Shown here in pieces: positions 1 to 64,000 of a stretch of DNA of 64,000 nucleotides. The translations under genes were made by a program, and so were the position numbers. The stretch comes from Fundidesulfovibrio soli. GTDB lineage: Bacteria > Desulfobacterota > Desulfovibrionia > Desulfovibrionales > Desulfovibrionaceae. The stretch lies in the NCBI RefSeq assembly GCF_022808695.1, contig NZ_JAKZKW010000005.1:1-64000 (forward strand), given 5' to 3'. Position 1 is the stretch's first letter, and each line of letters starts with the position of its first letter. The notes beneath the pieces are model-generated. The model was not told the DNA's origin and did no database searches. It saw only the letters and a list, made by a program, of their open reading frames with translations.

Positions 1-1
1 C

Positions 2-42
2 GGGGGCCATTCGATATTCTTCAAATATATCGGATGGCCCCC
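2..42. repeat. Hairpin downstream of cobS
   Basis: Inverted repeat with 9-bp perfect outer arms (GGGGGCCAT at 2-10, ATGGCCCCC at 34-42) and an AT-rich inner part. It lies 3' of the minus-strand cobS gene, so it may act as a terminator, but no T-run is visible inside the window. Its loop (12-27) is the exact reverse complement of 16 bases in the loop of another hairpin at 23972-23987, suggesting a shared repeat family. Confidence 0.5.
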
Positions 43-119
43 GCCAGCGGAGCGCCCCAAGGAGGCTACAATAAGCGAAATATTCAATATCCAGGCCGGA
101 TCAGGCCGACCAAGCCGGA

Positions 120-848
120 TCAAACCAGCGCGGCCAGCGCCCCCAACAGTTCCCCAGCCACGATGGCCGCGCCCATGAAATCCCCGTTGAACCCGCACTG
201 CTTGCGGGAAAGCGCGCTCATCCTCCAGAGCAGCACGCCGCAGAGCGGGGCGGCGATCAGCACAGTGCGCCAGCCGTCCAGCAGCAGCCCAGCCGCCAGG
301 GCCTGGGCCGCAACGCACCCGGCGACGGCGGTCGTGGCCCCGGGAGCGAACAGCGACGCCAATCCGGGCCGCACCCGGTTCCGGTTCGCGGCCAGGGCGA
401 GCACTGACAACGCCCGGCCCAGCACGAAGCACCAGGCGATGGCCCCGAACCGTCCCTGCCGGGCCAGTTCCCCGAAGGCCAGCACCTGCCCGCCCAGGCC
501 CATCAGCAGCCCCAGCACCCCGAAGGGGCCGGCGCGGCTGTCTTTCATGATGTTCCAGAAGCGTTCGCCCACAGCCCCGCTGCCCCAGGCGTCGGCCACG
601 TCGGCCAGGCCGTCAGCGTGCAGGCCGCGCGTGAGCCAGAGGCTCAAACCCACGGCCAGCCAGCCCAGGATCAAGGGGTACCCGGCGAACAGCCCGAGCG
701 CGCCGGGAGCGGCGGCCGGCAGCCCGACCGCAAGCCCTACGACAGGGAACCAGGGCAGGGTGCGCGCGAACTCGCCTTCGGCCAGGATGCGCGGTCTGCC
801 CAGGCGCGTCAGGAAGGAGAGGCTGGCCCCGAAGAGTCCCAGGCTCAC
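120..848 (-). CDS. cobS: Adenosylcobinamide-GDP ribazoletransferase (cobalamin synthase)
   Basis: CobS is a membrane enzyme that joins adenosylcobinamide-GDP and alpha-ribazole to make adenosylcobalamin (phosphate), the last assembly step of B12. The 242-residue protein has the usual length, several hydrophobic helices and the family motif HADGLADVADAWGS at about residues 77-90, a variant of the metal-binding HxDGLADxxD signature. The GTG start at 848 overlaps the TGA of the upstream gene (GTGA), so the two are probably translationally coupled. A longer in-frame extension upstream was rejected because it runs opposite the real upstream gene. Other cobalamin genes lie far away in the window. 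Confidence 0.9.
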   Translation of the reverse strand: MSLGLFGASLSFLTRLGRPRILAEGEFARTLPWFPVVGLAVGLPAAAPGALGLFAGYPLILGWLAVGLSLWLTRGLHADGLADVADAWGSGAVGERFWNIMKDSRAGPFGVLGLLMGLGGQVLAFGELARQGRFGAIAWCFVLGRALSVLALAANRNRVRPGLASLFAPGATTAVAGCVAAQALAAGLLLDGWRTVLIAAPLCGVLLWRMSALSRKQCGFNGDFMGAAIVAGELLGALAALV

Positions 849-1645
849 GATATCCCGCCGGAATCGAAATGGAGGTTCAGGGTGTCGCCCAAGCTCAGGT
901 TCAGGCGTTCGGCCGCGCTGGCCTGCCCCATGGCCAGCTCCATGACCCCCTGGCTCCCGGCGATGAAGCCCACCTCTCCGGGATTGAGCGATGCGTAGGT
1001 TGTGGCCAGCCTGAAGGCCGGACCGTTCCCCATGCGCAGCGTCCTGGTGGATGCGAGCTTCTCTTCCCATGTGGCGATGTCCATGTTCAGCAGGCAGTTG
1101 CCGAAGCGGTCCACATGGGCCACGTGGGCCATCGCCCCGTAAGGCGTGGCCTTGGCCTGCGCGTTGTCCAGCCGGACGAGGCCCGCCGGGTCGATGGCCT
1201 GGGCCAGCACGTCCGGGGCCGCCCCAAGGGCCAGCCGAACGGCCAGGGGGGCGAAGATGTCGCGGCCGTGGAAGGTGCAGGAGGCGCGCGGGAAATGCGA
1301 CATGTCCACCGAGTGGGCGCGGCATGACGGCGATGCATCCAGCATCATGGTCAGCAGGCCATTGTCCGGTGCCAGGAAGAAGCGGTCAAGGGCTTCCAGG
1401 ATGACGATGCGCCGGTCACCGCCCACACCAGGGTCCACCACGTTCACGAACACGGTGCCGGGCGGGAAGTGGGCGTAGCTGGCCCTCAGGATGAAACCGG
1501 CCTGGAGCGTGTTGTAGGGGGCGACGTGGTGGCACAGGTCCACCACGGGCACGCACGGCCCGTGCATGGCCAGCGCACCCTTCATCTGGCCCACGTAGGG
1601 GTCTTCCAGGCCGAAGTCGGTCAGCAGCGCGACGTGACGGTGCAT
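845..1645 (-). CDS. SAM hydroxide adenosyltransferase (DUF62 family)
   Basis: The 266-residue protein matches the SAM hydrolase/fluorinase-chlorinase superfamily. It has an N-terminal TDFGLEDPYVGQMKG motif (residues 9-23), VDPGVGGDRR near 70-80, and a C-terminal half with DRFGN and NPGEVGFIAGSQGVMELA. Non-halogenating members split S-adenosylmethionine to adenosine and methionine using water; the physiological role is poorly understood. A good GGAGG ribosome site (AGGAGGCACC) precedes the ATG. It overlaps the start of cobS by 4 nt, an unusual pairing that may couple adenosine/SAM turnover to B12 assembly, though that link is inference. Confidence 0.88.
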   Translation of the reverse strand: MHRHVALLTDFGLEDPYVGQMKGALAMHGPCVPVVDLCHHVAPYNTLQAGFILRASYAHFPPGTVFVNVVDPGVGGDRRIVILEALDRFFLAPDNGLLTMMLDASPSCRAHSVDMSHFPRASCTFHGRDIFAPLAVRLALGAAPDVLAQAIDPAGLVRLDNAQAKATPYGAMAHVAHVDRFGNCLLNMDIATWEEKLASTRTLRMGNGPAFRLATTYASLNPGEVGFIAGSQGVMELAMGQASAAERLNLSLGDTLNLHFDSGGIS

Positions 1646-1768
1646 GGTGCCTCCTCAATGAGCGAGTCTCGGCTGGGACGCCGGGCGATGATGGGGAGAT
1701 AGCCGAAAACGAGGAAAATGTGCTCGAGAAAATCAGGCCTGAAAATTGAGGGACCCGTTGGAACGACG

Positions 1769-2413
1769 CTATTCTTTTTCGGCCTTGTCCAGGGTCAGGT
1801 TGAAGGCCACGGCGTAGAGGTGGTGGAAGAAATCGACGTATTCCACGTGGATGTCATCGGGCAGGGTCAGGCGGGCCGGAGCGAAGTTGATGATGCCCCG
1901 AACGCCCGCGTCCGCCAGGTAGTTTGCGGCGCGCTGGGCGCGCTCGGGCGGGGTGGTGATCAGCCCGATCTCGATGTCGAGCTCCTCAACCTTCTCCTTG
2001 AGCCGTCTGGAGCAGATGACCTCCAGCCCGGAGACCTCCTCGCCGATCTTGAAGGGGTCACAGTCGAAGGCGCCCACGATGTGGAAGCCCCTGCGCGGGA
2101 AGTCCTGATGGCGCAAGAGGGCCTTGCCCAGGTTGCCCACGCCCACCAGGGCGGCCTTCCAGACCCGGTCAACGCCCAGGGCCTGCTTGATGGAGGAGAT
2201 GAGATCCTGGACGAAATAGCCCACCCCGCGGACGCCGAACTCGCCGAAGTAGGCGAGATCCTTGCGAATCTGGGAAGGGTTCACGTTGCACGCCTTGGCC
2301 AGGGTCTCGGAGGAGACGACCTCCGATCCCTCCCGGCGGAAGGTCTCCAGCACCTGGACGTAGAGGGCCAGTCGCTGGATTGTGGCGCGCGGTATGTGTT
2401 CGCTCTTCACCAT
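1769..2413 (-). CDS. rex: Redox-sensing transcriptional repressor Rex
   Basis: Rex is a dimeric repressor that senses the NADH/NAD+ ratio. The 214-residue protein has the N-terminal winged helix (CNVNPSQIRKDLAYFGEFG, 42-60) and a C-terminal Rossmann fold with GVGNLG at 91-96, followed by an acidic/Asp-containing strand end (AFDCD) and the domain-swapped C-terminal helix. It lies directly downstream of the Fo genes atpB-atpE, as in Desulfovibrio vulgaris. A strong hairpin terminator separates it from atpE, so it is probably expressed separately or by readthrough. A Rex-type operator lies upstream of the atp operon. Confidence 0.95.
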   Translation of the reverse strand: MVKSEHIPRATIQRLALYVQVLETFRREGSEVVSSETLAKACNVNPSQIRKDLAYFGEFGVRGVGYFVQDLISSIKQALGVDRVWKAALVGVGNLGKALLRHQDFPRRGFHIVGAFDCDPFKIGEEVSGLEVICSRRLKEKVEELDIEIGLITTPPERAQRAANYLADAGVRGIINFAPARLTLPDDIHVEYVDFFHHLYAVAFNLTLDKAEKE

Positions 2414-2441
2414 ATGGGCAGTTGGGGGGATCGGGTGGAAG

Positions 2442-2474
2442 AAAAAACCGGGAGGTCCCAGCGGGACCTCCCGG
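2442..2474 (-). terminator. Rho-independent terminator of the atp (Fo) operon
   Basis: A perfect 12-bp stem (CCGGGAGGTCCC / GGGACCTCCCGG) with a 3-nt loop is followed, reading the minus strand, by six T residues. It sits just after atpE and before rex. Confidence 0.9.
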
Positions 2475-2488
2475 CGAACATGTCGTGA

Positions 2489-2842
<354 letters not shown>

Positions 2843-2864
2843 TCAAATGACCATTTCCCCCGGT

Positions 2865-3551
2865 TTAGTGGGCGTGTTCGAAAGCTCCCTTCAGGTAGAT
2901 CAGGGTCAGCATGAAGAACACGAAGGCCTGGATGAAGTCGGCAAGCGTGAACAGGAAGTAGATGGGCAGCGTGGCGGCGATGGGCGCCAGCATGAACAGC
3001 AGCATCAGAACCAGTTCTTCGCCGCGGACGTTGCCGAAGAGTCGCAGGGTGAGCGACAGCGGCCTGGCCAGGTGGCTCATGAATTCGAGGATGAGCATCA
3101 TGGGAGCCAGCGCGGGCATGGGGCCCATGAAGTGCTTGATGTAGCCGGGGCCCCAGTTCCTGATGCCCCAGTAGTTGTAGTAGACGAACACGAACACGGC
3201 CATGGCCGCGTTGGTGTTGATGGCGTTGGTGGCCGAGTCGAAGCCCGGGACCAGGCCCATGAAGTTACAGGTCAGGATGAACATGAAGATGCCGGCCAGA
3301 ACCGGGAATACGCGGCGGCCGTCTTCACCCATGGTCTCCACGGTGAAGTTTTCCAGCCCTCCGATCATGTACTCGAAGAAGTTCTGAAGCCCGCCGGGCA
3401 CCATCTGCAGCCTGGAAGAAGTGATAAGGCCCAGGGTGATGAGCAAGGCCATGGCCAACCAGGCGAAGAGAACCTCGTTGGGGATGTTCAGCCCCGCACC
3501 TTTGGCCGCCATTTCCAAAAACAATACCGGATGTTCCAATCCGCCAGCCAT
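2865..3551 (-). CDS. atpB: ATP synthase Fo subunit a
   Basis: Stator subunit a provides the ion half-channels next to the c ring. The 228-residue protein has five to six hydrophobic helices and the essential arginine R170 in SLTLRLFGN, with the downstream EELVLMLLF and ADFIQAFVFFMLTLIYL segments typical of the last two helices. It lies 55 bp before atpE and 4 bp after atpI in one operon. The F1 subunits are not in this window, so the ATP synthase genes are split between at least two loci, as is usual in Desulfovibrio. Confidence 0.95.
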   Translation of the reverse strand: MAGGLEHPVLFLEMAAKGAGLNIPNEVLFAWLAMALLITLGLITSSRLQMVPGGLQNFFEYMIGGLENFTVETMGEDGRRVFPVLAGIFMFILTCNFMGLVPGFDSATNAINTNAAMAVFVFVYYNYWGIRNWGPGYIKHFMGPMPALAPMMLILEFMSHLARPLSLTLRLFGNVRGEELVLMLLFMLAPIAATLPIYFLFTLADFIQAFVFFMLTLIYLKGAFEHAH

Positions 3552-3555
3552 AGCC

Positions 3556-3975
3556 CTAGGCCTCCTTCGCGCTGTTAGACCTGGCCCTTTTACGGGCCCC
3601 CCACACCAGAATGGTCACCATCACAGTGATCGTCCCCGCCACGATGGCCCACACAGGCCACCCCGCCTCGACGATCATCGCATAAAGCCCCGCCCCGGTG
3701 ACGCCGAGGCGCACGAAAAACCTGAAGAACGCTCCGCCCGCGGCTCCCGCCGCGTTGCTCATCACGTTCTGGGCGTACTTGACCAGCCACCAGAAGTTCA
3801 CCGTGATGAGCGCCGCACCGCCCATGAAGGCCCATCCCCAGTCCGACAGCTCGGAGATGGACACCGCCGCGAGGCTCAGCCCCGTGGCAATGGCGATCTG
3901 CATCCGCACCAGTTCGCGGCCTTCCGCGTGGTGGAACCCGGCCCGCTCCAGAAGAGAATCGAGGCGCTCACGCAT
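3556..3975 (-). CDS. atpI: ATP synthase subunit I (AtpI-like)
   Basis: A 139-residue, four-helix membrane protein in the usual AtpI position immediately before atpB. AtpI-family proteins assist assembly of the c ring. Visible segments are a hydrophilic N terminus (1-22), then helices around 26-43, 48-66, 83-101 and 106-124, ending in a basic tail (ARKRARSNSAKEA). Its start overlaps the end of the preceding atpZ-like gene by 8 nt, consistent with cotranslation. Assignment rests on size, topology and context rather than on a catalytic motif. Confidence 0.75.
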   Translation of the reverse strand: MRERLDSLLERAGFHHAEGRELVRMQIAIATGLSLAAVSISELSDWGWAFMGGAALITVNFWWLVKYAQNVMSNAAGAAGGAFFRFFVRLGVTGAGLYAMIVEAGWPVWAIVAGTITVMVTILVWGARKRARSNSAKEA

Positions 3976-4318
3976 CCTTCTTCCCTCCGGGCTTCTCCTC
4001 CGGGGCCACCTCTGGCTTGGCGGCGTCCGCCTGGGACTTGTCCTGGGTTGTATCCTGCCCCGCGTCCTTAACGGAATGCGGGCCGCCCAGGGACTGAGAG
4101 CGGGTGATCTTCATGGCCTGCAGGTACATGTCGCGGAAGCCCGCCACGATGCCCAGCAGCAGCCAGACGATCAACCCCCAGGGCGCGGTGTTCAGCCACT
4201 TGTCGAAATAGTAGCCGATCACCAGGCCGACCACCGTGTGGGCGACGAAGTTCGTGCCCATCATGGCGGCTTTCTCGATGCCGTCCCAGTTAGACTTGTC
4301 TCGTTTTTTAAGGATCAT
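3968..4318 (-). CDS. AtpZ/AtpI-family protein, first gene of the Fo operon
   Basis: A 116-residue protein with a short charged N terminus, two transmembrane helices (about 19-38 and 46-65) and a hydrophilic, Pro/Lys/Asp-rich C tail. The pattern GTNFVAHTVVGLVIGYYFDKWL followed by a second helix with GFRDMY is typical of the small two-helix AtpZ/AtpQ group (PF09527-like) encoded ahead of atp genes, thought to help Mg2+/Ca2+ uptake or Fo assembly. The ATG at 4318 has a purine-rich site (AGAGG) upstream. An in-frame ATG at 4375 would add 19 residues that do not look like the family and lacks a ribosome site. Confidence 0.7.
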   Translation of the reverse strand: MILKKRDKSNWDGIEKAAMMGTNFVAHTVVGLVIGYYFDKWLNTAPWGLIVWLLLGIVAGFRDMYLQAMKITRSQSLGGPHSVKDAGQDTTQDKSQADAAKPEVAPEEKPGGKKDA

Positions 4319-4367
4319 CCGGGCCTCTCGCGTGCCTCTCGGAGGCGTTCCCGTGCGGCCCCGGAAC

Positions 4368-4385
4368 TCGTGCATTGCTTCACAA
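4368..4385. promoter_or_regulatory. Weak Rex-operator-like palindrome
   Basis: TCGTGC-N6-TCACAA fits the TTGTGA-N6-TCACAA Rex pattern with two mismatches in one half. It lies about 50 bp before the atpZ start, where a repressor could block transcription. By itself the match is weak. Confidence 0.3.
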
Positions 4386-4514
4386 GTCCGGCTGGCCTAC
4401 CACAAGGGCGCTCTTTACGTCAACGCGCCAAAGGGTTCACGCTGGTTTTTTTCAGGATTTTTTTTGGGTATGCCCCGTGGGCGGGCGGGGTCCGCCTCAT
4501 GGGCGCGCCGCTGC

Positions 4515-4532
4515 TTGTGCAATTTGTAACAA
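4515..4532. promoter_or_regulatory. Candidate Rex operator upstream of the atp operon
   Basis: TTGTGCAATTTGTAACAA fits the Rex consensus TTGT(G/T)A-N6-T(A/C)ACAA, with the TTGT and ACAA half-site cores intact at the correct spacing. It is AT-rich in an otherwise very GC-rich gap and lies about 200 bp upstream of atpZ, two genes away from rex itself. Binding is inferred. Confidence 0.5.
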
Positions 4533-4690
4533 GTCGTCCCGGCCCTCACCGGCCCCGTGGAACGTCAGGCGCCCTCCCTGAGTACCCCAGCTCCGGCAAA
4601 AAGAAAATCGGGAACTGCTCCGGGCGCGCCCGTGCGATCCCGCTCCTCCCGGCCCTTTTCAAAACCTGCCGGGCGTGGCACTGACCCGGC

Positions 4691-7600
4691 GTGACAAGCG
4701 CACGCCCCAGCCCCCCGCACCGCTCCGTCCCCGGGTCGCCCCCGGGCTCGTTGTGGGGCCTCCTCGCCGCCTGCTGCCTGGTGGCGGGCCTGTTCGTGGT
4801 TTCGTACCGGGGCCTGCTCTTCGAGCCGGGTTACGTCTACCAGAACTGGGACCAGACCATCCCCCCCTATCCCACGCAGTTGGAGGCCTACGGCTCCATC
4901 TCCAAGGACGCCTGGTCCTCCGTGTTCGAGCTGGGCTCCCCGGCCACGTTCAACGGCATCTACTGGGCCTTCGACGCCCTCATGCGCCGGGGCCTCTCCT
5001 TCCTGGGCGGCGCGGCCCTGGCCCGCTTGCACTTCCTGCTCTACGCCCTGGCCGGGGCGGCCGGATACTGGCTGCTCTGCCGCAGGCTCGGGCTCGGGCT
5101 CGTGTCCAGCCTCGCGGTATGCCTGCTCAGCCAGTTCAACCCGCGCACATACACCATGGCCATCTCGGGCCACGGCTTCGAGATCGGCTTCGCCCTGGCC
5201 CTGGCCCCCTGGGCCGTCTACTTCGCGGAGCGGGCCGCCTCCGCAAGAGGCCCGGCCTTCTGGGCCTGGGCCCTGGGCTGCGGCATGGCCGGGGCGCTGG
5301 GGTTTTCGGCCTCGCCCATAGGCATCGTGCTCACGGCCGCGTTCCTGCTGGTCTGGGCGGTCGCCGCCGTGATCGCGGCGCGCGGGGCGCGGCCCCTGGC
5401 CGTGCTGGCCGTGGCCGGGTGCGTGGTGCTCGGGGCCCAGGCCCACTGGCTGCTGCCCGCCGCCGCCACCGGCTCGGCCGGGGCCAAGTACAACCAGCGC
5501 ATGGAGGACGTGCGCGCCCACTACCTCCATCTCTATAAGGACTTCTCCGCCCCGCCCCGCATGGCCATGATCGGACACACCGACAACCTGGGCATGGGCA
5601 CGGAGCAGGCCTACCCAGTGGAAGGCGCGTTCCGCGAGCCCTGGATCGTCTCGGCCTTCGCCCTGCTGGGCCTGGCCCTGCTGGGTCTCATGGCCCCGGT
5701 GAGGCCGCGCTCGCTCAAGTGGTTCGGGGCGTTGTGCCTGCTGGGCGGGTTCTGGATGCTCTCCGGCGTGCAGACCTGGCCCGGCCGCATCCTCTATGAA
5801 GGGCTGCTGGCCCGGGTGCAGATGGTCTTCTTCCTCATGGCCCGGCCCATGCGCTGGCTGCCGCTCTACCAGGCGGGCCTGGCGCTCATGGTGGGCCTGG
5901 GGCTGGAGGCGGTGCGCCGGCGATCCTTCTGGCGGGATTACCGCTGGCCCGGCGTTCTGGCCGGGCTGCTGGCCGCCTCGGCCGCCGGAGTCTACCTCTG
6001 GCCCTGGTGGAGCGGGGCGCTCACCGTGCCGCGCAACGCCACCACCCAGACCATGTCGCTCATGCTCCAGCACCTGCCAGGCGAGGAGCGCGAGCTGGTG
6101 CGGGCGCTCCACGACGACCCTGGGTTCTACCGCATCACGGTGCTGCCCACCGTGGCAGGGCCCACCGGCGACGTGCCCGCGCCGCCCGCCACCTCGCTCA
6201 CCCGCAACTTCGGCCTGCTGGGCAAGGACAGCCTGATCGGCCCCACCTTCGTGGGCCAGCCATTCGGGCGCTTCCTGCTCTCCATGGTCAACCGGCCCGA
6301 GCCGCTCACGGACTCCTTCGGGCGTCTGCTGGGCCTGGGCGCGGTGCGCCGCGTGGTCTACGACGCGGCGGTTCCGGCGCTCAGCTACTCCGATTTCGGC
6401 TGGATGCCCCGCGTGAAGCGCGGCCCCGAGACGCTGTCCGATCCGGGCGACAGCCTGCCCCGTTTCCTGGCGGCCCAGCGCGACCTGCGCCCGGACCCGC
6501 AGTGGAGCCGCGGCCCGTTCACGGTGCTGGACAATGCCGGGTACCTGCCGCGCCTGCGCACCGCCCGCACCCTGGCCCTGGCCTCCGGGGGCGCGCCCCT
6601 GCTGGCGGGCCTGGCCGAGCTGCCCGGGGATCTTTTCGCCGCCGAGGCCCAGGTTTTCGGAACCGATGCGGAGGGAGAGACCCTGGCGGGCCTGGGCGAC
6701 GCTTCGGGCGGCCTGCGCTCCTGGGGCGCATCCTGGCCGGAGCTGCTGCTGCCCTGGCTGCCCGCCGGCTCCTGGATTCCCGCCGCGTCCGCCGGCCGCG
6801 CCCTGCCCCCGGGCTGGGCCTCCCTGGCCGAGCGCTGGGACCGGCACATCTGGTTCGAGGGCTCGCCGCTCAACGGGGCCGCGCTGGTGAGCGACGGCCC
6901 TGCCCGCCTTGAGGTGCCCCTGCCCAAGGGCGGCGCCCTGCGCCTGCTGGCCCGGGTGGCCGCCGTGCCCGGCCAGTGGGGACCCTCCGCAAGCCTGGAC
7001 GGCCGCGAGCTGCGCCCGGCGGACAGGCCCGAGCTGCTGGACCGGGGCTGGCGCTGGGTCGACCTGGGCCTCGCCCCTGAATCCGGGGGCACGCTGGTTT
7101 TCGAGTCACCCGGGCGCGGGGCCGTGGTCTCCGGGGTTTTGGCCGTGCCCGAGGCCGTCCTGGGCGAGGCGCGCGCCGCCATGGACGCCGCCTTCCCGCC
7201 CGCGCGCGGCTCGCTGGCCCTGTTCGGGGCCGCGTCCTGCGCGCTGCCCGGTTCCCATCTGGCGGCCGACTCCTGGGACGAGCCCCTGCTGGCCGAGCTG
7301 CCCGGTATCTCCCTGGCCACCGCGAACCTGCGCCAGGAGTCCGTGGACGGCGCGGGCGCGGGTATGCTGGCCGCCGAAGGATCGGACGTCGGCGTGGCCG
7401 AATTCGCCGTGGAGCTGCCCCGGCCCGCCTCCGGTTTCGAGCTGGAATGTTACCCGCGCCTGTTCGGGGACCCGGAGGGCGTCTCCTTCGTGCGGGCCGA
7501 GTGGTCCGTGGACGGCGGCCCCTACCGCCCGCTGTTCGAGCTGGCCGGGGGCATGGGCAACGCCTGGGAGGACGTCTACGGCCGCCGCATGCGCTCCGAC

Positions 7601-8305
7601 GTGCAGGCCGCCTGCCGCACGGTGCGCATCCGCGTGAGCATGCGCCAGGCCCAGCTGCACTCCCTGGCCAACTCTCCCAACACGCCCATGCGGCTGCGCC
7701 TCAAGGCCCAAAGCCCTGTCGGCCCGGTCTGCATGGGCCAGGGCGTGGCCCTGCCCGCAGCCTTCGAGGCGTCTCCCCCGCGCCCTGGCCAGTACCGCGC
7801 CAGCGCGCGCATTCTCGGCCCCCAAGGCCCTCACTGGCGCGACCTCGGCCCGGTGGACGCCGGGCCGGACGCCCCCGCGCGACTGACCGTGCAGGGTGCG
7901 CCGGGCGGGCCGGACGAAGCCTGCGATCTGATCGTGCTGCGCCAGGGGCCGGAGGAACTCCACGAGCCGACGCCGCCCCTGGCCCTGGAGCGCGTGGACC
8001 AGGCCCACTACAAGGCCGTGGCCCCGCAGGCGTCCGGGCGGGTGCTGCTCTTCTCGGAGAGCCACAACCCGAACTGGCGGGCGGACGAGCGCGCCCCCAT
8101 CAAGGCCTACGGGTTCATGAACGCCTATCTCTCGCCCGCGGAAACCGGCTGGCAGGGGCCTGTGGACGTGCTCTACGCGCCGCAGCGCCTGCGCTCCCTG
8201 GGTGAGCGCGTCACCCTGGCGGTCTGGGCGCTGGCCGGGTCGGCTTGCCTCGGGCTGGCCGCATGGGCCGTGCCGCGCGGGCGGCGCAAAAAACGAACCC
8301 CTTGA
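4691..8305 (+). CDS. Large multi-spanning membrane protein, GT-C/YfhO-like
   Basis: The 1204-residue protein starts with a transmembrane helix (about 20-42) followed by a short loop containing NWDQT, then about ten further hydrophobic helices up to roughly residue 440. The rest is mainly a hydrophilic, probably periplasmic region of about 700 residues, closed by one C-terminal helix (about 1170-1192) and a basic tail. One early acidic loop after helix 1 plus a big extracytoplasmic domain is the layout of GT-C polyprenyl-sugar glycosyltransferases and YfhO-like proteins. It is followed by two GT4 genes, supporting a cell-surface glycan role. The start is a GTG with no clear ribosome site, so the N terminus is uncertain. 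No specific substrate can be named. Confidence 0.7.
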   Translation: MTSARPSPPHRSVPGSPPGSLWGLLAACCLVAGLFVVSYRGLLFEPGYVYQNWDQTIPPYPTQLEAYGSISKDAWSSVFELGSPATFNGIYWAFDALMRRGLSFLGGAALARLHFLLYALAGAAGYWLLCRRLGLGLVSSLAVCLLSQFNPRTYTMAISGHGFEIGFALALAPWAVYFAERAASARGPAFWAWALGCGMAGALGFSASPIGIVLTAAFLLVWAVAAVIAARGARPLAVLAVAGCVVLGAQAHWLLPAAATGSAGAKYNQRMEDVRAHYLHLYKDFSAPPRMAMIGHTDNLGMGTEQAYPVEGAFREPWIVSAFALLGLALLGLMAPVRPRSLKWFGALCLLGGFWMLSGVQTWPGRILYEGLLARVQMVFFLMARPMRWLPLYQAGLALMVGLGLEAVRRRSFWRDYRWPGVLAGLLAASAAGVYLWPWWSGALTVPRNATTQTMSLMLQHLPGEERELVRALHDDPGFYRITVLPTVAGPTGDVPAPPATSLTRNFGLLGKDSLIGPTFVGQPFGRFLLSMVNRPEPLTDSFGRLLGLGAVRRVVYDAAVPALSYSDFGWMPRVKRGPETLSDPGDSLPRFLAAQRDLRPDPQWSRGPFTVLDNAGYLPRLRTARTLALASGGAPLLAGLAELPGDLFAAEAQVFGTDAEGETLAGLGDASGGLRSWGASWPELLLPWLPAGSWIPAASAGRALPPGWASLAERWDRHIWFEGSPLNGAALVSDGPARLEVPLPKGGALRLLARVAAVPGQWGPSASLDGRELRPADRPELLDRGWRWVDLGLAPESGGTLVFESPGRGAVVSGVLAVPEAVLGEARAAMDAAFPPARGSLALFGAASCALPGSHLAADSWDEPLLAELPGISLATANLRQESVDGAGAGMLAAEGSDVGVAEFAVELPRPASGFELECYPRLFGDPEGVSFVRAEWSVDGGPYRPLFELAGGMGNAWEDVYGRRMRSDVQAACRTVRIRVSMRQAQLHSLANSPNTPMRLRLKAQSPVGPVCMGQGVALPAAFEASPPRPGQYRASARILGPQGPHWRDLGPVDAGPDAPARLTVQGAPGGPDEACDLIVLRQGPEELHEPTPPLALERVDQAHYKAVAPQASGRVLLFSESHNPNWRADERAPIKAYGFMNAYLSPAETGWQGPVDVLYAPQRLRSLGERVTLAVWALAGSACLGLAAWAVPRGRRKKRTP

Positions 8306-8391
8306 CGCCGGGGCGCAATCCGGCGAACGTCCCCCGCGCGCCAAGGCGCGCCGCCGCACATAATCCTGGTTGAAACGGACGAGACCCCACG

Positions 8392-9579
8392 ATGCATATT
8401 CTCTTTTTGAACCACAATGTGGAGAACTACGGCACCTACTTCCGTTGCGTGCACCTGGCGCGCGGCCTGGTGCGGCGCGGGCACAAGGTCACCCTGCTGT
8501 GCGCCAACCGGGAGGACACCCTCGCCACCACCAAGCGCGTGGAGGGCGGGCTGACCACGGTGCTGCTGCCCAAGTACCGGCTGAAGGGCTTCCACACCCT
8601 GCACAGCCTGCGGATGCTCTACAACACGGCCTACGCCCTGGCCCTGAAGTGCGACGTGCTGCACACCTTCGCCTTCCCCCTGCACCCCATGGCCGTGCCC
8701 ACCCTGGCCGCGCACTACCTGCGCCCGGGCCTGCCCATAGTGCTCGACCACGACGACCTCTGGAAGGGCGGCTTCGCCAACCAGCACCCCGGGCTCTACC
8801 AGCGCTTCGTGGGCTGGTGCAACGACACCATGCCCCGCATGGCCCGCCAGTGCACCGCCGCCAGCGCCATGCTCATGGACTCCTTCCGGGCCGCCGGTGT
8901 GCCGGACGCGCGCATCCACTACATTCCCAATTGCCCCACCATGGGCAGGAGCCCGCTGGACAAGATGCAGGCCCGCGCCGCCACCGGGCTGGACGCCATG
9001 ATGCCCGGGGACGCTCCCATGGTGCTCTCCATGGGGCACACCTACACCGAGTCGCTCTTTCAACTGCTGGACGCCTACGAGCGCGCCCGCCAGGACGTGC
9101 CCGAGCTGCGCCTGGCCTTCCTGGGCAAGATGCACATCCCGGCTGATTTTGAGCGCCGTCTGCAGCCTTACGTGGAACGCGCCGACGGCCGCATCCTCCG
9201 CTTGGGGGAGAAGCCGCCCGCCGAGGTGCCCGCCTATCTGGCCGCGGCCGACGCCCTGCTGCTGCCCATGGACGACGACCCCATCGAGAAGGCCCGCTTC
9301 CCCATCCGCTTCGGTGACTACCTGGCCTCGGGCGTGCCCATCGTCTCCAACGCCGTGGGCGAGATCGAACGCTTCCTCACCGAGAACGACTGCGGCTACG
9401 TGGCCCCGGTCAGCGACGCCCAGGCCTTCGGGGTCAAGGTCGTGGAGGCCCTCACGGACGAGACGAAGCGGGACGCCATCCGTGAGAACGCCCGCAGGCT
9501 CATTGAGGAGACCCTGAACTGGGACGCCGTGGCAGCCAAGCTGGAAGGGATTTACGAGCTGGCGCGGAAGAAGAGATAG
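8392..9579 (+). CDS. Family-4 glycosyltransferase
   Basis: A 395-residue GT-B fold enzyme. The N-terminal domain opens with MHILFLNHNVENYGTYFR, a nucleotide-sugar GT4 start with a glycine-poor acceptor loop. The C-terminal donor domain has the LAFLGKMHIP strand, the LRLGEKPPAEVPAYLAAADA segment and the DP-IEKARFPIRFGDYLASGVPIV block, corresponding to the EX7E region. It probably transfers a hexose from a nucleotide sugar in the cytoplasm. It lies 86 bp after the large membrane protein on the same strand and is probably cotranscribed. Only a weak purine-rich site precedes the ATG at 8392. The acceptor is unknown. Confidence 0.85.
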   Translation: MHILFLNHNVENYGTYFRCVHLARGLVRRGHKVTLLCANREDTLATTKRVEGGLTTVLLPKYRLKGFHTLHSLRMLYNTAYALALKCDVLHTFAFPLHPMAVPTLAAHYLRPGLPIVLDHDDLWKGGFANQHPGLYQRFVGWCNDTMPRMARQCTAASAMLMDSFRAAGVPDARIHYIPNCPTMGRSPLDKMQARAATGLDAMMPGDAPMVLSMGHTYTESLFQLLDAYERARQDVPELRLAFLGKMHIPADFERRLQPYVERADGRILRLGEKPPAEVPAYLAAADALLLPMDDDPIEKARFPIRFGDYLASGVPIVSNAVGEIERFLTENDCGYVAPVSDAQAFGVKVVEALTDETKRDAIRENARRLIEETLNWDAVAAKLEGIYELARKKR

Positions 9580-9611
9580 CGAAGAGCCGGGGGCCAGCCC
9601 CCGGACCCCCG

Positions 9612-9660
9612 GCAGGGCGCTGCCCTGCACCCGCCAGGGGGAGGGCCTCCCCCTGGACCC
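9612..9660 (+). repeat. Dispersed double-hairpin repeat, type 2, copy 1
   Basis: About 48 bp made of two adjacent hairpins (GCAGGGC-gct-GCCCTGC, then CCAGGGGGA..TCCCCCTGG) ending in ACCC. It matches the reverse complement of 24242-24290 over nearly its whole length, with changes concentrated at paired positions so that the stems are kept. Confidence 0.75.
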
Positions 9661-9846
9661 GGCGACGGCTTCGCGGGATTCGTGCGGGTTGTGCAGGGGG
9701 GCGCGGGGGGATGCCGCCGGGACCGCGCCTAGAGCGGCGCTCGCCCCGGCGGACCGCCATCGCCGCAAGCGGCGATAGGTACACTTTATATCAGAGCCTG
9801 CTGTCAGTCAGTGCAGCCGGTGATCGACGCGAAGCGATGTAGGATT

Positions 9847-9915
9847 CCAAAGGAACGAAGTCCCTTTGGCGGGAGAGTGCAGAGAGGGCAGCGCCCTCTT
9901 TGCCCGCCGGAGGCA
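9847..9915 (+). repeat. Dispersed 5'-side hairpin repeat, type 3, copy 1
   Basis: A hairpin CCAAAGGAACGAAGTCCCTTTGG, a second hairpin AGAGGGC..GCCCTCT, then GCCCGCCGGAGGCA. The first stem and the final CGCCGGAGGCA recur at 10831-10863. Both copies sit just upstream of a plus-strand start codon. Confidence 0.7.
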
Positions 9916-9940
9916 TCTTCCTGAAAGCGGCAAAAGAGCA

Positions 9941-10825
9941 GTGAAACCCAAAGATATTCTTCTGGCCCTGCTGGTCGTGGCGCTCTGGGGCGGCAACTTC
10001 GTGGTCATCCGCGTGGGGCTGGACTCCTTCCCCCCGCTGCTTTTGGCCGCGCTGCGCTTCGTGCCCGTGGCCCTGCTCGCGCCCTTCCTGCCCCGCCCGG
10101 ACATGTCCTGGACGAGGCTGGTGTCGCTTGGGCTGGCCTGGTTCGTGGCCCAGTTCAGCCTGCTTTTTCTGGGCATGGCCGTGGGCATGCCCCCGGGCCT
10201 GGCCTCGGTGGTGCTCCAGTTCCAGGCCTTCATCACCATCGCGGTGGCGGCCCTGGTGCTGGGCGAGAAGCCGGGGATGCGCCAGGCCGCCGGGTCGCTT
10301 GTGGCCCTGGCCGGGCTCGGCCTCATCGGCATGACCGCCGGAGCGGGCGGCGTGACCCTGGCCGGCTTCCTGCTCATCCTGGGGGCGGCCATGTTCTGGA
10401 GCGTGGGCAACATCCTCATGCGCGGGGCCAAAAAGGTGGACATGCTCGGGCTCATCGCCTGGCTCAGCCTGATCCCGCCGCTGCCGCTGCTGGGGCTGTC
10501 CTGGGCTTTCGAAGGGCAGGAGCGCATCGCGCAGGCCCTGACGCACCTGAATTTTTCGGGGGTGGGCGCGGTGCTCTACCTGACCGTGTTCGCCACAATC
10601 ATCGGCTACGGGGGCTGGGGCAAGCTGCTCAACACCTACCCGGCGGGCACGGTGGCCCCGTTCTCGCTGCTGATCCCCGTGTTCGGGGCGGTCTGCGCCA
10701 AGCTGGCCATGGGCGAGACCTTCGGCCCGCGCCGCATGGCGGGCATGGCCCTGATCCTGGCCGGGCTGGCCGTGGTGGCGCTGCCGGGGTTCAAAAAGGG
10801 CGCGCCGAAGCCCGCGAAGCAATAA
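9941..10825 (+). CDS. EamA/DMT-family transporter
   Basis: A 294-residue membrane protein with ten predicted helices in two EamA repeats. The first begins PKDILLALLVVALWGGNFVVIRVGL, the second TLAGFLLILGAAMFWSVGNIL, the characteristic start of each half. It resembles YdeD-type exporters of cysteine-pathway metabolites, but substrate cannot be told from sequence. The GTG at 9941 puts the first helix at the N terminus as in the family. An upstream ATG at 9866 would add 25 residues read through the hairpin repeat and was not chosen. The ribosome site is weak. The gene lies between two glycosyltransferases. Confidence 0.85.
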   Translation: MKPKDILLALLVVALWGGNFVVIRVGLDSFPPLLLAALRFVPVALLAPFLPRPDMSWTRLVSLGLAWFVAQFSLLFLGMAVGMPPGLASVVLQFQAFITIAVAALVLGEKPGMRQAAGSLVALAGLGLIGMTAGAGGVTLAGFLLILGAAMFWSVGNILMRGAKKVDMLGLIAWLSLIPPLPLLGLSWAFEGQERIAQALTHLNFSGVGAVLYLTVFATIIGYGGWGKLLNTYPAGTVAPFSLLIPVFGAVCAKLAMGETFGPRRMAGMALILAGLAVVALPGFKKGAPKPAKQ

Positions 10826-10827
10826 CG

Positions 10828-10863
10828 GGTCCAGGGAACGAAGTTCCCTGGCCGCCGGAGGCA
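10828..10863 (+). repeat. Dispersed 5'-side hairpin repeat, type 3, copy 2
   Basis: CCAGGGAACGAAGTTCCCTGG is a perfect 9-bp stem with loop ACG-like centre, followed by GCCGCCGGAGGCA. The GGAGG in this tail lies 12-13 nt before the ATG of the next glycosyltransferase, so the repeat seems to supply its ribosome site. It matches copy 1 at 9847-9915 in both stem and tail, with compensatory changes in the stem. Confidence 0.7.
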
Positions 10864-10873
10864 CGAGACTCAT

Positions 10874-12070
10874 ATGCGCATATTCATCCCGGCCATGGGC
10901 CGCGTGAACACGAAAAACCGCGACGGCAGCGAGGTCCGCTTCTCGGAGATCGCCCGCCGCTGGCTGGCCGGGGGCGAGCGCCTCTCCGTGATGCTGCCCA
11001 AGCGCCAGATCGGCGTCTTCGAATCCCAGGACGTGCGGGGCATGGAGTACCAGGTGTTCCCCGAGCCCTTCGAGAGCGAGGCCGACAGCCTGGGCAACGT
11101 GCTCAAGACGTACCTCTGGCGGCTCTTCCGCTGCCTGTTCATGCCCTACCCGGAGCCCGTGGACGCCGTATACGCGCCCTCCGACTTCCTGGTGGACCTG
11201 ATCCCCGCCCTGCTGGCCAAGATCCGCAACCCCAGGGCCGCGCTCACGGTGTGCGTGTTCCTCATCGCGCCCAACCCGTTCAAGGGCTACGAGAACGTGT
11301 TCCGCCCTCGCTGGCGCGTGCCCACCATCCGGGGGCTCCTGTACTGGTCCACCCAGATGCTGGCCGTGGGGCTGGCCAGGCTGTTCGGGGCGAGGCTCCT
11401 GGTGCTCAACAGCCTGGACCGCGACACGCTGCTGGCCCGCGGGGTGGACCCCAAGGCCGTCACCGTGGTGACCATGGGCGTGGACGTGGGGGCCTTCAGC
11501 GACGTGGAGGTCCTGCCGGAGACGCCGAAGTACGACGGCGTGTTCCTGGGCCGCCTGCACCCCCAGAAGGGCCTCCTGGACCTGGTGAAGATCTGGCGCG
11601 CGGTGTGCGACAAGCGCCCGGACGCCCGCCTGGCCGTTATCGGCGGGGGCAGCGACGCCTGGTTCAAGCGCCTGGGGGATGAGATCGCGGCGGCCGGGCT
11701 CGCAGGCAACGTGGACCTGCTGGGTTTCAAACAGGGCGCGGAGAAGGTGCGCCTGCTCAAGAACGCCGGGTGCTTCTGCATGCCCAGCCACTACGAGAGC
11801 TTCGGGCAGGTGGCCGTGGAGGCCATGGCCAGCGGGCTGCCCGTGGTCGCCTACGACCTGGCCATCTACGACGAGATTTTCCCCGGCGGCATGGTGCGCC
11901 TGCCCCAGGGCGACGTGCGGGGCTTCGCCGCCGAGGTGCTGCGCATCCTGGAGGACCCGGCCCGCCGCGCCGAGCTGGTGGAGCAGGCCGGTTGCGTGGC
12001 CTGCCGCTTCGGCTGGGACGAGATCGCCCGGGCCGAGCTGGAGCTTGCGCGCCGGGGCGGCAAAGACTGA
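10874..12070 (+). CDS. Family-4 glycosyltransferase
   Basis: A 398-residue GT-B glycosyltransferase. The C-terminal donor domain shows YDGVFLGRLHPQKGLLDLVKIW, the typical GxLxxxKG start, then LAVIGGG, VDLLGFKQGAEKVRLLKNA and CMPSHYESFGQVAVEAMASGLPVVAYD, the EX7E motif with both glutamates (ESFGQVAVE). The N-terminal acceptor domain starts MRIFIPAMGRVNTKNRDGSEVRFSE. A retaining sugar transferase of the cytoplasmic face is expected. The start is preceded by a hairpin repeat carrying GGAGG. A strong hairpin terminator follows the gene, marking the end of this surface-glycan gene run. Confidence 0.9.
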   Translation: MRIFIPAMGRVNTKNRDGSEVRFSEIARRWLAGGERLSVMLPKRQIGVFESQDVRGMEYQVFPEPFESEADSLGNVLKTYLWRLFRCLFMPYPEPVDAVYAPSDFLVDLIPALLAKIRNPRAALTVCVFLIAPNPFKGYENVFRPRWRVPTIRGLLYWSTQMLAVGLARLFGARLLVLNSLDRDTLLARGVDPKAVTVVTMGVDVGAFSDVEVLPETPKYDGVFLGRLHPQKGLLDLVKIWRAVCDKRPDARLAVIGGGSDAWFKRLGDEIAAAGLAGNVDLLGFKQGAEKVRLLKNAGCFCMPSHYESFGQVAVEAMASGLPVVAYDLAIYDEIFPGGMVRLPQGDVRGFAAEVLRILEDPARRAELVEQAGCVACRFGWDEIARAELELARRGGKD

Positions 12071-12101
12071 TTCGCCAATCCCTTCTTATCTCCAATAAAA
12101 C

Positions 12102-12127
12102 AAAACGCCGGGTCTTCCCGGCGTTTT
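12102..12127. terminator. Bidirectional rho-independent terminator
   Basis: An 11-bp stem AAAACGCCGGG / CCCGGCGTTTT with a TCTT loop. T-rich tails follow on both strands (GTTTTTG on plus, GTTTTATT on minus). It lies between the converging GT4 gene and kup. Confidence 0.88.
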
Positions 12128-12181
12128 GTTTTTGATGTGTGCGTTCCCGCCCCAGATTCCCGGCAGACCGCCGGACCATGA

Positions 12182-12252
12182 TTGGGGGTGCAGGGGAGTC
12201 ACTCCCCTGCCCGAGAGCCTGGGCAGAGGGGTTCGGGGAGGCGGCGCCTCCC
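12182..12252 (+). repeat. Dispersed 3'-side repeat, type 1, copy A
   Basis: About 71 bp beginning TTGGGGGTGCAGGGG and containing the block CCCTGCCCGAGAGCCTGGGC, then GGGGAGGCGGCGCCTCCC. It matches the reverse complement of 24103-24175 almost base for base. It lies just past the 3' end of kup, and the other copy lies near the 3' end of gpsA. Confidence 0.8.
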
Positions 12253-12266
12253 TGATATTCTTCCCG

Positions 12267-14183
12267 CTACAGCTCCACCTGGTTGCCCAGCTCCACCACG
12301 CGTCCCGGCGGGATGTTGAAGAACGACGTGGCGTTCCAGGAGTTGCGCGACATGAAGGTGAAGAGCACCTTGCGCCAGTTGGACATGCGGGAGTCGCCCG
12401 TGGTCAGGAGCGTTTCGCGCCCCAGGAAGAACGAGGTGGAGTAGACGTCCATGGGCAGGCCCTTCTCGGTGGCCAGCTCCAGGATTTCGGGCACCTGGGG
12501 GGATTCCATGAAGCCGTAGCGGGCCACGATCCGGTGGAAGCCCTGGCCCAGGTCCTGAATGGTCAGGCGCTCGTCGCGCGGCACCTGGGGCACCTCCGCG
12601 TAGGTGATGGAGAGCAGCACCACGCGCTCGTGCAGGGCCTCGTTGTGCTTGAAGTGGTGCAGCAGCGTGTGGGGCACGCCCTCGGGCGAGATGGACATGA
12701 ACACGGCCGTGCCCGAGGTGCGCAGCGGCTTGTAGTCGGCCATGTCTCTCAGGAAGATGTCCAGGGGCATGCGCATGTTGCTGTAGTGCCTGGCCAGCAG
12801 GGCGCGTCCGTCGCGCCAGGTGACCATCAGGGTCAGCAGGGCCACGGCGATGGAGAGGGTGATCCAGCCGCCGTCCACCACCTTGAGCAGGTTCGCGCCC
12901 AGGAAGGAGCAGTCGAAGGCCAGGAAGAGCACCAGCAGGGGGAGGCTCTTCCACAGGGGCCAGCCCCAGTTCACGCGGGTGACCTCGAAGTAGAGCACCG
13001 AGGTGATGGCCATGGTGGCGGTCACCGCGATGCCGTAGGCGCCGGCCAGGCGGCTCGACTGCCCGAAGGTGACCACCAGGGTCAGGCAGGCCAACATGAG
13101 CGCCCAGTTGACGCTGGGCATGTAGATCTGGCCGATGGCCTTGTGCGAGGTGTGCACGATGAGCATGCGCGGGGTGAAGCCCAGGTGGATGGCCTGCTGC
13201 GTCAGGGAGTACACGCCCGAGATCATGGCCTGGGAGGCGATGATCGTGGCCATGGTCGCCAAGGCGACCATGGGGTAGAGCGCGGCCTCGGGCACCATGG
13301 AGTAGAACGGGTTGAAGGCCGCCTCCGGGCTGCGCAGCAGGAGCGCCCCCTGGCCGAAGTAGTTGAGCAGCAACCCCGGCAGGACGATCAAGTACCAGGA
13401 GAGCCGGATTGGCGTGCGGCCGAAGTGGCCCATGTCGGCGTAGAGGGCCTCGCCGCCGGTGATGCACAGCACCACGGAGCCCAGGGCCAGGGTGCCGTGG
13501 AAGCCGTTGAGGGCGAAGAACTCCACGGCGTGGGCCGGGTTGAGGGCGTGGAGGATGCCGGGGGCCATGAGGATGGAGTAGAGCCCAAGCCCGCCGATCA
13601 CCAGGAACCAGAGCACCATGACCGGGCCGAACACGTTGCCGATGGCCGCCGTGCCGTGCTTCTGGAACATGAACAGGGTGACGAGGATGCCGCAGGTGAT
13701 GGGCACCACGAAATCGGCCGCGGCCTTGGTGGCCACGTTGAGGCCCTCCACGGCGGAGAGCACGGATATGGCCGGGGTGATGACGCCGTCGCCGTAGAGC
13801 AGGGCGGCGCCGAAGGCGGCCATGAGCAGCATCAGGGGCCAGTGCTTGCCTTTGCTGGCCGGGCCGCCGCGCAGCATGGCCAGCAGGGCGAAGATGCCGC
13901 CCTCGCCCTTGTTGTCCGCGCGAAGGATGAAGACCACGTACTTGAGGCTGACCACGATCATCAGCGACCAGAAGACCATGGAGAGCACACCCAGGACGTT
14001 CTGCGGCGTCACGGGCATGGCGTGGAGGCCGTGGAAGCACTCCTGGATGGTGTAGAGGGGGCTGGTGCCGATGTCGCCGTAGACGATGCCCAGGGCGGCC
14101 AGGGCCAGCGTCGCCTGTTGGGACGGCGTGCAGGCGGCCCCGTGAGCGGGGCCGTTCTCTCCTGGCAGGGAGCAGGAACGCAT
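12267..14183 (-). CDS. kup: Kup-type potassium uptake transporter
   Basis: Kup/HAK proteins import K+ with H+ symport. The 638-residue protein has twelve hydrophobic helices in its first ~430 residues and a soluble C-terminal tail of about 200 residues, the normal size. The signature GIVYGDIGTSPLYT lies at 32-45, and KYVVFILRADNKGEGGIFALL is the conserved segment around helix 2-3. The ATG at 14183 was chosen for its GGAG site about 8 nt upstream and for family length; the open frame extends 95 codons further but without family similarity. The gene faces away from wrbA across a 384-bp AT-rich control region. Confidence 0.95.
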   Translation of the reverse strand: MRSCSLPGENGPAHGAACTPSQQATLALAALGIVYGDIGTSPLYTIQECFHGLHAMPVTPQNVLGVLSMVFWSLMIVVSLKYVVFILRADNKGEGGIFALLAMLRGGPASKGKHWPLMLLMAAFGAALLYGDGVITPAISVLSAVEGLNVATKAAADFVVPITCGILVTLFMFQKHGTAAIGNVFGPVMVLWFLVIGGLGLYSILMAPGILHALNPAHAVEFFALNGFHGTLALGSVVLCITGGEALYADMGHFGRTPIRLSWYLIVLPGLLLNYFGQGALLLRSPEAAFNPFYSMVPEAALYPMVALATMATIIASQAMISGVYSLTQQAIHLGFTPRMLIVHTSHKAIGQIYMPSVNWALMLACLTLVVTFGQSSRLAGAYGIAVTATMAITSVLYFEVTRVNWGWPLWKSLPLLVLFLAFDCSFLGANLLKVVDGGWITLSIAVALLTLMVTWRDGRALLARHYSNMRMPLDIFLRDMADYKPLRTSGTAVFMSISPEGVPHTLLHHFKHNEALHERVVLLSITYAEVPQVPRDERLTIQDLGQGFHRIVARYGFMESPQVPEILELATEKGLPMDVYSTSFFLGRETLLTTGDSRMSNWRKVLFTFMSRNSWNATSFFNIPPGRVVELGNQVEL

Positions 14184-14567
14184 GCGCGTAACTCCGGTTG
14201 AGGTTGCGGGGGAGGAGGCCCCGCAACGTACGGAAGCCCCTTCGACGCCTGCGAGGTTAGCTGACGGGCTCGGGCCGAAAGGTTGCCCTACGCCTTGCGT
14301 GACGCCCTCAAAAGACAGTGAGTATGAATTTTGAGGATAATAATTTAAAATCATTATTGTTCCATGAAAAACATGGACATGTTTTTCATGGACGCGACAC
14401 ACGCAGCGATGCGCCCCGTTGGGTGGTTCCCCCGCTCCCGCTCCAGCGGGATTCGGCGATTCGTACACGCGCTCTACGCCGGGGCATCGCGCCAGTCAAC
14501 ATTCGGGTCTTTGCTTTTATGTGAAATGAGGTAGCATGGGAACTCAGACCGACGAACGGAGGTTCGC
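14184..14567. other. Divergent control region of kup and wrbA
   Basis: There is no gene here. The centre (about 14320-14395) is strikingly AT-rich compared with its flanks and contains two palindromes described separately. The flanks are ordinary GC-rich leader DNA. The wrbA start has a strong GGAGG site at 14558-14562. Confidence 0.6.
14361..14392. promoter_or_regulatory. Perfect 15-bp palindrome, candidate operator
   Basis: TCCATGAAAAACATG and CATGTTTTTCATGGA form a perfect inverted repeat with a 2-bp spacer, within the AT-rich island between kup and wrbA. A near-palindrome AATAATTTAAAATCATT lies just before it (about 14339-14355). The size and symmetry suggest a dimeric regulator site. 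No regulator family is assigned. Confidence 0.5.
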
Positions 14568-15179
14568 ATGAACGTGCTCATCGTCTACTATTCCATGTAC
14601 GGACATATCCACACCATGGCCCAGGCCGTGGCGCAGGGCGTGGCCCAGGTGCCAGGCGCCACCCCGGTGCTGCGACGCGTGCCCGAGACCCTGCCCCCCG
14701 AAGTGCTGGAGAAGATGGGGGCCACGCAGACCCAGAAGCTCATGGCCAACGTGCCCGTGTGCACCGTGGAGGAGCTGGGCAAGGCCGACGCGGTCATCTT
14801 CGGCACGCCCACGCGCTTCGGCAACATGTGCGGCCAGATGCGCCAGTTCCTGGACGCCACGGGCGGGCTGTGGGTCCAGGGCGCGCTGGTGGGCAAGGTG
14901 GGCTCGGTGTTCGCCAGTTCGGCCACGCAGCACGGCGGGCAGGAATCCACCATCCTGACCTTCCACGTGACGCTCTTGCACCAGGGCATGGTCATCGTGG
15001 GCCTGCCCTACGCCTACCAGGGCCAGACGGGCGTGGAGGTGGTCAAGGGCGGCAGCCCCTACGGGGCCAGCACCATCGCCGGGGCCGACGGCTCGCGCAT
15101 ACCCTCCGAGATCGACCTGGAGGGCGCGGTCTGGCAGGGCAGGCACGTGGCCCAGATCGCGGCGAAGCTCACCGCGTGA
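14568..15179 (+). CDS. wrbA: NAD(P)H:quinone oxidoreductase WrbA
   Basis: WrbA is an FMN flavoprotein that reduces quinones by two electrons, protecting against redox cycling. The 203-residue protein starts [18 protein letters not shown], the flavodoxin-like phosphate loop, and has [18 protein letters not shown] around 84-101 and the long Pro-rich family insert near 39-60 ([13 protein letters not shown]). GGSPYGAST at 163-171 is the FMN-contact motif of the WrbA group. A strong GGAGG site lies 6 nt before the ATG. It stands alone, divergent from kup, behind an AT-rich palindromic region. A GC hairpin follows at 15243-15273. Confidence 0.93.
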
Positions 15180-15390
15180 GAGCCCATGAACGCGCCGCGG
15201 GCCCGGTTTTTGCGCGGTTCCGGGCTGGCGGCGCGAGAGGGTGCCGGGAGCCGGGGCAGTGCCCCGGCCCCCGGTCTATCGTTTCGGCCCGGGGCGCGGG
15301 CCGGGTGAAAATGGCTGCGGCCCGGCCCCGGGAATGCTATCAGCCGAGGCAGGGGAGCCTTCCCCGTATACGTCGAGAAGGGGACGGCTC

Positions 15391-15978
15391 ATGAGCAGGG
15401 TGGACGAGATACTGGAGAGCATCGAGGAGCTGGAAAAGGAACTCGTGGAGGAGCTGCGCAAGACCGAGAACGAGTTCCTCTACACCATCAGGAACAAGAA
15501 GGTCCGCTTCGCCCGTGAGGTGGAGGCCTACCACCGGGAGCTGGCCGCCAAGTGGTCGGACTACGTGTACGACTCGGGCGTGATGATGATCCTGACCATC
15601 CCGGTGATCTGGTCGGCCCTGATCCCCTGCGTGATCATGGACGTGGTGGTGAGCCTGTACCAGCTGGCCTGCTTCCCGGTGTACGGCATCCCGCGCGTGA
15701 AGCGGGGCGACTACGTGGTCATGGACCGCCAGACCCTGCGCTACCTCAACTGGATCGAGAAGGTGAACTGCGCCTATTGCAGCTATTTCAACGGGGTGAT
15801 CGCCTACGTGGCCGAGGTGGCCGCCAGGACGGAGCAGTTCTGGTGCCCGGTGCGCCACGCCCGGCCGGTGAAGGCGGTGCACAGCCGCTACAGGTTCTTC
15901 TTCGCGTATGGGGACGCCAAGGGCTACCGGGAGCGCCTGGATCAGGTGCGCAGGAACTTTGGGGATTTGAAGCGTTAG
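15391..15978 (+). CDS. Conserved membrane protein of unknown function with N-terminal coiled coil
   Basis: A 195-residue protein. Residues 1-60 are highly charged and heptad-like (EILESIEELEKELVEELRKTENEF), then two close hydrophobic segments (about 65-80 and 82-98) form a hairpin membrane anchor. The C-terminal half is soluble and contains NCAYCSYFNGVIAYVAEVAARTEQFWCPVRHAR, with three cysteines in a conserved-looking arrangement. I recognise this C-terminal motif as conserved among uncharacterised proteobacterial proteins but cannot assign a function. The ATG at 15391 begins the coiled coil; an upstream in-frame extension is GC leader sequence. Its 3' end overlaps that of the opposite gene by 4 nt. 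Confidence 0.75.
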   Translation: MSRVDEILESIEELEKELVEELRKTENEFLYTIRNKKVRFAREVEAYHRELAAKWSDYVYDSGVMMILTIPVIWSALIPCVIMDVVVSLYQLACFPVYGIPRVKRGDYVVMDRQTLRYLNWIEKVNCAYCSYFNGVIAYVAEVAARTEQFWCPVRHARPVKAVHSRYRFFFAYGDAKGYRERLDQVRRNFGDLKR

Positions 15979-16250
15979 GGGGACTGGTCCTTCCAGTTCC
16001 ACCACTTGAGCTTTTCGGGATCGCGCTTCTCCGGCGGCGTCGAGGCGTAGTAGACCGCCTCGCGGAACACGTAGAGCACGCAGCGGTCCAGCTTGCCGCC
16101 GGACATCTCCCGGAGCTGGTCGTAGAGCTGCCGCGGGTCGCGCCCGGCAAGGTCCTCCGGGGCGCGGACGCCCAGGCTGTAGAGGTCGCGGGCCATGGCC
16201 GGGCCGATGCCGGGTATGGTGCGCAGCAGCTTTTCGGTGTGCTTGTCCAT
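15975..16250 (-). CDS. Helix-hairpin-helix protein, Cdd1 (pathogenicity locus) family
   Basis: A 91-residue protein with one helix-hairpin-helix unit, LLRTIPGIGPAMARDLYSLGV, at about 9-29, followed by the APEDLAGRDPRQLYDQLREMSG block and CVLYVFREAVYYAS, typical of the small Cdd1 family (PF11731-like). HhH units contact DNA non-specifically, so a DNA-associated role is possible, but none is established. The ATG at 16250 has AGGGGA about 10 nt upstream. It is divergent from cbiA, whose start is only 30 bp away. Confidence 0.78.
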   Translation of the reverse strand: MDKHTEKLLRTIPGIGPAMARDLYSLGVRAPEDLAGRDPRQLYDQLREMSGGKLDRCVLYVFREAVYYASTPPEKRDPEKLKWWNWKDQSP

Positions 16251-16280
16251 GTCTGACAGTTCCCCTATCATCGCCGGGCC

Positions 16281-17705
16281 ATGACGAAAACCCTGCTCGT
16301 GTCCGGCACCCACTCGGGGTGCGGCAAGACCTCCGTGACGCTGGGGCTGCTGGCCTGGTTGCGCCGCGCGGGCCTGGACGCGCGCCCCTTCAAGACCGGG
16401 CCGGACTTCATCGACCCCGGCCTGCACGCCCTGGCCTGTGGGCGAACCAGCCACAACCTGGACTCCTGGATGCTCTCCCCCCGGGCCAACCGGGAAATTT
16501 TCGGCCGCTACGCAGCCGGGGGGGACGCGGCCCTTGTGGAGGGGGCCATGGGCCTCTTCGACGGACTCTCGGGTACGAGCGAGCTAGGCAGCGCGGCGCA
16601 CATGGCCAAGCTGCTGGGTATTCCCGCGCTTTTGGTGGCGGACGCCTCGGGCATGGCACGCAGCGCGGCGGCCCTGGCCCAGGGCTTCGCCCGCTTCGAC
16701 CCGGAGCTGCACCTTGCCGGGGTGGTCTTCAACCGCGTGGGCGGGCCGGGCCACCGCGAGATTCTGGCCGAGGCCATGGAGCGCGCGGGCGTGCCCCTGC
16801 TGGGCTGCCTGCCCAAGGCCCCGGACATCGCGCTGCCCTCGCGCCACCTGGGCCTGGTCACCGCGCAGGACGCCCGGACGCCCCCCGACTGGCTGACCCG
16901 CCTGGCCGATTGGGTGGAGGCCCTGGACCCGGCGGCCCTGTTGGCCCGCCTGCCTGCGGCCGCGCTCGTGCCCGCGCCCGACGCACCAATCCCGTCCACG
17001 GCCCCGCCCGCCCGCGTGCGCCTGGGCCTGGCCCGGGACCGGGCCTTCTGCTTCTGCTACGAGGAGAACCTGCGCCTGCTGGAGCTGGCCGGGGCCGAGA
17101 TCGTGCCCTTCTCGCCCCTGGAAGACGCCACCCTGCCTCCGGGCCTGGACGGGCTCTACCTGCCGGGCGGCTACCCCGAGCTGCACGCGGCCAAGCTCTC
17201 GGGCAACGGGTCCATGCTGGCCTCCATCCGGGCATTTTGCGCCTCGGGCAAACCCGTGTACGCCGAGTGCGGCGGTTTCATGGTGCTCATGGAGGCCGTG
17301 GAGGCCGTTGAGAACGGGGAGGGCCGCTCCTGGCCCATGTGCGGGGTCTTCCCCTGCCGGGCCGTCATGGGCGAGCGCTTCGCGGCCCTGGGCTACAGGG
17401 AGGCCGTGTTCCTGGGCGATACGCCCCTCGGCCCGGCCGGGACCAGGGCCAGGGGGCACGAGTTCCATTATTCGCGCCTGGCGGGCGGGACCCCGGCACC
17501 CGCGACCGCACCTGGGGCCGCACCTGGGGCCGCCCGTGGGGCCTACGCCCTGAGCGGGCGCAAGGGGGCCATCGAAGGGCCTGAGGGCTTCGTCTCCGGC
17601 AACACCCTGGGCAGCTACGTGCACCTGCATTTCGCCTCCAACCCGGAGCTGGCCCCGGCCTTCGCGGCGGCCATGCTCACCGCCCGCCTCAAGGACCGGG
17701 CATGA
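16281..17705 (+). CDS. cbiA: Cobyrinate a,c-diamide synthase
   Basis: CbiA amidates the a and c carboxylates of (cob)yrinate using glutamine and ATP. The 474-residue protein has an N-terminal dethiobiotin-synthetase-like ATPase domain with the P-loop GTHSGCGKTS at 9-18, then a C-terminal class I glutamine amidotransferase domain with the nucleophile C330 in YAECGGFMVL and a late His in HEFHYS. Both are in the family order. Its stop overlaps the ATG of cbiD (ATGA), so the two form an operon. A short insert of repeated APGAA units near 420 is an alanine/proline-rich low-complexity stretch. Confidence 0.95.
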   Translation: MTKTLLVSGTHSGCGKTSVTLGLLAWLRRAGLDARPFKTGPDFIDPGLHALACGRTSHNLDSWMLSPRANREIFGRYAAGGDAALVEGAMGLFDGLSGTSELGSAAHMAKLLGIPALLVADASGMARSAAALAQGFARFDPELHLAGVVFNRVGGPGHREILAEAMERAGVPLLGCLPKAPDIALPSRHLGLVTAQDARTPPDWLTRLADWVEALDPAALLARLPAAALVPAPDAPIPSTAPPARVRLGLARDRAFCFCYEENLRLLELAGAEIVPFSPLEDATLPPGLDGLYLPGGYPELHAAKLSGNGSMLASIRAFCASGKPVYAECGGFMVLMEAVEAVENGEGRSWPMCGVFPCRAVMGERFAALGYREAVFLGDTPLGPAGTRARGHEFHYSRLAGGTPAPATAPGAAPGAARGAYALSGRKGAIEGPEGFVSGNTLGSYVHLHFASNPELAPAFAAAMLTARLKDRA

Positions 17706-18826
17706 GCGCCAGGCAGCGTTGCGAGCGCCCCCTGCGTCAGGGCTTCACCACGGGCTCCGCAGCCGCGGCCGCAACCAAGGCGGCATTGAACCTGCTGCTC
17801 ACGGGGGGCGCCCCCGGCGTGGCGGACATCCCCCTGCCGCCGGGGGCTCCAGAGGGCCGCCTGGCCGTGCCCGTGGCGGGCGCGGAGCGGGATGGGGACA
17901 CGGCCCGGGCCTGGGTGGTCAAGGACGGGGGGGACGACCCCGACGCCACCCACGGGGCCACGATCGCCTGCGTGGCCCGGCTGCGGCCCCTGCAGGATAT
18001 CGGACCGTGCATCGAACTGGACGGCGGGCGCGGCGTGGGCCGCGTCACCCTGCCCGGTCTACCCGTGCCACCGGGCCAGGCCGCCATCAACCCCGCGCCC
18101 AGGGCGCAGATACTTATGGCCGCGCAGGAGGCCCTGGATCAGGCCGGTTATGCAGGAGGGGCCGAACTGCTCATCGAGGTGGAGGACGGGGAGGCCATCG
18201 CCCGCCACACCCTCAACCCCAGGCTGGGCATCGTGGGCGGCATCTCCATCCTGGGCACGGCGGGCGTGGTGAAGCCCTTCAGCCACGCGGCCTGGCAGGC
18301 CACCATCGACTCGGTCCTCCGCGTGGCCAGGGCCGCGGGACTGCAGGCAGCCGCCTTCTCCACGGGCAGGCGCAGCGAACGCCTGCTCATGGCCCGTCGG
18401 CCGGACCTGCCCGAGCGGGCCTTCGTGCAGGCGGCCGACTTCTTCGCCCACGCCCTGCGCCAGGCCGCCGCGCTGGGCTTCACGGCCGTGGTTTGGGGCT
18501 GCTATTTCGGCAAGCTGGCCAAGATGGCCCAGGGCCTGGAGTACACCCACGCCCACGCCGAGCCCACGGACTTCGCCCTGCTGTCCCGCCTGGCCGGGGA
18601 TGCGGGCTGCACGGCGGATATCCGCGAGGCCGTGGCCCGGGCCAACACGGCCCGCCACGCCCTGGAGCTGGTGCCTGAGGGGCCGCTGCGCCGGGAGTTC
18701 GCGCGCTTGACCGCCCAGGCCGCCTTGGCCGCGGCCAGGGGCTTCGGCGGCCCGGACCTGAAGATATCCATCTGCTGTTTCGGGTTCGAAACGGGGGTGC
18801 TGGCCGAGGCCGGGGCGGAAAAATAA
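17702..18826 (+). CDS. cbiD: Cobalt-precorrin-5B C1-methyltransferase
   Basis: CbiD methylates C1 of cobalt-precorrin-5B in the anaerobic B12 route. The 374-residue protein has the family start RQGFTTGSAAAAATKAAL, the mid-protein NPRLGIVGGISILGTAGVVKPFS block, and HAEPTDFALLSRLAG near the end; it lacks a Rossmann SAM motif, as expected for this unusual methyltransferase. It overlaps cbiA by 4 nt. Presence of CbiD with CbiG supports the oxygen-independent, early cobalt insertion pathway. Confidence 0.95.
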   Translation: MSARQRCERPLRQGFTTGSAAAAATKAALNLLLTGGAPGVADIPLPPGAPEGRLAVPVAGAERDGDTARAWVVKDGGDDPDATHGATIACVARLRPLQDIGPCIELDGGRGVGRVTLPGLPVPPGQAAINPAPRAQILMAAQEALDQAGYAGGAELLIEVEDGEAIARHTLNPRLGIVGGISILGTAGVVKPFSHAAWQATIDSVLRVARAAGLQAAAFSTGRRSERLLMARRPDLPERAFVQAADFFAHALRQAAALGFTAVVWGCYFGKLAKMAQGLEYTHAHAEPTDFALLSRLAGDAGCTADIREAVARANTARHALELVPEGPLRREFARLTAQAALAAARGFGGPDLKISICCFGFETGVLAEAGAEK

Positions 18827-18900
18827 CGCGCCCGCGAGGGCCGGGATGGCCTTCACGAGCGCGGGCACGGGCGCGGGCTGGCGCGTTGCGGGCGGAAAGG
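18827..18900. terminator. Large GC hairpin between converging genes
   Basis: AACGCGCCCGCG near 18827 pairs with complementary CGCGGGCTGGCGCGTT near 18875, giving a large imperfect stem between cbiD and the opposite Dabb gene. No T-run follows, so termination is uncertain. Confidence 0.4.
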
Positions 18901-19206
18901 CTAGATTTCGTAGTCGATCACGCGGCGCTCGGCCACCACGGACTTGATGAACTCCACCACCTTCATGTGCTCGGGGTGCACGGCGTAGGCCTTCAGGGTC
19001 TGCTTGTCGGGGAAGGTGGTGTAGAGGACGATGTCCGTGGGCGGCACGGACTCGAACAGCGATGCGGTGGCCACCTCCAGGTCGATGACGCCGGGCACCT
19101 TGCCGGGCAGGGCCTCCAGCAGGGACTTCATGGTGGCCAGGTTTTCGGCCTTGGTCTTGCCGCCGGCTTCGTCCTTGAGGGTCCACATGACGATGTGCTT
19201 GATCAT
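18901..19206 (-). CDS. Dabb (stress-responsive A/B barrel) domain protein
   Basis: A 101-residue single-domain protein. The opening MIKHIVMWTLKDEA, the central PGVIDLEVATASLFESVPPTDIVLYTTFPDKQTLKAYAVHPEHMKVVEFIK and final VVAERRVIDYEI fit the dimeric alpha+beta barrel (Dabb) family. Such proteins are found in stress responses and as small enzymes; the activity here is unknown. AAGGAAAAGCC upstream of the ATG at 19206 is a good ribosome site; the longer frame upstream is not supported. It is flanked by cobalamin genes on the other strand but shows no direct link to them. Confidence 0.88.
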   Translation of the reverse strand: MIKHIVMWTLKDEAGGKTKAENLATMKSLLEALPGKVPGVIDLEVATASLFESVPPTDIVLYTTFPDKQTLKAYAVHPEHMKVVEFIKSVVAERRVIDYEI

Positions 19207-19302
19207 GGCTTTTCCTTTTGTTTCGTATGGCGGCGCGGGCCGCGTGTGGGTGTTCACTAAGCCAGGGGCGCGGCCCAAGTAAAGCCGCGCCCGGAGGGAA
19301 AC

Positions 19303-20547
19303 GTGCCGACGCAATCAGAGGGTGGCCTCCCGGCCATCGAGGTCCTGGGCCTGGGCATAGGCGGCGAGCCCTGCCCCCGCACGCTGGAGGCGGCTGCGCG
19401 CTGTGACGTGCTGACCGGGGGCGGGCGCCAGCTGGCGGCATTCGAACACCTGGGCAAAACGGCCATACCCTTGAGCGGCCCGCTGGACCAGGCCCTGGAG
19501 CGTGTGGCCCAGGCCCGGGCCGACGGGCTGCGCGTGGCCGTGCTGGCCGACGGCGACCCCCTGTACTTCGGCATCGGCGCGCGCCTGCTGGAGCGCTTCG
19601 GGCCAGGGGCCCTGCGCTTCACCCCCGGTGTCACGGCGGTGCAGGCCGCGGCCGCCCGCCTGGGCCTGCCCTGGCATGACCTTCCCGCCGTCTCCCTGCA
19701 CGGGCGCGTCGACCCCGGCCCGCTGTTTTGCGCGCTGGCCTTTTCCGGCCGCGCGGCCGTGTACACGGACGCGGCCAACTCTCCTGACGCCCTCTGCGCC
19801 ATGCTCCTGGCCAGGGGCCTGCCCCCGCAGACCCGCGCCCGCATCCTGGAGGACATGGGCCTGCCCGGCGAAAAGCTCCACACCCTGGACCTGCCCGGCG
19901 CGGCGGCCCTGCGCTTCTCCCCGCTGAACCTGCTGCTCCTGGAGATGCCCCCGGGCGCGCCCCGGCCTCAGCTCGGCAGGCCGGACGCCTTCTACGAGAC
20001 CGAGGGGGGCCTGATGACCAAGGGCCCGGCCCGGGCCTGCTCCATCGCGGCCCTGCGCCTGGAGCCCGAGAGCCTGCTCTGGGACGTGGGCGCGGGCAGC
20101 GGCGCCGTGGGCATCGAGGCCAGCGCGCTCTTGCCGCGCGGGCGCGTGTTCGCGGTGGAGCGCTCCCCGGCCCGCTGCGTCATGATCCGGCGCAACGCGG
20201 CCCGCTGCGGGGCCTGGCAGGTGGACGTGGCCGAGGGCGCGGCCCCCGAGGCTCTCGCGGCCCTGCCCGAGCCCACGCGCATCTTCATGGGCGGCTCCCT
20301 CTCCGGCGGGACACAGGCCTTGGAAGCCTGCTGCGAGCGTATGGCTCCGGGCGGGCGGCTGGTGCTCAACACGGTGCTGCTCTCCTCGCTGGGGGCGGCC
20401 CTGGAGCTGTTCAAGCGCCTGGGCTGGGCCTTCGAGGTGCTCCAGGTGCGCGCGGACGAGGCCGAGCCCCTGGCCGGGGACCTGCGCCTGGCGGCCCGGA
20501 ACCCGGTGTTCATCGCCGCTGCTGACAAACCGGCGCGTTTGCCCTAG
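19303..20547 (+). CDS. cbiET: Fused CbiE-CbiT cobalt-precorrin C5/C15-methyltransferase/decarboxylase
   Basis: A 414-residue two-domain enzyme. Residues 10-205 form the CbiE tetrapyrrole methylase (VLGLGIGG start, LADGDPLYFGIGARL, then the TPGVTAVQAAAARLG segment). Residues 225-405 form CbiT, a Rossmann SAM enzyme with DVGAGSGAVGIEAS near 262. Together they methylate C5 and C15 and decarboxylate the C12 acetate, as CobL does in the aerobic route. The start is GTG at 19303. The protein is normal length for the fused form. Confidence 0.94.
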   Translation: MPTQSEGGLPAIEVLGLGIGGEPCPRTLEAAARCDVLTGGGRQLAAFEHLGKTAIPLSGPLDQALERVAQARADGLRVAVLADGDPLYFGIGARLLERFGPGALRFTPGVTAVQAAAARLGLPWHDLPAVSLHGRVDPGPLFCALAFSGRAAVYTDAANSPDALCAMLLARGLPPQTRARILEDMGLPGEKLHTLDLPGAAALRFSPLNLLLLEMPPGAPRPQLGRPDAFYETEGGLMTKGPARACSIAALRLEPESLLWDVGAGSGAVGIEASALLPRGRVFAVERSPARCVMIRRNAARCGAWQVDVAEGAAPEALAALPEPTRIFMGGSLSGGTQALEACCERMAPGGRLVLNTVLLSSLGAALELFKRLGWAFEVLQVRADEAEPLAGDLRLAARNPVFIAAADKPARLP

Positions 20548-20623
20548 AAATTCTCGCTCAAGTGGCGGCAGGCCCGCCGCACATCCGACAGGCCGCGGCG
20601 CACAGTGCCGCGGGAAGGCTGCC

Positions 20624-21493
20624 ATGAAATCCCCCTATGAAATAACCACAGACATCTTCGAGCCCATCTCGCAGTTCTGGAACGACCACCGCACGGAGCG
20701 CACCATCTCGGGCGCGCTGGTGATCATCTTCCTGGCCTCGCTGGCGGGCATAGAGCTCAAGCGCCTGGGTCTGCTGCCGCCTTCCATGACGGGTTTCGTG
20801 CCCGACCACCACTTCGCCGCGGTGAACGTGGCCTTCACCCTGGTGCTCATCCTGGAGGTGCTGGGCCTGATCTTCATCCTGCCGTGCTCCTTCTCCAAGG
20901 CCATGGGCAAGCAGTTCGAGATCCTCTCCCTGATCCTGTTGCGCAACTCCTTCAAGGAGCTCATCAACCTGCCCGAGCCGCTGCATTTGACCACGGACTG
21001 GGCTCCGCTCATGCACATCGTCTCCGACGGGGTGGGCGCGCTGGTGATCTTCGGGCTGCTGGGCGTGTACGGGATGCTGCCCCAGCCCAACCTCAAGCTT
21101 TCGCGCTCGGGCTACGCCCGCTACGCCTTCATCGCCTCCAAGAAGATGGTGGCCCTGGTGCTGCTGGGCATCTTCACGGTGCTCGGGGCGAGGGCGCTCT
21201 GGCAGGGCCTGACCCAGCACCACACCTTCGACTTCTTCGACACCTTCTACACCGTGCTCGTCTTCGCGGACATCCTGCTGGTGCTGCTCTCCCAGCGATT
21301 CATCCCGGGCTACATGGCCGTGTTCCGCAACTCGGGTTACGCCCTGGCCACCCTGGGCATCCGCCTGGCCCTGGCCGCGCCGCCCTATTACAACACCTTG
21401 CTGGGCGTCGGCTCCGCGCTTTACGCCGTGGCCCTGACCTGGACCTTCGGCAAGATGGCCGCGAAGGCGCCCCCCGAAGGGAGCAAAGGGTGA
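20624..21493 (+). CDS. Six-helix membrane protein of unknown function
   Basis: A 289-residue protein with about six to seven hydrophobic helices (near 28-47, 64-86, 128-148, 168-188, 206-222, 235-265). A conserved-looking cytoplasmic segment SKAMGKQFEILSLILLRNSFKEL follows helix 2. The start has a short purine tract (GGGAAGG) ahead of the ATG at 20624. Its stop overlaps the GTG start of cbiF by 4 nt, so it is probably co-translated with a cobalamin gene. It does not resemble known cobalt transporters (CbiM, CbtA). A PsiE-like relationship is possible but I cannot confirm it. Confidence 0.75.
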   Translation: MKSPYEITTDIFEPISQFWNDHRTERTISGALVIIFLASLAGIELKRLGLLPPSMTGFVPDHHFAAVNVAFTLVLILEVLGLIFILPCSFSKAMGKQFEILSLILLRNSFKELINLPEPLHLTTDWAPLMHIVSDGVGALVIFGLLGVYGMLPQPNLKLSRSGYARYAFIASKKMVALVLLGIFTVLGARALWQGLTQHHTFDFFDTFYTVLVFADILLVLLSQRFIPGYMAVFRNSGYALATLGIRLALAAPPYYNTLLGVGSALYAVALTWTFGKMAAKAPPEGSKG

Positions 21494-22251
21494 GCGCGCG
21501 CGTGCACTTCGTGGGCGCGGGCCCGGGCGACCCGGAGCTGCTCACCCTCAAGGCCGCCCGGCTTATCGCCCAGGCCGACACGCTCATCTATCCCGGCTCG
21601 CTCACGCCCAAGGCCGTGGTGGACATGGCCAGGCCGGGCGCGCGCATCCTGGACAGCGCAGGCATGACCCTTGAGGAGACCCACGCCGCCATCATGGAGA
21701 CCGTGCGCGCCGGCGGCCGGGCGGTGCGCCTCCAGGCCGGTGACCCGGCCCTCTACGGCACCGTGGCCGAGCAGGCCCGGCTGCTGGAAGCCGAGGGCGT
21801 GGACTACGAGGTGGTCCCGGGCGTCACGGCCGCCTCCGCCGCCTCCGCCGCGTTCAGAATTCCGGCCACGGCCCCCGAGATCACCCAGACGCTCATCCTT
21901 ACGCGCATAACCGGGCGCACACCCGTGCCCGAGGCCGAGGCCCTGCGCGAGCTGGCCCGCCACGGCAGCGCCCTGGCCGTGTACCTGGCCTCGGCCGAGC
22001 CCGAGGCCGTGCGCGAGGAGCTGCTGGCCGGAGGCCACGCCCCCGATACCACGGTGGCCGTGGCCCACCGCGTGGGCTGGCCCGAGCAGGAGCTGCACCT
22101 CTCCACGGTGCGGGATTTCCCGGAGCTGGTGCGCGAGCGCGGCCTGACCCGCCAGACGCTCTTCCTGGTGCTGCCCGGGGCCGGGGCCGGGACGCGCTCC
22201 AAGCTCTACGACCCCGCCTTCACCCACGGCTGCCGCACCAGCGGGGCCTGA
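21490..22251 (+). CDS. cbiF: Cobalt-precorrin-4 C11-methyltransferase
   Basis: CbiF (CobM) methylates C11 of the corrin ring in B12 synthesis. The 253-residue protein has the tetrapyrrole methylase start VHFVGAGPGDPELLTLKA, IYPGSL, LQAGDPALYGTVAEQARLL, VVPGVTAASAAS and a late TLFLVLPG strand. It begins with a GTG that overlaps the upstream membrane-protein stop (GTGA). The ring-contraction partners CbiG and CbiH are 24 kb away. Confidence 0.95.
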   Translation: MSARVHFVGAGPGDPELLTLKAARLIAQADTLIYPGSLTPKAVVDMARPGARILDSAGMTLEETHAAIMETVRAGGRAVRLQAGDPALYGTVAEQARLLEAEGVDYEVVPGVTAASAASAAFRIPATAPEITQTLILTRITGRTPVPEAEALRELARHGSALAVYLASAEPEAVREELLAGGHAPDTTVAVAHRVGWPEQELHLSTVRDFPELVRERGLTRQTLFLVLPGAGAGTRSKLYDPAFTHGCRTSGA

Positions 22252-22377
22252 TCCGGGGGCGAATACGGCCTTTCTTCCGGGCCCGCGCTGCGGTAGTGTT
22301 GCGTCGCGGGCCAGGCGCTCTTGTCCGGTCGGCCCCGCAAGACGAACCCTGTTTTTTCGTCCCCACCGAGGATGCGT

Positions 22378-23352
22378 ATGAGCAACGGCCAGCAACTGGC
22401 GCTCACGGAAGTAGGCACCAACGAAGTCGAGATCATGAGCTTCTACATCGACCGCCAGGCCGGAGACACGGTGCGGCGGGAGTATTACGGCATCAACGTG
22501 GCCAAGGTGATCAAGATCACGCGCATCCCGGACCAGGTCATGCGCCCGCCCACCACCGCGCACCCCTCCGTGTGGGGGGCCTTCCACTTCAAGGACCGCG
22601 ACAAGGTCATCCCCGTGGTGGAGCTGGCCCGCTACCTGGAGCAGGAGCAGGCCCCCTGCGACACCCAGAAGCTGATCATCACCGAGTTCAACCAGGTCAT
22701 GACGGCCTTCCTGGTCACCGGCATCACGCGCATCTACCGCGTGAGCTGGAAGGACGTGGAGCAGCCCGACAAGCATATCAACGAGTACTCCCGCGACGCC
22801 TTCACGGGCATCGTGAACCTGGAGGGCCACATCGTCTTCATCCTGGACATGGAGAAGATCGTCATCGAGCTCAACCCGCAGTCCGGCAAGGATTTCTTCG
22901 GCATCGCCACGGGCGTGACCTCGGACCGCTGCGTCAGCGTGCTGCACGTGGACGACCAGGCCCTGGTGCGCCGCATGGTCAAGCGCGCCCTGGAGCAGGA
23001 CAATGCCTTCACCGTGGAGTCGGCCGACAGCGGCAAGGCCGCGCTGGACGTCCTGCGGGAAAAGGCCTCCCAGGCCGCCGGGCAGGGCGTCCCCGTGACC
23101 GACCTGGTCACGGTTGTGGTCTCTGACGTGGAAATGCCGGTGATGGACGGCTACACCCTGTGCCGCTCCATCAAGGACGACCCGGCCCTCGCGAAGATTC
23201 CGGTGTACCTGTTCTCCTCGCTCATCACCGAGGAGACGCAGCACAAGGGCGAATCCGTGGGGGCCAGCGGCCAGTTCCCCAAGCCCCAGACCGAGTTCAT
23301 GGCCAGGGAGATCCTGGCGGACCTGGCCAGGAAGTGCGCCTCGGGCCGCTAG
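22378..23352 (+). CDS. cheV: Chemotaxis protein CheV
   Basis: A 324-residue CheW-receiver fusion. Residues 15-170 are the CheW coupling domain (YYGINVAKVIKITRIP; TGIVNLEGHIVFILDMEKI), and about 185-315 a receiver domain with acidic DD in HVDDQ, the phospho-acceptor Asp in VVVSDVEMPVMDG, a hydroxyl residue in LFSS and a conserved Lys in FPKPQ. CheV couples chemoreceptors to CheA and provides adaptation by phosphorylation. The ATG at 22378 has GAGG 6 nt upstream; the two upstream starts would add 19 residues with no domain content. It has no chemotaxis neighbours. Confidence 0.93.
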   Translation: MSNGQQLALTEVGTNEVEIMSFYIDRQAGDTVRREYYGINVAKVIKITRIPDQVMRPPTTAHPSVWGAFHFKDRDKVIPVVELARYLEQEQAPCDTQKLIITEFNQVMTAFLVTGITRIYRVSWKDVEQPDKHINEYSRDAFTGIVNLEGHIVFILDMEKIVIELNPQSGKDFFGIATGVTSDRCVSVLHVDDQALVRRMVKRALEQDNAFTVESADSGKAALDVLREKASQAAGQGVPVTDLVTVVVSDVEMPVMDGYTLCRSIKDDPALAKIPVYLFSSLITEETQHKGESVGASGQFPKPQTEFMAREILADLARKCASGR

Positions 23353-23353
23353 C

Positions 23354-23473
23354 GGTCTAATCAAAATCCTTGCTGGCTGCGTTGCTTCAAAAAAGTCAAA
23401 CCCTCGCGTATGCCCAATACGCGTCGGCCTTGACTTTTTCTTGCGCCGTGCCACCAGGGTTTTTGATTAGGCC
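23354..23473. repeat. MITE-like long imperfect inverted repeat
   Basis: About 120 bp that fold back along their whole length. The outer arms are GGTCTAATCAAAATCC and its near complement ending TTTTTGATTAGGCC; the middle arms carry TTCAAAAAAGTCAA and TTGACTTTTTCTTG; the centre is CGCGTAT-GCCCA-ATACGCG. It fills the gap between cheV and yjbQ. It could act as a bidirectional terminator or be a small non-autonomous mobile repeat; no transposase is present. Confidence 0.7.
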
Positions 23474-23517
23474 GAATCGATGATTGGTCGCAGCACGCCG
23501 CTCAAGGAGGCACCGCC

Positions 23518-23919
23518 ATGCACAAGCTCTCACTCTCCACTGCCCGCCGCGAGCAGATGCAGGACATCACCGCCCACCTCCAGGAGCTGGTGCGCGCAAA
23601 CGACTGGCGCGACGGCCTGCTGCAGGTGCACTGCCCCCACACCACCGCCGGCCTGACCATCAACGAGAACGCCGACCCGGACGTGGTGCGCGACATGCTC
23701 GTCACGCTCGCCAGCCTTGTTCCCGAGCGGGGCGACTACCGCCACGCCGAGGGCAACTCGGACGCGCACCTGAAGTCCAGCTGCATGGGCTGCGGCTTGA
23801 CGCTCATCGTTTCGGGCGGGCGCATCATGCTGGGCACCTGGCAGGGGGTCTATTTCTGCGAGTTCGACGGCCCGCGCAGCAGGCAGGTCTGGGTCGCCTG
23901 GGTGGGGTCGGCGGGCTGA
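23518..23919 (+). CDS. yjbQ: YjbQ/UPF0047 family protein (secondary thiamine-phosphate synthase type)
   Basis: A 133-residue single-domain protein of the UPF0047 family. It carries HCPHTTAGLTINENADPDV (about 39-57) and a C-terminal IMLGTWQGVYFCEFDGPR block, the conserved His/Glu/Cys surroundings of the family's active pocket. Members show weak thiamine-phosphate synthase activity, but the true role is not settled. AAGGAGG lies 7 nt before the ATG. A series of hairpins follows. Confidence 0.93.
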   Translation: MHKLSLSTARREQMQDITAHLQELVRANDWRDGLLQVHCPHTTAGLTINENADPDVVRDMLVTLASLVPERGDYRHAEGNSDAHLKSSCMGCGLTLIVSGGRIMLGTWQGVYFCEFDGPRSRQVWVAWVGSAG

Positions 23920-23930
23920 AGCGCCTGTTG

Positions 23931-24023
23931 CCTGGTCCGGCCTTGGCCTCCGCGCCGCCGAAACGCCGCTGTATTTGAAGAATATCGCCGCTTCGTCGGC
24001 GCGGAGGCCAGGGGCGGACCAGG
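23931..24023. repeat. Long hairpin with 32-bp arms
   Basis: The arms 23931-23962 and 23992-24023 pair at 29 of 32 positions (CCTGGTCCGGCCTTGGCC... against its complement). The 29-nt loop contains TATTTGAAGAATATCG (23972-23987), an exact reverse complement of the loop of the hairpin at 2-42. Confidence 0.75.
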
Positions 24024-24102
24024 CGCGGTCCACCACGCTTGAAACACCGCAAGCAGGTGCGGTGTCTTCGGTGGGCTTGGGTTTAGTTGCGTGGCTATTC
24101 TT

Positions 24103-24175
24103 GGGGAGGCGCTGCCTCCCCAAACCCTGCCGCCCAGGCTCTCGGGCAGGGGGATGATCCCCCTGCACCCCCAGT
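24103..24175 (-). repeat. Dispersed 3'-side repeat, type 1, copy B
   Basis: Reverse-orientation copy of 12182-12252. It contains GCCCAGGCTCTCGGGCAGGG, the complement of the conserved centre of copy A, flanked by the same GGGGAGGC..GCCTCCCC hairpin. Confidence 0.8.
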
Positions 24176-24203
24176 AGCTTCGCGCTCGTGGGCGCTAATA
24201 AAG

Positions 24204-24235
24204 AAAACCGGGAAGGCGGAGCCTTCCCGGTTTTT
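24204..24235. terminator. Bidirectional rho-independent terminator
   Basis: A 14-bp stem AAAACCGGGAAGGC / GCCTTCCCGGTTTT with a GGA loop and T-runs on both strands, between converging yjbQ and gpsA. Confidence 0.9.
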
Positions 24236-24241
24236 GATTGC

Positions 24242-24290
24242 GGGGTCCAGGGGGATCATCCCCCTGGCGGGGTGCGGGGCGGCGCCCCGC
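24242..24290 (-). repeat. Dispersed double-hairpin repeat, type 2, copy 2
   Basis: Contains CCAGGGGGATCATCCCCCTGG and GCGGGGCGGCGCCCCGC, in reverse orientation to copy 1 at 9612-9660. It ends 8 bp before the gpsA stop codon. Confidence 0.75.
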
Positions 24291-24298
24291 TCTTCATC

Positions 24299-25291
24299 TT
24301 ACTCGCCGCGCAGGGTGCGGGTCATCAGGTCGCGCACGGCCTGGGCGGGGTCCTTGCCCTCGTAGAGGATGGCGTTGACCTGCTCGGTGATGGGCAGCTC
24401 CACCTTGAACTTCTTGGCCAGGGCGTGCACGGCCTGGGTGGTCTTCACGCCTTCGGCCACCATCTTCATCTCGCCCAGGATGTCCATGAGCTTCTGGCCC
24501 TGGGCCAGGCGCTTGCCCACCTGCCTGTTGCGGGAGAGGTCGCCCGTGCAGGTCAGCACCAGGTCGCCCAGGCCGGAGAGGCCCATGAACGTCTTGGGGT
24601 CGGCGCCCATCTTCACGCCCAGGCGGGTTATCTCGGCCAGGCCGCGGGTGATGAGCGCGGCGCGGGCGTTGGAGCCGAAGCCCAGTTCGTCGGCCACGCC
24701 GGCTGCTATGGCGATGATGTTCTTCACCGCGCCGCCCAGCTCCACCCCGCGCACGTCGGGGTTGGTGTAGACGCGGAAGTATTCGGTGGCGAAGAGCTCC
24801 TGCACCTGCTTGGCCAGGTCCTTGTCCTTGCAGCCCAGGCTGATGGCGGTGGGCATGCGCCGGATGACCTCGTAGGCGAAGCTGGGGCCGGAGAGCACGG
24901 CGAAGCGGTGCTTCTTGCCCACCAGGGCTTCCTCGCAGACTTCGGACATGGTCTTGCCCGAGTCCAGCTCGATGCCCTTGCTGGCGCAGATGATGGCCGG
25001 GTTCTTGGGCAGCAGCTCGCGCATCTCGCCAAGCACGGCGCGCAGGAACTGGCTGGGCACGGCCATGAGGTACAGGGTGTGCTCGGCGCAGAGCTTGGGC
25101 AGGTCCATGGTGACCTGAAGGTTGGGGGCGAGCTTCACGCCGGGCATGTACCAGGTGTTCTCGCCAGTGGCCCTGATGGAGGCCAGCAGCTCCATTTCGC
25201 GCACCCAGAGGGTGGTCTCGATACCTTTTTTGGCCAGCAGGTCGGCCAGGGTCGTGCCCCAGCTGCCGGCACCGATGATGGCGATCTTCAT
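24299..25291 (-). CDS. gpsA: Glycerol-3-phosphate dehydrogenase [NAD(P)+]
   Basis: GpsA reduces dihydroxyacetone phosphate to sn-glycerol 3-phosphate for phospholipid synthesis. The 330-residue protein has the N-terminal dinucleotide fold (IIGAGSWGTTLADLL, 5-19), CASKGIE, the catalytic-Lys region GVELGGAVKNIIAIAAGVADELGFGSNARAALITRGLAEI and the GLSGLGDLVLTC block, all canonical. The ATG at 25291 has GGAG about 7 nt upstream; the longer frame continues into the divergent ahbB gene and is not real. It ends just before the hairpin-rich region. Confidence 0.96.
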   Translation of the reverse strand: MKIAIIGAGSWGTTLADLLAKKGIETTLWVREMELLASIRATGENTWYMPGVKLAPNLQVTMDLPKLCAEHTLYLMAVPSQFLRAVLGEMRELLPKNPAIICASKGIELDSGKTMSEVCEEALVGKKHRFAVLSGPSFAYEVIRRMPTAISLGCKDKDLAKQVQELFATEYFRVYTNPDVRGVELGGAVKNIIAIAAGVADELGFGSNARAALITRGLAEITRLGVKMGADPKTFMGLSGLGDLVLTCTGDLSRNRQVGKRLAQGQKLMDILGEMKMVAEGVKTTQAVHALAKKFKVELPITEQVNAILYEGKDPAQAVRDLMTRTLRGE

Positions 25292-25370
25292 GGGAGGCTC
25301 CTGAAATATTGGCGGGAGACTTGAAGCGGGGGTGTCGCTATCGCCCCGCCGGGATTGCCAGTAGCACAGG

Positions 25371-25398
25371 TTGCCGCTAGAGATAAAGTCGTTATACG
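25371..25398 (+). promoter_or_regulatory. Candidate sigma70-type promoter of ahbB
   Basis: TTGCCG (25371-25376), 16 nt, then TATACG (25393-25398), followed after about 10 nt by AAAGGAG and the ahbB ATG at 25419. The short leader would leave little room for 5' regulation. Confidence 0.45.
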
Positions 25399-25418
25399 TA
25401 GGGTAGAAAGGAGACGAA

Positions 25419-25898
25419 ATGAGCGGAGCCAAGCAGTTCACGGAAACGCAGCGGCGCATCCTGTCGCTGGTGCAGGGCGACCTGCCCGATGTGCCCGATC
25501 CCTTCGCCGAGGTGGCGAGGCAGGCGGGGGTGAGCCAGGAGGAGGTGCTGGAGCTGGTGCGCGGCATGAAGCAGCGCGGCGAGATCAGACGCTTCGGGGC
25601 CACCCTGCGCCACCAGAAGGCCGGGTACGGCTCCAACGCCATGGTGGCCTGGTACGTGGACGACGAGGACATGCCCCGCATGGGGGCGTTCATGGCCGCG
25701 CGGCCCGAAATTTCGCACTGCTACCACCGCGTGAACTGCATGGACTGGCCGTACAACCTGTACACGATGGTGCACGCCAAGACCCCGGAGGAGTGCGCGC
25801 AGACCGTGGCCGAACTGGCCCGGCTCAGCGGGCTGGAGGAGTACGACGTGCTCAAGAGCAGGAAAGAGTTCAAGAAGACAAGTATGCGCTATTTTTAG
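25419..25898 (+). CDS. ahbB: Siroheme decarboxylase subunit (AhbB-like, Lrp/AsnC fold)
   Basis: Ahb proteins remove two acetate carboxyls from sirohaem to give didecarboxysirohaem, a step of the alternative haem pathway of sulfate reducers. The 159-residue protein has an N-terminal winged helix (TETQRRILSLVQGDLPDVPDP..EVLELVRGMKQRGEIRRFGATLRHQKAGYGSNAMVAW) and a C-terminal RAM/effector-like fold, ending in KKTSMRYF, a tail typical of AhbB. HCYHRVN near 104-110 holds histidines that could sit in the sirohaem pocket. AhbA normally partners AhbB, but no second copy is in this window. AAAGGAG precedes the start. An AsnC-type regulator is the alternative, less likely. Confidence 0.85.
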   Translation: MSGAKQFTETQRRILSLVQGDLPDVPDPFAEVARQAGVSQEEVLELVRGMKQRGEIRRFGATLRHQKAGYGSNAMVAWYVDDEDMPRMGAFMAARPEISHCYHRVNCMDWPYNLYTMVHAKTPEECAQTVAELARLSGLEEYDVLKSRKEFKKTSMRYF

Positions 25899-26029
25899 GC
25901 GTGACGGGGTGACAATTTCAGGCTGGTTGAAGCCGGAATTCGCGGCACGGTTGTCCCTGTTCGCTCAACACCGTAGAGCGGTGTCTGTGGTGCAGTGCGC
26001 TTTGGGCATGCCTTCAAGGAGCAGTGTTC

Positions 26030-26278
26030 ATGGATAAGAAACCAGAGAAAGACAGAATTGACGTTGTTTTCAATGCGCCGCCTACTGATTCGAAGGGTGT
26101 GGCAAAAGATGAGCATATCGAGCACGGCGTTTCGTCTCTGTATGGGCTGGTCAACGACAACATGACGTATGTCAATCGTTGTGCGTACAATAGGAACGCG
26201 GATATGAATACGTTCCCGCGGGCGTACATCAATTTGGTCAAGACATTTTTTAAGTCGTTGCTCATTTTTTGGAAATAG
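26030..26278 (+). CDS. Small hypothetical protein at the edge of the low-GC island
   Basis: An 82-residue protein with no family I recognise. The N-terminal two thirds are polar and charged; the last ~20 residues (INLVKTFFKSLLIFWK) are hydrophobic/amphipathic and could touch the membrane. AAGGAG lies 8 nt before the ATG, supporting translation. Codon use is clearly more AT-rich than that of the genes before it, marking the start of the accessory region. Confidence 0.5.
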   Translation: MDKKPEKDRIDVVFNAPPTDSKGVAKDEHIEHGVSSLYGLVNDNMTYVNRCAYNRNADMNTFPRAYINLVKTFFKSLLIFWK

Positions 26279-26700
26279 TGCCTCGCCAAGGTTGACGCCC
26301 AGGAGGCTCCCCCGGTGTGCGTCTCCTCATCCAGGTCCTTGATCCTCGCCCGGTGTGGCTTGGGGGCAGATGGATATGCCAGGGCAAGGACAGCCTTGAT
26401 GATGCGTCCGGCCGATGCCAGCCAAAGCGGAGAGTGGCGTGACTCCGCCTTTCGAAAGCGTATCTATCTCGTGTCAGCGCCTCAGTTTGTAGTATCGCCT
26501 GTCCTGCAGAGGGTTGGGGGGGGCGGCACTTCAAAGTCACCTTCGCGCTCCCGACGCTGCATCGACAGGGTTGCGTTGCAATGCAAGCTCTGTTGGAGGT
26601 GGCTCAGTTGGCAGTATGATGTATCTGCTTGTGTTTTAAGCGCGTACTGTGGAGGATATCGTTGTCTCGTCACGTTCTTGCATCCCAAGTGGAAGTCATT
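26279..26700. other. Gene-free stretch before hddC
   Basis: I see no convincing gene. Open frames on both strands here are rich in Arg/Ser/Pro/Cys and lack ribosome sites. The composition is mixed, with a run of eight G at 26516-26523, and may be decayed DNA at an island boundary. Confidence 0.5.
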
Positions 26701-27426
26701 ATGCAACTCGATGAAGCTGTGATTTTGGCGGGTGGCCTTGGAACCAGATTGCGTAGCGAAGTTGCCGACTTGCCCAAGGTGATGGCCCCGATAAACGGGA
26801 GGCCGTTTTTAGAATATCAGCTCGCACACTTGGCGAAAAAAGGATTCAGGCGGGTGATTCTGGCGGTTTCCTATCTTCGGGAAACGGTCATGGAACACTT
26901 CAAATCCGAATTCGCTGGGCTGCGTATAGACTATTCCGTGGAGATATCCCCCCTGGGGACCGGCGGGGGCCTCCGGCAGGCGCTTTCGCAGGTGGAAGGG
27001 GCAGCGGCCTTCGCATTCAATGGGGATACATACTTTGACGTGGACTATGCAGGCATGGAGCGCCAATGGCTCGACGCCAGCGGTGCGGGCGTCTCCATGG
27101 CGCTTAGGAGTTTGTCAGACGCCAAGCGCTACGGCATGTGTCGCATCAATAATGGGCGGGTGGTCGGATTTGCTGCTGGTGGCGGCAACGAACCCGGTTT
27201 TGTGAACGGAGGCTGCTACATCCTCCCCAGGGACGTGTTTGGAGGCTTCTCCCTGCCGCAGACATTCTCTTTCGAGGCAGATTTTCTGGAGGCTCATGCG
27301 GACTCGTTGCGTCCGATGGCCTTTCTGGAAAGCTCTGACAATTTTTTTATTGATATCGGTGTTCCTGAGACGTACCGGCTTGCGCAAGGATTGTTCGGCC
27401 GGGTCGGGGAATTTCCGAAAGAATGA
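26701..27426 (+). CDS. hddC: D-glycero-alpha-D-manno-heptose 1-phosphate guanylyltransferase-like nucleotidyltransferase
   Basis: A 241-residue sugar-phosphate nucleotidyltransferase. It has the signature AVILAGGLGTRLRSEVADLPKVMAPINGRPFLEYQL with the pyrophosphorylase loop (GGLGTRLR) and Lys in LPK, then GTGGGLRQAL and FNGDTYFD with the metal-binding Asp, and FIDIGVPETY near the end. The short, single-domain form and the nearby HddA-type kinase point to HddC, which makes GDP-D-glycero-D-manno-heptose. A mannose- or glucose-1-phosphate nucleotidyltransferase role is possible. The ATG at 26701 has GGAAG upstream. It converges on the minus-strand glycan cluster. Confidence 0.78.
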   Translation: MQLDEAVILAGGLGTRLRSEVADLPKVMAPINGRPFLEYQLAHLAKKGFRRVILAVSYLRETVMEHFKSEFAGLRIDYSVEISPLGTGGGLRQALSQVEGAAAFAFNGDTYFDVDYAGMERQWLDASGAGVSMALRSLSDAKRYGMCRINNGRVVGFAAGGGNEPGFVNGGCYILPRDVFGGFSLPQTFSFEADFLEAHADSLRPMAFLESSDNFFIDIGVPETYRLAQGLFGRVGEFPKE

Positions 27427-27427
27427 T

Positions 27428-27450
27428 GCCAGGCGGGCGCGGTGCCTGGC
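27428..27450. terminator. Hairpin between converging genes
   Basis: GCCAGGC and GCCTGGC (7-bp stem, 9-nt loop) lie in the 31-bp gap between hddC and the opposite methyltransferase. No T-run is present, so terminator function is uncertain. Confidence 0.4.
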
Positions 27451-27457
27451 TGCTCTG

Positions 27458-28204
27458 TCATCCGATGAAGTTCCGGAATACAAAGTGCGGGTATATCTGT
27501 TCGGAGCACAGGCCGTCGCGACGGATGACGAAATCCTCAACGGCCTCGGTGGCTCCGATGCAGGAGGATGCAGTGGCGTCGTCAAACACCAAATAACCAC
27601 CATTCACCATGTAGGCCCTGCTGGCCTCGTAGGAGTATTTGACCGCGTGGTAGATGTCGCAGTCGATGTGAGCCAGAGAAATCGCTCCCGCCTGCTGCAA
27701 CACCTGCGTGGCAGTATCCTGGAAGAGTCCGGGCACCACGTGGAGGTTGGTTAGGCCGAACGCGGTCGCGGCAGACCGGACTTCGTCTGCATTGGTGTTG
27801 GCGAAGTCGCCGGCATGGTGTGCGTCGATGGCGGGGTCGGTGGCTGGCATGCCGCTGAAGGTGTCCAGCGCGAAAACATGCGTTTGGGGGAGAAACTTCC
27901 GCGCCAGGGCAGCCATGAAAAATGCTGATCCGCCACGGTAGGAGCCGTATTCGATGATATGCCCCACCGGAATTCTCGGTAAGAAGTATTTGATCAGGAG
28001 AAACAGGTTCATTATCCGGTCGAGCATAAGGATCGAACGGCCTGAGGCGTATTGGAAAGCTTCCTGATAGTCGGGATCGGCGGCAATCTGTTCGCGCAAA
28101 TTCTTGAATTCGAGCCCGACGCCGCGCAGGTATCCCTCCTGGACGCAGCGGCCGCGCCGGATGGGAAATTCGGGAGTTGCGGACAGGGGAAAATACTCGT
28201 CCAT
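27458..28204 (-). CDS. TylF/MycF-type SAM-dependent O-methyltransferase
   Basis: A 248-residue class I methyltransferase. The SAM loop is HIIEYGSYRGGSAFFMAALARKF (about 81-103), followed by VFALDTFSGMP and LAHIDCDIYHAVKYSYEASRAYMVNGGYLVFDDATA, where paired acidic residues could bind a metal. This pattern fits the TylF/macrocin O-methyltransferase group that methylates sugar hydroxyls. In a gene cluster with glycosyltransferases and sulfotransferases it is likely a glycan methylase; the acceptor is unknown. It is the most downstream minus-strand gene of the island and is preceded by a ~500-bp gap. Confidence 0.8.
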   Translation of the reverse strand: MDEYFPLSATPEFPIRRGRCVQEGYLRGVGLEFKNLREQIAADPDYQEAFQYASGRSILMLDRIMNLFLLIKYFLPRIPVGHIIEYGSYRGGSAFFMAALARKFLPQTHVFALDTFSGMPATDPAIDAHHAGDFANTNADEVRSAATAFGLTNLHVVPGLFQDTATQVLQQAGAISLAHIDCDIYHAVKYSYEASRAYMVNGGYLVFDDATASSCIGATEAVEDFVIRRDGLCSEQIYPHFVFRNFIG

Positions 28205-28700
28205 GATACTCTCCTGCGGTGAGTGAGGCGCGCCGCTATTGTATGTCGTGAGCCGATAGCGTCAGCGCCTGAATAAGGCGAGGCAAGGTAGGTTGCAAGC
28301 CTGTTTGCCCGAATTCCTGTTTGGGTTTACTCCGAACTCGTCGCGAATCGCAGCCATGCTGCGTACGAATGGATATCATCCATTTATTTAAGTCAAATAA
28401 ATAAGAACGATTTGGTTGTCAATCTCCCGCATTCTCAGGTTGGCCGTGCCCAGTTTACAAATTCCATCCCTCGTATCTCTGGCATGTTTTTCGGCATGGT
28501 TCATGACCCAAACATTCTGAGTGGCTGCCTATTGTTAACCTGCGGTGGAATGCGGAATTCCGGCTTTGCGTTGTGCATCAAGAATGTCTGGGCCTTGCCG
28601 TGCGAGGCGAAAATCAGAGTGCCTGGCATGTCGGGGGGCGACCGAAACTGTATTGCGCTCGCCTGTTTAGCGTGACGGTTGTTGGCTGCTTTGCTGGAGT
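28205..28700. other. AT-rich non-coding gap inside the glycan island
   Basis: There is no convincing gene. It contains two palindromes close together, ATGGATATCATCCAT (about 28367-28381) and TTATTTaagtcAAATAA (about 28385-28401), which could form a control region for the downstream methyltransferase. A plus-strand frame around 28412-28675 looks random. Confidence 0.45.
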
Positions 28701-31235
28701 CTATATGATGCTTGTATAGCCAACGTACTTGTAAATGTCGGCGCACTGGATGTCGATCAGCTCCTGCTGGAGCGGGGTCAGGGAAGTTGTATTCGAAGAC
28801 GCGGTCTTGCTGCAACTGGCAGACAGTCCGGCTCGGACACGCTCCTTCCAGTCTTCAGCGTACGCGATGCCGCATTTATGCAAGAAGTCCAACATGAATT
28901 CGTCCCCGGCAGGCGTGTCCAGAGCGCGTACCATGCTACGGAAGTGATCGAAGTCGAGCACGAATTGTGCGCGGGGAAGCCATTTTATACAGTAGTTGAT
29001 GTAGCTTTCACGTAGCGATGGAAAGTAAAGGTTGTCCTCGTTGCCGTACAACACGAGGTTGAAAAGATCATCGTGTCCCAATTGGTGGGTGCGCGCAATT
29101 TGCGCCCAGGGGATGATGTTGGCCCAAGTTGGTGACGAGAGCATCGTAATAAGTGACGCGGCATATCTTTTCGGATGTCGTAGCAGCAGAAAGATGTTGG
29201 AATTGCGTACAAGCCACAATGCCTGCGGTGACCACCACAAATGCGCAAACGTGAATCCGTCAGTATGTCCGCCCCGTTCTTCGATCTTTTTGTGTGTGGC
29301 TAGAACCTCGGGGTTGTCGCGAAGCATTTCCCTGCTGTAGGTTTCCGTGTAATCGTAAGGTGTCTTGTGCATGTTGGCAAAGTGGCGGAGGATATTGCTG
29401 ATCATGTGCGTCCCGCATTTGGGAAGAGACACCTGGATCAGGGGCTTTTCGAGTCTCTGGATGCTTGCGACTCTAGATATTGATGTCTCCAGATTTTCGT
29501 CGCACGACATAATGCTCTGGTCCTCGTTCAAGGGGTGACGCTCAAACCCGTAAAGCATCACAGATAGGGAACGTGAATCAAGCCAGTCGCCAAGTTCTGA
29601 TGGAATGCATGACTTGTCGCATTCGAAACGCAGAGTGTATGTCCGGCGTTCAGGTGTGGCAATTGTTAATGAAATTGGCTGTCTGTCACGAATGTGCAGA
29701 GTGTCATGTAGCTTGCCGTCAATATAAATATTCAATTGTGCCGGAAGGTTGCCTGAGATTTCAAGCAGCGAAGTAGAGGCGATGGTGAATTTGAGACAAC
29801 ATTGCCCCGGTGAGAATGAGGCGATTTCAGAAAAGTCGGAGAGCATGACCCTTGCGCCATCTTCAATCCAGGCGTCCTTTATTGGCACAAGAGCCTGAAA
29901 AGGAGGAGGGTTCTTGAGAAGCATGTTCCCTGAAAGGTACTGGAGTGCATTGTTTCGGATCTTGATCGCCGTGATTTTGTCGCGGTATTCATCCACAAGG
30001 GTGTGCAGTTCCTGCACGCTCACGTTTGTCCCCATGTACAGTTCGTGCCCCATGCGAGAGGCGTCAAAGCGAGACCAGTCCATGTCGTCTGATACTAGAC
30101 CCATGGTTTTGGCCTGATCCCAGACTGCCGTGCCAGGGTAAGGCCTGAGGGCGCCCCAGGCTATGTCATGGAGCTTGCCTGCTTCAACATTTTCTAAAAC
30201 CTTGTCCAGCGTCAGCAGAATGTCTTCCCTGGTCTCGATGGGGGTGCCGAAGATGAAACCCGCATTGGCCATGATCCCGTGCTTGTGCAGGATATCGAGA
30301 GCCCTCTGATTTATGGCCGCAGTAACAGGTTTCTTGTTGAAGTAGGTGAGGATTTTATCATTGAAAGATTCGACACCAAGGCCGCAGTCCTTGACGCCCA
30401 GTTCAACGAGCAATTCGCAGACTCCATCAGTTATGAGATTGGTCCTGGCTTGGCACGAATAAGTACATTTGCCGAGGAGATCCCTTTCTTTCAACAATTC
30501 GATCAATTGGGCGACACGTTTTTTTTCGGCAATGAACAAGTCGTCAAAAAAAACGATGTGCTTGACATTGTCCGATATGAACTCCTCAATCTGTGTCGCG
30601 ACTCTTTCAATTGAATTTGTCCTGTAATTATTGAAAAAGCGAGAGGAGGCGCAGAAGGAACATTTATAGGGGCAACCGCGGGCCGAGAAGATATGCGTGC
30701 ATCCCGTGTTGCTGTAGAATGGCAGATTCTTGTAGTCAGGGACGGGTAATGAGTCAAGATTCTTGATGAGCTCCCTTCGCCGGGTCTGTACGGGTTTTCC
30801 GCCCTGAAAGAAGAACAGCCCGTCAATGTCGCGAAGAGCTTTGAAGTTGAAGCCGTTGAATGCTTTGTATGACTTGAGCAGTTCGACAATGGTTTGTTCG
30901 CCCTCGCCGATAACAGCGATGTCAAACGCCTCATGCAACGATAGAGGCTGCAGCGATATATGGACACCGCCCAGGATGATGGGGATGTTAAGCTTGTCTT
31001 TGATGGTTTTTGCAAAGTCGATGGCCAGATGGTAGTTTTCAGTAACAGCACTGATGCCGGCGATATCCGGCTTGGCTTCGAGCAACTCCTCTATGCTCTC
31101 GTGGAGGAGAACCTCCACGCCGGGACAACTCGTTTTGATGCTGGCGGCAATAAATCCTATGCCCAACGGAACAAGCCCGTTTGCGCTGCCAACGCCTTTC
31201 CCTTCCCTAGTAGCCAGAATTAATGAGATTTTCAT
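28701..31235 (-). CDS. B12-binding radical SAM protein fused to a sulfotransferase domain
   Basis: An 844-residue multidomain protein. Residues 1-125 form a B12-binding-like Rossmann domain (GGVHISLQP at 89-97, VIGEGEQTIVELL at 108-120). Residues 175-420 form a radical SAM barrel with the cluster ligands C188, C192 and C195 (CPYKCSFC), then GVESFND and FIFGTPIETREDI. Residues ~450-570 look beta-rich, like a small carbohydrate-binding fold. Residues 595-820 match a sulfotransferase, with the PAPS 5'-phosphosulfate loop SLPKCGTHMISNIL (603-616) and a 3'-phosphate-type segment LLLRHPKRYAASL. The ATG at 31235 has AGGA upstream; an upstream TTG was not chosen. Composition is AT-rich. Substrate is unknown, and the fusion is one I do not recognise as described. 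Confidence 0.85.
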   Translation of the reverse strand: MKISLILATREGKGVGSANGLVPLGIGFIAASIKTSCPGVEVLLHESIEELLEAKPDIAGISAVTENYHLAIDFAKTIKDKLNIPIILGGVHISLQPLSLHEAFDIAVIGEGEQTIVELLKSYKAFNGFNFKALRDIDGLFFFQGGKPVQTRRRELIKNLDSLPVPDYKNLPFYSNTGCTHIFSARGCPYKCSFCASSRFFNNYRTNSIERVATQIEEFISDNVKHIVFFDDLFIAEKKRVAQLIELLKERDLLGKCTYSCQARTNLITDGVCELLVELGVKDCGLGVESFNDKILTYFNKKPVTAAINQRALDILHKHGIMANAGFIFGTPIETREDILLTLDKVLENVEAGKLHDIAWGALRPYPGTAVWDQAKTMGLVSDDMDWSRFDASRMGHELYMGTNVSVQELHTLVDEYRDKITAIKIRNNALQYLSGNMLLKNPPPFQALVPIKDAWIEDGARVMLSDFSEIASFSPGQCCLKFTIASTSLLEISGNLPAQLNIYIDGKLHDTLHIRDRQPISLTIATPERRTYTLRFECDKSCIPSELGDWLDSRSLSVMLYGFERHPLNEDQSIMSCDENLETSISRVASIQRLEKPLIQVSLPKCGTHMISNILRHFANMHKTPYDYTETYSREMLRDNPEVLATHKKIEERGGHTDGFTFAHLWWSPQALWLVRNSNIFLLLRHPKRYAASLITMLSSPTWANIIPWAQIARTHQLGHDDLFNLVLYGNEDNLYFPSLRESYINYCIKWLPRAQFVLDFDHFRSMVRALDTPAGDEFMLDFLHKCGIAYAEDWKERVRAGLSASCSKTASSNTTSLTPLQQELIDIQCADIYKYVGYTSII

Positions 31236-31319
31236 TGAAATGTCCTGCGGGCACAAGTTTTGGTTGAATATGGTGGCAAATGGTAATGCTTGAAATCAGG
31301 ATATGCAGGCGCGCGACTC

Positions 31320-32342
31320 TTACGCCCAAGTCACAAGGCCGTGTTCGACGAATTGAACGTTCAGGCACGTGACATCGAATGCCTGGAGCGACTTGACAAC
31401 GTCGTACCGCGCCACCCCCGGGCAGTAAAGCATCATATATCCCCCGCCTCCAGCTCCGGATATCTTGGCGCCCAAGGCTCCGGCATCCAGCGAGGTGGAA
31501 ATTATCGAATCCAGCCAGGGGTTGCTGATCCTGTCTGACGTTCGCTTTTTACTTTCCCAACTCATGCGTAGGATACGCCCCAGCGTGTCCAGATCTCCCG
31601 TCAAGACGGCGCGCTTCATGTCGTATGCAGCGCGTTTTACCTCGTGAAGAGCGGAGAGTTTCTGTTCGTCGCCCTCGGCCATGATCCCCTTCTGGGTGTC
31701 GATGATCTGCGCCGATTCCCGACTGACTCCGGTGCCTACTAGCAATAGGTTGTGTTCCAGTTCTCGCAGAGTATCCTGTTTGACGCGCAGCGGGTTGACC
31801 AGCACGTTTCCGTTGGTCTCGAACTCCATGAAATTGAACCCCCCGAACGTGGCGGCGAACTGGTCCTGCTTGCCGCCGGAGAGGCCCAGGTCAATGCGCT
31901 CGATGTCGAAGGCGAGTTGGGCGATTTCGTATTCTCCGAGGGGGATCTGCAGCCATTCGCAGAAGGCACCGATTATTGCCACAACCAATGTGGAAGAAGA
32001 GCCGAGGCCGGAGCCTGGCGGCGCGTCAACCGCGGTGGTCAGCTTGAAGGAGAGCGGAGCATGCGCGTAGTCCCTGACGATGCGGTTGTATACGCCGATG
32101 GCCAGCTTATGCTCGGGAGTCACGGCAAGTTGCGGGGCGCAATCGAATGTGCTGGAGATGCAGCGATCCATGGAGCAGAAGGAGATGGCGCCCTTGTCAC
32201 AGGGTTCGATCGTTGCGTGGGCGTACCGGTTGATGGTCGCGTTGAGTATTGCGCCTCCATGCAGCGAGGAATACTCCGGGATGTCCGTACCACCGCCGCC
32301 AAGTCCGAGGCGCAATGGAGCACGTGATCGATAAAATTTCAT
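31320..32342 (-). CDS. hddA: D-glycero-alpha-D-manno-heptose 7-phosphate kinase-like GHMP kinase
   Basis: A 340-residue GHMP kinase. Motif 1 APLRLGLGGGGTDIPEYS lies at about 8-25, motif 2 DAPPGSGLGSSSTLVVAI near 103-120, and motif 3 AKISGAGGGGYMMLYCP near 300-316. The GGGGTD pattern and length match HddA, which phosphorylates heptose 7-phosphate at C1 for GDP-heptose synthesis; fucokinase-type and other sugar kinases are close relatives. GGGGGAG lies upstream of the ATG at 32342. HddC is on the opposite strand 4 kb away, while GmhA and GmhB are not in the window. Confidence 0.85.
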   Translation of the reverse strand: MKFYRSRAPLRLGLGGGGTDIPEYSSLHGGAILNATINRYAHATIEPCDKGAISFCSMDRCISSTFDCAPQLAVTPEHKLAIGVYNRIVRDYAHAPLSFKLTTAVDAPPGSGLGSSSTLVVAIIGAFCEWLQIPLGEYEIAQLAFDIERIDLGLSGGKQDQFAATFGGFNFMEFETNGNVLVNPLRVKQDTLRELEHNLLLVGTGVSRESAQIIDTQKGIMAEGDEQKLSALHEVKRAAYDMKRAVLTGDLDTLGRILRMSWESKKRTSDRISNPWLDSIISTSLDAGALGAKISGAGGGGYMMLYCPGVARYDVVKSLQAFDVTCLNVQFVEHGLVTWA

Positions 32343-32379
32343 ACTTTGTTCTCCCCCGGTTCTGTCGTTACGGAGGTGA

Positions 32380-33126
32380 TCATGCACGGCTTATGTCCCT
32401 ATTGTCCGTGAAAGGCGGGGTATCACTGTTGGCCGCCTTTAATGTCTCGAGGTCATTACGGTACTGGTTGAAGTGAACGGTTTCCTCATTCCCCATGACA
32501 GCGTCTTGAGGTGGCCGACGCCCACCGGATTCTTGTTCAGACAGGGGGCGTTTTCTCACGATGAATTCTATGCCGCATTCGGCCACGGGCGTGAGAGTCT
32601 GATCGTATCGCGGTAAATGATATCTGTAGCCTGCGTTCAGCAGCATGATGCGTTCGATTTCGGCCTGCTGTCCGAGTCCTGCGAGCAACTCCGTCACATT
32701 TATTGAGCGAGTCGACCACGAAGCGCACTTGTGGATGGTGAAGGTCCACTTGTGGTCTTTGTTGAAGGTGGAAGGAAAATGACCTTGCTCGTAGAGATCC
32801 TCGTCGGGCACTGTGACGATCAGGAAGCCGCCGGGCCTGAGCACGCGCATCCAGTGCGCGAGACCTCTGCGCGGTTCGGCCAGGTGCTCTAGGCAATGGC
32901 TGGAGTGAACGAAGTCCACGCTTTCGTCCTGGACGGTTTCAAGCAGTTCGGCGTCACCTTCTTCCTTGTCCCAGGTTTTTACTGAGCGCATGAGCGGGAA
33001 CAATTCCGCATAGAGCGCCAGCGGGTCAGGTTTTCCCCCCAGGTCGAGGCCATGGCCGACAAAATAGCGTCGCACGAATAATGAATCTTGGAGCCTTCTG
33101 GCTATGGATTTGCTGCATTCTTTCAT
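32380..33126 (-). CDS. Class I SAM-dependent methyltransferase (type 11)
   Basis: A 248-residue methyltransferase. The SAM-binding motif is degenerate, HGLDLGGKPDPLALYAE (25-41), followed by SVDFVHSSHCLEHLAEPRRGLAHWMRVLRPGGFLIVTVPDEDLYEQGHFPS, the standard motif II/III block of Methyltransf_11. EGHWE-like sequences are absent. C-terminal residues 205-248 are polar and probably disordered. It lies 8 bp after the giant glycosyltransferase and 37 bp before hddA, so it is in the same operon and likely methylates a sugar or sugar-nucleotide. Confidence 0.8.
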   Translation of the reverse strand: MKECSKSIARRLQDSLFVRRYFVGHGLDLGGKPDPLALYAELFPLMRSVKTWDKEEGDAELLETVQDESVDFVHSSHCLEHLAEPRRGLAHWMRVLRPGGFLIVTVPDEDLYEQGHFPSTFNKDHKWTFTIHKCASWSTRSINVTELLAGLGQQAEIERIMLLNAGYRYHLPRYDQTLTPVAECGIEFIVRKRPLSEQESGGRRPPQDAVMGNEETVHFNQYRNDLETLKAANSDTPPFTDNRDISRA

Positions 33127-33134
33127 GTCGGTTG

Positions 33135-36100
33135 CTATTGCCTGTTAAGCTGGCAGCCTACTGCGCGCAGAATGTCTTCCACCTGTCGCATTGCTGCCTT
33201 TGTTGAGTAGTTGTCCATCACAAAACGCAATCCAGCCTGGGAAAGACGCTCCCAAAGCGCGGCATCGGTATAGAGACGCACGACGGCGTCGGCGAAATCC
33301 TGAGGTTGTTCCGCGACCAGCACATGCTCCTGGTCCACGAGTCCCATGCCTTCCGTCGCCACCGACGTGCCGACGCAGGGGCGGCCAAAGCTGAGGCTGG
33401 TGGCAACCTTGCCTTTGATACCGGCTCCGTAGCGCAAAGGGGCGACACTGAGCCTGGCGGAGGTAAAGTAAGGCGTGAGGTCTTCCACGAAGCCGGTGAC
33501 GATGACATCCTCGCGGGCCTGGGCGAGCAAATCCGCTGGAGGCTCGCTGCCAACGATGTAGAGCTTGACGTCGGGGAGGTGTTGCTTCACGAGCGGGAAT
33601 ATTTGCTGCAGGAAGTACAGGGCGGAATCCACGTTGGGCGGATGACGGTAGCCGCCAAGGTGTACGATATCCCGTGTTGATTCGAAGGGGGCCAGGCTGC
33701 CGGGTACTGGGATGCACCATCCATAAAGCTTGACCAGTGCGTTTGGTGCTTCTTTCTCCAAGTATTCCAACTCGTACTGGCTGTGTACAATGGTGCAGTC
33801 GGCTGCGCCGATTACAGCCATTTCCCGGACTTTGGTTTCCAGCGCAGACAGCATGAGCGCGTCGTCGGCACGCAATTCGGCTTCACGGATTTCACGGATA
33901 TGGTGCAGGTCGGAAGTGAAGAACACCAGCTTGGCGGATGGTGCGTGCGTACGCAAGGTGTCCATGCAGCGTGCAGCTACGGTCATGCGGAACACAACGA
34001 CAAGGTCGAAAATGTCCCCCTCATGCTCCAGGAATCCCTGCACAGTACGGTGGTGAGGGCCATGTATCACCTCGATGCCAAGACGCCGCAGATCGTCAGT
34101 GTATCGCGGAATATAGGCGAAGTTGTCTTCGGGGATGAAGGTGACTTTGTAGCCGAAATGCTGCAACAGACGCATCAGGCCGAATGCGGTTAATGAGCCG
34201 GCATCCTGGTCTGGCTGGGGGGTGCACGCATCAATGACCAGCACGCGGCCAAGCACGCAACGGTCCTTGGTAATCTGCGGCATGACGCCGGACCTGCCCA
34301 GCGGAGCTATCTCAGAGCGCCAACGCGTCTTGAGCTTGAGTGCATTCGCCTGTTGGTAGCTCTTAACGCCGCAGTTGACCGATTTACCGCAACTGATCCC
34401 CTCGAAGTGCACAAGTTTCGAAAGAGGTTGATACACCACCCGGCGACCCTTCTGGCGAACACGGAAGGCAAGGTCGGAATCTTCTCCATAGGCGGGGGCG
34501 AAGTGTTCGTCGAAGCCGCCGAGGCTGACCCAAAGATGTTTGGGGATGGCCAGTGACGCCCCGGAACAGTAATCGACATTGCGCAGGTAATTGTATTCGG
34601 GGCGGCTAGGGTCTTCGTAGCGGCCATAGTTCCAGGCGGAACCGTCTTCCCAGATGATGCCGCCCGCTTCCTGAAGTTGGCCGTGAGGATACAGGAGCAT
34701 GCTGCCTGCGAGGCCAACGTCCGGGAAATTCTGGAAGGTGCAGATCAACTCATTGAGCCAACCAGGCAATACATAAGTGTCGTTGTTAAGCAGAACTACA
34801 TACTGGCCCAAGGCTCCTGCCGCGCCCAGGTTGCAGCTGCGGAGGAAGCCTTGGTTCACCTCATTGCGCAAAACCTTCACCCACGGGATCATACCGAGGA
34901 GCTGGTGTGTGGGGTCAGTTGAGGCGTCATCAACGACGATAACCTCGAAGTCGCAGCTTCCGTCCAGTCTGGCTAGCGAAAGCAGGCACAGAAGGGTGTG
35001 GAATATCTGATTGTGGACAGGGATGACGATGGAGGCTGTCGGCTCGCTAGAACGTGTTACGGAGGTGCGGCCATTGATCTCGGTAATCATCCCCATGAGG
35101 GTCTCCGGAGTGGACGCCCTGCACCCTCCGACCACGAAGTTGTCAATGAAATCCCGCACCGGGGACACGCCCTCGGAGATATCCATGCTCCGCCAGGAAA
35201 GGTAGAAATCAAGATTGAACTCGGCGCAGGGCAATGCGTTCTGGTCGACCCCCTCAGTGACAAAGTGCTCCAAGGCTCCGCAAGACCGTGAGTTGAGTTC
35301 GGGGTGCTGGCTGCGGTAGAAATGCGGGTCAAATATGGGCAGCGGGCGCAGGCCCAAGTTTTCCCCCACTTCCAGGTAATGACGGAAAGGGGCAAGTCCG
35401 GACGCGCAAACCTCGGTATACTGCTCCCTGTAGTAGGCCGCGTCGAAAAGAGGATGGGGGCTCAAGCCTTGGTCAGCCCCCACTGCCAGGAAATGCTCGT
35501 AGGGGGGGAGGCCGCAGGTGGTACTCTCAGGGCATGCCGACACATAATAATCGGACGCAAAAAGGGGATGCGGGCTTACCCCTTGCATGAGGCCGTGTTC
35601 AAGAAAATGGGCGAACGCGGGGCCAGCCAAGCCTGGCGGCATGTGACGAGCCCTGTAGTATTCATCGGAAAACAGCCAGGAGCACCTTCTGTTCTCGGTT
35701 TTGCCGAAGTTAAGGTAGTGGGTGAAAGGAGCGATCCCAGCTTCGGCCACATCAGGATTGATAGTGACGTAGGCCGCAGGGTCGAACCCTCGGATCTGGC
35801 TGAAATTGTTTCGGATGGCCTGTTGCAGGGGCTTGTGCTGGATGCCCAGCCAGCGGACCAGGGCCAAAAGGCGGTTGGTGAAGGCCTCCCGGGCCTGAAG
35901 TGTCTTGCAGAGGGCCGCAAGGATCTGGCCGGAACTGGCTGCCGGGTGTTGATTTCCTGTCAGGTGCTGGGCGAGGTTCGCCAGACAGGATGACATTTCC
36001 GCATTATGGCGGTTTGAGGCGGCTAGATCGTGACGAAGTGTCGTTTCCCTGGCGACTGCGGCCTCCTGCTCCTTGCGTCCCTTGAGCAATTGTTGGTTAG

Positions 36101-37550
36101 CCTCGTCGTAGATGGCATTCAGCTTCTCCAGTTGGGCATAGCAATCGTTCAGGGCGTTCTCGTCGAGTAGATGGAGTTGCCGACTTTGCTCCGCATCCTC
36201 CAGTGCCTGCTCCAATTTTTCAATTTCAGTCTGACTGATGCCGGCTAGCTCCTCCGCATGAGAGCGGTAGCGGTTTAACTCCTCGTCTTTTTCTTTCAGA
36301 CTCCGGGAGAGAATCTCCGCCTCCTGGCGCCGTGACGCTAGTTCGTTGCGGAGTGTCTCCAATTCAGCTCTTTTGGCGTTAAGGTCGGAGAGCGCTTGAG
36401 AAAATTGTGTGTCTTTATTGAGGAGCGCCGAAGTAAGTCTGCTGATGTCGCCTTCTAGGTGCTCGGAATGGGCGCGTTCATACGGACTGCTGGAAGAGTC
36501 TGCTGAGGTTCTTGGAGTCTGCCCAGGCGAAATGGAATCATTATGCACGGTGAAAGACGAAACAAGCACAGAATCATCGACAGGAGTGGCTGGCTGAGGA
36601 GGGGCGGCATCTGGGGAAGTGAAGCTGATGGACTCGTTGATAAATTGGAACTGAGAAAAAAAGAGGAAAAGATCGTTGCGAGCGGCTTCCTTTTCGGGAT
36701 CAGATGAGCCTGTGTGGAGCAATTTAGAGTGGACGTAGCTATAAATAGTTTGCTTGTGAGGCTTCCCGGTGTTGTGCTGCAGGTCGCTGATGATCGTGCT
36801 TCGCAGTATCTGTCCTACAGAATAGGAGGAGCAATTCGTGGAAATGCCAAGAAACGCCAGGATGTTTTCAAGAGTCTCGGCTGGGTGCTGGAACCAACTG
36901 TCGTAATTGACTATGTGCCAGTCCAGGGGGTGTGCGTTGAGAAACAGTTCGCCGTAGTGCCTCAGCCAGAGCAGAAGTCCGGTACCGACGGGTATGGAGT
37001 TGCGTTGTTGCAACGACGACGCCACTTGATAAGGATCTCGAACGCACAGGATGATTTTAAAAGGGATCTGTAGCTTGTTGAATAATTCCAGCCAGAGGGG
37101 CAACAGGCGTAAGGCGCGGGGATCTTTGAAGCCAAAGGGGGTCTGCGTGTTCAGCGAACCGAGGTAATCGATCAGTCGTTGCTTATAGTTATGAAGTGCG
37201 GGGTCGCGCCACCAAGTGCAGGGCATGGCGTCGGTGCTGTCCCAAGATCTGCCGAGCGCATCTAGAATATCATCCTGTAGACGCATGATTTCCCAGCGCT
37301 CCCAGTGCCCTTCCTGGTTCGAGTCGCATTTGACAGGGTCGTCAGCCCCCACCATGTCGATGCCGATTTTGTGCAGGATGGAGGAGCAAAGGGATGTGCC
37401 ACTTCGGTGCATACCAAGAATGAAGACAAGGGGCGGCCGTGTGCTGACGAGAGCAGGTGATTTCCGACCTTTACTCCGTTCTGAAGGTCTCAATTGGTGC
37501 TTTTCAGTCTTCTGCGGTTTAGCCATACGCAATGATCCCCATTCAGACAT
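33135..37550 (-). CDS. Giant sulfotransferase / coiled-coil / FDxxYY-repeat / GT2 / GT4 protein
   Basis: A 1471-residue, five-part protein. Residues 40-260: sulfotransferase with PAPS loop LGMHRSGTSL (45-54) and a 3'-phosphate-type RDPYQVASSL (171-180). Residues 310-365: Ser/Pro linker. Residues 365-530: charged coiled coil. Residues 588-800: five to six units of about 37 residues, each with FDxxYY, then a PxxHYLxxG-like end (589, 627, 664, 702, 740, 778). Residues 838-1060: GT2 with VIPVHNQ, VVDDAS, LLNNDTY and GEDSDLAFR. Residues 1100-1470: a GT4-like domain with HLGGYRHPPNVDSALYFL and GAGIKGKVATSLSFGRPCVGT. An alternative ATG at 37526 would shorten it by 8. It probably builds and sulfates a polysaccharide at the membrane; substrate is unknown. 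Confidence 0.88.
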   Translation of the reverse strand: MSEWGSLRMAKPQKTEKHQLRPSERSKGRKSPALVSTRPPLVFILGMHRSGTSLCSSILHKIGIDMVGADDPVKCDSNQEGHWERWEIMRLQDDILDALGRSWDSTDAMPCTWWRDPALHNYKQRLIDYLGSLNTQTPFGFKDPRALRLLPLWLELFNKLQIPFKIILCVRDPYQVASSLQQRNSIPVGTGLLLWLRHYGELFLNAHPLDWHIVNYDSWFQHPAETLENILAFLGISTNCSSYSVGQILRSTIISDLQHNTGKPHKQTIYSYVHSKLLHTGSSDPEKEAARNDLFLFFSQFQFINESISFTSPDAAPPQPATPVDDSVLVSSFTVHNDSISPGQTPRTSADSSSSPYERAHSEHLEGDISRLTSALLNKDTQFSQALSDLNAKRAELETLRNELASRRQEAEILSRSLKEKDEELNRYRSHAEELAGISQTEIEKLEQALEDAEQSRQLHLLDENALNDCYAQLEKLNAIYDEANQQLLKGRKEQEAAVARETTLRHDLAASNRHNAEMSSCLANLAQHLTGNQHPAASSGQILAALCKTLQAREAFTNRLLALVRWLGIQHKPLQQAIRNNFSQIRGFDPAAYVTINPDVAEAGIAPFTHYLNFGKTENRRCSWLFSDEYYRARHMPPGLAGPAFAHFLEHGLMQGVSPHPLFASDYYVSACPESTTCGLPPYEHFLAVGADQGLSPHPLFDAAYYREQYTEVCASGLAPFRHYLEVGENLGLRPLPIFDPHFYRSQHPELNSRSCGALEHFVTEGVDQNALPCAEFNLDFYLSWRSMDISEGVSPVRDFIDNFVVGGCRASTPETLMGMITEINGRTSVTRSSEPTASIVIPVHNQIFHTLLCLLSLARLDGSCDFEVIVVDDASTDPTHQLLGMIPWVKVLRNEVNQGFLRSCNLGAAGALGQYVVLLNNDTYVLPGWLNELICTFQNFPDVGLAGSMLLYPHGQLQEAGGIIWEDGSAWNYGRYEDPSRPEYNYLRNVDYCSGASLAIPKHLWVSLGGFDEHFAPAYGEDSDLAFRVRQKGRRVVYQPLSKLVHFEGISCGKSVNCGVKSYQQANALKLKTRWRSEIAPLGRSGVMPQITKDRCVLGRVLVIDACTPQPDQDAGSLTAFGLMRLLQHFGYKVTFIPEDNFAYIPRYTDDLRRLGIEVIHGPHHRTVQGFLEHEGDIFDLVVVFRMTVAARCMDTLRTHAPSAKLVFFTSDLHHIREIREAELRADDALMLSALETKVREMAVIGAADCTIVHSQYELEYLEKEAPNALVKLYGWCIPVPGSLAPFESTRDIVHLGGYRHPPNVDSALYFLQQIFPLVKQHLPDVKLYIVGSEPPADLLAQAREDVIVTGFVEDLTPYFTSARLSVAPLRYGAGIKGKVATSLSFGRPCVGTSVATEGMGLVDQEHVLVAEQPQDFADAVVRLYTDAALWERLSQAGLRFVMDNYSTKAAMRQVEDILRAVGCQLNRQ

Positions 37551-38011
37551 CAAAAAACAGGCCTTTGCAATAATGTCCTTGAATATGATGATCAGATAGG
37601 TGGTGCTGCACGTTTATGCCTACGAATGAACAGTTTGATCATGATTTGTAAGCTAAATTTGGTTGGTGTCAAGTTATATGTCGGGGAAAATAAGCTGACA
37701 CTATTGCGCTGCCCGGTATGGCAAGAGTCGAAAAATTAGCCCCGGGGGTGAGTATACTGACTTGAAATCCATGAAAGACCGGCAGTCAAGCATCAGGCAC
37801 AGGTGGAAGGGGTTGTCTCAGTCGAGCCAGCGATTCAGCGCCGAGGAAGGTAGATAGGTGAAGCAAATATGCAATTCTCCGAAGATGCCATTGGGAGGCG
37901 CGTAGTGTGCCTTCAACCCGTTGCACTTCCTTCCGGTCTCCCGGGAATGCAGGACAATGTGTGCGAATTTGCCGGATGCCGGTATCCGGACCGCTGGTTG
38001 AGTGAGTACAA
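37551..38011. other. Upstream region of the glycan operon
   Basis: There is no convincing gene. The first ~150 bp are AT-rich and hold the candidate promoter described separately. The rest has only short frames without ribosome sites. Confidence 0.5.
37645..37672 (-). promoter_or_regulatory. Candidate promoter of the minus-strand glycan cluster
   Basis: Reading the minus strand, TTGACA (37672-37667), 16 nt, TACAAA (37650-37645), in AT-rich DNA about 95 bp before the start of the giant glycosyltransferase. Confidence 0.5.
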
Positions 38012-38527
38012 TTACTGCGGAGAGCGCTTGCCGAGTTTATCGAACAGCCGGAAGACCGGCTGGGAGAACCATGTGTAAAGGGGAAACCCGCCGCCAATCA
38101 CCAAAAGACTGCCCAGAATCCCAATTGCAATGCCCGCAACGGTGCTGGAGTTCACTAGGCCATTTAACAGTGAAAATACGCCCATGGACAGCCAGATCAC
38201 GGCGGAGACAGGGCAGGCTTTGATTCTGAGGGTGTCGCCTTGAGAACCTGTTGCCACAACGGCAACAAACGGAATCCAACCCCATGTGATGGGAGGATAG
38301 CGACGTCTGATATAGATGATAGCTGCTCGTGTGGAAACCCTAAGTTTCTCATGGTGGCATTCAAGTATTCTCCAACTATCTGGAGATATGGGCGCCATGA
38401 TGCTCGAATGAACGGTGATTCCGAATTTGTAGGCGAATGTTCCTGGAAAGAGGCAGCTGATTTGTTCCAATACAAAACATATTGCGAGGAGTATGAGGAG
38501 TAGGTCTGGAATGCTTGTGATGCTCAT
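38012..38527 (-). CDS. Hypothetical membrane protein
   Basis: A 171-residue protein with an N-terminal hydrophobic helix (about 5-26), a weaker hydrophobic segment near 80-92, and two strong C-terminal helices (about 106-123 and 127-147). The region between (40-75) is polar with Arg/His. I do not recognise a family. The ribosome site is weak and the start uncertain: a GTG at 38557 would add 10 residues. Composition is like the rest of the low-GC island. Confidence 0.45.
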   Translation of the reverse strand: MSITSIPDLLLILLAICFVLEQISCLFPGTFAYKFGITVHSSIMAPISPDSWRILECHHEKLRVSTRAAIIYIRRRYPPITWGWIPFVAVVATGSQGDTLRIKACPVSAVIWLSMGVFSLLNGLVNSSTVAGIAIGILGSLLVIGGGFPLYTWFSQPVFRLFDKLGKRSPQ

Positions 38528-38689
38528 GGTGTGACAAGTCGCTTCTTGGGATGCCACTGGTGGGTTACATGGTTTGAGTGCTCGTGTAGTGCCTCATCAT
38601 GATTTCGAAGGCGGTATCAGCTATTCTTGGCATTCGCCAGAAGGCCGTGCATTGACGAACGTTGTTTTTATGAATGCGTATTCGCTGCT

Positions 38690-38980
38690 TTAAATGCCGA
38701 ACACTGATTTGTGCCAGTATTTTATTGGGTCTGCGAACCAGTGCTCATTTTGTGCGGTGCGTAGAGGCTTCAGGCACTTCATGTCCAGCGAGTACCGGGC
38801 CATCAGTCCGATCAACTCCCTGAGGCTGGCGTCGTCGACGGGGTCATCCAGGGTGATTTCCAGCCCTTGTAGGCATCTGGAAACACTCTCAACAGATGTA
38901 ATTGATTGTAGCCAGTGAAAGAAAAAGTCCTCATCCCCCTCAGAGTAGAACGGAACTGGTTCCTGTATGACAATGTACAT
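38690..38980 (-). CDS. Small hypothetical protein
   Basis: A 96-residue acidic protein rich in Phe, Trp and Leu (DEDFFFHWLQSI, VDDASLRELIGLMARYSLDMKCL, WFADPIKYWHKSVFGI). There is no signal peptide or membrane segment. GGAG 5 nt before the ATG at 38980 supports expression. The compact, aromatic-rich build is like that of many orphan immunity-type or accessory proteins, but no partner toxin is visible, so no function is assigned. Confidence 0.55.
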   Translation of the reverse strand: MYIVIQEPVPFYSEGDEDFFFHWLQSITSVESVSRCLQGLEITLDDPVDDASLRELIGLMARYSLDMKCLKPLRTAQNEHWFADPIKYWHKSVFGI

Positions 38981-39151
38981 CATTACTCCAATAAATCGGG
39001 GATTAGCTCATCCTAGGGGGTAGTCACCTGGCAGTTGGTCGGAGGCAATACTGATGTATCTGGCTCGACGCAAGGCAGGCTCCCCATCAAGAACCATGAG
39101 CTATTCACCCCACTCTCAACGGGCAACTCTCTCCACGAAGGCATGCCAATG

Positions 39152-39181
39152 AAAAAGGCGGCCACCTGTCCGGTGGCCGCC
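39152..39181 (-). terminator. Rho-independent terminator
   Basis: A 10-bp stem GGCGGCCACC / GGTGGCCGCC with loop TGTCC, followed on the minus strand by five T. It lies 28 bp after the secreted Cys-rich gene. Confidence 0.88.
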
Positions 39182-39208
39182 TCATTGAAAAGCATCCGTT
39201 CGCCCGCC

Positions 39209-39535
39209 TTATTGCGTCTTCGTCGAGGTCGAGAGCGCGGCGGCGCGCTGGTCATCCACCGCGCGCTGCAGCACCTGGGCGTTCTGCAGGCAGGTGGCCA
39301 GGTTCTGGCCGCAGCTGGCCTCGCACTGCTGGCGGCGGGTGAACTCGGTGATGGACTGGCAGCCGGTATTGCAATCCAGGTTCTGGGAGTTGCAGTCGCA
39401 CGTGAAGCAGCTGCCGATGGGCGGCAGGGAATTGATCGTCACCTGGTTCTGCGAGGGCAGGGTGACGGTGACCTGGGCGGTGGCCAGGCCGGCGCAGAGC
39501 AGCAGGACGGCGGTGAAGAGGATGGTGTGTCTCAT
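39209..39535 (-). CDS. Small secreted cysteine-rich protein
   Basis: A 108-residue protein with a signal peptide (1-20, hydrophobic core LFTAVLLLCAGL, cut probably after ATA). The mature chain has eight cysteines spaced C-x2-C-x-C-x6-C-x3-C-x11-C-x3-C-x6-C, enough for four disulphides, and a C-terminal polar tail. The family is unknown to me. It is a free-standing gene with its own terminator, high GC, and is likely periplasmic or extracellular. Confidence 0.7.
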   Translation of the reverse strand: MRHTILFTAVLLLCAGLATAQVTVTLPSQNQVTINSLPPIGSCFTCDCNSQNLDCNTGCQSITEFTRRQQCEASCGQNLATCLQNAQVLQRAVDDQRAAALSTSTKTQ

Positions 39536-39578
39536 TGTTTGCTCCAGGCTGTGCGAGTAGGCCAGACCCCTCGGGAAG

Positions 39579-40829
39579 TCAAGCTGCGGGCCGTGTTTGC
39601 CCCTGGGTGAGGCAGATGCAGTCCTCCAGCACGGAGAGCACCCCGCCGCACAATCCGCCCGCCGTGCCCCCGGCTCCGGGCGGGGGGCCGAACAGGGTGA
39701 AGCGCGCTTCCTTGAGGCCGCGCTCGGGCACGGCTTCCGGGTCCACCCGCATGAGGCTGAGCGCCAGGCGCTCGGCCAGCAGGTAGCCCGAGAGCCCCTT
39801 GCCCAGCAGTTCCACGTGGCGGGCCAGGTCCTCCCGCTTGCGGTCCAGGTGCTTGAGCGACGCCTCCGAGGGGGTGAGCCGGCGGGCGTGGTCCAGCATG
39901 GCCAGGATGCCCGAAAGTTGCGCCCCTGGCAGGCCCTGCCGCCAGCCCAGCAGCCAGGGCTCGCGCCAGGCCAGCAGCCCGTGGGCGATGCCCAGCTCCA
40001 CGACGCCCAGCATCAGCTCCATGGCCCTGGCCAGCAGGGGGTCGGCCCAGGCGGGCTCGCCCTCGCCGATGGTCCAGGCTGGGGCCGGATCGGAGGGCGC
40101 GGGCACGCCCGCCAACTCCGCCAGGATGTGCCCCAGCCAGAGGTTGGCCGCCGGGGACTGCGGCGTCTCCAGGTGGGCGTGGGAGAGCACGTAGCGCCCC
40201 TTGCCGAACTCCCCGGCCACGATGCAGGGGTCGCCCGGGGAGAAGGCCGGGGCCAGGCGCACGCCGTAGAGGGCCTCCCAGTCCTCCAGGGCCTGGCCGG
40301 GCACCAGGGAGAGCGGGATGTCCGCCATCATGAAGCCCGGGCCGGGGCGGCCATAGGCGGCCACCACGTCCACGCCCTGGCCGTGGGGCCGGAACGCGGC
40401 GGGCCACCAGACCGGGGCCAGGGGCTCGCGCAGCCCGGCGGGGGTGTAGGGCCCGGCCTGGGGCAGCAGCTCCACGTTGCCGGAGGCGAAGTGCTGCAGC
40501 CGGTGCTTGAATGGCTCGCGCGTCCAGGGGCACAGGGCCAGCCCGCCCGGCACCGTGAGGCCGAGGCCCGCGCCGCCGCAGATGCCCAGATAGCTGCCGC
40601 CGCCCCGCACGTAGTCGCGCACGGCCTCAAGCCCGGCCGGGCCCAGGCAGGCGGCCTTGCGGCTGGCGAAGCCGCCGGGCACGGCCAGCAGCGCCGGGGC
40701 CTCGCGCCGCAGGAGCCCCCGGGCCAGTTCGTGAGCGCGCACCAGGCGTGCGGGAAGCCCCCAGGCTTCGAGCGCCCGGATGAGCAGCACGCCCCAAAGG
40801 TGGGCTTCGTCCCAGAGCACGTGAATCAT
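39579..40829 (-). CDS. BPL_N-domain (biotin-protein ligase N-terminal-like) amidotransferase-fold protein
   Basis: A 416-residue protein whose first ~240 residues resemble the BPL_N/class I glutamine amidotransferase-like fold: IHVLWDEAHLWG start, LLAVPGGF, and the nucleophile elbow YLGICGGAGLGL with C84. The rest is mostly helical with a hydrophobic stretch GLLAWREPWLLGWRQGL. No biotin-ligase catalytic domain is fused. Such stand-alone proteins occur in Desulfovibrionaceae, but their role is unknown. The ATG at 40829 starts directly at the domain; an ATG at 40847 would add six residues. It is divergent from valS. Confidence 0.7.
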   Translation of the reverse strand: MIHVLWDEAHLWGVLLIRALEAWGLPARLVRAHELARGLLRREAPALLAVPGGFASRKAACLGPAGLEAVRDYVRGGGSYLGICGGAGLGLTVPGGLALCPWTREPFKHRLQHFASGNVELLPQAGPYTPAGLREPLAPVWWPAAFRPHGQGVDVVAAYGRPGPGFMMADIPLSLVPGQALEDWEALYGVRLAPAFSPGDPCIVAGEFGKGRYVLSHAHLETPQSPAANLWLGHILAELAGVPAPSDPAPAWTIGEGEPAWADPLLARAMELMLGVVELGIAHGLLAWREPWLLGWRQGLPGAQLSGILAMLDHARRLTPSEASLKHLDRKREDLARHVELLGKGLSGYLLAERLALSLMRVDPEAVPERGLKEARFTLFGPPPGAGGTAGGLCGGVLSVLEDCICLTQGQTRPAA

Positions 40830-40970
40830 CGGCCCCTTGTGCCCCATCCGCCGGGCGGACACAACGCCGGAAAGTCCATTATCCCCGGGGGGAAGCGCAC
40901 CCGGGGGGCGCGGTGATGACAACGGGGCGAAAAAAGAGTATTGCGCCGCGACCGAAAAGGAGCCGATTTC

Positions 40971-43634
40971 ATGTCAGATACAACACTGGCCAAGGGCTAC
41001 GAACCCGCCGACGTCGAAGCCCGCTGGCTTTCGTTCTGGGAAGAGTCCGGGGCCGGAACCGCCGATCCCGCCGCCGATGGCGATCCGTTCTCCATAGTCA
41101 TCCCCCCGCCCAACGTCACCGGCACCCTGCACATGGGCCACGCCCTGAACCTTACCGTGCAGGACATCCTCTGCCGCCACATGCGCCAGTTGGGCCGCAA
41201 GGTGCTCTGGGTGCCCGGCACGGACCACGCGGGCATCGCCACCCAGAACGTGGTGGAGCGCGCACTGGCCAAGGAGGGCTCCTCCCGCCACGAGCTGGGC
41301 CGCGAGGCCTTTATCGAGCGCGTCTGGGAGTGGCGCAAGGAATACGGCGGCAAGATCCTCAACCAGATCAGGCGCATGGGTGCCAGCGTTGACTGGACCC
41401 GCGAGCGCTTCACCATGGACGAGGGCCTCTCCAAGGCCGTGCGTGAAGTCTTCGTGCGCCTCTATGAGGAAGGCCTGATCTACAAGGGCGACTACATCAT
41501 CAACTGGTGCCCGCGCTGCCAGACCGCCCTGGCGGACCTGGAAGTGGAGCACAGCCCCAAGAAGGGCGCGCTCTACCAGCTGCGCTACGTGCTCGCCGAC
41601 GGCTCGGGCGAGCTGATCGTGGCCACCACCCGCCCCGAGACGCTGCTGGGCGACACGGCCGTGGCCGTGCACCCCGAGGACGAGCGCTACGCCGCCTTCG
41701 TGGGCAAGATGGTCAAGCTGCCCCTGGTGGGCCGCGAGATCCCGGTGATCGCCGACGCCTACGTGGACCGCGAGTTCGGCACGGGCGCGCTCAAGGTCAC
41801 CCCCGCCCACGACATGAACGACTTCGACCTGGGCCGCCGCCACAACCTGGAGATCCTCCAGGTCATGGACGGCGAGGGCAACATGAACGCCGCCGCCGGG
41901 GCCGCCTACCAGGGCATGAGCCGCGAGGCCTGCCGCAAGAAGGTGGTGGAGGACTTGAAGGAGCAGGGCCTGCTCGTCTCCGTGGAGGAGCACGACCACT
42001 CCGTGGGCGAGTGCTACCGCTGCAAGACCGTTGTCGAGCCCCACGTCTCCCCCCAGTGGTTCGTCAAGGCCGGGCCCCTGGCCGAGGTGGCCCGCGCCGC
42101 CGTGGAGACCGGGCGCACCCAGATCTACCCCGAACAGTGGACCACCACCTACTACCACTGGCTCGACAACATCCGCGACTGGTGCATCTCCCGCCAGATC
42201 TGGTGGGGGCACCGCATCCCGGCCTGGACCTGCGAGGCCTGCGGCAAGCTCGTCGTGGCCCGGCAGGACCCCGCCGCCTGCGACTGCGGCGGCCAGCTCC
42301 AGCAGGACCCGGACGTGCTCGACACCTGGTTCTCCTCCGCGCTGTGGCCCTTCTCCACCCTGGGCTGGCCGGACAAGACCCCTGAGCTCAAGGCCTTCTA
42401 CCCCACCTCGGTGCTGGTCACGGCCTTCGACATCCTCTTCTTCTGGGTGGCCCGCATGATGATGATGGGCCTGCACTTCATGGACGAGGTGCCCTTCAGG
42501 CACGTGTACATCCACGCCCTGGTGCGCGACGCCGAGGGCAAGAAGATGTCCAAGTCCACGGGCAACGTCATCGACCCGCTGATCATGATCGACAAGTTCG
42601 GCACCGACGCCCTGCGCTTCACCCTCACGGCCTTCGCGGCCATGGGGCGCGACATCAAGCTCTCCGAGGAGCGCATCGAGGGCTACCGCCACTTCGTCAA
42701 CAAGCTCTGGAACGCGGCCCGGTTCAGCCTGATGAACCTGCCCCAAGAAATGCCCGTGGAGCTGCCCAACGTCTCGCTGGACGGCGAGCTGCCCCTGCAC
42801 CACGCCTGGATCCTCCACCGCCTGGAGGAGATGAAGCAGGCCACCAGCGCCGCTATCCAGGACTACCGCTTCAACGAGGCGGCCCAGGGGCTCTACTCCT
42901 TCCTGTGGCTGGAGTTCTGCGACTGGTACCTGGAGGCCGCCAAGTCCGACCTCTCGGGCGAGGACGAGGCCGCCAAGGCCCAGGCCCAGCAGTGCCTGTG
43001 GACCGTGCTCTCCGAACTGCTGGTGCTCCTGCACCCCGTCATGCCCTTCGTCACCCAGGAGATCTGGAGCCACCTGCCCGGCCACGCCCAGAAGGACATC
43101 TCCAAGGTGCCCTATCCCGCCGCGCGCCCCCAGCACGTGAAGCCCCAGGCCGTGGCCATGATGGGCCTCCTGCAGGAGGTGGTGGTCAGCGTGCGCAACA
43201 TCCGCTCCGAGCTCTCCATCAGCCCGGCCCTCAAGCTGGACTGCCTGGTTCGCACCGCCGATACGGCCGACCTGGCCATGCTGCGCGACAACGAGCGCCT
43301 GATCATGCTGCTGGCGCGCCTGGCCAGCTTCACGGCCGGGCCGGACGTCACCGCGCCCAAGGCCTCGGCCAGCGCGGCCGCGGGCGGCAACGCCGTGTTC
43401 GTGCCCCTGGCCGGAGCCGTGGACTTCGACGCGGAGCTGGCCCGCCTGAACAAGGAGCTGGCCAAGACCTCCAAGGAGGCCGAGATCGTGGCCCGCAAGC
43501 TGGCCAACGAGGACTTCACCGCCAAGGCCCCCGCCGAGGTGGTGGCCAAGGAGCGCGAGAAGGACGAGATGCTGCGCGGCAAGGTGGCGAAGCTGGAGGA
43601 GCTCAAGGGCAGGATCGAGACGCTCAAGAGCTAG
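40971..43634 (+). CDS. valS: Valyl-tRNA synthetase
   Basis: Class I aminoacyl-tRNA synthetase that charges tRNA-Val. The 887-residue protein has HMGH at 54-57 (GTLHMGHALN), the KMSKS loop at 525-529, WCISRQIWWGHRIPAW, the editing CP1 domain with TTRPETLLGDTAVAVHP, and a C-terminal coiled coil (AELARLNKELAKTSKEAEIVARKLANEDF). This is the complete normal architecture. AAAAGGAG lies 9 nt before the ATG at 40971. Confidence 0.98.
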   Translation: MSDTTLAKGYEPADVEARWLSFWEESGAGTADPAADGDPFSIVIPPPNVTGTLHMGHALNLTVQDILCRHMRQLGRKVLWVPGTDHAGIATQNVVERALAKEGSSRHELGREAFIERVWEWRKEYGGKILNQIRRMGASVDWTRERFTMDEGLSKAVREVFVRLYEEGLIYKGDYIINWCPRCQTALADLEVEHSPKKGALYQLRYVLADGSGELIVATTRPETLLGDTAVAVHPEDERYAAFVGKMVKLPLVGREIPVIADAYVDREFGTGALKVTPAHDMNDFDLGRRHNLEILQVMDGEGNMNAAAGAAYQGMSREACRKKVVEDLKEQGLLVSVEEHDHSVGECYRCKTVVEPHVSPQWFVKAGPLAEVARAAVETGRTQIYPEQWTTTYYHWLDNIRDWCISRQIWWGHRIPAWTCEACGKLVVARQDPAACDCGGQLQQDPDVLDTWFSSALWPFSTLGWPDKTPELKAFYPTSVLVTAFDILFFWVARMMMMGLHFMDEVPFRHVYIHALVRDAEGKKMSKSTGNVIDPLIMIDKFGTDALRFTLTAFAAMGRDIKLSEERIEGYRHFVNKLWNAARFSLMNLPQEMPVELPNVSLDGELPLHHAWILHRLEEMKQATSAAIQDYRFNEAAQGLYSFLWLEFCDWYLEAAKSDLSGEDEAAKAQAQQCLWTVLSELLVLLHPVMPFVTQEIWSHLPGHAQKDISKVPYPAARPQHVKPQAVAMMGLLQEVVVSVRNIRSELSISPALKLDCLVRTADTADLAMLRDNERLIMLLARLASFTAGPDVTAPKASASAAAGGNAVFVPLAGAVDFDAELARLNKELAKTSKEAEIVARKLANEDFTAKAPAEVVAKEREKDEMLRGKVAKLEELKGRIETLKS

Positions 43635-43659
43635 CCGGACACCCGACGGAAATGAAGAC

Positions 43660-43691
43660 GGCCCCGCGCGCCTGTGATGGCGCGCAGGGCC
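43660..43691. terminator. GC hairpin after valS
   Basis: GGCCcCGCGCGCC and GGCGCGCaGGGCC form a 13-bp stem with one mismatch and a 6-nt loop 26 bp after valS, followed by TTACT rather than a long T-run. Confidence 0.55.
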
Positions 43692-43773
43692 TTACTGTAT
43701 CCTCCCCACTTGCCCGCGCAAGCCCGCGAGGGTATGCACGTCTCTTCCCGAAACAGCATACCGGAGAACCGCC

Positions 43774-45042
43774 ATGTCCCTCTCTTCCGAGCTTTACGCC
43801 AAAGCCCAGGCCGTCATCCCCGGCGGGGTCAACTCGCCCATCCGCGCCTGCAAGGCCGTGGAGTGCGAACCCCTGTTCATCGCCAAGGCCCACGGCTCCA
43901 CCATCACGGACGTGGACGGCAAGGATTACGTGGACTACGTGATGAGCTGGGGCCCCATGCTGCTTGGCCACGCAGACCCCGTGGTGCACAAGGCCGCCCG
44001 CGAGGCCCTGGAGAACGGCTCCAGCTTCGGCGCGCCCTGCCCAGCCGAGGTGGACCTGGCCCTCAAGATCACCCAATTGATGCCCTCGGTGGAGATGGTG
44101 CGCATGGTCAACTCCGGCACAGAGGCCACCATGAGCGCCCTGCGCCTGGCGCGCGGCTTCACCGGGCGCGACCACGTGATCAAGTTCGACGGCTGCTACC
44201 ACGGCCACGCCGACGCATTCCTTGCCGCCGCCGGCTCCGGCGTGGCGGTGCAGGCCGCCCCCGGCACCCCGGGCGTGCCCGCCGCCACCGTGGCCCACAC
44301 CATCGTGCTGCCCTACAACGACCTGGAGGCCGTGAAGGCCGCCTTCAAGGAGAAGGGCAAGGACATCGCCGCCATCATCGTGGAGCCCGCCCCGGGCAAC
44401 ATGGGCCTGGTGATCCCCAAGCCCGGCTACCTGGAGGGCCTGCGCGCCGTGTGCGACGAGTACGGCGCGCTGCTGATCTTCGACGAGGTCATCACCGGCT
44501 TCCGCTGGGGCATCGGCGGGGCCCAGGCCCGCTACGGCGTGCGCCCGGACCTGACCACCCTGGGCAAGATCATCGGCGCTGGCTTCCCCGTGGGAGCCTA
44601 CGGCGGGCGCCGCGACGTGATGGAGAAGCTCTCCCCCTGCGGCCCGGTGTTCCAGGCCGGCACCCTCTCGGGCAACCCCGTGGCCATGGCCGCCGGGCTG
44701 GCTAACCTGTTGGAGCTGGAAAAGCGCGACTACGCCGCCCTAGAGGCCCGCACCGCCGAACTGGCCAAGGAGTTCGCGGCCATCGTGCGATCCAAGGGCG
44801 TGCCCGTGCAGCTCAACCAGACCGCCTCGGCCTTCACTATGTACTTCACCGAGACCCCTGTGACCGACATGGCCTCGGCCCGCACCTCCAACGGCAAGAC
44901 CTACACGGCCATCTACCAGCAGATGCGCGCCCAGGGCGTGTACCTGGCCTCGCTGGGCTACGAGTGCTCGTTCACCTCCTTCGCGCACACCGAGGCCGAT
45001 TACGAGGCCACGCTCAAGGCCGCCAAGACCCTGTCGCTCTAG
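43774..45042 (+). CDS. hemL: Glutamate-1-semialdehyde 2,1-aminomutase
   Basis: HemL makes 5-aminolevulinate, the first common tetrapyrrole precursor, from glutamate semialdehyde using PLP. The 422-residue protein has [12 protein letters not shown] near the N terminus, [38 protein letters not shown] and the PLP lysine K265 in [21 protein letters not shown] lies 7 nt upstream. It is followed 24 bp later by cbiG and then cbiH, a short tetrapyrrole operon feeding haem and B12 synthesis. Confidence 0.97.
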
Positions 45043-45066
45043 GCGTTCGATCCCAGGAGGCCGGGG

Positions 45067-46113
45067 GTGAGCAAGGGCACGGCGGTATACGCGCTCACGC
45101 AGCAGGGCGCGGCGCTGGCGGGGCGGCTGGCCCGCGAACTCGGCGGGGAGCTGTTCCTGCCGGAGCGCATGGCGGCGGATGCCCAGGGTGCGCATGGCTT
45201 CGCCTCGCTCACGGAGCTGGTTGGGGAAAACTTCCATAAGTATGCGCCCCACGTGTTCGTGGCGGCCTGCGGCATCGTGGTCCGGGCCATCGCCCCGCAC
45301 CTGCGCGGCAAGGACATCGACCCCGCCGTGGTGGTGCTGGACCAGAACGGACGCCACGCCGTGAGCTTGCTCTCCGGCCACCTGGGTGGCGCCAACGACC
45401 TGGCCCGCGAGGTGGCGCTGCTCTGCGGCGGCGAGGCCGTGATCACCACGGCCACGGACTGCGCGGGCTTGCCCTCCCTGGACGTGCTGGCCCGCGACAG
45501 CGGCCTGGCCATCGAGAATGTGGCTGCCGTCAAGGCAGTGAACGCGGCCCTGCTGGAGGGGCGCACGGTGCAGCTCTTCGACCCGCAGGGCTGGCTTGCC
45601 GTACCGGGCGAGCATGCCGGGCTGTTCGAGTGGCTGGCAGCGCCCCACCTGTTGGACCCGGAGAGGCCCTGCGTGCTGGTGGACTGGCGCGCTGGCGGAG
45701 CCGGTCCGGGCTGCCTGGCCTTGCGGCCCAAGGCGGTCGTCGCGGGGGTGGGCTGCCGCAAGGGCACGCCCGGGACGGAGATCGTGGATGCGCTGGCCCA
45801 GGCCTGCGCGGCGCGGGGCGTGGCCCTGGGCAGCGTGGGCGTGCTGGCCAGCATCGAGGCCAAGCGCGGCGAGCCCGGGCTGGCCGAGGCCGCCCGTGAG
45901 CTGGGCGCGGAGCTGATATTTTTCCAGGCCGGGGATCTGGCCGGGGTGGCCGTGCCCAACCCCTCGCCCATGCCCCTCAAACATGTCGGAGTGGAGAGCG
46001 TATGCGAGGCAGCCGCGATGCTTGCGGCCGGGACGGCGAAACTGCTGGCCCCCAAGAGAAAGACGCCCACGGTCACCGTGGCGCTGGCCCTGAGTCCGGG
46101 GCGGAAGGCATGA
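45067..46113 (+). CDS. cbiG: Cobalt-precorrin-5A hydrolase
   Basis: CbiG opens the ring lactone of cobalt-precorrin-5A and releases acetaldehyde in the anaerobic B12 pathway. The 348-residue protein has the N-terminal VFVAACGIVVRAIAPHLRGKDIDPAVVVLD block and LLSGHLGGANDLAREVA, then a central linker and the C-terminal CbiG/CobE fold starting AVVAGVGCRKGTPGTEI. GTG start with AGGAGG 7 nt upstream. It overlaps cbiH by 4 nt. Confidence 0.94.
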   Translation: MSKGTAVYALTQQGAALAGRLARELGGELFLPERMAADAQGAHGFASLTELVGENFHKYAPHVFVAACGIVVRAIAPHLRGKDIDPAVVVLDQNGRHAVSLLSGHLGGANDLAREVALLCGGEAVITTATDCAGLPSLDVLARDSGLAIENVAAVKAVNAALLEGRTVQLFDPQGWLAVPGEHAGLFEWLAAPHLLDPERPCVLVDWRAGGAGPGCLALRPKAVVAGVGCRKGTPGTEIVDALAQACAARGVALGSVGVLASIEAKRGEPGLAEAARELGAELIFFQAGDLAGVAVPNPSPMPLKHVGVESVCEAAAMLAAGTAKLLAPKRKTPTVTVALALSPGRKA

Positions 46114-46877
46114 AGCCCGGTCGCCTGAGCGTGGTGGGCCTGGGCCCCGGCGACGCGGCCCTGCTTTCCCCGCTGGCGGCCGAGGCGCTGGAGCGCGCCG
46201 CCGTGGTGGTTGGCTACGGAACCTATCTGGACCTGATCGACCCTGAGCTGCTGGCCAGCAAGGCCGTGGTCTCCACGGGCATGATGGGCGAGGTGCAGCG
46301 CTGCGCCAAGGCCATAGACCAGGCCATGGCCGGTGAGGACACGGTGGTGGTCTCCAGCGGGGACGCCGGGGTCTACGGCATGGCCGGCCTGGTGCTCGAA
46401 CTCCTGGAGGCCCGGGGCCTGCTGGACTCGGTGGAGTTCCAGGTGGTGCCGGGCATCCCCGCGGTGATCGGCGCGGCGGCCATCCTGGGCGCTCCCTTGA
46501 CCCACGACTTCGCCTGCGTGAGCCTGAGCGACCTGCTCACCCCCTGGGAGCTCATAGAGAAGCGCCTGGACGCGGCCGCATCGGCTGATTTCGTCATCGC
46601 GCTGTACAATCCCCGCTCCAAGAGGCGCAGCGGCCAACTGGCCCGGGCGCTGGAGATCATCGGCCGCCACGCCTCCCCGCAGACCCCGGCGGGCCTGGTT
46701 CGCAACGCCTGGCGCGAGGGGCAGAGCGCCCTGCTGACCACGCTCGGGCTGATGGACCCCGAGGCCGCGGACATGCTCAGCATCGTGGTGGTGGGCAATT
46801 CCCAGACGCGCGTTGCGGGCGGGCGGATGCTCACTCCGCGAGGATATGCCGGGAAATACTCTCTGGGCGGGAGTTGA
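46110..46877 (+). CDS. cbiH: Cobalt-precorrin-3B C17-methyltransferase
   Basis: CbiH (CobJ) methylates C17 and drives ring contraction. The 255-residue tetrapyrrole methylase has the start LSVVGLGPGDAALLSPLAAEAL, VVGYGTYLDLI, VVSSGDAGVYGMAGLV, VVPGIPAVIGAAAILGAPLTHDFACVSLSDLLTPWE and ALYNPRSKRRSGQL, all highly specific for this enzyme. ATGA overlap with cbiG. The gene ends the hemL-cbiG-cbiH run. Confidence 0.95.
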   Translation: MKPGRLSVVGLGPGDAALLSPLAAEALERAAVVVGYGTYLDLIDPELLASKAVVSTGMMGEVQRCAKAIDQAMAGEDTVVVSSGDAGVYGMAGLVLELLEARGLLDSVEFQVVPGIPAVIGAAAILGAPLTHDFACVSLSDLLTPWELIEKRLDAAASADFVIALYNPRSKRRSGQLARALEIIGRHASPQTPAGLVRNAWREGQSALLTTLGLMDPEAADMLSIVVVGNSQTRVAGGRMLTPRGYAGKYSLGGS

Positions 46878-46923
46878 GGCGCTCCAGTGTTGTTTCAAGA
46901 GTGCAGATTTCTCGTAACGCGCC

Positions 46924-46953
46924 TTGACACGGGCTTGCATCTAAAAGTAAACC
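46924..46953 (+). promoter_or_regulatory. Candidate promoter of the cytochrome c3 gene
   Basis: TTGACA (46924-46929) with an 18-nt spacer to TAAACC (46948-46953), in an AT-rich 120-bp leader before the cytochrome gene. The -10 match is poor. Confidence 0.35.
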
Positions 46954-46998
46954 CTATGTGAATTTTTTCATTCAACTTTTTGGTGAGGAGGTGGAAGG

Positions 46999-47409
46999 AT
47001 GAGGAAACCGTTATTTGTCATGTTGGTGTGCGCCGCCCTGGTCGGCGTGTTCTGTCTGCCCGCTCTGTGGGCCGTGGAAGCCCCCAAGGACATGGTCCTG
47101 AAGATGCCCGAGGGCACCATGACCAAGGCCCCTGTGAAGTTCGCCCACGCTGGCGCCGGTCACAAGGCCCTGGACTGCAAGGCCTGCCATCACAACTGGG
47201 ACGGCAAGTCCGACAAGGGCTTCAAGTGCTCGGACAAGGGCTGCCACGACATCTTCGACCCGGCCAACAAGTCTGACGTGAAGAGCTTCTACAAGGCTTT
47301 CCACGACATGAACTCCGCCAAGAGCTGCCTGGGCTGCCACAAGAAGGCCAAGGCCGACGGCAAGAACGCGCCGATCGCCTGTAACGCCTGCCATCCCGCT
47401 GCTCAGTAG
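46999..47409 (+). CDS. Periplasmic tetraheme cytochrome c3
   Basis: Cytochrome c3 is the main periplasmic electron carrier between hydrogenases/formate dehydrogenases and membrane complexes in sulfate reducers. The 136-residue precursor has a signal peptide (1-25, cut after LWA) and four haem sites: C60KACH, C77SDKGCH, C110LGCH and C128NACH, with extra histidines (H50, H55, H65, H102) as sixth ligands. Only the second site has the four-residue spacing; in the D. vulgaris protein haem 4 does too. AGGAGG lies 8 nt before the ATG. A strong terminator follows, so the gene is monocistronic. Confidence 0.95.
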   Translation: MRKPLFVMLVCAALVGVFCLPALWAVEAPKDMVLKMPEGTMTKAPVKFAHAGAGHKALDCKACHHNWDGKSDKGFKCSDKGCHDIFDPANKSDVKSFYKAFHDMNSAKSCLGCHKKAKADGKNAPIACNACHPAAQ

Positions 47410-47418
47410 CGACTAACC

Positions 47419-47455
47419 CCGGCGCGGGCGGCTTGTCCGTCCGCGCCGGATTTTT
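47419..47455 (+). terminator. Rho-independent terminator of the cytochrome c3 gene
   Basis: CCGGCGCGG (47419-47427) pairs with CCGCGCCGG (47441-47449), extended by inner GCGG/CCGT pairs, and is followed by ATTTTT. Confidence 0.9.
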
Positions 47456-47472
47456 CCCGCCTGGAGGGTCCC

Positions 47473-48708
47473 GTGGCCAACGCACCCGAAGACATCATCG
47501 AGTTGACCGACATCATCGAACGCGGGCCGGGAGCACCCAAAACCGACGCCTCCGGTTCCGGGGGCGATCTGAACTTCGAGCGCGAGCTGGAAGACCTTTT
47601 TTCCGACACCAACGAGGCGGTTGGCGCGAAGGCGTCAGACTCCATGCCCGGCTTCGACGGGCTGGACCTGCCCGATGAAACCGGCGCCGCAGGCGCGCCC
47701 GGCGATGACATCGACCTGGACGGCCTGGACGCCCTGCTGGCCGAGGCGGGCAAGTCCTCCTCTACCGCCGCCAAACTCGAAATCCCCGACGACTTCATGG
47801 ACATGGCCCTGGCCGCGCAGGCCCCCGAGCCCGCCCCGAAAGCGGCTGCGCCCGCATCGGCCGCCGCCTCCGAAGAGACCGCGCTGGCCCTGGAGGCCCT
47901 GACCGCCCGCCTGGACACCCTTGAGGCCAAATTTTCCGGCCTTGGCGAGACCCTCGCCCAGACCTTCATGCCCATGGTGGACGAGGCCCTGGCCGGGTTC
48001 AAGGCCGAGCTGCCCCCCGCCCCCGATGCCGAGGAGCTGCGCTCCGGGCTTGAGGCGTCCCTCGACGAGCGCCTGGAGTCCCTGAAGCAGGAGCTGGCGC
48101 CCGCCTCCGAAGCCGAGCCGTTCGACGCGGCCGCCCTGCTGGCCGACGTGGACGCCCGCCTGGAGTCCCTGAAGTCCGAGATCTCCGAGGCCGCCGCCTC
48201 GTCCGAACCCGTCGCCCCCGTGGACCCCGCTCCCCTTGTGGCGGAGCTGGGCGAACGCCTGGAAGCCGACATCGCGGCCTTGAGCGGGCGCATCGAGGAG
48301 CTCTCCGGCGCGCAGCCCGCCGCCGGGCCAGCCGACCAGACGGACCTGCTGGCCGAGGTGGACGCCCGGCTGGAGGTCTTCAAGGCCGAAGCCGCATCCC
48401 AGGCCGACGCCCTGGGCGAGCGCCTGAGCGCCGAGCTGGACGAGATTCGCCAGGGCCTTGCCGCCCTGGAGGCCCGCATCGCCGAACTGGAGGCCGCTCC
48501 CGCGCCTGCGCCCTTCCCGGAAATATCCGGGGATGAAGTTCCAGCCCCCGAATCCGCAGGGCCCGATCTATCCAACCTGGTGACCCAGGAGGCACTGGAC
48601 GCCCTGCGCCAGGAGCTTCTGGCCGAGATCAGCCGCACCGTGCCCGCCGCCGCCGCCCAGATCATCCGCGAGGAGATCAGGGCCCTCGTGCAGGAAATGG
48701 GCGAATAG
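47473..48708 (+). CDS. Acidic coiled-coil protein of unknown function
   Basis: A 411-residue acidic, Ala/Glu/Leu-rich protein. Residues 1-115 are low-complexity and Asp-rich with short motifs like DDIDLDGLDALLAEAG; 120-345 contain repeated heptad units of the form DARLESLKxE (about 130-150, 215-235, 295-320); a short final domain (375-411) follows a Pro-rich linker. There is no signal peptide or membrane segment. The start is GTG with GGAGGG upstream. It lies 33 bp before the giant activase and is probably cotranscribed, but function is unknown. Confidence 0.75.
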   Translation: MANAPEDIIELTDIIERGPGAPKTDASGSGGDLNFERELEDLFSDTNEAVGAKASDSMPGFDGLDLPDETGAAGAPGDDIDLDGLDALLAEAGKSSSTAAKLEIPDDFMDMALAAQAPEPAPKAAAPASAAASEETALALEALTARLDTLEAKFSGLGETLAQTFMPMVDEALAGFKAELPPAPDAEELRSGLEASLDERLESLKQELAPASEAEPFDAAALLADVDARLESLKSEISEAAASSEPVAPVDPAPLVAELGERLEADIAALSGRIEELSGAQPAAGPADQTDLLAEVDARLEVFKAEAASQADALGERLSAELDEIRQGLAALEARIAELEAAPAPAPFPEISGDEVPAPESAGPDLSNLVTQEALDALRQELLAEISRTVPAAAAQIIREEIRALVQEMGE

Positions 48709-48741
48709 GGACGCAGACCCGGTCTTTCCCGGAATCCGTTC

Positions 48742-51700
48742 ATGCCAAGCGCCCCCCGGGACGCCATCGGCCTCTGTCTTGGGGCCTCCTCCATATCCTT
48801 CGCCCAGGTGCGTCGTGAGGCAGGCGTGGTCCGCCTCACGCGGGGCGGTTCCGTGCCCCACAACGGCGATCCCGCCCGGACGCTCCTTTCCGTCCTCGAA
48901 TCCATTCCCGATTGGCGCCAGCTGCCGTTGGCGGCCACCGGCAGGCGGCTGCGCTCCATGGTGGCCCTGCCTTCGCTCAGCGAGCCCGAGGCCGTGGAGC
49001 TGGCCGCCGCGCACGCCCTTGGCGGTGCCGGGGCCGTCACGGTGCTCAGCGTGGGCGGCGAGACGTTCATGGCCTACGGCCTGGACGCCCACGGCAGGGT
49101 GCGCTCCATCCAATCAGGCAACAAGTGCGCCTCGGGCACGGGGGAGTTCCTGCTCCAGCAGCTGGGGCGCATGGGCCTGGCCGTGGAGGACCTCTCCGGC
49201 ATGGACCACGCGGCCGAACCGCACGCGGTCTCCGGCCGCTGCTCCGTGTTCTGCAAATCGGACTGCACCCATGCCCTGAACAAGGGCGCGCCCCGGCAGG
49301 AGGTGGTGGCCGGGCTTGGGCGCATGATGGCCGGGAAGTGCCTGGAGCTGCTCACGCGCATGTCCGTGGAGCGCGTGCTGCTGGCGGGCGGCTGCGCCGC
49401 GAACCCCTATCTGCTGCGCTTCCTGCGCCGGGAGCTGCCCGGGCTGGAGGCCCCCGGGAACGCGGCCTGGTTCGAGGCCACGGGCGCGGCCCTTTGGGCT
49501 TTGGACCACGCTGGGCCGGTGGGCGGCGCGGAGGTGTTCGCCCCGCGCGCCGGAAGCTTCGTCCGGTTCGGGCCGCTGTCCGAAGCGTTGGGCCTGGTGG
49601 AGTTCAAGGAGCACCCCAGGGGCCAGGCGCGGGAGGGCGACGTGGTGCTCGTGGGCCTGGACGTGGGGTCCACCACCACCAAGGGGGTGGTGGTGCGCCG
49701 CGGCGACCGGGCGGTGCTGGCCGGGGAGTACCTGCGCACCGAGGGCGACCCCGTGGGGGCCTCCCGGCGCGTCTACGCCAGCCTCGCCGCGCAGCTGGGC
49801 GCGCCGGTGCGCATCGTGGGCCTGGGGGTCACGGGCTCGGGGCGGGCCATCGCGGCCCTGCACGCCTCGGCCACGGCTGCCATCAACGAGATCGTGGCCC
49901 ACGCCGCCGCGGCCCTGCACTACGACCCCGCCGTGGACACCATTTTCGAGATCGGCGGGCAGGACGCCAAGTACACCAGCCTGAGCGCCGGGCAGCCCTG
50001 CGACTCCGCCATGAACGAGGCCTGCAGCGCGGGCACCGGCTCCTTCCTGGAGGAGTCCGCCCGGGAGTCGCTGGGCGTTCCCACGGACGCCATCGCGGAG
50101 CTGGCCCTGGCCGCCGGGAGCACCCCCAACTTCAACGACCAGTGCGCGGCCTTCATCGGCTCGGACATCAAGCTGGCCGTGCAGGAGGGCCTGCCCCTGG
50201 AGGACATCCTGGCCGGGCTGGTGCACTCCGTGTGCCTGAACTACGTGAGCCGGGTCATGGGCAGCCGCCCCGTGGGGGAGCGCGTGTTCATGCAGGGCGG
50301 GGTCTGCTACAACCGGGCCGTGCCCGCGGCCATGGCCATGCTCACGGGCAAGCGCGTCGTCGTGCCGCCCGATCCCGGGCTCATGGGCGCGCTGGGCGTG
50401 GCCCTGGAGGTTGACCAGCGCATCGCCCGGGGCGTGCTGGCCGAAGGGTCGTTCGATCTGGACGAACTGGCCGGGCGGGAGGCCCGCCAGCGCGAGCCCT
50501 TCACCTGCCGGGGCGGCAAGGGCGGCCAGCACGGGTGCGACAGGGGCTGCCGCATCGCCCGCATCGAGGTGGGCGGGACGGTGCATCCCTTCGGCGGCAT
50601 CTGCAACCGCTTCGAGAACCTGCGCCAGGGCCGCTCGCCGGACGCCGCCGCGCTGGACCTGGTCATGGCCAGGCACCGCCGCGTCTTCAGGGACCTGGAG
50701 CCGTCCGCGCAAGACGGCCAGCCGGACAATCGCCCCAAGGTGGGGCTCAACCGCTCCTATCTGGTGAACACCTTTTTCCCGCTGTTCGACGCCTTCTTCA
50801 AGGAGCTGGGCTACGGGGTGCTCCTGCCGGAGCGGGCCGACCCCGAAGGCGTGAAGCGTCGGGGCGCGGCCCTGTGCTACCCGGGCGAACTGGCCCACGG
50901 CTTCCTGGCCGACCTGCTGGCCCGCAGGCCGGAGGCCGTGTTCCTGCCGCACATCAGCGGCGTGCCGGGCGAACCGGGTCAGGCCACGTCCTGCACCTGC
51001 GTGCTGCTGCAGGGCGAGCCGTTCTACCTGCGCAGCGCCTTCGGGGAGCTGGCCGCCTACGGCCCCAGGCTGCTGCGCCCCACGCTGGACTTCACGCGCG
51101 GCCTTGAGGCGGCCGAAAAGGCCATGCTGGGGGCCGCCCGGGACCTGGGCGCGGACGCCCGCGCGGCGCGCCGGGCCTTCGCCGCCGGGGTGGATGCGCA
51201 GCGAGCCTGCCGGGCGGACCTGGAGGCCCTGGGCCGCGAGGCCCTGGAACGGTTGGCCCAGGGCGACGGCGCGGTGCCCGGGGTGGTGCTCTTCGGCCGG
51301 GCCTACAACGCCTTCGCGCCCGAGGCCAACAAGGCCGTGCCCGAGAAGCTGGCCACGCGCGGGGCCATGGTCATCCCCTGCGACATCCTGCCCCTGCCCC
51401 GGGACCTGCGTCCCGAGCGGGCCGTGTACTGGGGCCAGGGCCGGGTCATCCTCCAGGCGGCCCAGGCCGTGAGCCGCCACCCGGACCTCTACGGAGCCTA
51501 CGTCACCAACTTCTCCTGCGGTCCGGACTCCTTCCTGCTGGGCTACTTCCGCGACGAGATGGGCACAAAGCCGTCCCTGACCCTGGAGCTGGACAGCCAC
51601 ACGGCGGACGCGGGCCTGGAGACGCGGCTGGAGGCCTTTCTGGACATCGCCGGGAGCCACAGGCGCGGCACCCAGGCCGGAGGGCATGGAGCCGGGAGGG

Positions 51701-53061
51701 TCGGCGCAGCGCCGCGCTCCGCGCCCATCTCCACTCCGAAATCGGGCTGCGTGCTGGAGTCCAGCAACGGGCGGCCCGGCGTGGTGGATTCCGGGGGGCG
51801 CTGGCTGCCCCTGACCCACGAGCGCGTCCGCCTGGCCCTGCCCAGCATGAACCCCTACGGCACAGCCCTGGCCGCCCGGGCGCTGGAGGGGATGGGCATT
51901 CGCTGCGTGGGCCTGCCCCCCGCGGACGAGGAGGCCCTCAAGCGCGGGCGCGGCAACTCCTCCTGCAAGGAGTGCCTGCCCCTGCAGCTCACGGTGGGCA
52001 CCCTGCTGGACTATCTGGAAAAGCGCCCCGAAGACGAGGTCACGGCCTATTTCATGCCCGGGGCCCAGGGGCCATGCCGCTTCGGGCAGTACAACGAGTT
52101 CACCGCCAGGATGCTGGCCAAGCGAAACATTCCCGACGCCGTGGTGCTCACCCCCCTGGCGGACACGGGCTACGCAGGGCTCTCAAACAGCGCCACCCTA
52201 GGCATCTGGCGGGGCCTTGTGCTGGGCGACTTCGTGGACGAGATGCGGGCCGTGCTCCTGGCCGCCGCCACGGATCCTCGGGAGGCCGAGGCCGAGCTTC
52301 AACAGGAGCTCGGCACCATGCTCCAGGCCATGGGCCTGCCATGGAAGCGCGCCCTGGCCCGCCTGGGCGAAAGCGCCCGCCGCCTGGCGCGCATCCCCCT
52401 GCGCCTGCCCGCGATGGAGACCCCGACCGTCTCGCTGCTGGGCGAAATCTTCGTGCGCAACGACCCCATCTCCCGGCAGCGGCTGGTGGAGCGGTTGGCG
52501 GAAAAGGGCGTCGCGGCGCGCACCGCCCCGGTGCACGAGTGGGTCTTCTATACGGACTGGCTCCAGAACGAGGGGCACACCACGCCCCCCGGCTTGGGCG
52601 GGCGCATCCGCCAGTGGGTGAAGCGCAGGGCCTACCGCCAGATCCGCGCCGCGCTCGCGCCTTCAGGGCTGGTGCGGGGCCACACGCCCGACATCCCGGC
52701 CCTGGTCCGCGCCGGGCGGCGCTTCCTCACGCCCGCGCTCACCGGCGAGGCCATCCTCACCGTGGGCGGGGCCTTCCACGAGATGCTGGCCCCTGCCTGC
52801 GGGGTGGTCTCCATCGGGCCGTTCGGGTGCATGCCCGCGCGCCTGAGCGAGGCCCTGCTGGCCGACGCCTTCAACACCGGCACCCTGGCTGAACTGTACC
52901 CGGAGCGGGTCCGCGCCCTGCCCGAAAGCGAACGCGGCAGCCTGCCCTTCCTGGCGCTGGAGACCGACGGCAACCCCTTCCCCCAGCTCATCGAGGCCCG
53001 CTTGGAGGCCTTCTGCCTGCAGGCGCTCAGGCTGCACGAAGCCGCCCTGAAGCGCCCGTGA
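48742..53061 (+). CDS. Giant acyl-CoA dehydratase activase-type ATPase (BadF/BcrAD plus DUF2229)
   Basis: A 1439-residue protein with two tandem ASKHA ATPase domains, each like the HgdC activator of 2-hydroxyacyl-CoA dehydratases. Domain 1 (about 8-290) has NKCASGTGEFLLQ and RCSVFCKSDCTHALNKG. Domain 2 (about 300-560) has GLDVGSTTTKGVVV, GGQDAKYTS, NEACSAGTGSFLEE and NDQCAAFIGSDIKLAVQEG. The Cys of these motifs bind a [4Fe-4S] cluster in relatives. Residues 590-1439 match the DUF2229 type, including HGCDRGCRIARIEVGG. ATP-driven low-potential electron transfer is the known relatives' role; the partner here is unknown. No dehydratase subunits are nearby. Confidence 0.88.
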   Translation: MPSAPRDAIGLCLGASSISFAQVRREAGVVRLTRGGSVPHNGDPARTLLSVLESIPDWRQLPLAATGRRLRSMVALPSLSEPEAVELAAAHALGGAGAVTVLSVGGETFMAYGLDAHGRVRSIQSGNKCASGTGEFLLQQLGRMGLAVEDLSGMDHAAEPHAVSGRCSVFCKSDCTHALNKGAPRQEVVAGLGRMMAGKCLELLTRMSVERVLLAGGCAANPYLLRFLRRELPGLEAPGNAAWFEATGAALWALDHAGPVGGAEVFAPRAGSFVRFGPLSEALGLVEFKEHPRGQAREGDVVLVGLDVGSTTTKGVVVRRGDRAVLAGEYLRTEGDPVGASRRVYASLAAQLGAPVRIVGLGVTGSGRAIAALHASATAAINEIVAHAAAALHYDPAVDTIFEIGGQDAKYTSLSAGQPCDSAMNEACSAGTGSFLEESARESLGVPTDAIAELALAAGSTPNFNDQCAAFIGSDIKLAVQEGLPLEDILAGLVHSVCLNYVSRVMGSRPVGERVFMQGGVCYNRAVPAAMAMLTGKRVVVPPDPGLMGALGVALEVDQRIARGVLAEGSFDLDELAGREARQREPFTCRGGKGGQHGCDRGCRIARIEVGGTVHPFGGICNRFENLRQGRSPDAAALDLVMARHRRVFRDLEPSAQDGQPDNRPKVGLNRSYLVNTFFPLFDAFFKELGYGVLLPERADPEGVKRRGAALCYPGELAHGFLADLLARRPEAVFLPHISGVPGEPGQATSCTCVLLQGEPFYLRSAFGELAAYGPRLLRPTLDFTRGLEAAEKAMLGAARDLGADARAARRAFAAGVDAQRACRADLEALGREALERLAQGDGAVPGVVLFGRAYNAFAPEANKAVPEKLATRGAMVIPCDILPLPRDLRPERAVYWGQGRVILQAAQAVSRHPDLYGAYVTNFSCGPDSFLLGYFRDEMGTKPSLTLELDSHTADAGLETRLEAFLDIAGSHRRGTQAGGHGAGRVGAAPRSAPISTPKSGCVLESSNGRPGVVDSGGRWLPLTHERVRLALPSMNPYGTALAARALEGMGIRCVGLPPADEEALKRGRGNSSCKECLPLQLTVGTLLDYLEKRPEDEVTAYFMPGAQGPCRFGQYNEFTARMLAKRNIPDAVVLTPLADTGYAGLSNSATLGIWRGLVLGDFVDEMRAVLLAAATDPREAEAELQQELGTMLQAMGLPWKRALARLGESARRLARIPLRLPAMETPTVSLLGEIFVRNDPISRQRLVERLAEKGVAARTAPVHEWVFYTDWLQNEGHTTPPGLGGRIRQWVKRRAYRQIRAALAPSGLVRGHTPDIPALVRAGRRFLTPALTGEAILTVGGAFHEMLAPACGVVSIGPFGCMPARLSEALLADAFNTGTLAELYPERVRALPESERGSLPFLALETDGNPFPQLIEARLEAFCLQALRLHEAALKRP

Positions 53062-53085
53062 CGCGCTCCGTAACACGCCCGTAAC
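53056..53085 (+). promoter_or_regulatory. Pho-box-like tandem repeats before phoB
   Basis: Three 7-mers in series, CCGTGAC (53056), CCGTAAC (53068) and CCGTAAC (53079), spaced 12 and 11 bp, resemble the 11-bp-period PhoB site. The first overlaps the activase stop codon. Further TGTCAC/TGTCAT elements follow at 53126 and 53145. Confidence 0.45.
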
Positions 53086-53201
53086 AACCGCCCATCCGGC
53101 CGTCCTTGCGCTTTGCCGGGGGAAATGTCACCAGATCGGCACATTGTCATCACGGCTCCGTCACGGCGCCGTGATGTATGGCCCCAGCGGAGGGTATGGC
53201 A

Positions 53202-53885
53202 ATGACCAAGGAAAGCGTGCTGCTGGTGGAAGACGACGAGGACATCCTCCAGTTGCTTGAATACAATTTTCAGAACGCCGGGTTCGCCGTGACGACATCG
53301 CGCGACGGGCTGGACGCCCTGGCGCGCATCCGCCGCCAGCGCCCGGACCTGGTCCTGTTGGATATCATGCTGCCCGGGGCCGACGGCTTCGAGGTCTGCC
53401 GCAGCATCAAGCGCGACCCCAAGACCGCCCAGGTGCCCGTGATCATGCTCACGGCCAGGGGCGAAGAGGTGGACCGCATCGTGGGCCTGGAGCTGGGCGC
53501 GGACGACTACGTGGTCAAGCCCTTCAGCCCCAGGGAGCTCATCCTGCGGGCCAGGGCCGTGCTCAAGCGCCTGAGCCCCGAGGCTCCGGCCAAACAGGTG
53601 CTGCGCAAGGACGGCCTCAGCGTGGACATGGACGCCCACCGCGCCGAGGCCCAGGGCCAGGAGATCCAGCTCACGGCCACCGAGTTCAAGCTGCTGGCCG
53701 AACTCTTCAAGAGCCAGGGCCGCGTGCTCACGCGCGACCAGTTGCTCAACACCGTCTGGGGCTACGAATTCGAGGGCTACGCCCGCACCGTGGACACCCA
53801 TGTGCGCCGCCTGCGCCAGAAGCTGGGCCATTATTCCGAAATGATCGAGACCGTGCGCGGCGTGGGCTACCGCTTCAAGGAGTAG
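53202..53885 (+). CDS. phoB: Phosphate regulon response regulator PhoB
   Basis: An OmpR/PhoB-family regulator of 227 residues. The receiver domain (5-120) has acidic ED/DD at 10-12, phospho-acceptor D54 in VLLDIMLPG, T in MLTARGEE, and K in DDYVVKPFSPREL. The winged-helix domain (about 135-227) contains ELFKSQGRVLTRDQLLNTVWGYEFEGYARTVDTHVRRLRQKLG. It likely activates phosphate-uptake genes when Pi is low. The ATG at 53202 has GGAGGG 7 nt upstream. phoR follows 11 bp later. Confidence 0.93.
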   Translation: MTKESVLLVEDDEDILQLLEYNFQNAGFAVTTSRDGLDALARIRRQRPDLVLLDIMLPGADGFEVCRSIKRDPKTAQVPVIMLTARGEEVDRIVGLELGADDYVVKPFSPRELILRARAVLKRLSPEAPAKQVLRKDGLSVDMDAHRAEAQGQEIQLTATEFKLLAELFKSQGRVLTRDQLLNTVWGYEFEGYARTVDTHVRRLRQKLGHYSEMIETVRGVGYRFKE

Positions 53886-53896
53886 GGGCCAGGATC

Positions 53897-55264
53897 ATGC
53901 TCTCCTACGGAATGCGGCTTTTCTCCTCCCACCTGGCGGCCTGCGGACTGGGCCTGTGGGTCTACGCCGAGATGGCGGACCAGCGCACGGGCCTGGCCCT
54001 GGCAGTGGCCGTCTGCGTGCTGGTGGCCGCCATATCGAGCTACGCGGTCACGCGCCGCCACGCCCGCTTCATTCGCCAGTGCGCCGGGGTGCTTGGGGCC
54101 GTGGCCGAAGGCGACTACGGCCGCAGGCTCTGGCCCGAGTCCGGCCTGGCCCTGGAGGAGCTCGCCCAGAGCGTGAACGCCATGGCCAGCGGCATCGAGG
54201 CCCAGGTGACTGCCCTGGCGGCGGACAAGGCCCGCATCGAGGCCGTGCTGGAGGGCATGCGCGAGGGCCTGATGGTGCTCAGCGAGGAAGGCCGCATCGT
54301 CATGACCAACAAGGCCCTGGAAGACATCTTCCCCCAGGCGGCCGGGGCGGTGGGCAGGCTGCCCATCGAGGCCGTGCCCTGCCCTGAACTCCAGAACGCC
54401 GCCGAAACGGTGCTCAACTGGCAAGACGCGCAGCGCCCCGCCGTGGTTTCCGTGCAGATCGAACCCATGCACGACAGATTCTTCGACGTGAGCCTGGTGC
54501 GCCCGGTGCGCCGCCACCCCGGCCTGGGCGCGGTGCTCGTGTTCCACGACCTCACCGAATTCAGGCGGCTGGACAAGGTCCGGCGGGATTTCGTGGCCAA
54601 CGTCTCCCATGAGCTGCGCACGCCCCTGACCTCCATCAAGGGCTACGCCGAGACCCTGCTGGGCGAGCGGCAGTTCCTGGAGGGCCAGGGCAAGCGCTTC
54701 CTGGACGTGATCCTCAAGAACGCCAACCACATGTCCAAGATGGTGGAGGAGCTCCTGAGCCTGGCGCGCATCGAGAACGACCGCCAGGCCCCGGTGAAGG
54801 CCCAGGTGTTGGCCGGGGAGGCCCTGCGCGCGGCCCTGCGCGAGTGCGCGGCCCTCTCGCGGGAGCGCTCCGTCACCGTGGAGAGCCGCCTGCCCGAGGA
54901 GGACGTGGTCGTCCCGGCGGATTTCGGGCCGCTTACGCAGGTGTTCCGCAACCTGTTGGAGAACGCCCTGAAGTACGGCCCGGCGGGCTCCGTGGTGAGC
55001 GTGTCCCACAGCGCCGGCATCGGGGAGGTCACCTTCCGCGTGGAGGACATGGGGCCCGGCGTGCCCGAGGCCGAGCGCCAGAGGGTTTTCGAGAGATTCT
55101 ACCGCGTGGACAGGCCGCGCATGAAGAGCGAGGGGGGCACGGGCCTGGGCCTGGCCATCGCGAAGCACATCGTGGAGCGCCACGGGGGCAGGATCTGGGT
55201 TGAGCAGGCCCGCGACCGGATGACCGGAGCCGCCTTCTGCTTCAGCCTGCCCGATGCCTCATAA
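53897..55264 (+). CDS. phoR: Phosphate regulon sensor histidine kinase PhoR
   Basis: A 455-residue membrane sensor kinase. Two helices close to the N terminus (about 8-28, 31-50) leave almost no periplasmic domain, as in PhoR. A HAMP-like region (55-110) and a PAS domain (about 115-220) precede the dimerisation domain with H238 in VSHELRTPLTSIKGYAE. The catalytic domain has NLLENALKYGP, DMGPGVP, and GGTGLGLAIAKHIVERHGG. It phosphorylates and dephosphorylates PhoB in concert with PhoU and PstB, encoded next. Confidence 0.92.
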   Translation: MLSYGMRLFSSHLAACGLGLWVYAEMADQRTGLALAVAVCVLVAAISSYAVTRRHARFIRQCAGVLGAVAEGDYGRRLWPESGLALEELAQSVNAMASGIEAQVTALAADKARIEAVLEGMREGLMVLSEEGRIVMTNKALEDIFPQAAGAVGRLPIEAVPCPELQNAAETVLNWQDAQRPAVVSVQIEPMHDRFFDVSLVRPVRRHPGLGAVLVFHDLTEFRRLDKVRRDFVANVSHELRTPLTSIKGYAETLLGERQFLEGQGKRFLDVILKNANHMSKMVEELLSLARIENDRQAPVKAQVLAGEALRAALRECAALSRERSVTVESRLPEEDVVVPADFGPLTQVFRNLLENALKYGPAGSVVSVSHSAGIGEVTFRVEDMGPGVPEAERQRVFERFYRVDRPRMKSEGGTGLGLAIAKHIVERHGGRIWVEQARDRMTGAAFCFSLPDAS

Positions 55265-55288
55265 TCGAGTCGTGAACAAGGATCGCAA

Positions 55289-56050
55289 ATGACAACGCCA
55301 CTTAAAATGTCCGCCAGAAACCTGGACTTCTACTACGGGGACTTCAAGGCCCTGCACTCCGTGGACCTGGACGTGCGCACCAACGAGGTCACCGCGCTGA
55401 TCGGGCCGTCGGGCTGCGGCAAGTCCACCTTCCTGCGCTGCCTCAACCGCATGAACGACCTCATCGACATCGCGCGTGTCGAAGGCGAGTTGCTTCTGGA
55501 CGGGCAGGACATATACAAGGGCGGGATGGACGTTGTGGAGCTGCGCCGCCGCGTGGGCATGGTCTTCCAGAAGCCCAACCCCTTCCCCAAGACCATCTTC
55601 GAGAACGTGGCCTACGGCCTGCGCGTCAACGGGTCCACGGACAACGCCTTCATCGCCGGGCAGGTGGAGAAGAGCCTCAAGCAGGCCGCGCTCTGGAGCG
55701 AAGTGAAGGACCGCCTGCACTCGAACGCCCTGGGCCTCTCCGGCGGTCAGCAGCAGCGCCTGTGCATCGCCCGGGCCCTGGCGGTGGAGCCCGAGATCCT
55801 GCTCATGGACGAGCCGGCCTCCGCGCTGGACCCCATCGCCACCCAGAAGATCGAGGAGCTCATCCACGAGCTCAAGGAAGACCTGACCATCATCATCGTC
55901 ACCCACTCCATGCAGCAGGCCGCGCGCGTCTCGGACATGACGGCCTTCTTCTACATGGGCAAGCTCATCGAAATGGACCAGACCGAGACGATCTTCACCC
56001 GTCCGGCCAACAAGCAAACCGAAGACTACATCACCGGCCGCTTCGGCTAG
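55289..56050 (+). CDS. pstB: Phosphate ABC transporter ATP-binding protein PstB
   Basis: PstB powers high-affinity phosphate import with PstA/PstC. The 253-residue protein has Walker [10 protein letters not shown] at 39-47, the PstB-specific [17 protein letters not shown] and [25 protein letters not shown] signature LSGGQQQRL, and [13 protein letters not shown] as Walker B. It lies 24 bp after phoR and 10 bp before phoU in one operon. pstS, pstC and pstA are not next to it, so the transporter genes are split. Confidence 0.95.
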
Positions 56051-56060
56051 GAGGGGACCC

Positions 56061-56729
56061 ATGGACCAGCGTTTTCAGAAGGAAATGGAGCAGCTCAAGG
56101 TCAAGGTTCTCCAGATGGCCGCCTACACGGACCGCGCCCTGGAGCGCGCCCTGGCGGCCATCGCCAACCGCGACGCGGAGCTGGCCCGACAGGTCATCGA
56201 CTCCGACCGGGAGATCAACGCCATGGAGTGCGAGGTGGACAACCTCTCCCTGCGCCTGCTGGCCTTGGACCAGCCCGTGGCCATGGACCTGCGCCTCATC
56301 GTCTCCAGCATGCGCATGGTGGTCGACCTGGAGCGCATCGGCGACGAGGCCGTGAACATCGCCGAGCAGGCGGTGCTGCTCTCCCAGCTGCCCACCTTGA
56401 GCCACCAGCCGGACCTGAACGCCCTTGGCGCCCAGGTCACGGACATGTACCGCCTCGCGGTGCGCTCCTTCCGCGACCAGGACCCGGAGCTGGCCCGCCA
56501 GGTCTGCGCCGCGGACTCCGTGGCCGACGACCTGAACATGAAGGTGCTCAAGCAGTGCATGGACTCCGGATCGGAAGAGGGAACCCTGAGCGGGCTGGAC
56601 CGCGCCATCCGCACGGTGATCGTGGCCCGCGCCATGGAGCGCGTCGGCGACCTCTCCACCAACATCGCCGAGGGCTCCATCTTCGTGGTCAAGGGCGTCT
56701 CCGTGAAGCACCACTGCCAGCCGTTTTAA
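56061..56729 (+). CDS. phoU: Phosphate signalling protein PhoU
   Basis: A 222-residue all-helical protein with two repeated three-helix PhoU domains. The characteristic E(D)xxxxRIGDxAxNI motifs appear as DLERIGDEAVNIAEQAV (about 94-110) and RAMERVGDLSTNIAEG (about 193-208), where acidic residues bind metal clusters in relatives. PhoU links the Pst transporter to PhoR and keeps the regulon off when Pi is plentiful. AGGAGG-type site before the ATG; strong terminator 25 bp after the stop. Confidence 0.95.
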   Translation: MDQRFQKEMEQLKVKVLQMAAYTDRALERALAAIANRDAELARQVIDSDREINAMECEVDNLSLRLLALDQPVAMDLRLIVSSMRMVVDLERIGDEAVNIAEQAVLLSQLPTLSHQPDLNALGAQVTDMYRLAVRSFRDQDPELARQVCAADSVADDLNMKVLKQCMDSGSEEGTLSGLDRAIRTVIVARAMERVGDLSTNIAEGSIFVVKGVSVKHHCQPF

Positions 56730-56754
56730 GCCGATCACGGCGCATTAAAATTAA

Positions 56755-56790
56755 GGCCGCCGGGACAGGCAACTGTCCCGGCGGCCTTTT
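56755..56790 (+). terminator. Rho-independent terminator of the pho operon
   Basis: A perfect 14-bp stem GGCCGCCGGGACAG / CTGTCCCGGCGGCC with a GCAA loop, followed by TTTT. Confidence 0.93.
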
Positions 56791-56885
56791 CATGGCGCAA
56801 ACCGCACACGCGGCGAAGCGGCTTCCGGCGGAAGGGGAGCGCGCGGGCGCACCGCCCCGGCAGGACCCTCTGCGGAAAGACGCGG

Positions 56886-57119
56886 CTAGAAACGCATGGC
56901 CGAGGAGTATCCCCGCGCCTTCATGCAATTGGCCGTGGCGTCGTCAACGGCGATGTTCTTGCCCGGAGTGTAGTGCTCCAGGCTGCCCAGGGAATAACAG
57001 TCCTGATAGTCGGCCGCGGCCTGTTCACGGGTTGCTCCCTGCTTCGAATAGGGCGGGCTGGCGCAGGCGGCCAGGCTGGCGAGGGCGGAGAGCAGCAGGA
57101 TGATACGCAACGTACGCAT
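56886..57119 (-). CDS. Small lipoprotein
   Basis: A 77-residue lipoprotein precursor. The signal has a hydrophobic core LRIILLLSALASL and lipobox LAAC with C19 as the lipid-modified residue. The mature 59 residues contain two further cysteines (YQDCYS and ANCMKARGY), which could form one disulphide. The TREQAAADYQDCYS...CMKARGY pattern is common to small outer-membrane lipoproteins of unknown role. AAGGAG lies upstream of the ATG. Confidence 0.7.
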   Translation of the reverse strand: MRTLRIILLLSALASLAACASPPYSKQGATREQAAADYQDCYSLGSLEHYTPGKNIAVDDATANCMKARGYSSAMRF

Positions 57120-57323
57120 GGCGGGCTCCTTGATAGTCGATGCCTTTCTGGTTAGAGCAAGGTGGGCTGGGAGTCAACGCGGCCGATGCGGCGCTGGTGC
57201 GCCGGAATCGCGCCGCAGTGCTGCCCGGCCGCATTGCGGCGCATGGGCAACAACTTGAAATCACGCGCAAGGTTCCGTACTTGCAAGGAGCGGGCGTTGC
57301 ATTTCACCTTCAAGGGTACGACC

Positions 57324-58895
57324 ATGCTCAAGCGGCTCCTCCTTCCCCTGTGCCCCCCAGCCCTGGCGCTGATGCTGGCCCTGGCGCTGGCGCTGACCGG
57401 GTGCGCGCCTTCCCCAAAGAGCGTCGGACACGGCTCGCGCTCCAACCTGGAGCCGGAGATCACCGGCCTCGAGGCCCTGAGCCAGAGCCGGGGACGCCCC
57501 CTGACCCCCGCCGAGAAGCAGGCCCTCGACTCCCGCCAGGAGATGACCTTCAGGCTCACTCCCGAGGAAACCGAGGAGATGCGCCTGTTCTTCCAGTACT
57601 TCACCCGCGACAAGCGCGACACCGTGCAGCGCTGGATGCTGCGCAGCGAGCCCCACCTGGAGTACGTGCGCGCGGTCATGGCCAGCCACCGCCTGCCGCA
57701 GGACCTGCTGGCCCTGCCCTACATCGAGTCCGGCTACAACGTGCTGGCCGTGTCGCACTCCGGGGCGGTGGGCATGTGGCAGTTCATGCCCGCCACGGGC
57801 CGGCGCTTCGGCCTCACCGTGGACTGGTGGCTGGACGAGAGGCGCGACCCCTACCTGGCCACCGTGGCCGCCGCCCGCTACCTCAAGGCCCTGCACCAGC
57901 AGTTCGGGGACTGGCAGCTGGCCCTGGCCGCCTACAACGCGGGCGAGGGCAGCATCTCCCGGGCCATGGCCTCCACGGGCACCCAGAACTTCAACAGCCT
58001 GGCCAAGTCCTCGAGCCCCCTCAAGGACGAGACCAAGCACTACGTTCCCAAGTTCATGGCCATGCTCAAGATCGTGCGCAACGCCAAGCGCCTGGGCTTC
58101 AACGCCCCGGACCTGACCGCCTCCAAGGACCTGCAGGAGGTGCGCGTGCCCGCCGGGTCGGACCTCTCGGGCCTGGCCTCCAACCTGGGGCTCTCCTGGG
58201 AGCAGTTCCACGCCCTCAACCCGGCCTACCGCAGGCAGGTGAGCCCGCCGGACCGCACCACGGCCGCCTGGGTGCCCAAGAACTCGGCCCGGTCGGCCCT
58301 GGCCTTCCTGCAGAACCCTTCGGGCCAGGGCGGCGGCTCCAGCCGCCTGGCCGCCCCCGGGGACACCTGGTGGAACCTCTCCCGCCAGACCAACATCCCG
58401 GCCAGCGTGCTGCGCGAGGCCAACGGCAACAAGGACGCCCCGGCCCCGGGCAAGCCCGTCCTGATCCCCCTGGCGGCCTGTTCGCTGGACAACGGCACGC
58501 CCGCGCCCGAACCCGCCCCGAAGTACGCCAAGGCGGGCGGCACCCAGGGCGGCAAGGCGGCGGCATCGCAGCCATCCTACTCGTCAGGCCCCGCGCCGGC
58601 CCCCGCCTCCAGCCAGCCCACGCTCTACGTGGTGCGCAAGGGCGACACCCTGGAGAGCGTGGCAGGGAAGACCGGCGTGGCCGTCCAGGAGCTCATCAGC
58701 TTCAACAAGGCCAACCCCAAGGACGCCCTGGTGCCCGGCACCCCGCTGCTCATCCCTGTGCGCGGGCAGGCTCCGGCGCCCGCGCCTTCACCGGTCGCCT
58801 CGCAGGCCCCGGCCTCACCCGCCTCGAAAGACGCAGGCGGCACCGGGCTGGACCCCAACCCCAAGTACAAGATCATCAAGCGCACCGGCATTTGA
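57324..58895 (+). CDS. mltD: Lytic transglycosylase lipoprotein with LysM domains (MltD-like)
   Basis: Cleaves peptidoglycan glycan strands. The 523-residue precursor has a lipoprotein signal (lipobox LTGC, C27). The SLT domain (about 115-260) has catalytic E135 in LPYIESGYNVLAVSHSGAVGMWQFM, AAAYNAGEG-like AAYNAGEGSIS and TKHYVPKFMAMLKI. LysM-type repeats follow at about 270-310, 345-390 and 434-480 (YVVRKGDTLESVAGKTGVAVQELISFN), joined by Pro/Ala-rich linkers. The ATG at 57324 has AAGGG upstream; the frame is open further upstream but this is the only start placing the signal peptide first. Confidence 0.93.
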   Translation: MLKRLLLPLCPPALALMLALALALTGCAPSPKSVGHGSRSNLEPEITGLEALSQSRGRPLTPAEKQALDSRQEMTFRLTPEETEEMRLFFQYFTRDKRDTVQRWMLRSEPHLEYVRAVMASHRLPQDLLALPYIESGYNVLAVSHSGAVGMWQFMPATGRRFGLTVDWWLDERRDPYLATVAAARYLKALHQQFGDWQLALAAYNAGEGSISRAMASTGTQNFNSLAKSSSPLKDETKHYVPKFMAMLKIVRNAKRLGFNAPDLTASKDLQEVRVPAGSDLSGLASNLGLSWEQFHALNPAYRRQVSPPDRTTAAWVPKNSARSALAFLQNPSGQGGGSSRLAAPGDTWWNLSRQTNIPASVLREANGNKDAPAPGKPVLIPLAACSLDNGTPAPEPAPKYAKAGGTQGGKAAASQPSYSSGPAPAPASSQPTLYVVRKGDTLESVAGKTGVAVQELISFNKANPKDALVPGTPLLIPVRGQAPAPAPSPVASQAPASPASKDAGGTGLDPNPKYKIIKRTGI

Positions 58896-58921
58896 GCCGA
58901 AGCGGAGCGGAGAGAAAGAAG

Positions 58922-58955
58922 AAGGCCCCGGGAGCGATCCCGGGGCCTTGTTTTG
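58922..58955 (+). terminator. Rho-independent terminator of mltD
   Basis: AAGGCCCCGGGA / TCCCGGGGCCTT (12-bp stem, GCGA loop) followed by GTTTT. The flanking AAGAAGAAGG also allows termination on the minus strand. Confidence 0.88.
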
Positions 58956-58997
58956 GCGGATCAATCATCCGGCCTCGCGGGGCCGGTGCGAGTCGAT

Positions 58998-59543
58998 CTA
59001 TTGCGCAGCGTCGACATGGATCAACAGCCTCTCCTGCACCTCCTGGCCGTCCGCAGTGATGGAGAGGAGCAGCCCCACATCCCCGACGAACGGGGTATTC
59101 CATATCCTGTCGTTCCATCCCACCAGCGCATACGGAAAGACGACCTTTCGCAGCACACCCTTGGAAGGGATGATGTCTGGCTGTATCTGGCCGCAATCCT
59201 TTTCGATCTCCTTTCCTCCCTTGAATTGGAAGCCGCAGCGCTCTTTGCATTCGTAAAGGAACTTGGATTTCCCCCAATCCACGGCGATATCGCTGTGGTG
59301 GAGGTTGGTGATGGAGATTTCAAGGGCGTTGAACGCCTGTTTGCAGTCAGGGTGCACTTTCCCTGCCGTGAGCGGTGTCATGTAAGCCGAGAAAAATGCG
59401 TTCGTAACGGGATTGCGAGGACTTCCCGAGAAGTATCCCATGCGGGTCTGTTCATTGCTGGGCCAGAACCTCTTCCGCTCACTGGTTCCCAGGCAGAAGA
59501 CGGAACACAACAGCAAGAGCAGGGTCCATCGCAACGCGTTCAT
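58998..59543 (-). CDS. Hypothetical secreted protein
   Basis: A 181-residue protein with a signal peptide (core LRWTLLLLLCSVFCLG, about 1-19). The mature part has cysteines near 68, 99, 103 and 117, and alternating hydrophobic residues (ISITNLHHSDIAVDWGKSKFLYEC; GDVGLLLSITADGQEV) suggesting a beta sandwich. No family is recognised. It is nearly contiguous with the next upstream membrane-protein gene (1-bp gap), so they probably form an operon. The composition is less GC-rich than neighbouring core genes. Confidence 0.6.
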   Translation of the reverse strand: MNALRWTLLLLLCSVFCLGTSERKRFWPSNEQTRMGYFSGSPRNPVTNAFFSAYMTPLTAGKVHPDCKQAFNALEISITNLHHSDIAVDWGKSKFLYECKERCGFQFKGGKEIEKDCGQIQPDIIPSKGVLRKVVFPYALVGWNDRIWNTPFVGDVGLLLSITADGQEVQERLLIHVDAAQ

Positions 59544-59544
59544 G

Positions 59545-60072
59545 TTACCTCCCGCGGTGGATGAGCCACATTATCGTGTAGGCCATGAGGCATCCGGCTC
59601 CTGCCGAAGCCAGGTCCAACGGGTCGAAGCGATCGCAGCTGAACCGGCCGGAAACGGTGATCCGTTGCGCCCACTGAAGCACCTCGAAGCAGGCCAGCAT
59701 CAGAAAGGCACCGGCGCAGAGCCTGGCGGATTCCCCAGGTTTGAAGAGCGGAGCGACGAGGAGCGGGGCGCCGCAGGCCGCCGCGAACGAGGGGAAGGAC
59801 GCCCAGATAAGGTATCCCAAGCCTGCCGAATGCGGGCCGAGCACCATGCCGGAAGGAAGTACCAGCCCCTTCATGCCCAGTAGCTGGAAGACAAGGACGT
59901 TCTCTATGCGCCTGAACAAGGCGTAATGCAGCACGCCAAGGCCAAGAATGCCAAGGCCGAGGCCCACGAGAGCCACATTTGCGCCGCTGAAGGCGAAGCT
60001 CCGGGTGAGCCAGGGCGCATTTGAAGGGTTCTGGATGGGGATGGCCGGGTTGCCGCTATCCGTCGGGTTCAC
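59545..60072 (-). CDS. Hypothetical membrane protein, VanZ-like topology
   Basis: A 175-residue protein with four hydrophobic helices (about 35-52, 62-85, 92-115, 120-140) and a last short helix. The final GRFSCDRFDPLDLASAGAGCLMAYTIMWL resembles the end of VanZ-type proteins (DxxDxxxNxxGxxxG), but that is weak evidence. The GTG at 60072 has GAGGA about 6 nt upstream; an ATG at 60108 without a ribosome site would add 12 residues. It is followed at once by the secreted protein gene. Confidence 0.55.
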   Translation of the reverse strand: MNPTDSGNPAIPIQNPSNAPWLTRSFAFSGANVALVGLGLGILGLGVLHYALFRRIENVLVFQLLGMKGLVLPSGMVLGPHSAGLGYLIWASFPSFAAACGAPLLVAPLFKPGESARLCAGAFLMLACFEVLQWAQRITVSGRFSCDRFDPLDLASAGAGCLMAYTIMWLIHRGR

Positions 60073-60204
60073 ATCGTCCTCACGGGTTGCCAGTGGGATG
60101 AAAAGCATTGTGCGGAACAAAGTTGGTTTTGTCGATAGCTAATTGTGCATATCGTGCGGATGCGCCGTGCGCCTCGCTGTGACGTTTCAGACGGGTTTGG
60201 GGGG

Positions 60205-60227
60205 CGTATCCAGTCTTATGGGATACG
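60205..60227. terminator. Small inverted repeat in the gap after aroE
   Basis: CGTATCC and GGATACG, a 7-bp stem with a 9-nt loop, lie in the 260-bp gap between aroE and the hypothetical membrane protein. No T-run follows. It could be a terminator or a protein site. Confidence 0.35.
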
Positions 60228-60383
60228 AGCGATGGAGAGCGGGGGCATCCTGACTGGCGGCCGGGGTAACGGCCCTGGGCGGGATTCCTGCCGGCGCGGG
60301 ACAGGATGCTGCGCCGGGGTGCTTTCAGTAGAGGGAAATGCCGGCCATTTCCCGCGCCCGTGCGCGGAGAAGGCTGGCGAAGG

Positions 60384-61232
60384 CTATGCGCCGAGCGCCC
60401 GCAGCAGCAGGGCCTTGGCCTCGTCCAGGGGCAGGTCCAGCCCGGTCCAGAGCTTGAACTGGGCCGCGCCCTGGCCCGCGAACATCGCCAGCCCGTCGAT
60501 GACGGACGCGCCGCGCTCCCGGGCCTGGAGCAGGAAGGGGGTGAGCAGGGGGTTGTAGACGATGTCGTAGGCGATGTGCCTTGGCGTCCAGTATTCGGCG
60601 GGCATGGGCGAGAGCCCGTCGCCCTTGCCGGACATGCCCACGGGCGTGGTGTTCACCACCAGTTGGGCGTCGAAATCGGCTCTTTCCTCCCAAGGGATGG
60701 CCTGAACACCGAAGGTTTCGGCCAGGGCCAGGGCGCGCTCGAAGGTCCTGTTGGCCATGGCCACCCGGGCCACGCCCAGTTCGTTCAGGCCCGCAAGCAC
60801 GGCCTTGGCCGCGCCCCCGGCACCCAACACCAAAACGCTTTCAGGCGTGCTGGGCAGTCCCAGGAGCGGCGCGCAGAATCCGGCCACGTCGGTGTTGTGG
60901 CCCACCAGCCGCCCGGCTCCGGGCTCGCCCTCCCAGACCAGGGTGTTCACCGCGCCCACGCTGCCGGCCAGCGGGTCCACCGCGTCCAGCAGGGGCATCA
61001 CGGCCTCCTTGTGGGGGATGGTCACCGAGAGGCCGCATACGGGCATGGTCCGCACGGCGCGGATGAAATCCTCCAGGCGCTCGGGCGGGGTGGGGAAGGC
61101 CACGTAGGCCGCGGCCACGCCCATGCGCGCGAAGCCCCAGTTGTGCAGCAGCGGCGAGAGCGTCTGGCCCAGGGGGTGCCCGATAATGCCGTAGAGCAGC
61201 CTGGGCGGTACGGCGCTCTCAGGCGGCGTCAT
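60384..61232 (-). CDS. aroE: Shikimate 5-dehydrogenase
   Basis: AroE reduces 3-dehydroshikimate with NADPH in aromatic amino acid synthesis. The 282-residue protein has the substrate site YGIIGHPLGQTLSPLLHNWGF and SVTIPHKEAVMPLLD with the catalytic Lys, plus DTDVAG-like NTDVAGFCAPL, the NADP fold LVLGAGGAAKAVLAGL and VNTTPVGM. These are the normal domains in order. Its start lies within the last codons of korC (14-bp overlap), so aroE is cotranscribed with the kor genes. Confidence 0.95.
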   Translation of the reverse strand: MTPPESAVPPRLLYGIIGHPLGQTLSPLLHNWGFARMGVAAAYVAFPTPPERLEDFIRAVRTMPVCGLSVTIPHKEAVMPLLDAVDPLAGSVGAVNTLVWEGEPGAGRLVGHNTDVAGFCAPLLGLPSTPESVLVLGAGGAAKAVLAGLNELGVARVAMANRTFERALALAETFGVQAIPWEERADFDAQLVVNTTPVGMSGKGDGLSPMPAEYWTPRHIAYDIVYNPLLTPFLLQARERGASVIDGLAMFAGQGAAQFKLWTGLDLPLDEAKALLLRALGA

Positions 61233-61755
61233 ACCCGGCCTGCAGGGCCTCGGCGTTCTTGGGGATCAGGTGGCCGTAGTGGGCGGGCACCACATGGGTG
61301 AGGGCCTGCTTGAGCCGCTCCAGGGGCAGCGCGCCCGTTGCCTTCACGAAGGCCCCCATGGCCACCATGTTCACCATGCGCGCGTTGCCCACCTTCTCGG
61401 CGATGTCGTTGCAGGGCACGCCCACCACCTTGATCCGCGCGGAGTCGGCCAGGGCCGGGTCCGCCAGGGAGGAGTTGACCACCACGGTGCCCCCGTCGGC
61501 CAGCTGGACCTGGAACTTTTCCAGCGAGGGCCTGTTCAGGGCCACCACGTTCTGCGGGCGGCGGATGATGGGGGAGCCGATCTCCTCGTCGGAGAGCACC
61601 ACGGTGCAGTTGGCGGTGCCGCCGCGCATCTCCGGCCCGTAGACGGGCATGAACGTCACGTTGAGGCCGTGCTCCATGGCGGCGTAGGCCAGAAGCGTCC
61701 CGGCCAGGACCACGCCCTGGCCGCCGAACCCGGCGATGATAACGTCGGCGTACAT
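61219..61755 (-). CDS. korC: 2-oxoacid:ferredoxin oxidoreductase gamma subunit
   Basis: The 178-residue protein has the gamma-subunit signature DVIIAGFGGQGVVLAGTLLAYAAME (4-28), followed by TFMPVYGPEMRGGTANCTVVLS and NVVALNRPSLEKF, the standard POR/KOR gamma fold. With the other three subunits it converts a 2-oxoacid plus CoA to acyl-CoA and reduced ferredoxin; 2-oxoglutarate is likely, branched-chain 2-oxoacids possible. The ATG overlaps the stop of korB (ATGA). Confidence 0.93.
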   Translation of the reverse strand: MYADVIIAGFGGQGVVLAGTLLAYAAMEHGLNVTFMPVYGPEMRGGTANCTVVLSDEEIGSPIIRRPQNVVALNRPSLEKFQVQLADGGTVVVNSSLADPALADSARIKVVGVPCNDIAEKVGNARMVNMVAMGAFVKATGALPLERLKQALTHVVPAHYGHLIPKNAEALQAGYDAA

Positions 61756-62516
61756 CAGCAGGCTCCCGCGTTTTTGGCGATGTCCTTGAAGACCCCCAGG
61801 GGGAAGGTGGGGATGATGGCGGCCTCGATGTGCTCGTTGGCCTGCACCGGGGTCATTTTCCAGTTGGTGGGGCAGGTGGCCAGAAGCTCCACGAAGCCCA
61901 TGCCCTGGCCCGCCAGCTGCACCTCGAAGGCGCGGCGGATGGCCTTGCGGGCCTGGGCCAGGTGCTTGACGTTGTTGAGCGCCACCCGGGCGGAGAAGGC
62001 CACGCCGCCGAGCCCGGCCACGATCTCGGCCATGCGGAAGGGCGAACCCTCGGTGCTGGCGCAACGGCCCGCCGGGCTGGTGGTGGTCTTCTGGCCCACC
62101 AGGGTGGTGGGGGCCATCTGGCCGCCGGTCATGCCGTAGACGGTGTTGTTGACGAACACCACGGTGATGCGCTCGCCCCGGTTGGCCGCGTGCATGATCT
62201 CGGCCATGCCGATGGAGGCCAGGTCGCCGTCGCCCTGGTAGGTGAAGACCACCTTGTCCGGGCTCACGCGCTTGACGCCCGTGGCCGTGGCCGGGGCGCG
62301 GCCGTGGGGGGCCTCGACGGAGTCGAAGCGCAGGTAGTTGTACAGGAAGACCGAGCAGCCGATGGAGGTGACCATGATGGTCTTCTCCGCCAGCTTCTCG
62401 GCGTCGAGGTATTCGGCCACCATGCGGTGGGCCACGCCGTGCTGGCACCCGGGGCAGTAGTGCGTGGGGGTGACGGCCACGGAGGGGGTGCGGGTGAAGG
62501 CCAGGGTCTCGCTCAT
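61755..62516 (-). CDS. korB: 2-oxoacid:ferredoxin oxidoreductase beta subunit (TPP-binding)
   Basis: The 253-residue TPP subunit has YCPGCQHGVAHRM near 20-32 (a Cys pair but fewer cluster ligands than POR), TSIGCSVF, and the TPP-Mg motif QGDGDLASIGMAEIMHAANRG with VVFVNNTVYGMTGGQ. The short length and separate gamma and ferredoxin subunits fit the KorB/VorB class. It overlaps korA and korC by 4 nt each. Confidence 0.93.
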   Translation of the reverse strand: MSETLAFTRTPSVAVTPTHYCPGCQHGVAHRMVAEYLDAEKLAEKTIMVTSIGCSVFLYNYLRFDSVEAPHGRAPATATGVKRVSPDKVVFTYQGDGDLASIGMAEIMHAANRGERITVVFVNNTVYGMTGGQMAPTTLVGQKTTTSPAGRCASTEGSPFRMAEIVAGLGGVAFSARVALNNVKHLAQARKAIRRAFEVQLAGQGMGFVELLATCPTNWKMTPVQANEHIEAAIIPTFPLGVFKDIAKNAGAC

Positions 62517-63583
62517 TTGGAGCCTCCGGTGAGGGCGGCCTCGATGGCGGCCTCGTATTCGTCCGGCGTGGGGATGGTGCCGGAGAGGGTGCCGTGGAAG
62601 GCGCTGTCCGCGATGCCGCACACGGCCAGGCGCACGTCGTCGAGCATCTGGCCCATGTTGTGCTCGATGGTCAGCAGGCGCTTGCCCTGCCTGGCCAGGT
62701 CGGCGATGGCCTCGGACGGGAAGGGGAAGAGCGTGATGGGCCTCAGCAGGCCGACCTTGAGCCCCCGGGCGCGCAGCTTGCGGATGGAGGATTTGACGAT
62801 GCGCGCGATGGAGCCGAAGGAGACCACCACCAGCTCGGCGTCGTCCGTCATGAAGGATTCGCACCGCGTGAGGGAGGACATGGCCTCGAACTTGGCGCGC
62901 AGCCGCTGGTTCACGGCGGTGAGCAGGCCCTCGGCCAGGAACAGGGAGCGGAACACGCGCTGTTCGCGCCCTTTCGCGCCGCTCAGGCCCCAATCGGCCG
63001 ATTCGGCCGGGTCGGCGGGCCTGGGTTCGCCTCGCGTGATGGGCTCCTTCATCTGGCCCAGGATCGCGTCGCCCAGGATCATCACCGGGGTGCGGAAGCG
63101 GAAGGCGATGTCGAAGGCCTCGCGGGTCAGGTCGTAGGCTTCCTGGCAGGTGGAGGGCGCCAGCACCGGGGTGCGGTAGTCGCCGTGGCCGCCGCCGCGC
63201 GTGGCCTGGAAGTAGTCGCCCTGGGCGGTGTTGATGTCGCCCAGGCCGGGGCCGCCGCGCATCATGTTCACCACCACGCAGGGTGTCTCGCTGGCCGCCA
63301 TGTAGGAGAAGGACTCCTGCATGAGCGACACGCCGGGGCTTGAGGACGAGGTCATGGCCCGCGCGCCCGTGGCGGCCGCGCCCAGCACCATGTTGATGGC
63401 CGCCATCTCGCTCTCGGCCTGGACGAACGCGCCCCCGGCCTTGGGCAGATGCAGGCTCATGAACTCGGGAATCTCGTTCTGGGGCGTGATGGGGTAGCCG
63501 AAATAGCCCTTGAGCCCGGCGTCGATGGCCCCCATGGACACGGCCTCGTTGCCTTTGACGAAGATGCGGCCGTCGGCGCTCAT
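62513..63583 (-). CDS. korA: 2-oxoacid:ferredoxin oxidoreductase alpha subunit
   Basis: The 356-residue alpha subunit has GNEAVSMGAIDAGLKGYFGYPITPQNEIPEFM, the pyrimidine-domain start of this family, then QAESEMAAINMVLGAAATGARAMTSSSSPGVSLMQE. The C-terminal half carries LVVVSFGSIARIVKSSIRKLRARGLKVGLLRPITLFPFP, the typical transketolase C-like domain. AAGGAGG lies 10 nt upstream. The 4-nt overlaps with korD and korB show tight operon packing. Confidence 0.94.
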   Translation of the reverse strand: MSADGRIFVKGNEAVSMGAIDAGLKGYFGYPITPQNEIPEFMSLHLPKAGGAFVQAESEMAAINMVLGAAATGARAMTSSSSPGVSLMQESFSYMAASETPCVVVNMMRGGPGLGDINTAQGDYFQATRGGGHGDYRTPVLAPSTCQEAYDLTREAFDIAFRFRTPVMILGDAILGQMKEPITRGEPRPADPAESADWGLSGAKGREQRVFRSLFLAEGLLTAVNQRLRAKFEAMSSLTRCESFMTDDAELVVVSFGSIARIVKSSIRKLRARGLKVGLLRPITLFPFPSEAIADLARQGKRLLTIEHNMGQMLDDVRLAVCGIADSAFHGTLSGTIPTPDEYEAAIEAALTGGSK

Positions 63584-63816
63584 CGGCTGGCCTCCTTGGC
63601 TTTGACGGTGCGCCAGACCACGATGGCCAGGTCGGGGCACATCTGGGCGCAGGCGGTGCAGCCGGTGCACTCTTCAGCGAGCTCCGGGGCGCACTCGGCC
63701 ACCTTGTATCCTTGCGCGTTCATGCGCGCGGACTGGCGGAGTATGTTCTTGGGGCAGACAACGGTGCAAAGCAGACAGCCTTTGCAACGCTCCTCGTCGA
63801 GGACGATTCGTGACAT
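63580..63816 (-). CDS. korD: 2-oxoacid:ferredoxin oxidoreductase delta subunit (2[4Fe-4S] ferredoxin)
   Basis: A 78-residue ferredoxin with two classic cluster motifs, CKGCLLCTVVCP (about 11-22) and CTGCTACAQMCP (about 50-61). It passes electrons from the TPP/CoA active centre to free ferredoxin. First gene of korDABC-aroE, with GGGAG upstream of the ATG and queA just before it on the same strand. Confidence 0.94.
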   Translation of the reverse strand: MSRIVLDEERCKGCLLCTVVCPKNILRQSARMNAQGYKVAECAPELAEECTGCTACAQMCPDLAIVVWRTVKAKEASR

Positions 63817-63850
63817 CGGGCAGACTCCCTTGGTGTCGGGTTTGGCCGCG

Positions 63851-64000
63851 TCAGCGGATGAGCATGGCGTCGCCGTAAGAAAAGAAACGGTATCCCTCGA
63901 GCACGGCACGGGCGTAGGCGCTAAAAATCGCCTCCCTGCCGGCCAAGGCCGCGACCATAATCACTAGGCTCGAACCGGGCAAATGAAAATTGGTGACCAT
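63851..64000 (-). CDS. queA: tRNA preQ1(34) S-adenosylmethionine ribosyltransferase-isomerase, 3' end
   Basis: Only the last 49 codons are in the window. They read [20 protein letters not shown]...[21 protein letters not shown] and stop at 63851, which is the strongly conserved C terminus of QueA (TNFHLPxSTLLMLVxA, [11 protein letters not shown]). QueA transfers and isomerises the ribosyl group of SAM onto preQ1 in tRNA to make epoxyqueuosine. The 5' part lies beyond the window edge. It is 35 bp upstream of korD on the same strand. Confidence 0.95.

Follow-up and report, generated by a model that had tools for sequence, protein, structure and literature searches.

Published polymerase-terminator proteins carry a capping enzyme and glycosyltransferases (GTs) at opposite ends of a coiled-coil ruler, either within one chain or within a complex (PMC11231755; PMC5082667). 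For E. coli O9a, the carbohydrate-binding module of Wzt is described as recognising terminated chains (PMC3482155), and a length of about 200 Å is quoted for WbdD (PMC5082667). A sulfotransferase-domain ORF follows wzt in Aeromonas salmonicida, where a separate WbbB is present and no sulfate is apparent in the O-antigen (PMC4483657). In the open-access literature searched, no sulfotransferase was described as a chain terminator and no related paper on a sulfotransferase-GT fusion was found; PMC11231755 has 0 occurrences of the word sulfotransferase.

Here, we describe a gene in a 64-kb stretch of DNA (the whole stretch that was analysed, hereafter the window) whose predicted product follows the published module order, with a sulfotransferase (ST) as the candidate cap. 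We give an even chance to the reading that this product is a cytosolic, one-chain polymerase-terminator of the WbdD/WbbB type for a surface glycan, in which sulfate is the likely cap, a coiled coil the spacer or ruler and a set of repeats the joint. The gene is a single unbroken frame of 1471 codons, counted from its ATG, and a frame artefact was ruled out because the ORF list has one uninterrupted frame. Judged by its domain profiles and heptad pattern, the protein is, from N- to C-terminus, a Sulfotransfer_3 domain, a coiled coil, six repeats, a GT2 domain and a GT4 domain. The coordinates and module list given in an earlier note on this DNA proved right when set against the ORF list, Pfam, profiles and a heptad test. 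The gene and its parts are as follows.

33135–37550, minus strand: whole gene, with ATG at 37550 (TTG at 37553; another in-frame ATG at 37526) and stop at 33135
36681–37445, minus strand: sulfotransferase domain (Sulfotransfer_3; Pfam, family profile over residues 36–290, AF2 and Foldseek)
37392–37415, minus strand: 5'-phosphosulfate loop GMHRSGTS, its residues invariant or conserved to 90% or more across 37 aligned domains
35946–36470, minus strand: coiled coil of about 165–175 residues, with heptads weak mid-way (heptad power against 2,000 shuffles)
35109–35786, minus strand: six FDxxYY...HYLxxG repeats (REP) of 37–38 residues each (profiles, shuffles, AF2)
34281–35066, minus strand: GT2 glycosyltransferase domain (Pfam and alignment), with NND and GED-DL motifs present
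33138–34256, minus strand: GT4 glycosyltransferase domain (Pfam and alignment), with the second Glu of E-x7-E present and the first a Thr

Pfam placed Sulfotransfer_3 at residues 40–237 (E 3.3e-12), GT2 (Glycos_transf_2) at residues 840–955 (E 1.5e-19) and Glyco_trans_1_4 at residues 1293–1429 (E 7.8e-24). We take NND and GED-DL to be GT2 motifs and E-x7-E to be the GT4 motif, the first Glu of which is missing in four of seven aligned GT4 domains, the window's among them. Because no 19-residue stretch averages 1.6 on the Kyte-Doolittle scale (maximum 1.56), the protein looks soluble and cytosolic.

The N-terminal domain scores 47.6 bits against PF13469, above the curated cut-off of 27. Across 37 aligned domains, the window's included, GMHRSGTS, KDPR and the R, P, V and S of R-x-P...V-x-x-S show conservation of 90% or more, and all conserved loop residues are intact in the window domain, with GMHRSGTS and RDPYQVASSL present; we take RSGTS to be the 5'-PSB loop and R-x-P...S to be the 3'-phosphate motif of PAPS sulfotransferases. 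Foldseek with the AF2 model (pLDDT 90.3) returned 57 PDB matches at E ≤ 0.001, sulfotransferases by title making up 49 of the 50 best rows, and the top neighbours were an olefin-synthase sulfotransferase domain and TPST1/2 with PAP. The ST profile had 58 matches at E ≤ 1 among PDB sequences, of sulfotransferase fold by name or entry title, including retinol dehydratase, which presumably shares that fold. Profile, loops and predicted fold place the domain among the PAPS-dependent sulfotransferases (PF13469). The earlier note had claimed as much, and had tied the claim to PAPS-contact residues; the conserved loop residues are present in the sequence, and the predicted fold is that of a sulfotransferase and resembles PAPS enzymes.

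The window gene is the sole Sulfotransfer_3 match of its genome, which also encodes, on contig C1 (the window lies on C5), a 571-residue ATP sulfurylase-APS kinase fusion that could supply PAPS. As a marker of sulfation the presence of APS kinase was rejected, since all 30 genomes tested gave a match. It is improbable, in our judgement, that the ST domain is inactive or serves another acceptor, leaving in effect a GT2-GT4 enzyme with a structural N-terminus: its loops are intact, its predicted fold is good and the fusion could provide the donor, even though damaged-loop sulfotransferase-like domains do occur in the family (L070, L134, L161 and all of G082) and the A. salmonicida ORF after wzt has no matching O-antigen sulfate (PMC4483657).

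Downstream of the ST domain, residues 361–535 contain no proline, and their heptad periodicity was equalled by none of 2,000 shuffles; an extended coiled coil is predicted here, with a heptad signal that is weak between about residues 420 and 489 (42-residue windows). If fully helical, 165 residues at 1.5 Å each would extend over roughly 250 Å, a length comparable to the approximately 200 Å given for WbdD. The earlier note suggested that the coil may set chain length, and this gains support from a module order equal to that of published polymerase-terminator proteins with a coiled-coil ruler (PMC11231755), and from relatives that often lie directly after wzm-wzt. Both observations likewise favour its idea that one protein joins glycan assembly to a sulfotransferase.

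The six repeats occupy residues 589–814, as delimited by a profile built with the window copies included. A profile made from other genomes only found five of the six, with 118 bits in all, and in its control E 1 was reached by 3 of 500 shuffles (best 7.6 bits); the sixth repeat, the most degenerate, was missed by this profile and by a later iterated one. AF2 modelling of the repeats alone, which the earlier note had proposed, gave a mean pLDDT of 80.1 and predicted three short helices in each of repeats 3–5, across which pLDDT was about 88–96; values were 48–56 between the middle of repeat 1 and the middle of repeat 2, where the alignment has gaps, and low again at the end. The conserved positions are aromatic, His and Gly.

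No Pfam family rose above its cut-off in six repeat segments, and none of NCBIfam did so in five. The REP profile had 0 matches at E ≤ 10 among PDB sequences, the AF2 model reached a best E of 9.0 against PDB folds, and a second fold comparison (VIA-align, four chains) gave no Z of 2 or more. An identity with TPR, Sel1, HEAT or another named Pfam repeat was rejected, as no curated model or solved fold matched. Giant-virus glycosyltransferase-like matches in BFVD were marginal (best E 0.02), phage records yielded one weak match only, and a PHROGs search was likewise unproductive. Searching the open-access literature with REP motif strings returned no paper, and we met no description of the repeat there.

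Counterparts in other bacteria, whose lack would have spoken against the earlier note's reading, are plentiful: in overlapping samples that include the window genome, REP is present in 63 of 288 genomes of the family, 30 of 150 of the order and 13 of 148 of the phylum, and it is also found in 88 of 72,556 plasmid records. Reading the best 60 of these 88 plasmid rows by eye, we found 40 annotated as glycosyltransferase, methyltransferase, GH99-like or LPS-biosynthesis proteins, six of exported type (three M10 peptidases, one Ig-like, one hemolysin-type and one Hint), four hypothetical and ten unannotated. Copy number runs from 1 to 35 profile matches, with 35 in one Azospirillum frame. The repeat is thus found in many bacterial glycan enzymes, as a search for it in other glycosyltransferases, also put forward in the earlier note, had been meant to reveal. 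Within its own genome the window gene is the sole REP carrier (E ≤ 0.001), and docking between two different REP proteins was rejected for that genome because one gene only carries REP.

Scanning for [LT]GMHRSGTS yielded at least 576 confirmed candidates, and the best 80 loci of 576 were analysed, yielding 86 ST frames (some loci hold more than one). By a crude, composition-based filter, 52 of the 86 frames in these best 80 loci have a coil and 34 lack one; 18 have a GT domain detectable using the window's own, 11 have REP, and six combine coil, GT2 and GT4, with REP in one of the six. The ST lies N-terminal of all detected GT domains in each of the 18 GT-bearing frames of this set. Four frames that appeared to have a C-terminal ST (L154, L158, L159, L160) were set aside, since visual inspection suggests that their N-terminal stretches are read-through from before the real start codon. 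Coil-like residues number 123 to 972 in 14 gap-free proteins, some of them outside the coil proper.

The idea of a unique combination of modules was rejected. All five modules occur in the window's order in a protein of a Thiocapsa MAG (L219:414-5642), which shares 40.6% identity with the window protein across 803 aligned columns of REP-GT2-GT4 and differs from it in having three repeats and extra sequence after GT4, WbsX-like by eye. In Sphingomonas pokkalii (L195), the window's modules and order recur, but split into two overlapping frames, ST-coil-REP1 followed by REP4-GT2-GT4. A scan of genome contigs with the single window protein gave 42 stretches, none confirmed; in 59 related genomes, each whole-protein match, among those listed, covers part of the window protein only.

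Split versions of this kind bear on what the repeats may do. In eight listed ST-coil-REP pairs (L195, L246, L216, L051, L190, L068, L203 and L186, those of G001 and G071 included), REP ends 2–9 residues before the C-terminus of the ST protein, and in the partner frame the first repeat starts somewhere between residues 31 and 203. Six of the eight partners have a GT (L195, L246, L216, L051, L190 and, by Pfam, L068); none was detected in those of L203 and L186, where the comparison did not include a Pfam run. The L190 partner lies on the opposite strand and the L186 partner 1.6 kb away. A second REP frame is present in the locus of 6 of 10 ST frames with REP and without detected GT, versus 5 of 75 without REP (Fisher p 1.8e-4, for loci that are related by descent, hence non-independent, and in part incomplete at their ends). 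Three ST-coil frames without REP (L226, L221, L209) also precede an overlapping REP frame. ST-coil-REP frames that have no REP partner within the locus (L181, L198, L208, L244) are long, at 1328–1672 residues, and may hold other enzymes.

Since split relatives can carry REP at the facing ends of both halves, we read the repeats as a joint. The earlier note had suggested that they could bind a partner: the facing-end positions in the eight listed pairs lend this partial support. A glycan-binding role, in which the repeats hold the polymer or tether proteins to a surface glycan, appears unlikely to us. It would suit a repeat common to cytosolic glycan enzymes and to presumably exported RTX/M10 proteins, whose shared surroundings are glycans rather than one partner, and it would suit the range of 1 to 35 copies with conserved aromatic, His and Gly positions. 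These aromatics could equally be helix-packing residues, the lack of a PDB fold match means that no solved lectin was matched either, and the facing ends and the enrichment of second REP frames fit a joint.

Closer to the window genome, related ST were found in 58 of 288 family genomes (E ≤ 1e-8). G001, G020, G071, G101, G473 and G476 have ST-coil-REP frames in which no GT was detected, the coil of G473 passing a laxer filter only and G071 belonging to a different family of the same taxonomic order; a second G020 copy is broken by a run of N, so that its continuity is uncertain. The next gene is a GT gene with REP in G001 and G071, a GT2 gene in G476, RgpF-WbsX after the interrupted G020 copy, an adaptor gene in G101 and a flippase in G473. 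There are no other REP genes in G101, in G020 only its two ST genes carry REP, and G473 and G476 have further REP frames on other contigs only. On a Desulfolutivibrio plasmid, a related ST-coil-REP gene is followed, two genes on, by one for an adenylyl-sulfate kinase. REP also occurs in M10 proteases, presumably exported. In G140, a REP-WbsX-RgpF gene follows a methyltransferase-coil-REP gene at a distance of 1.3 kb, a layout of the same kind in which the candidate cap enzyme is a methyltransferase.

Fused relatives without repeats include a 1180-residue frame in G314 that holds ST, GT2 and GT4, and ST-coil-GT4 frames in G447 and G155. Across 617 aligned columns, the GT2-GT4 part of G314 shares 49.6% identity with that of the window protein. 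Because the window ST is nearest, among those found, to that of G473 (44%), and the window GT pair is nearest to that of G314 (50%; 119 genomes), module exchange is suggested.

The gene order around the ST family links it to wzm-wzt. Directly upstream and on the same strand of 18 of the 86 ST frames (best 80 of 576 loci) lies a Wzt-like frame, at a spacing of -178 to +51 nt when frames are taken from stop to stop, and 14 of these 18 Wzts have Wzt_C. Membrane frames, defined by five or more hydrophobic segments, numbered 46 from 35 of the 80 loci; ABC2_membrane was matched in 22 of the 46, Acyl_transf_3 in eight, ABC2_membrane_3 in three, and Polysacc_synt_3, Polysacc_synt and Wzy_C in one each.

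These loci also bear on whether the protein is instead a decorating enzyme, whose ST sulfates internal sugars of every unit, whose GT2-GT4 pair adds two sugars and whose coil only oligomerises. In a Wzx-type pathway units are finished before polymerisation, and it is a Wzx-type flippase that follows the closest ST relative found, that of G473; there is, moreover, no ABC exporter near the window gene, and ST frames without coil are common (34 of 86). Set against this are the wzm-wzt-ST gene order, Wzt_C, the few Wzx/Wzy matches in family loci, and a coil of very variable length placed between ST and GT; we regard decoration as an unlikely account of the protein.

In the window, the gene apparently heads an operon that continues with a methyltransferase, a GHMP kinase and a radical SAM gene; a second methyltransferase gene and a nucleotidyltransferase gene lie farther out. 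These neighbours are as follows.

32380–33126, minus strand: methyltransferase, next gene in the apparent operon after an 8-nt gap (Pfam, ORF list)
31320–32387, minus strand: GHMP kinase similar to D-glycero-D-manno-heptose 7-phosphate kinase (370 bits with NCBIfam NF049969, short of the cut-off of 600)
28701–31256, minus strand: B12-binding radical SAM protein, C-terminus without match (Pfam)
27458–28204, minus strand: TylF-type methyltransferase (Pfam)
26629–27426, plus strand: nucleotidyltransferase similar to heptose-1-phosphate guanosyltransferase HddC (200.8 bits with NCBIfam NF049965, short of the cut-off of 300)

GDP-heptose as the donor is a lead rather than a result, because neither heptose model reaches its curated cut-off. 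A second sulfotransferase was considered for the C-terminal part of the radical SAM protein and rejected, the motif having been seen by eye only, with a profile score of 2.3 bits and no Pfam or PDB support. From 27 to 39 kb, G+C is 0.51–0.58, versus 0.61–0.74 in the other listed 3-kb blocks, and the region appears to be a variable island that was acquired. A search of the whole 64 kb turned up no Wzm-like frame, and from 21.5 to 64 kb there was no multi-span membrane frame either. The only Wzt-like frame of the window (55265–56047) is short, at 261 aa, and lies 18 kb from the gene; no exporter was found beside the gene, and the one Wzt_C gene of the genome is on contig C1, beside other GTs. 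Several observations point against a terminator reading, namely the lack of Wzm in the window, the flippase beside the closest ST, the A. salmonicida case, the REP genes without partner (the window's own is the sole one of its genome), the presence of REP in presumably exported proteases and the loss of the first Glu in GT4.

On the polymerase-terminator reading, the C-terminal GT2-GT4 pair would build or extend the chain, and the PAPS sulfotransferase, which the module order places at the coil end distal to the GTs, would sulfate the distal end of those chains that are long enough to reach it. Sulfation would then halt growth and mark the chain for export, presumably by an ABC transporter, as WbdD does with methyl or phosphomethyl, while the six repeats would hold the capping and polymerising halves together. 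We consider it possible, at somewhat less than even probability, that this extends beyond the window, sulfation being a widespread and so far undescribed way of capping and sizing surface polysaccharides, in which ST-coil proteins stand in for WbdD downstream of wzm-wzt, and a three-helix repeat that has neither a name nor a known solved fold plugs capping and polymerising enzymes together, in trans (with the repeat on both halves) or fused as in the window protein. If true, sulfate would join the known chain caps (methyl, methylphosphate and Kdo, the last being the donor of the WbbB of Klebsiella pneumoniae O12), sulfated chain ends would be predicted on many bacteria, and the frequent occurrence of a sulfotransferase after wzt would be explained. 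It would also give a first testable role to REP, for which the libraries searched offer neither a name nor a model nor a structure, and the range of coil sizes would offer a natural series for testing chain measurement.

Compared with known systems, the window ST has the loops and fold common to PF13469 PAPS sulfotransferases such as the olefin-synthase ST domain and TPST1/2, and differs from them in being fused to a coil, repeats and GTs. The one-chain polymerase-terminators WbbB (K. pneumoniae O12) and ORF6 (K. pneumoniae O7) have, like the window protein, an N-terminal cap enzyme, a central coil and two C-terminal GT modules; the cap enzyme is a glycosyltransferase in O12 WbbB and a methyltransferase-kinase in O7 ORF6, (PMC11231755), whereas the window's candidate is a sulfotransferase and its gene has no detected exporter gene beside it. 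In E. coli O9a, the capping enzyme WbdD sits on a coiled-coil ruler that is linked at its other end to the polymerase WbdA (PMC3482155, PMC5082667), and the split ST-coil-REP and REP-GT pairs look alike in plan. Relative to WbdD, as these sources present it, the window protein has a sulfotransferase in place of the kinase-methyltransferase and REP in place of the C-terminal recruitment region (PMC3482155, PMC5082667), so that its repeats appear to occupy the very position at which WbdD recruits its polymerase.

The 1471-codon protein that joins a sulfotransferase domain, a coiled coil, six copies of a 37-38-residue FDxxYY...HYLxxG repeat, a GT2 and a GT4 domain (33135-37550, minus strand) belongs to a glycan cluster carried on a low-G+C stretch of the window (about 27000-39000), where G+C is 0.51-0.58 compared to 0.61-0.74 in the rest. 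The single tRNA within the 64-kb window lies at 49414-49492.

In the E-x7-E motif of the GT4 domain (33138-34256), Thr replaces the first Glu. Relatives vary at this position, with T, S, R, M or E, and the second Glu is kept in 7/7 aligned domains.

28701-31256: B12 radical SAM protein, C-terminal motifs read by eye

Visual reading of this protein's C-terminal part picks out 'LPKCGTH', which resembles a P-loop, and 'RHPKRYAASL'. This part may represent a highly diverged sulfotransferase, an identity for which profile, Pfam and PDB searches gave no supporting match.

The repeat also occurs in other proteins, with 35 profile matches in a single frame of an Azospirillum sp. B510 plasmid protein (L071:3181-8496), many of whose copies resemble one another, and six copies at the end of each of two adjacent Pseudoroseomonas M10 peptidases (L073:3690-5711 and L073:5849-7882; Pfam was applied to the former only). 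BFVD fold matches of the AF2 repeat model m045013c30417 were giant-virus glycosyltransferase-like and DUF5672 proteins, all marginal (best E 0.02).

On the 52-kb plasmid p1 of Desulfolutivibrio sulfodismutans (L072), a sulfotransferase-coil-repeat gene annotated as hypothetical stands in a row with genes for a periplasmic adaptor and an adenylyl-sulfate kinase. One genome, G082, encodes several sulfotransferase-like domains with damaged loops (L070:2802-4688, L134, L161), one of them in a coil-repeat protein; these are possible pseudo-enzymes.

Four further frames (L162:1952-6409, L042:2110-4206, L043:1265-3466 and L039:3659-6616) share an 'R.DPLN..G' segment between sulfotransferase and coil, which is absent from the window protein and, by eye, is perhaps a beta-sandwich. 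This segment may be compared with the carbohydrate-binding module described for ORF6-O7, the one-chain polymerase-terminator protein of Klebsiella pneumoniae O7 (PMC11231755).
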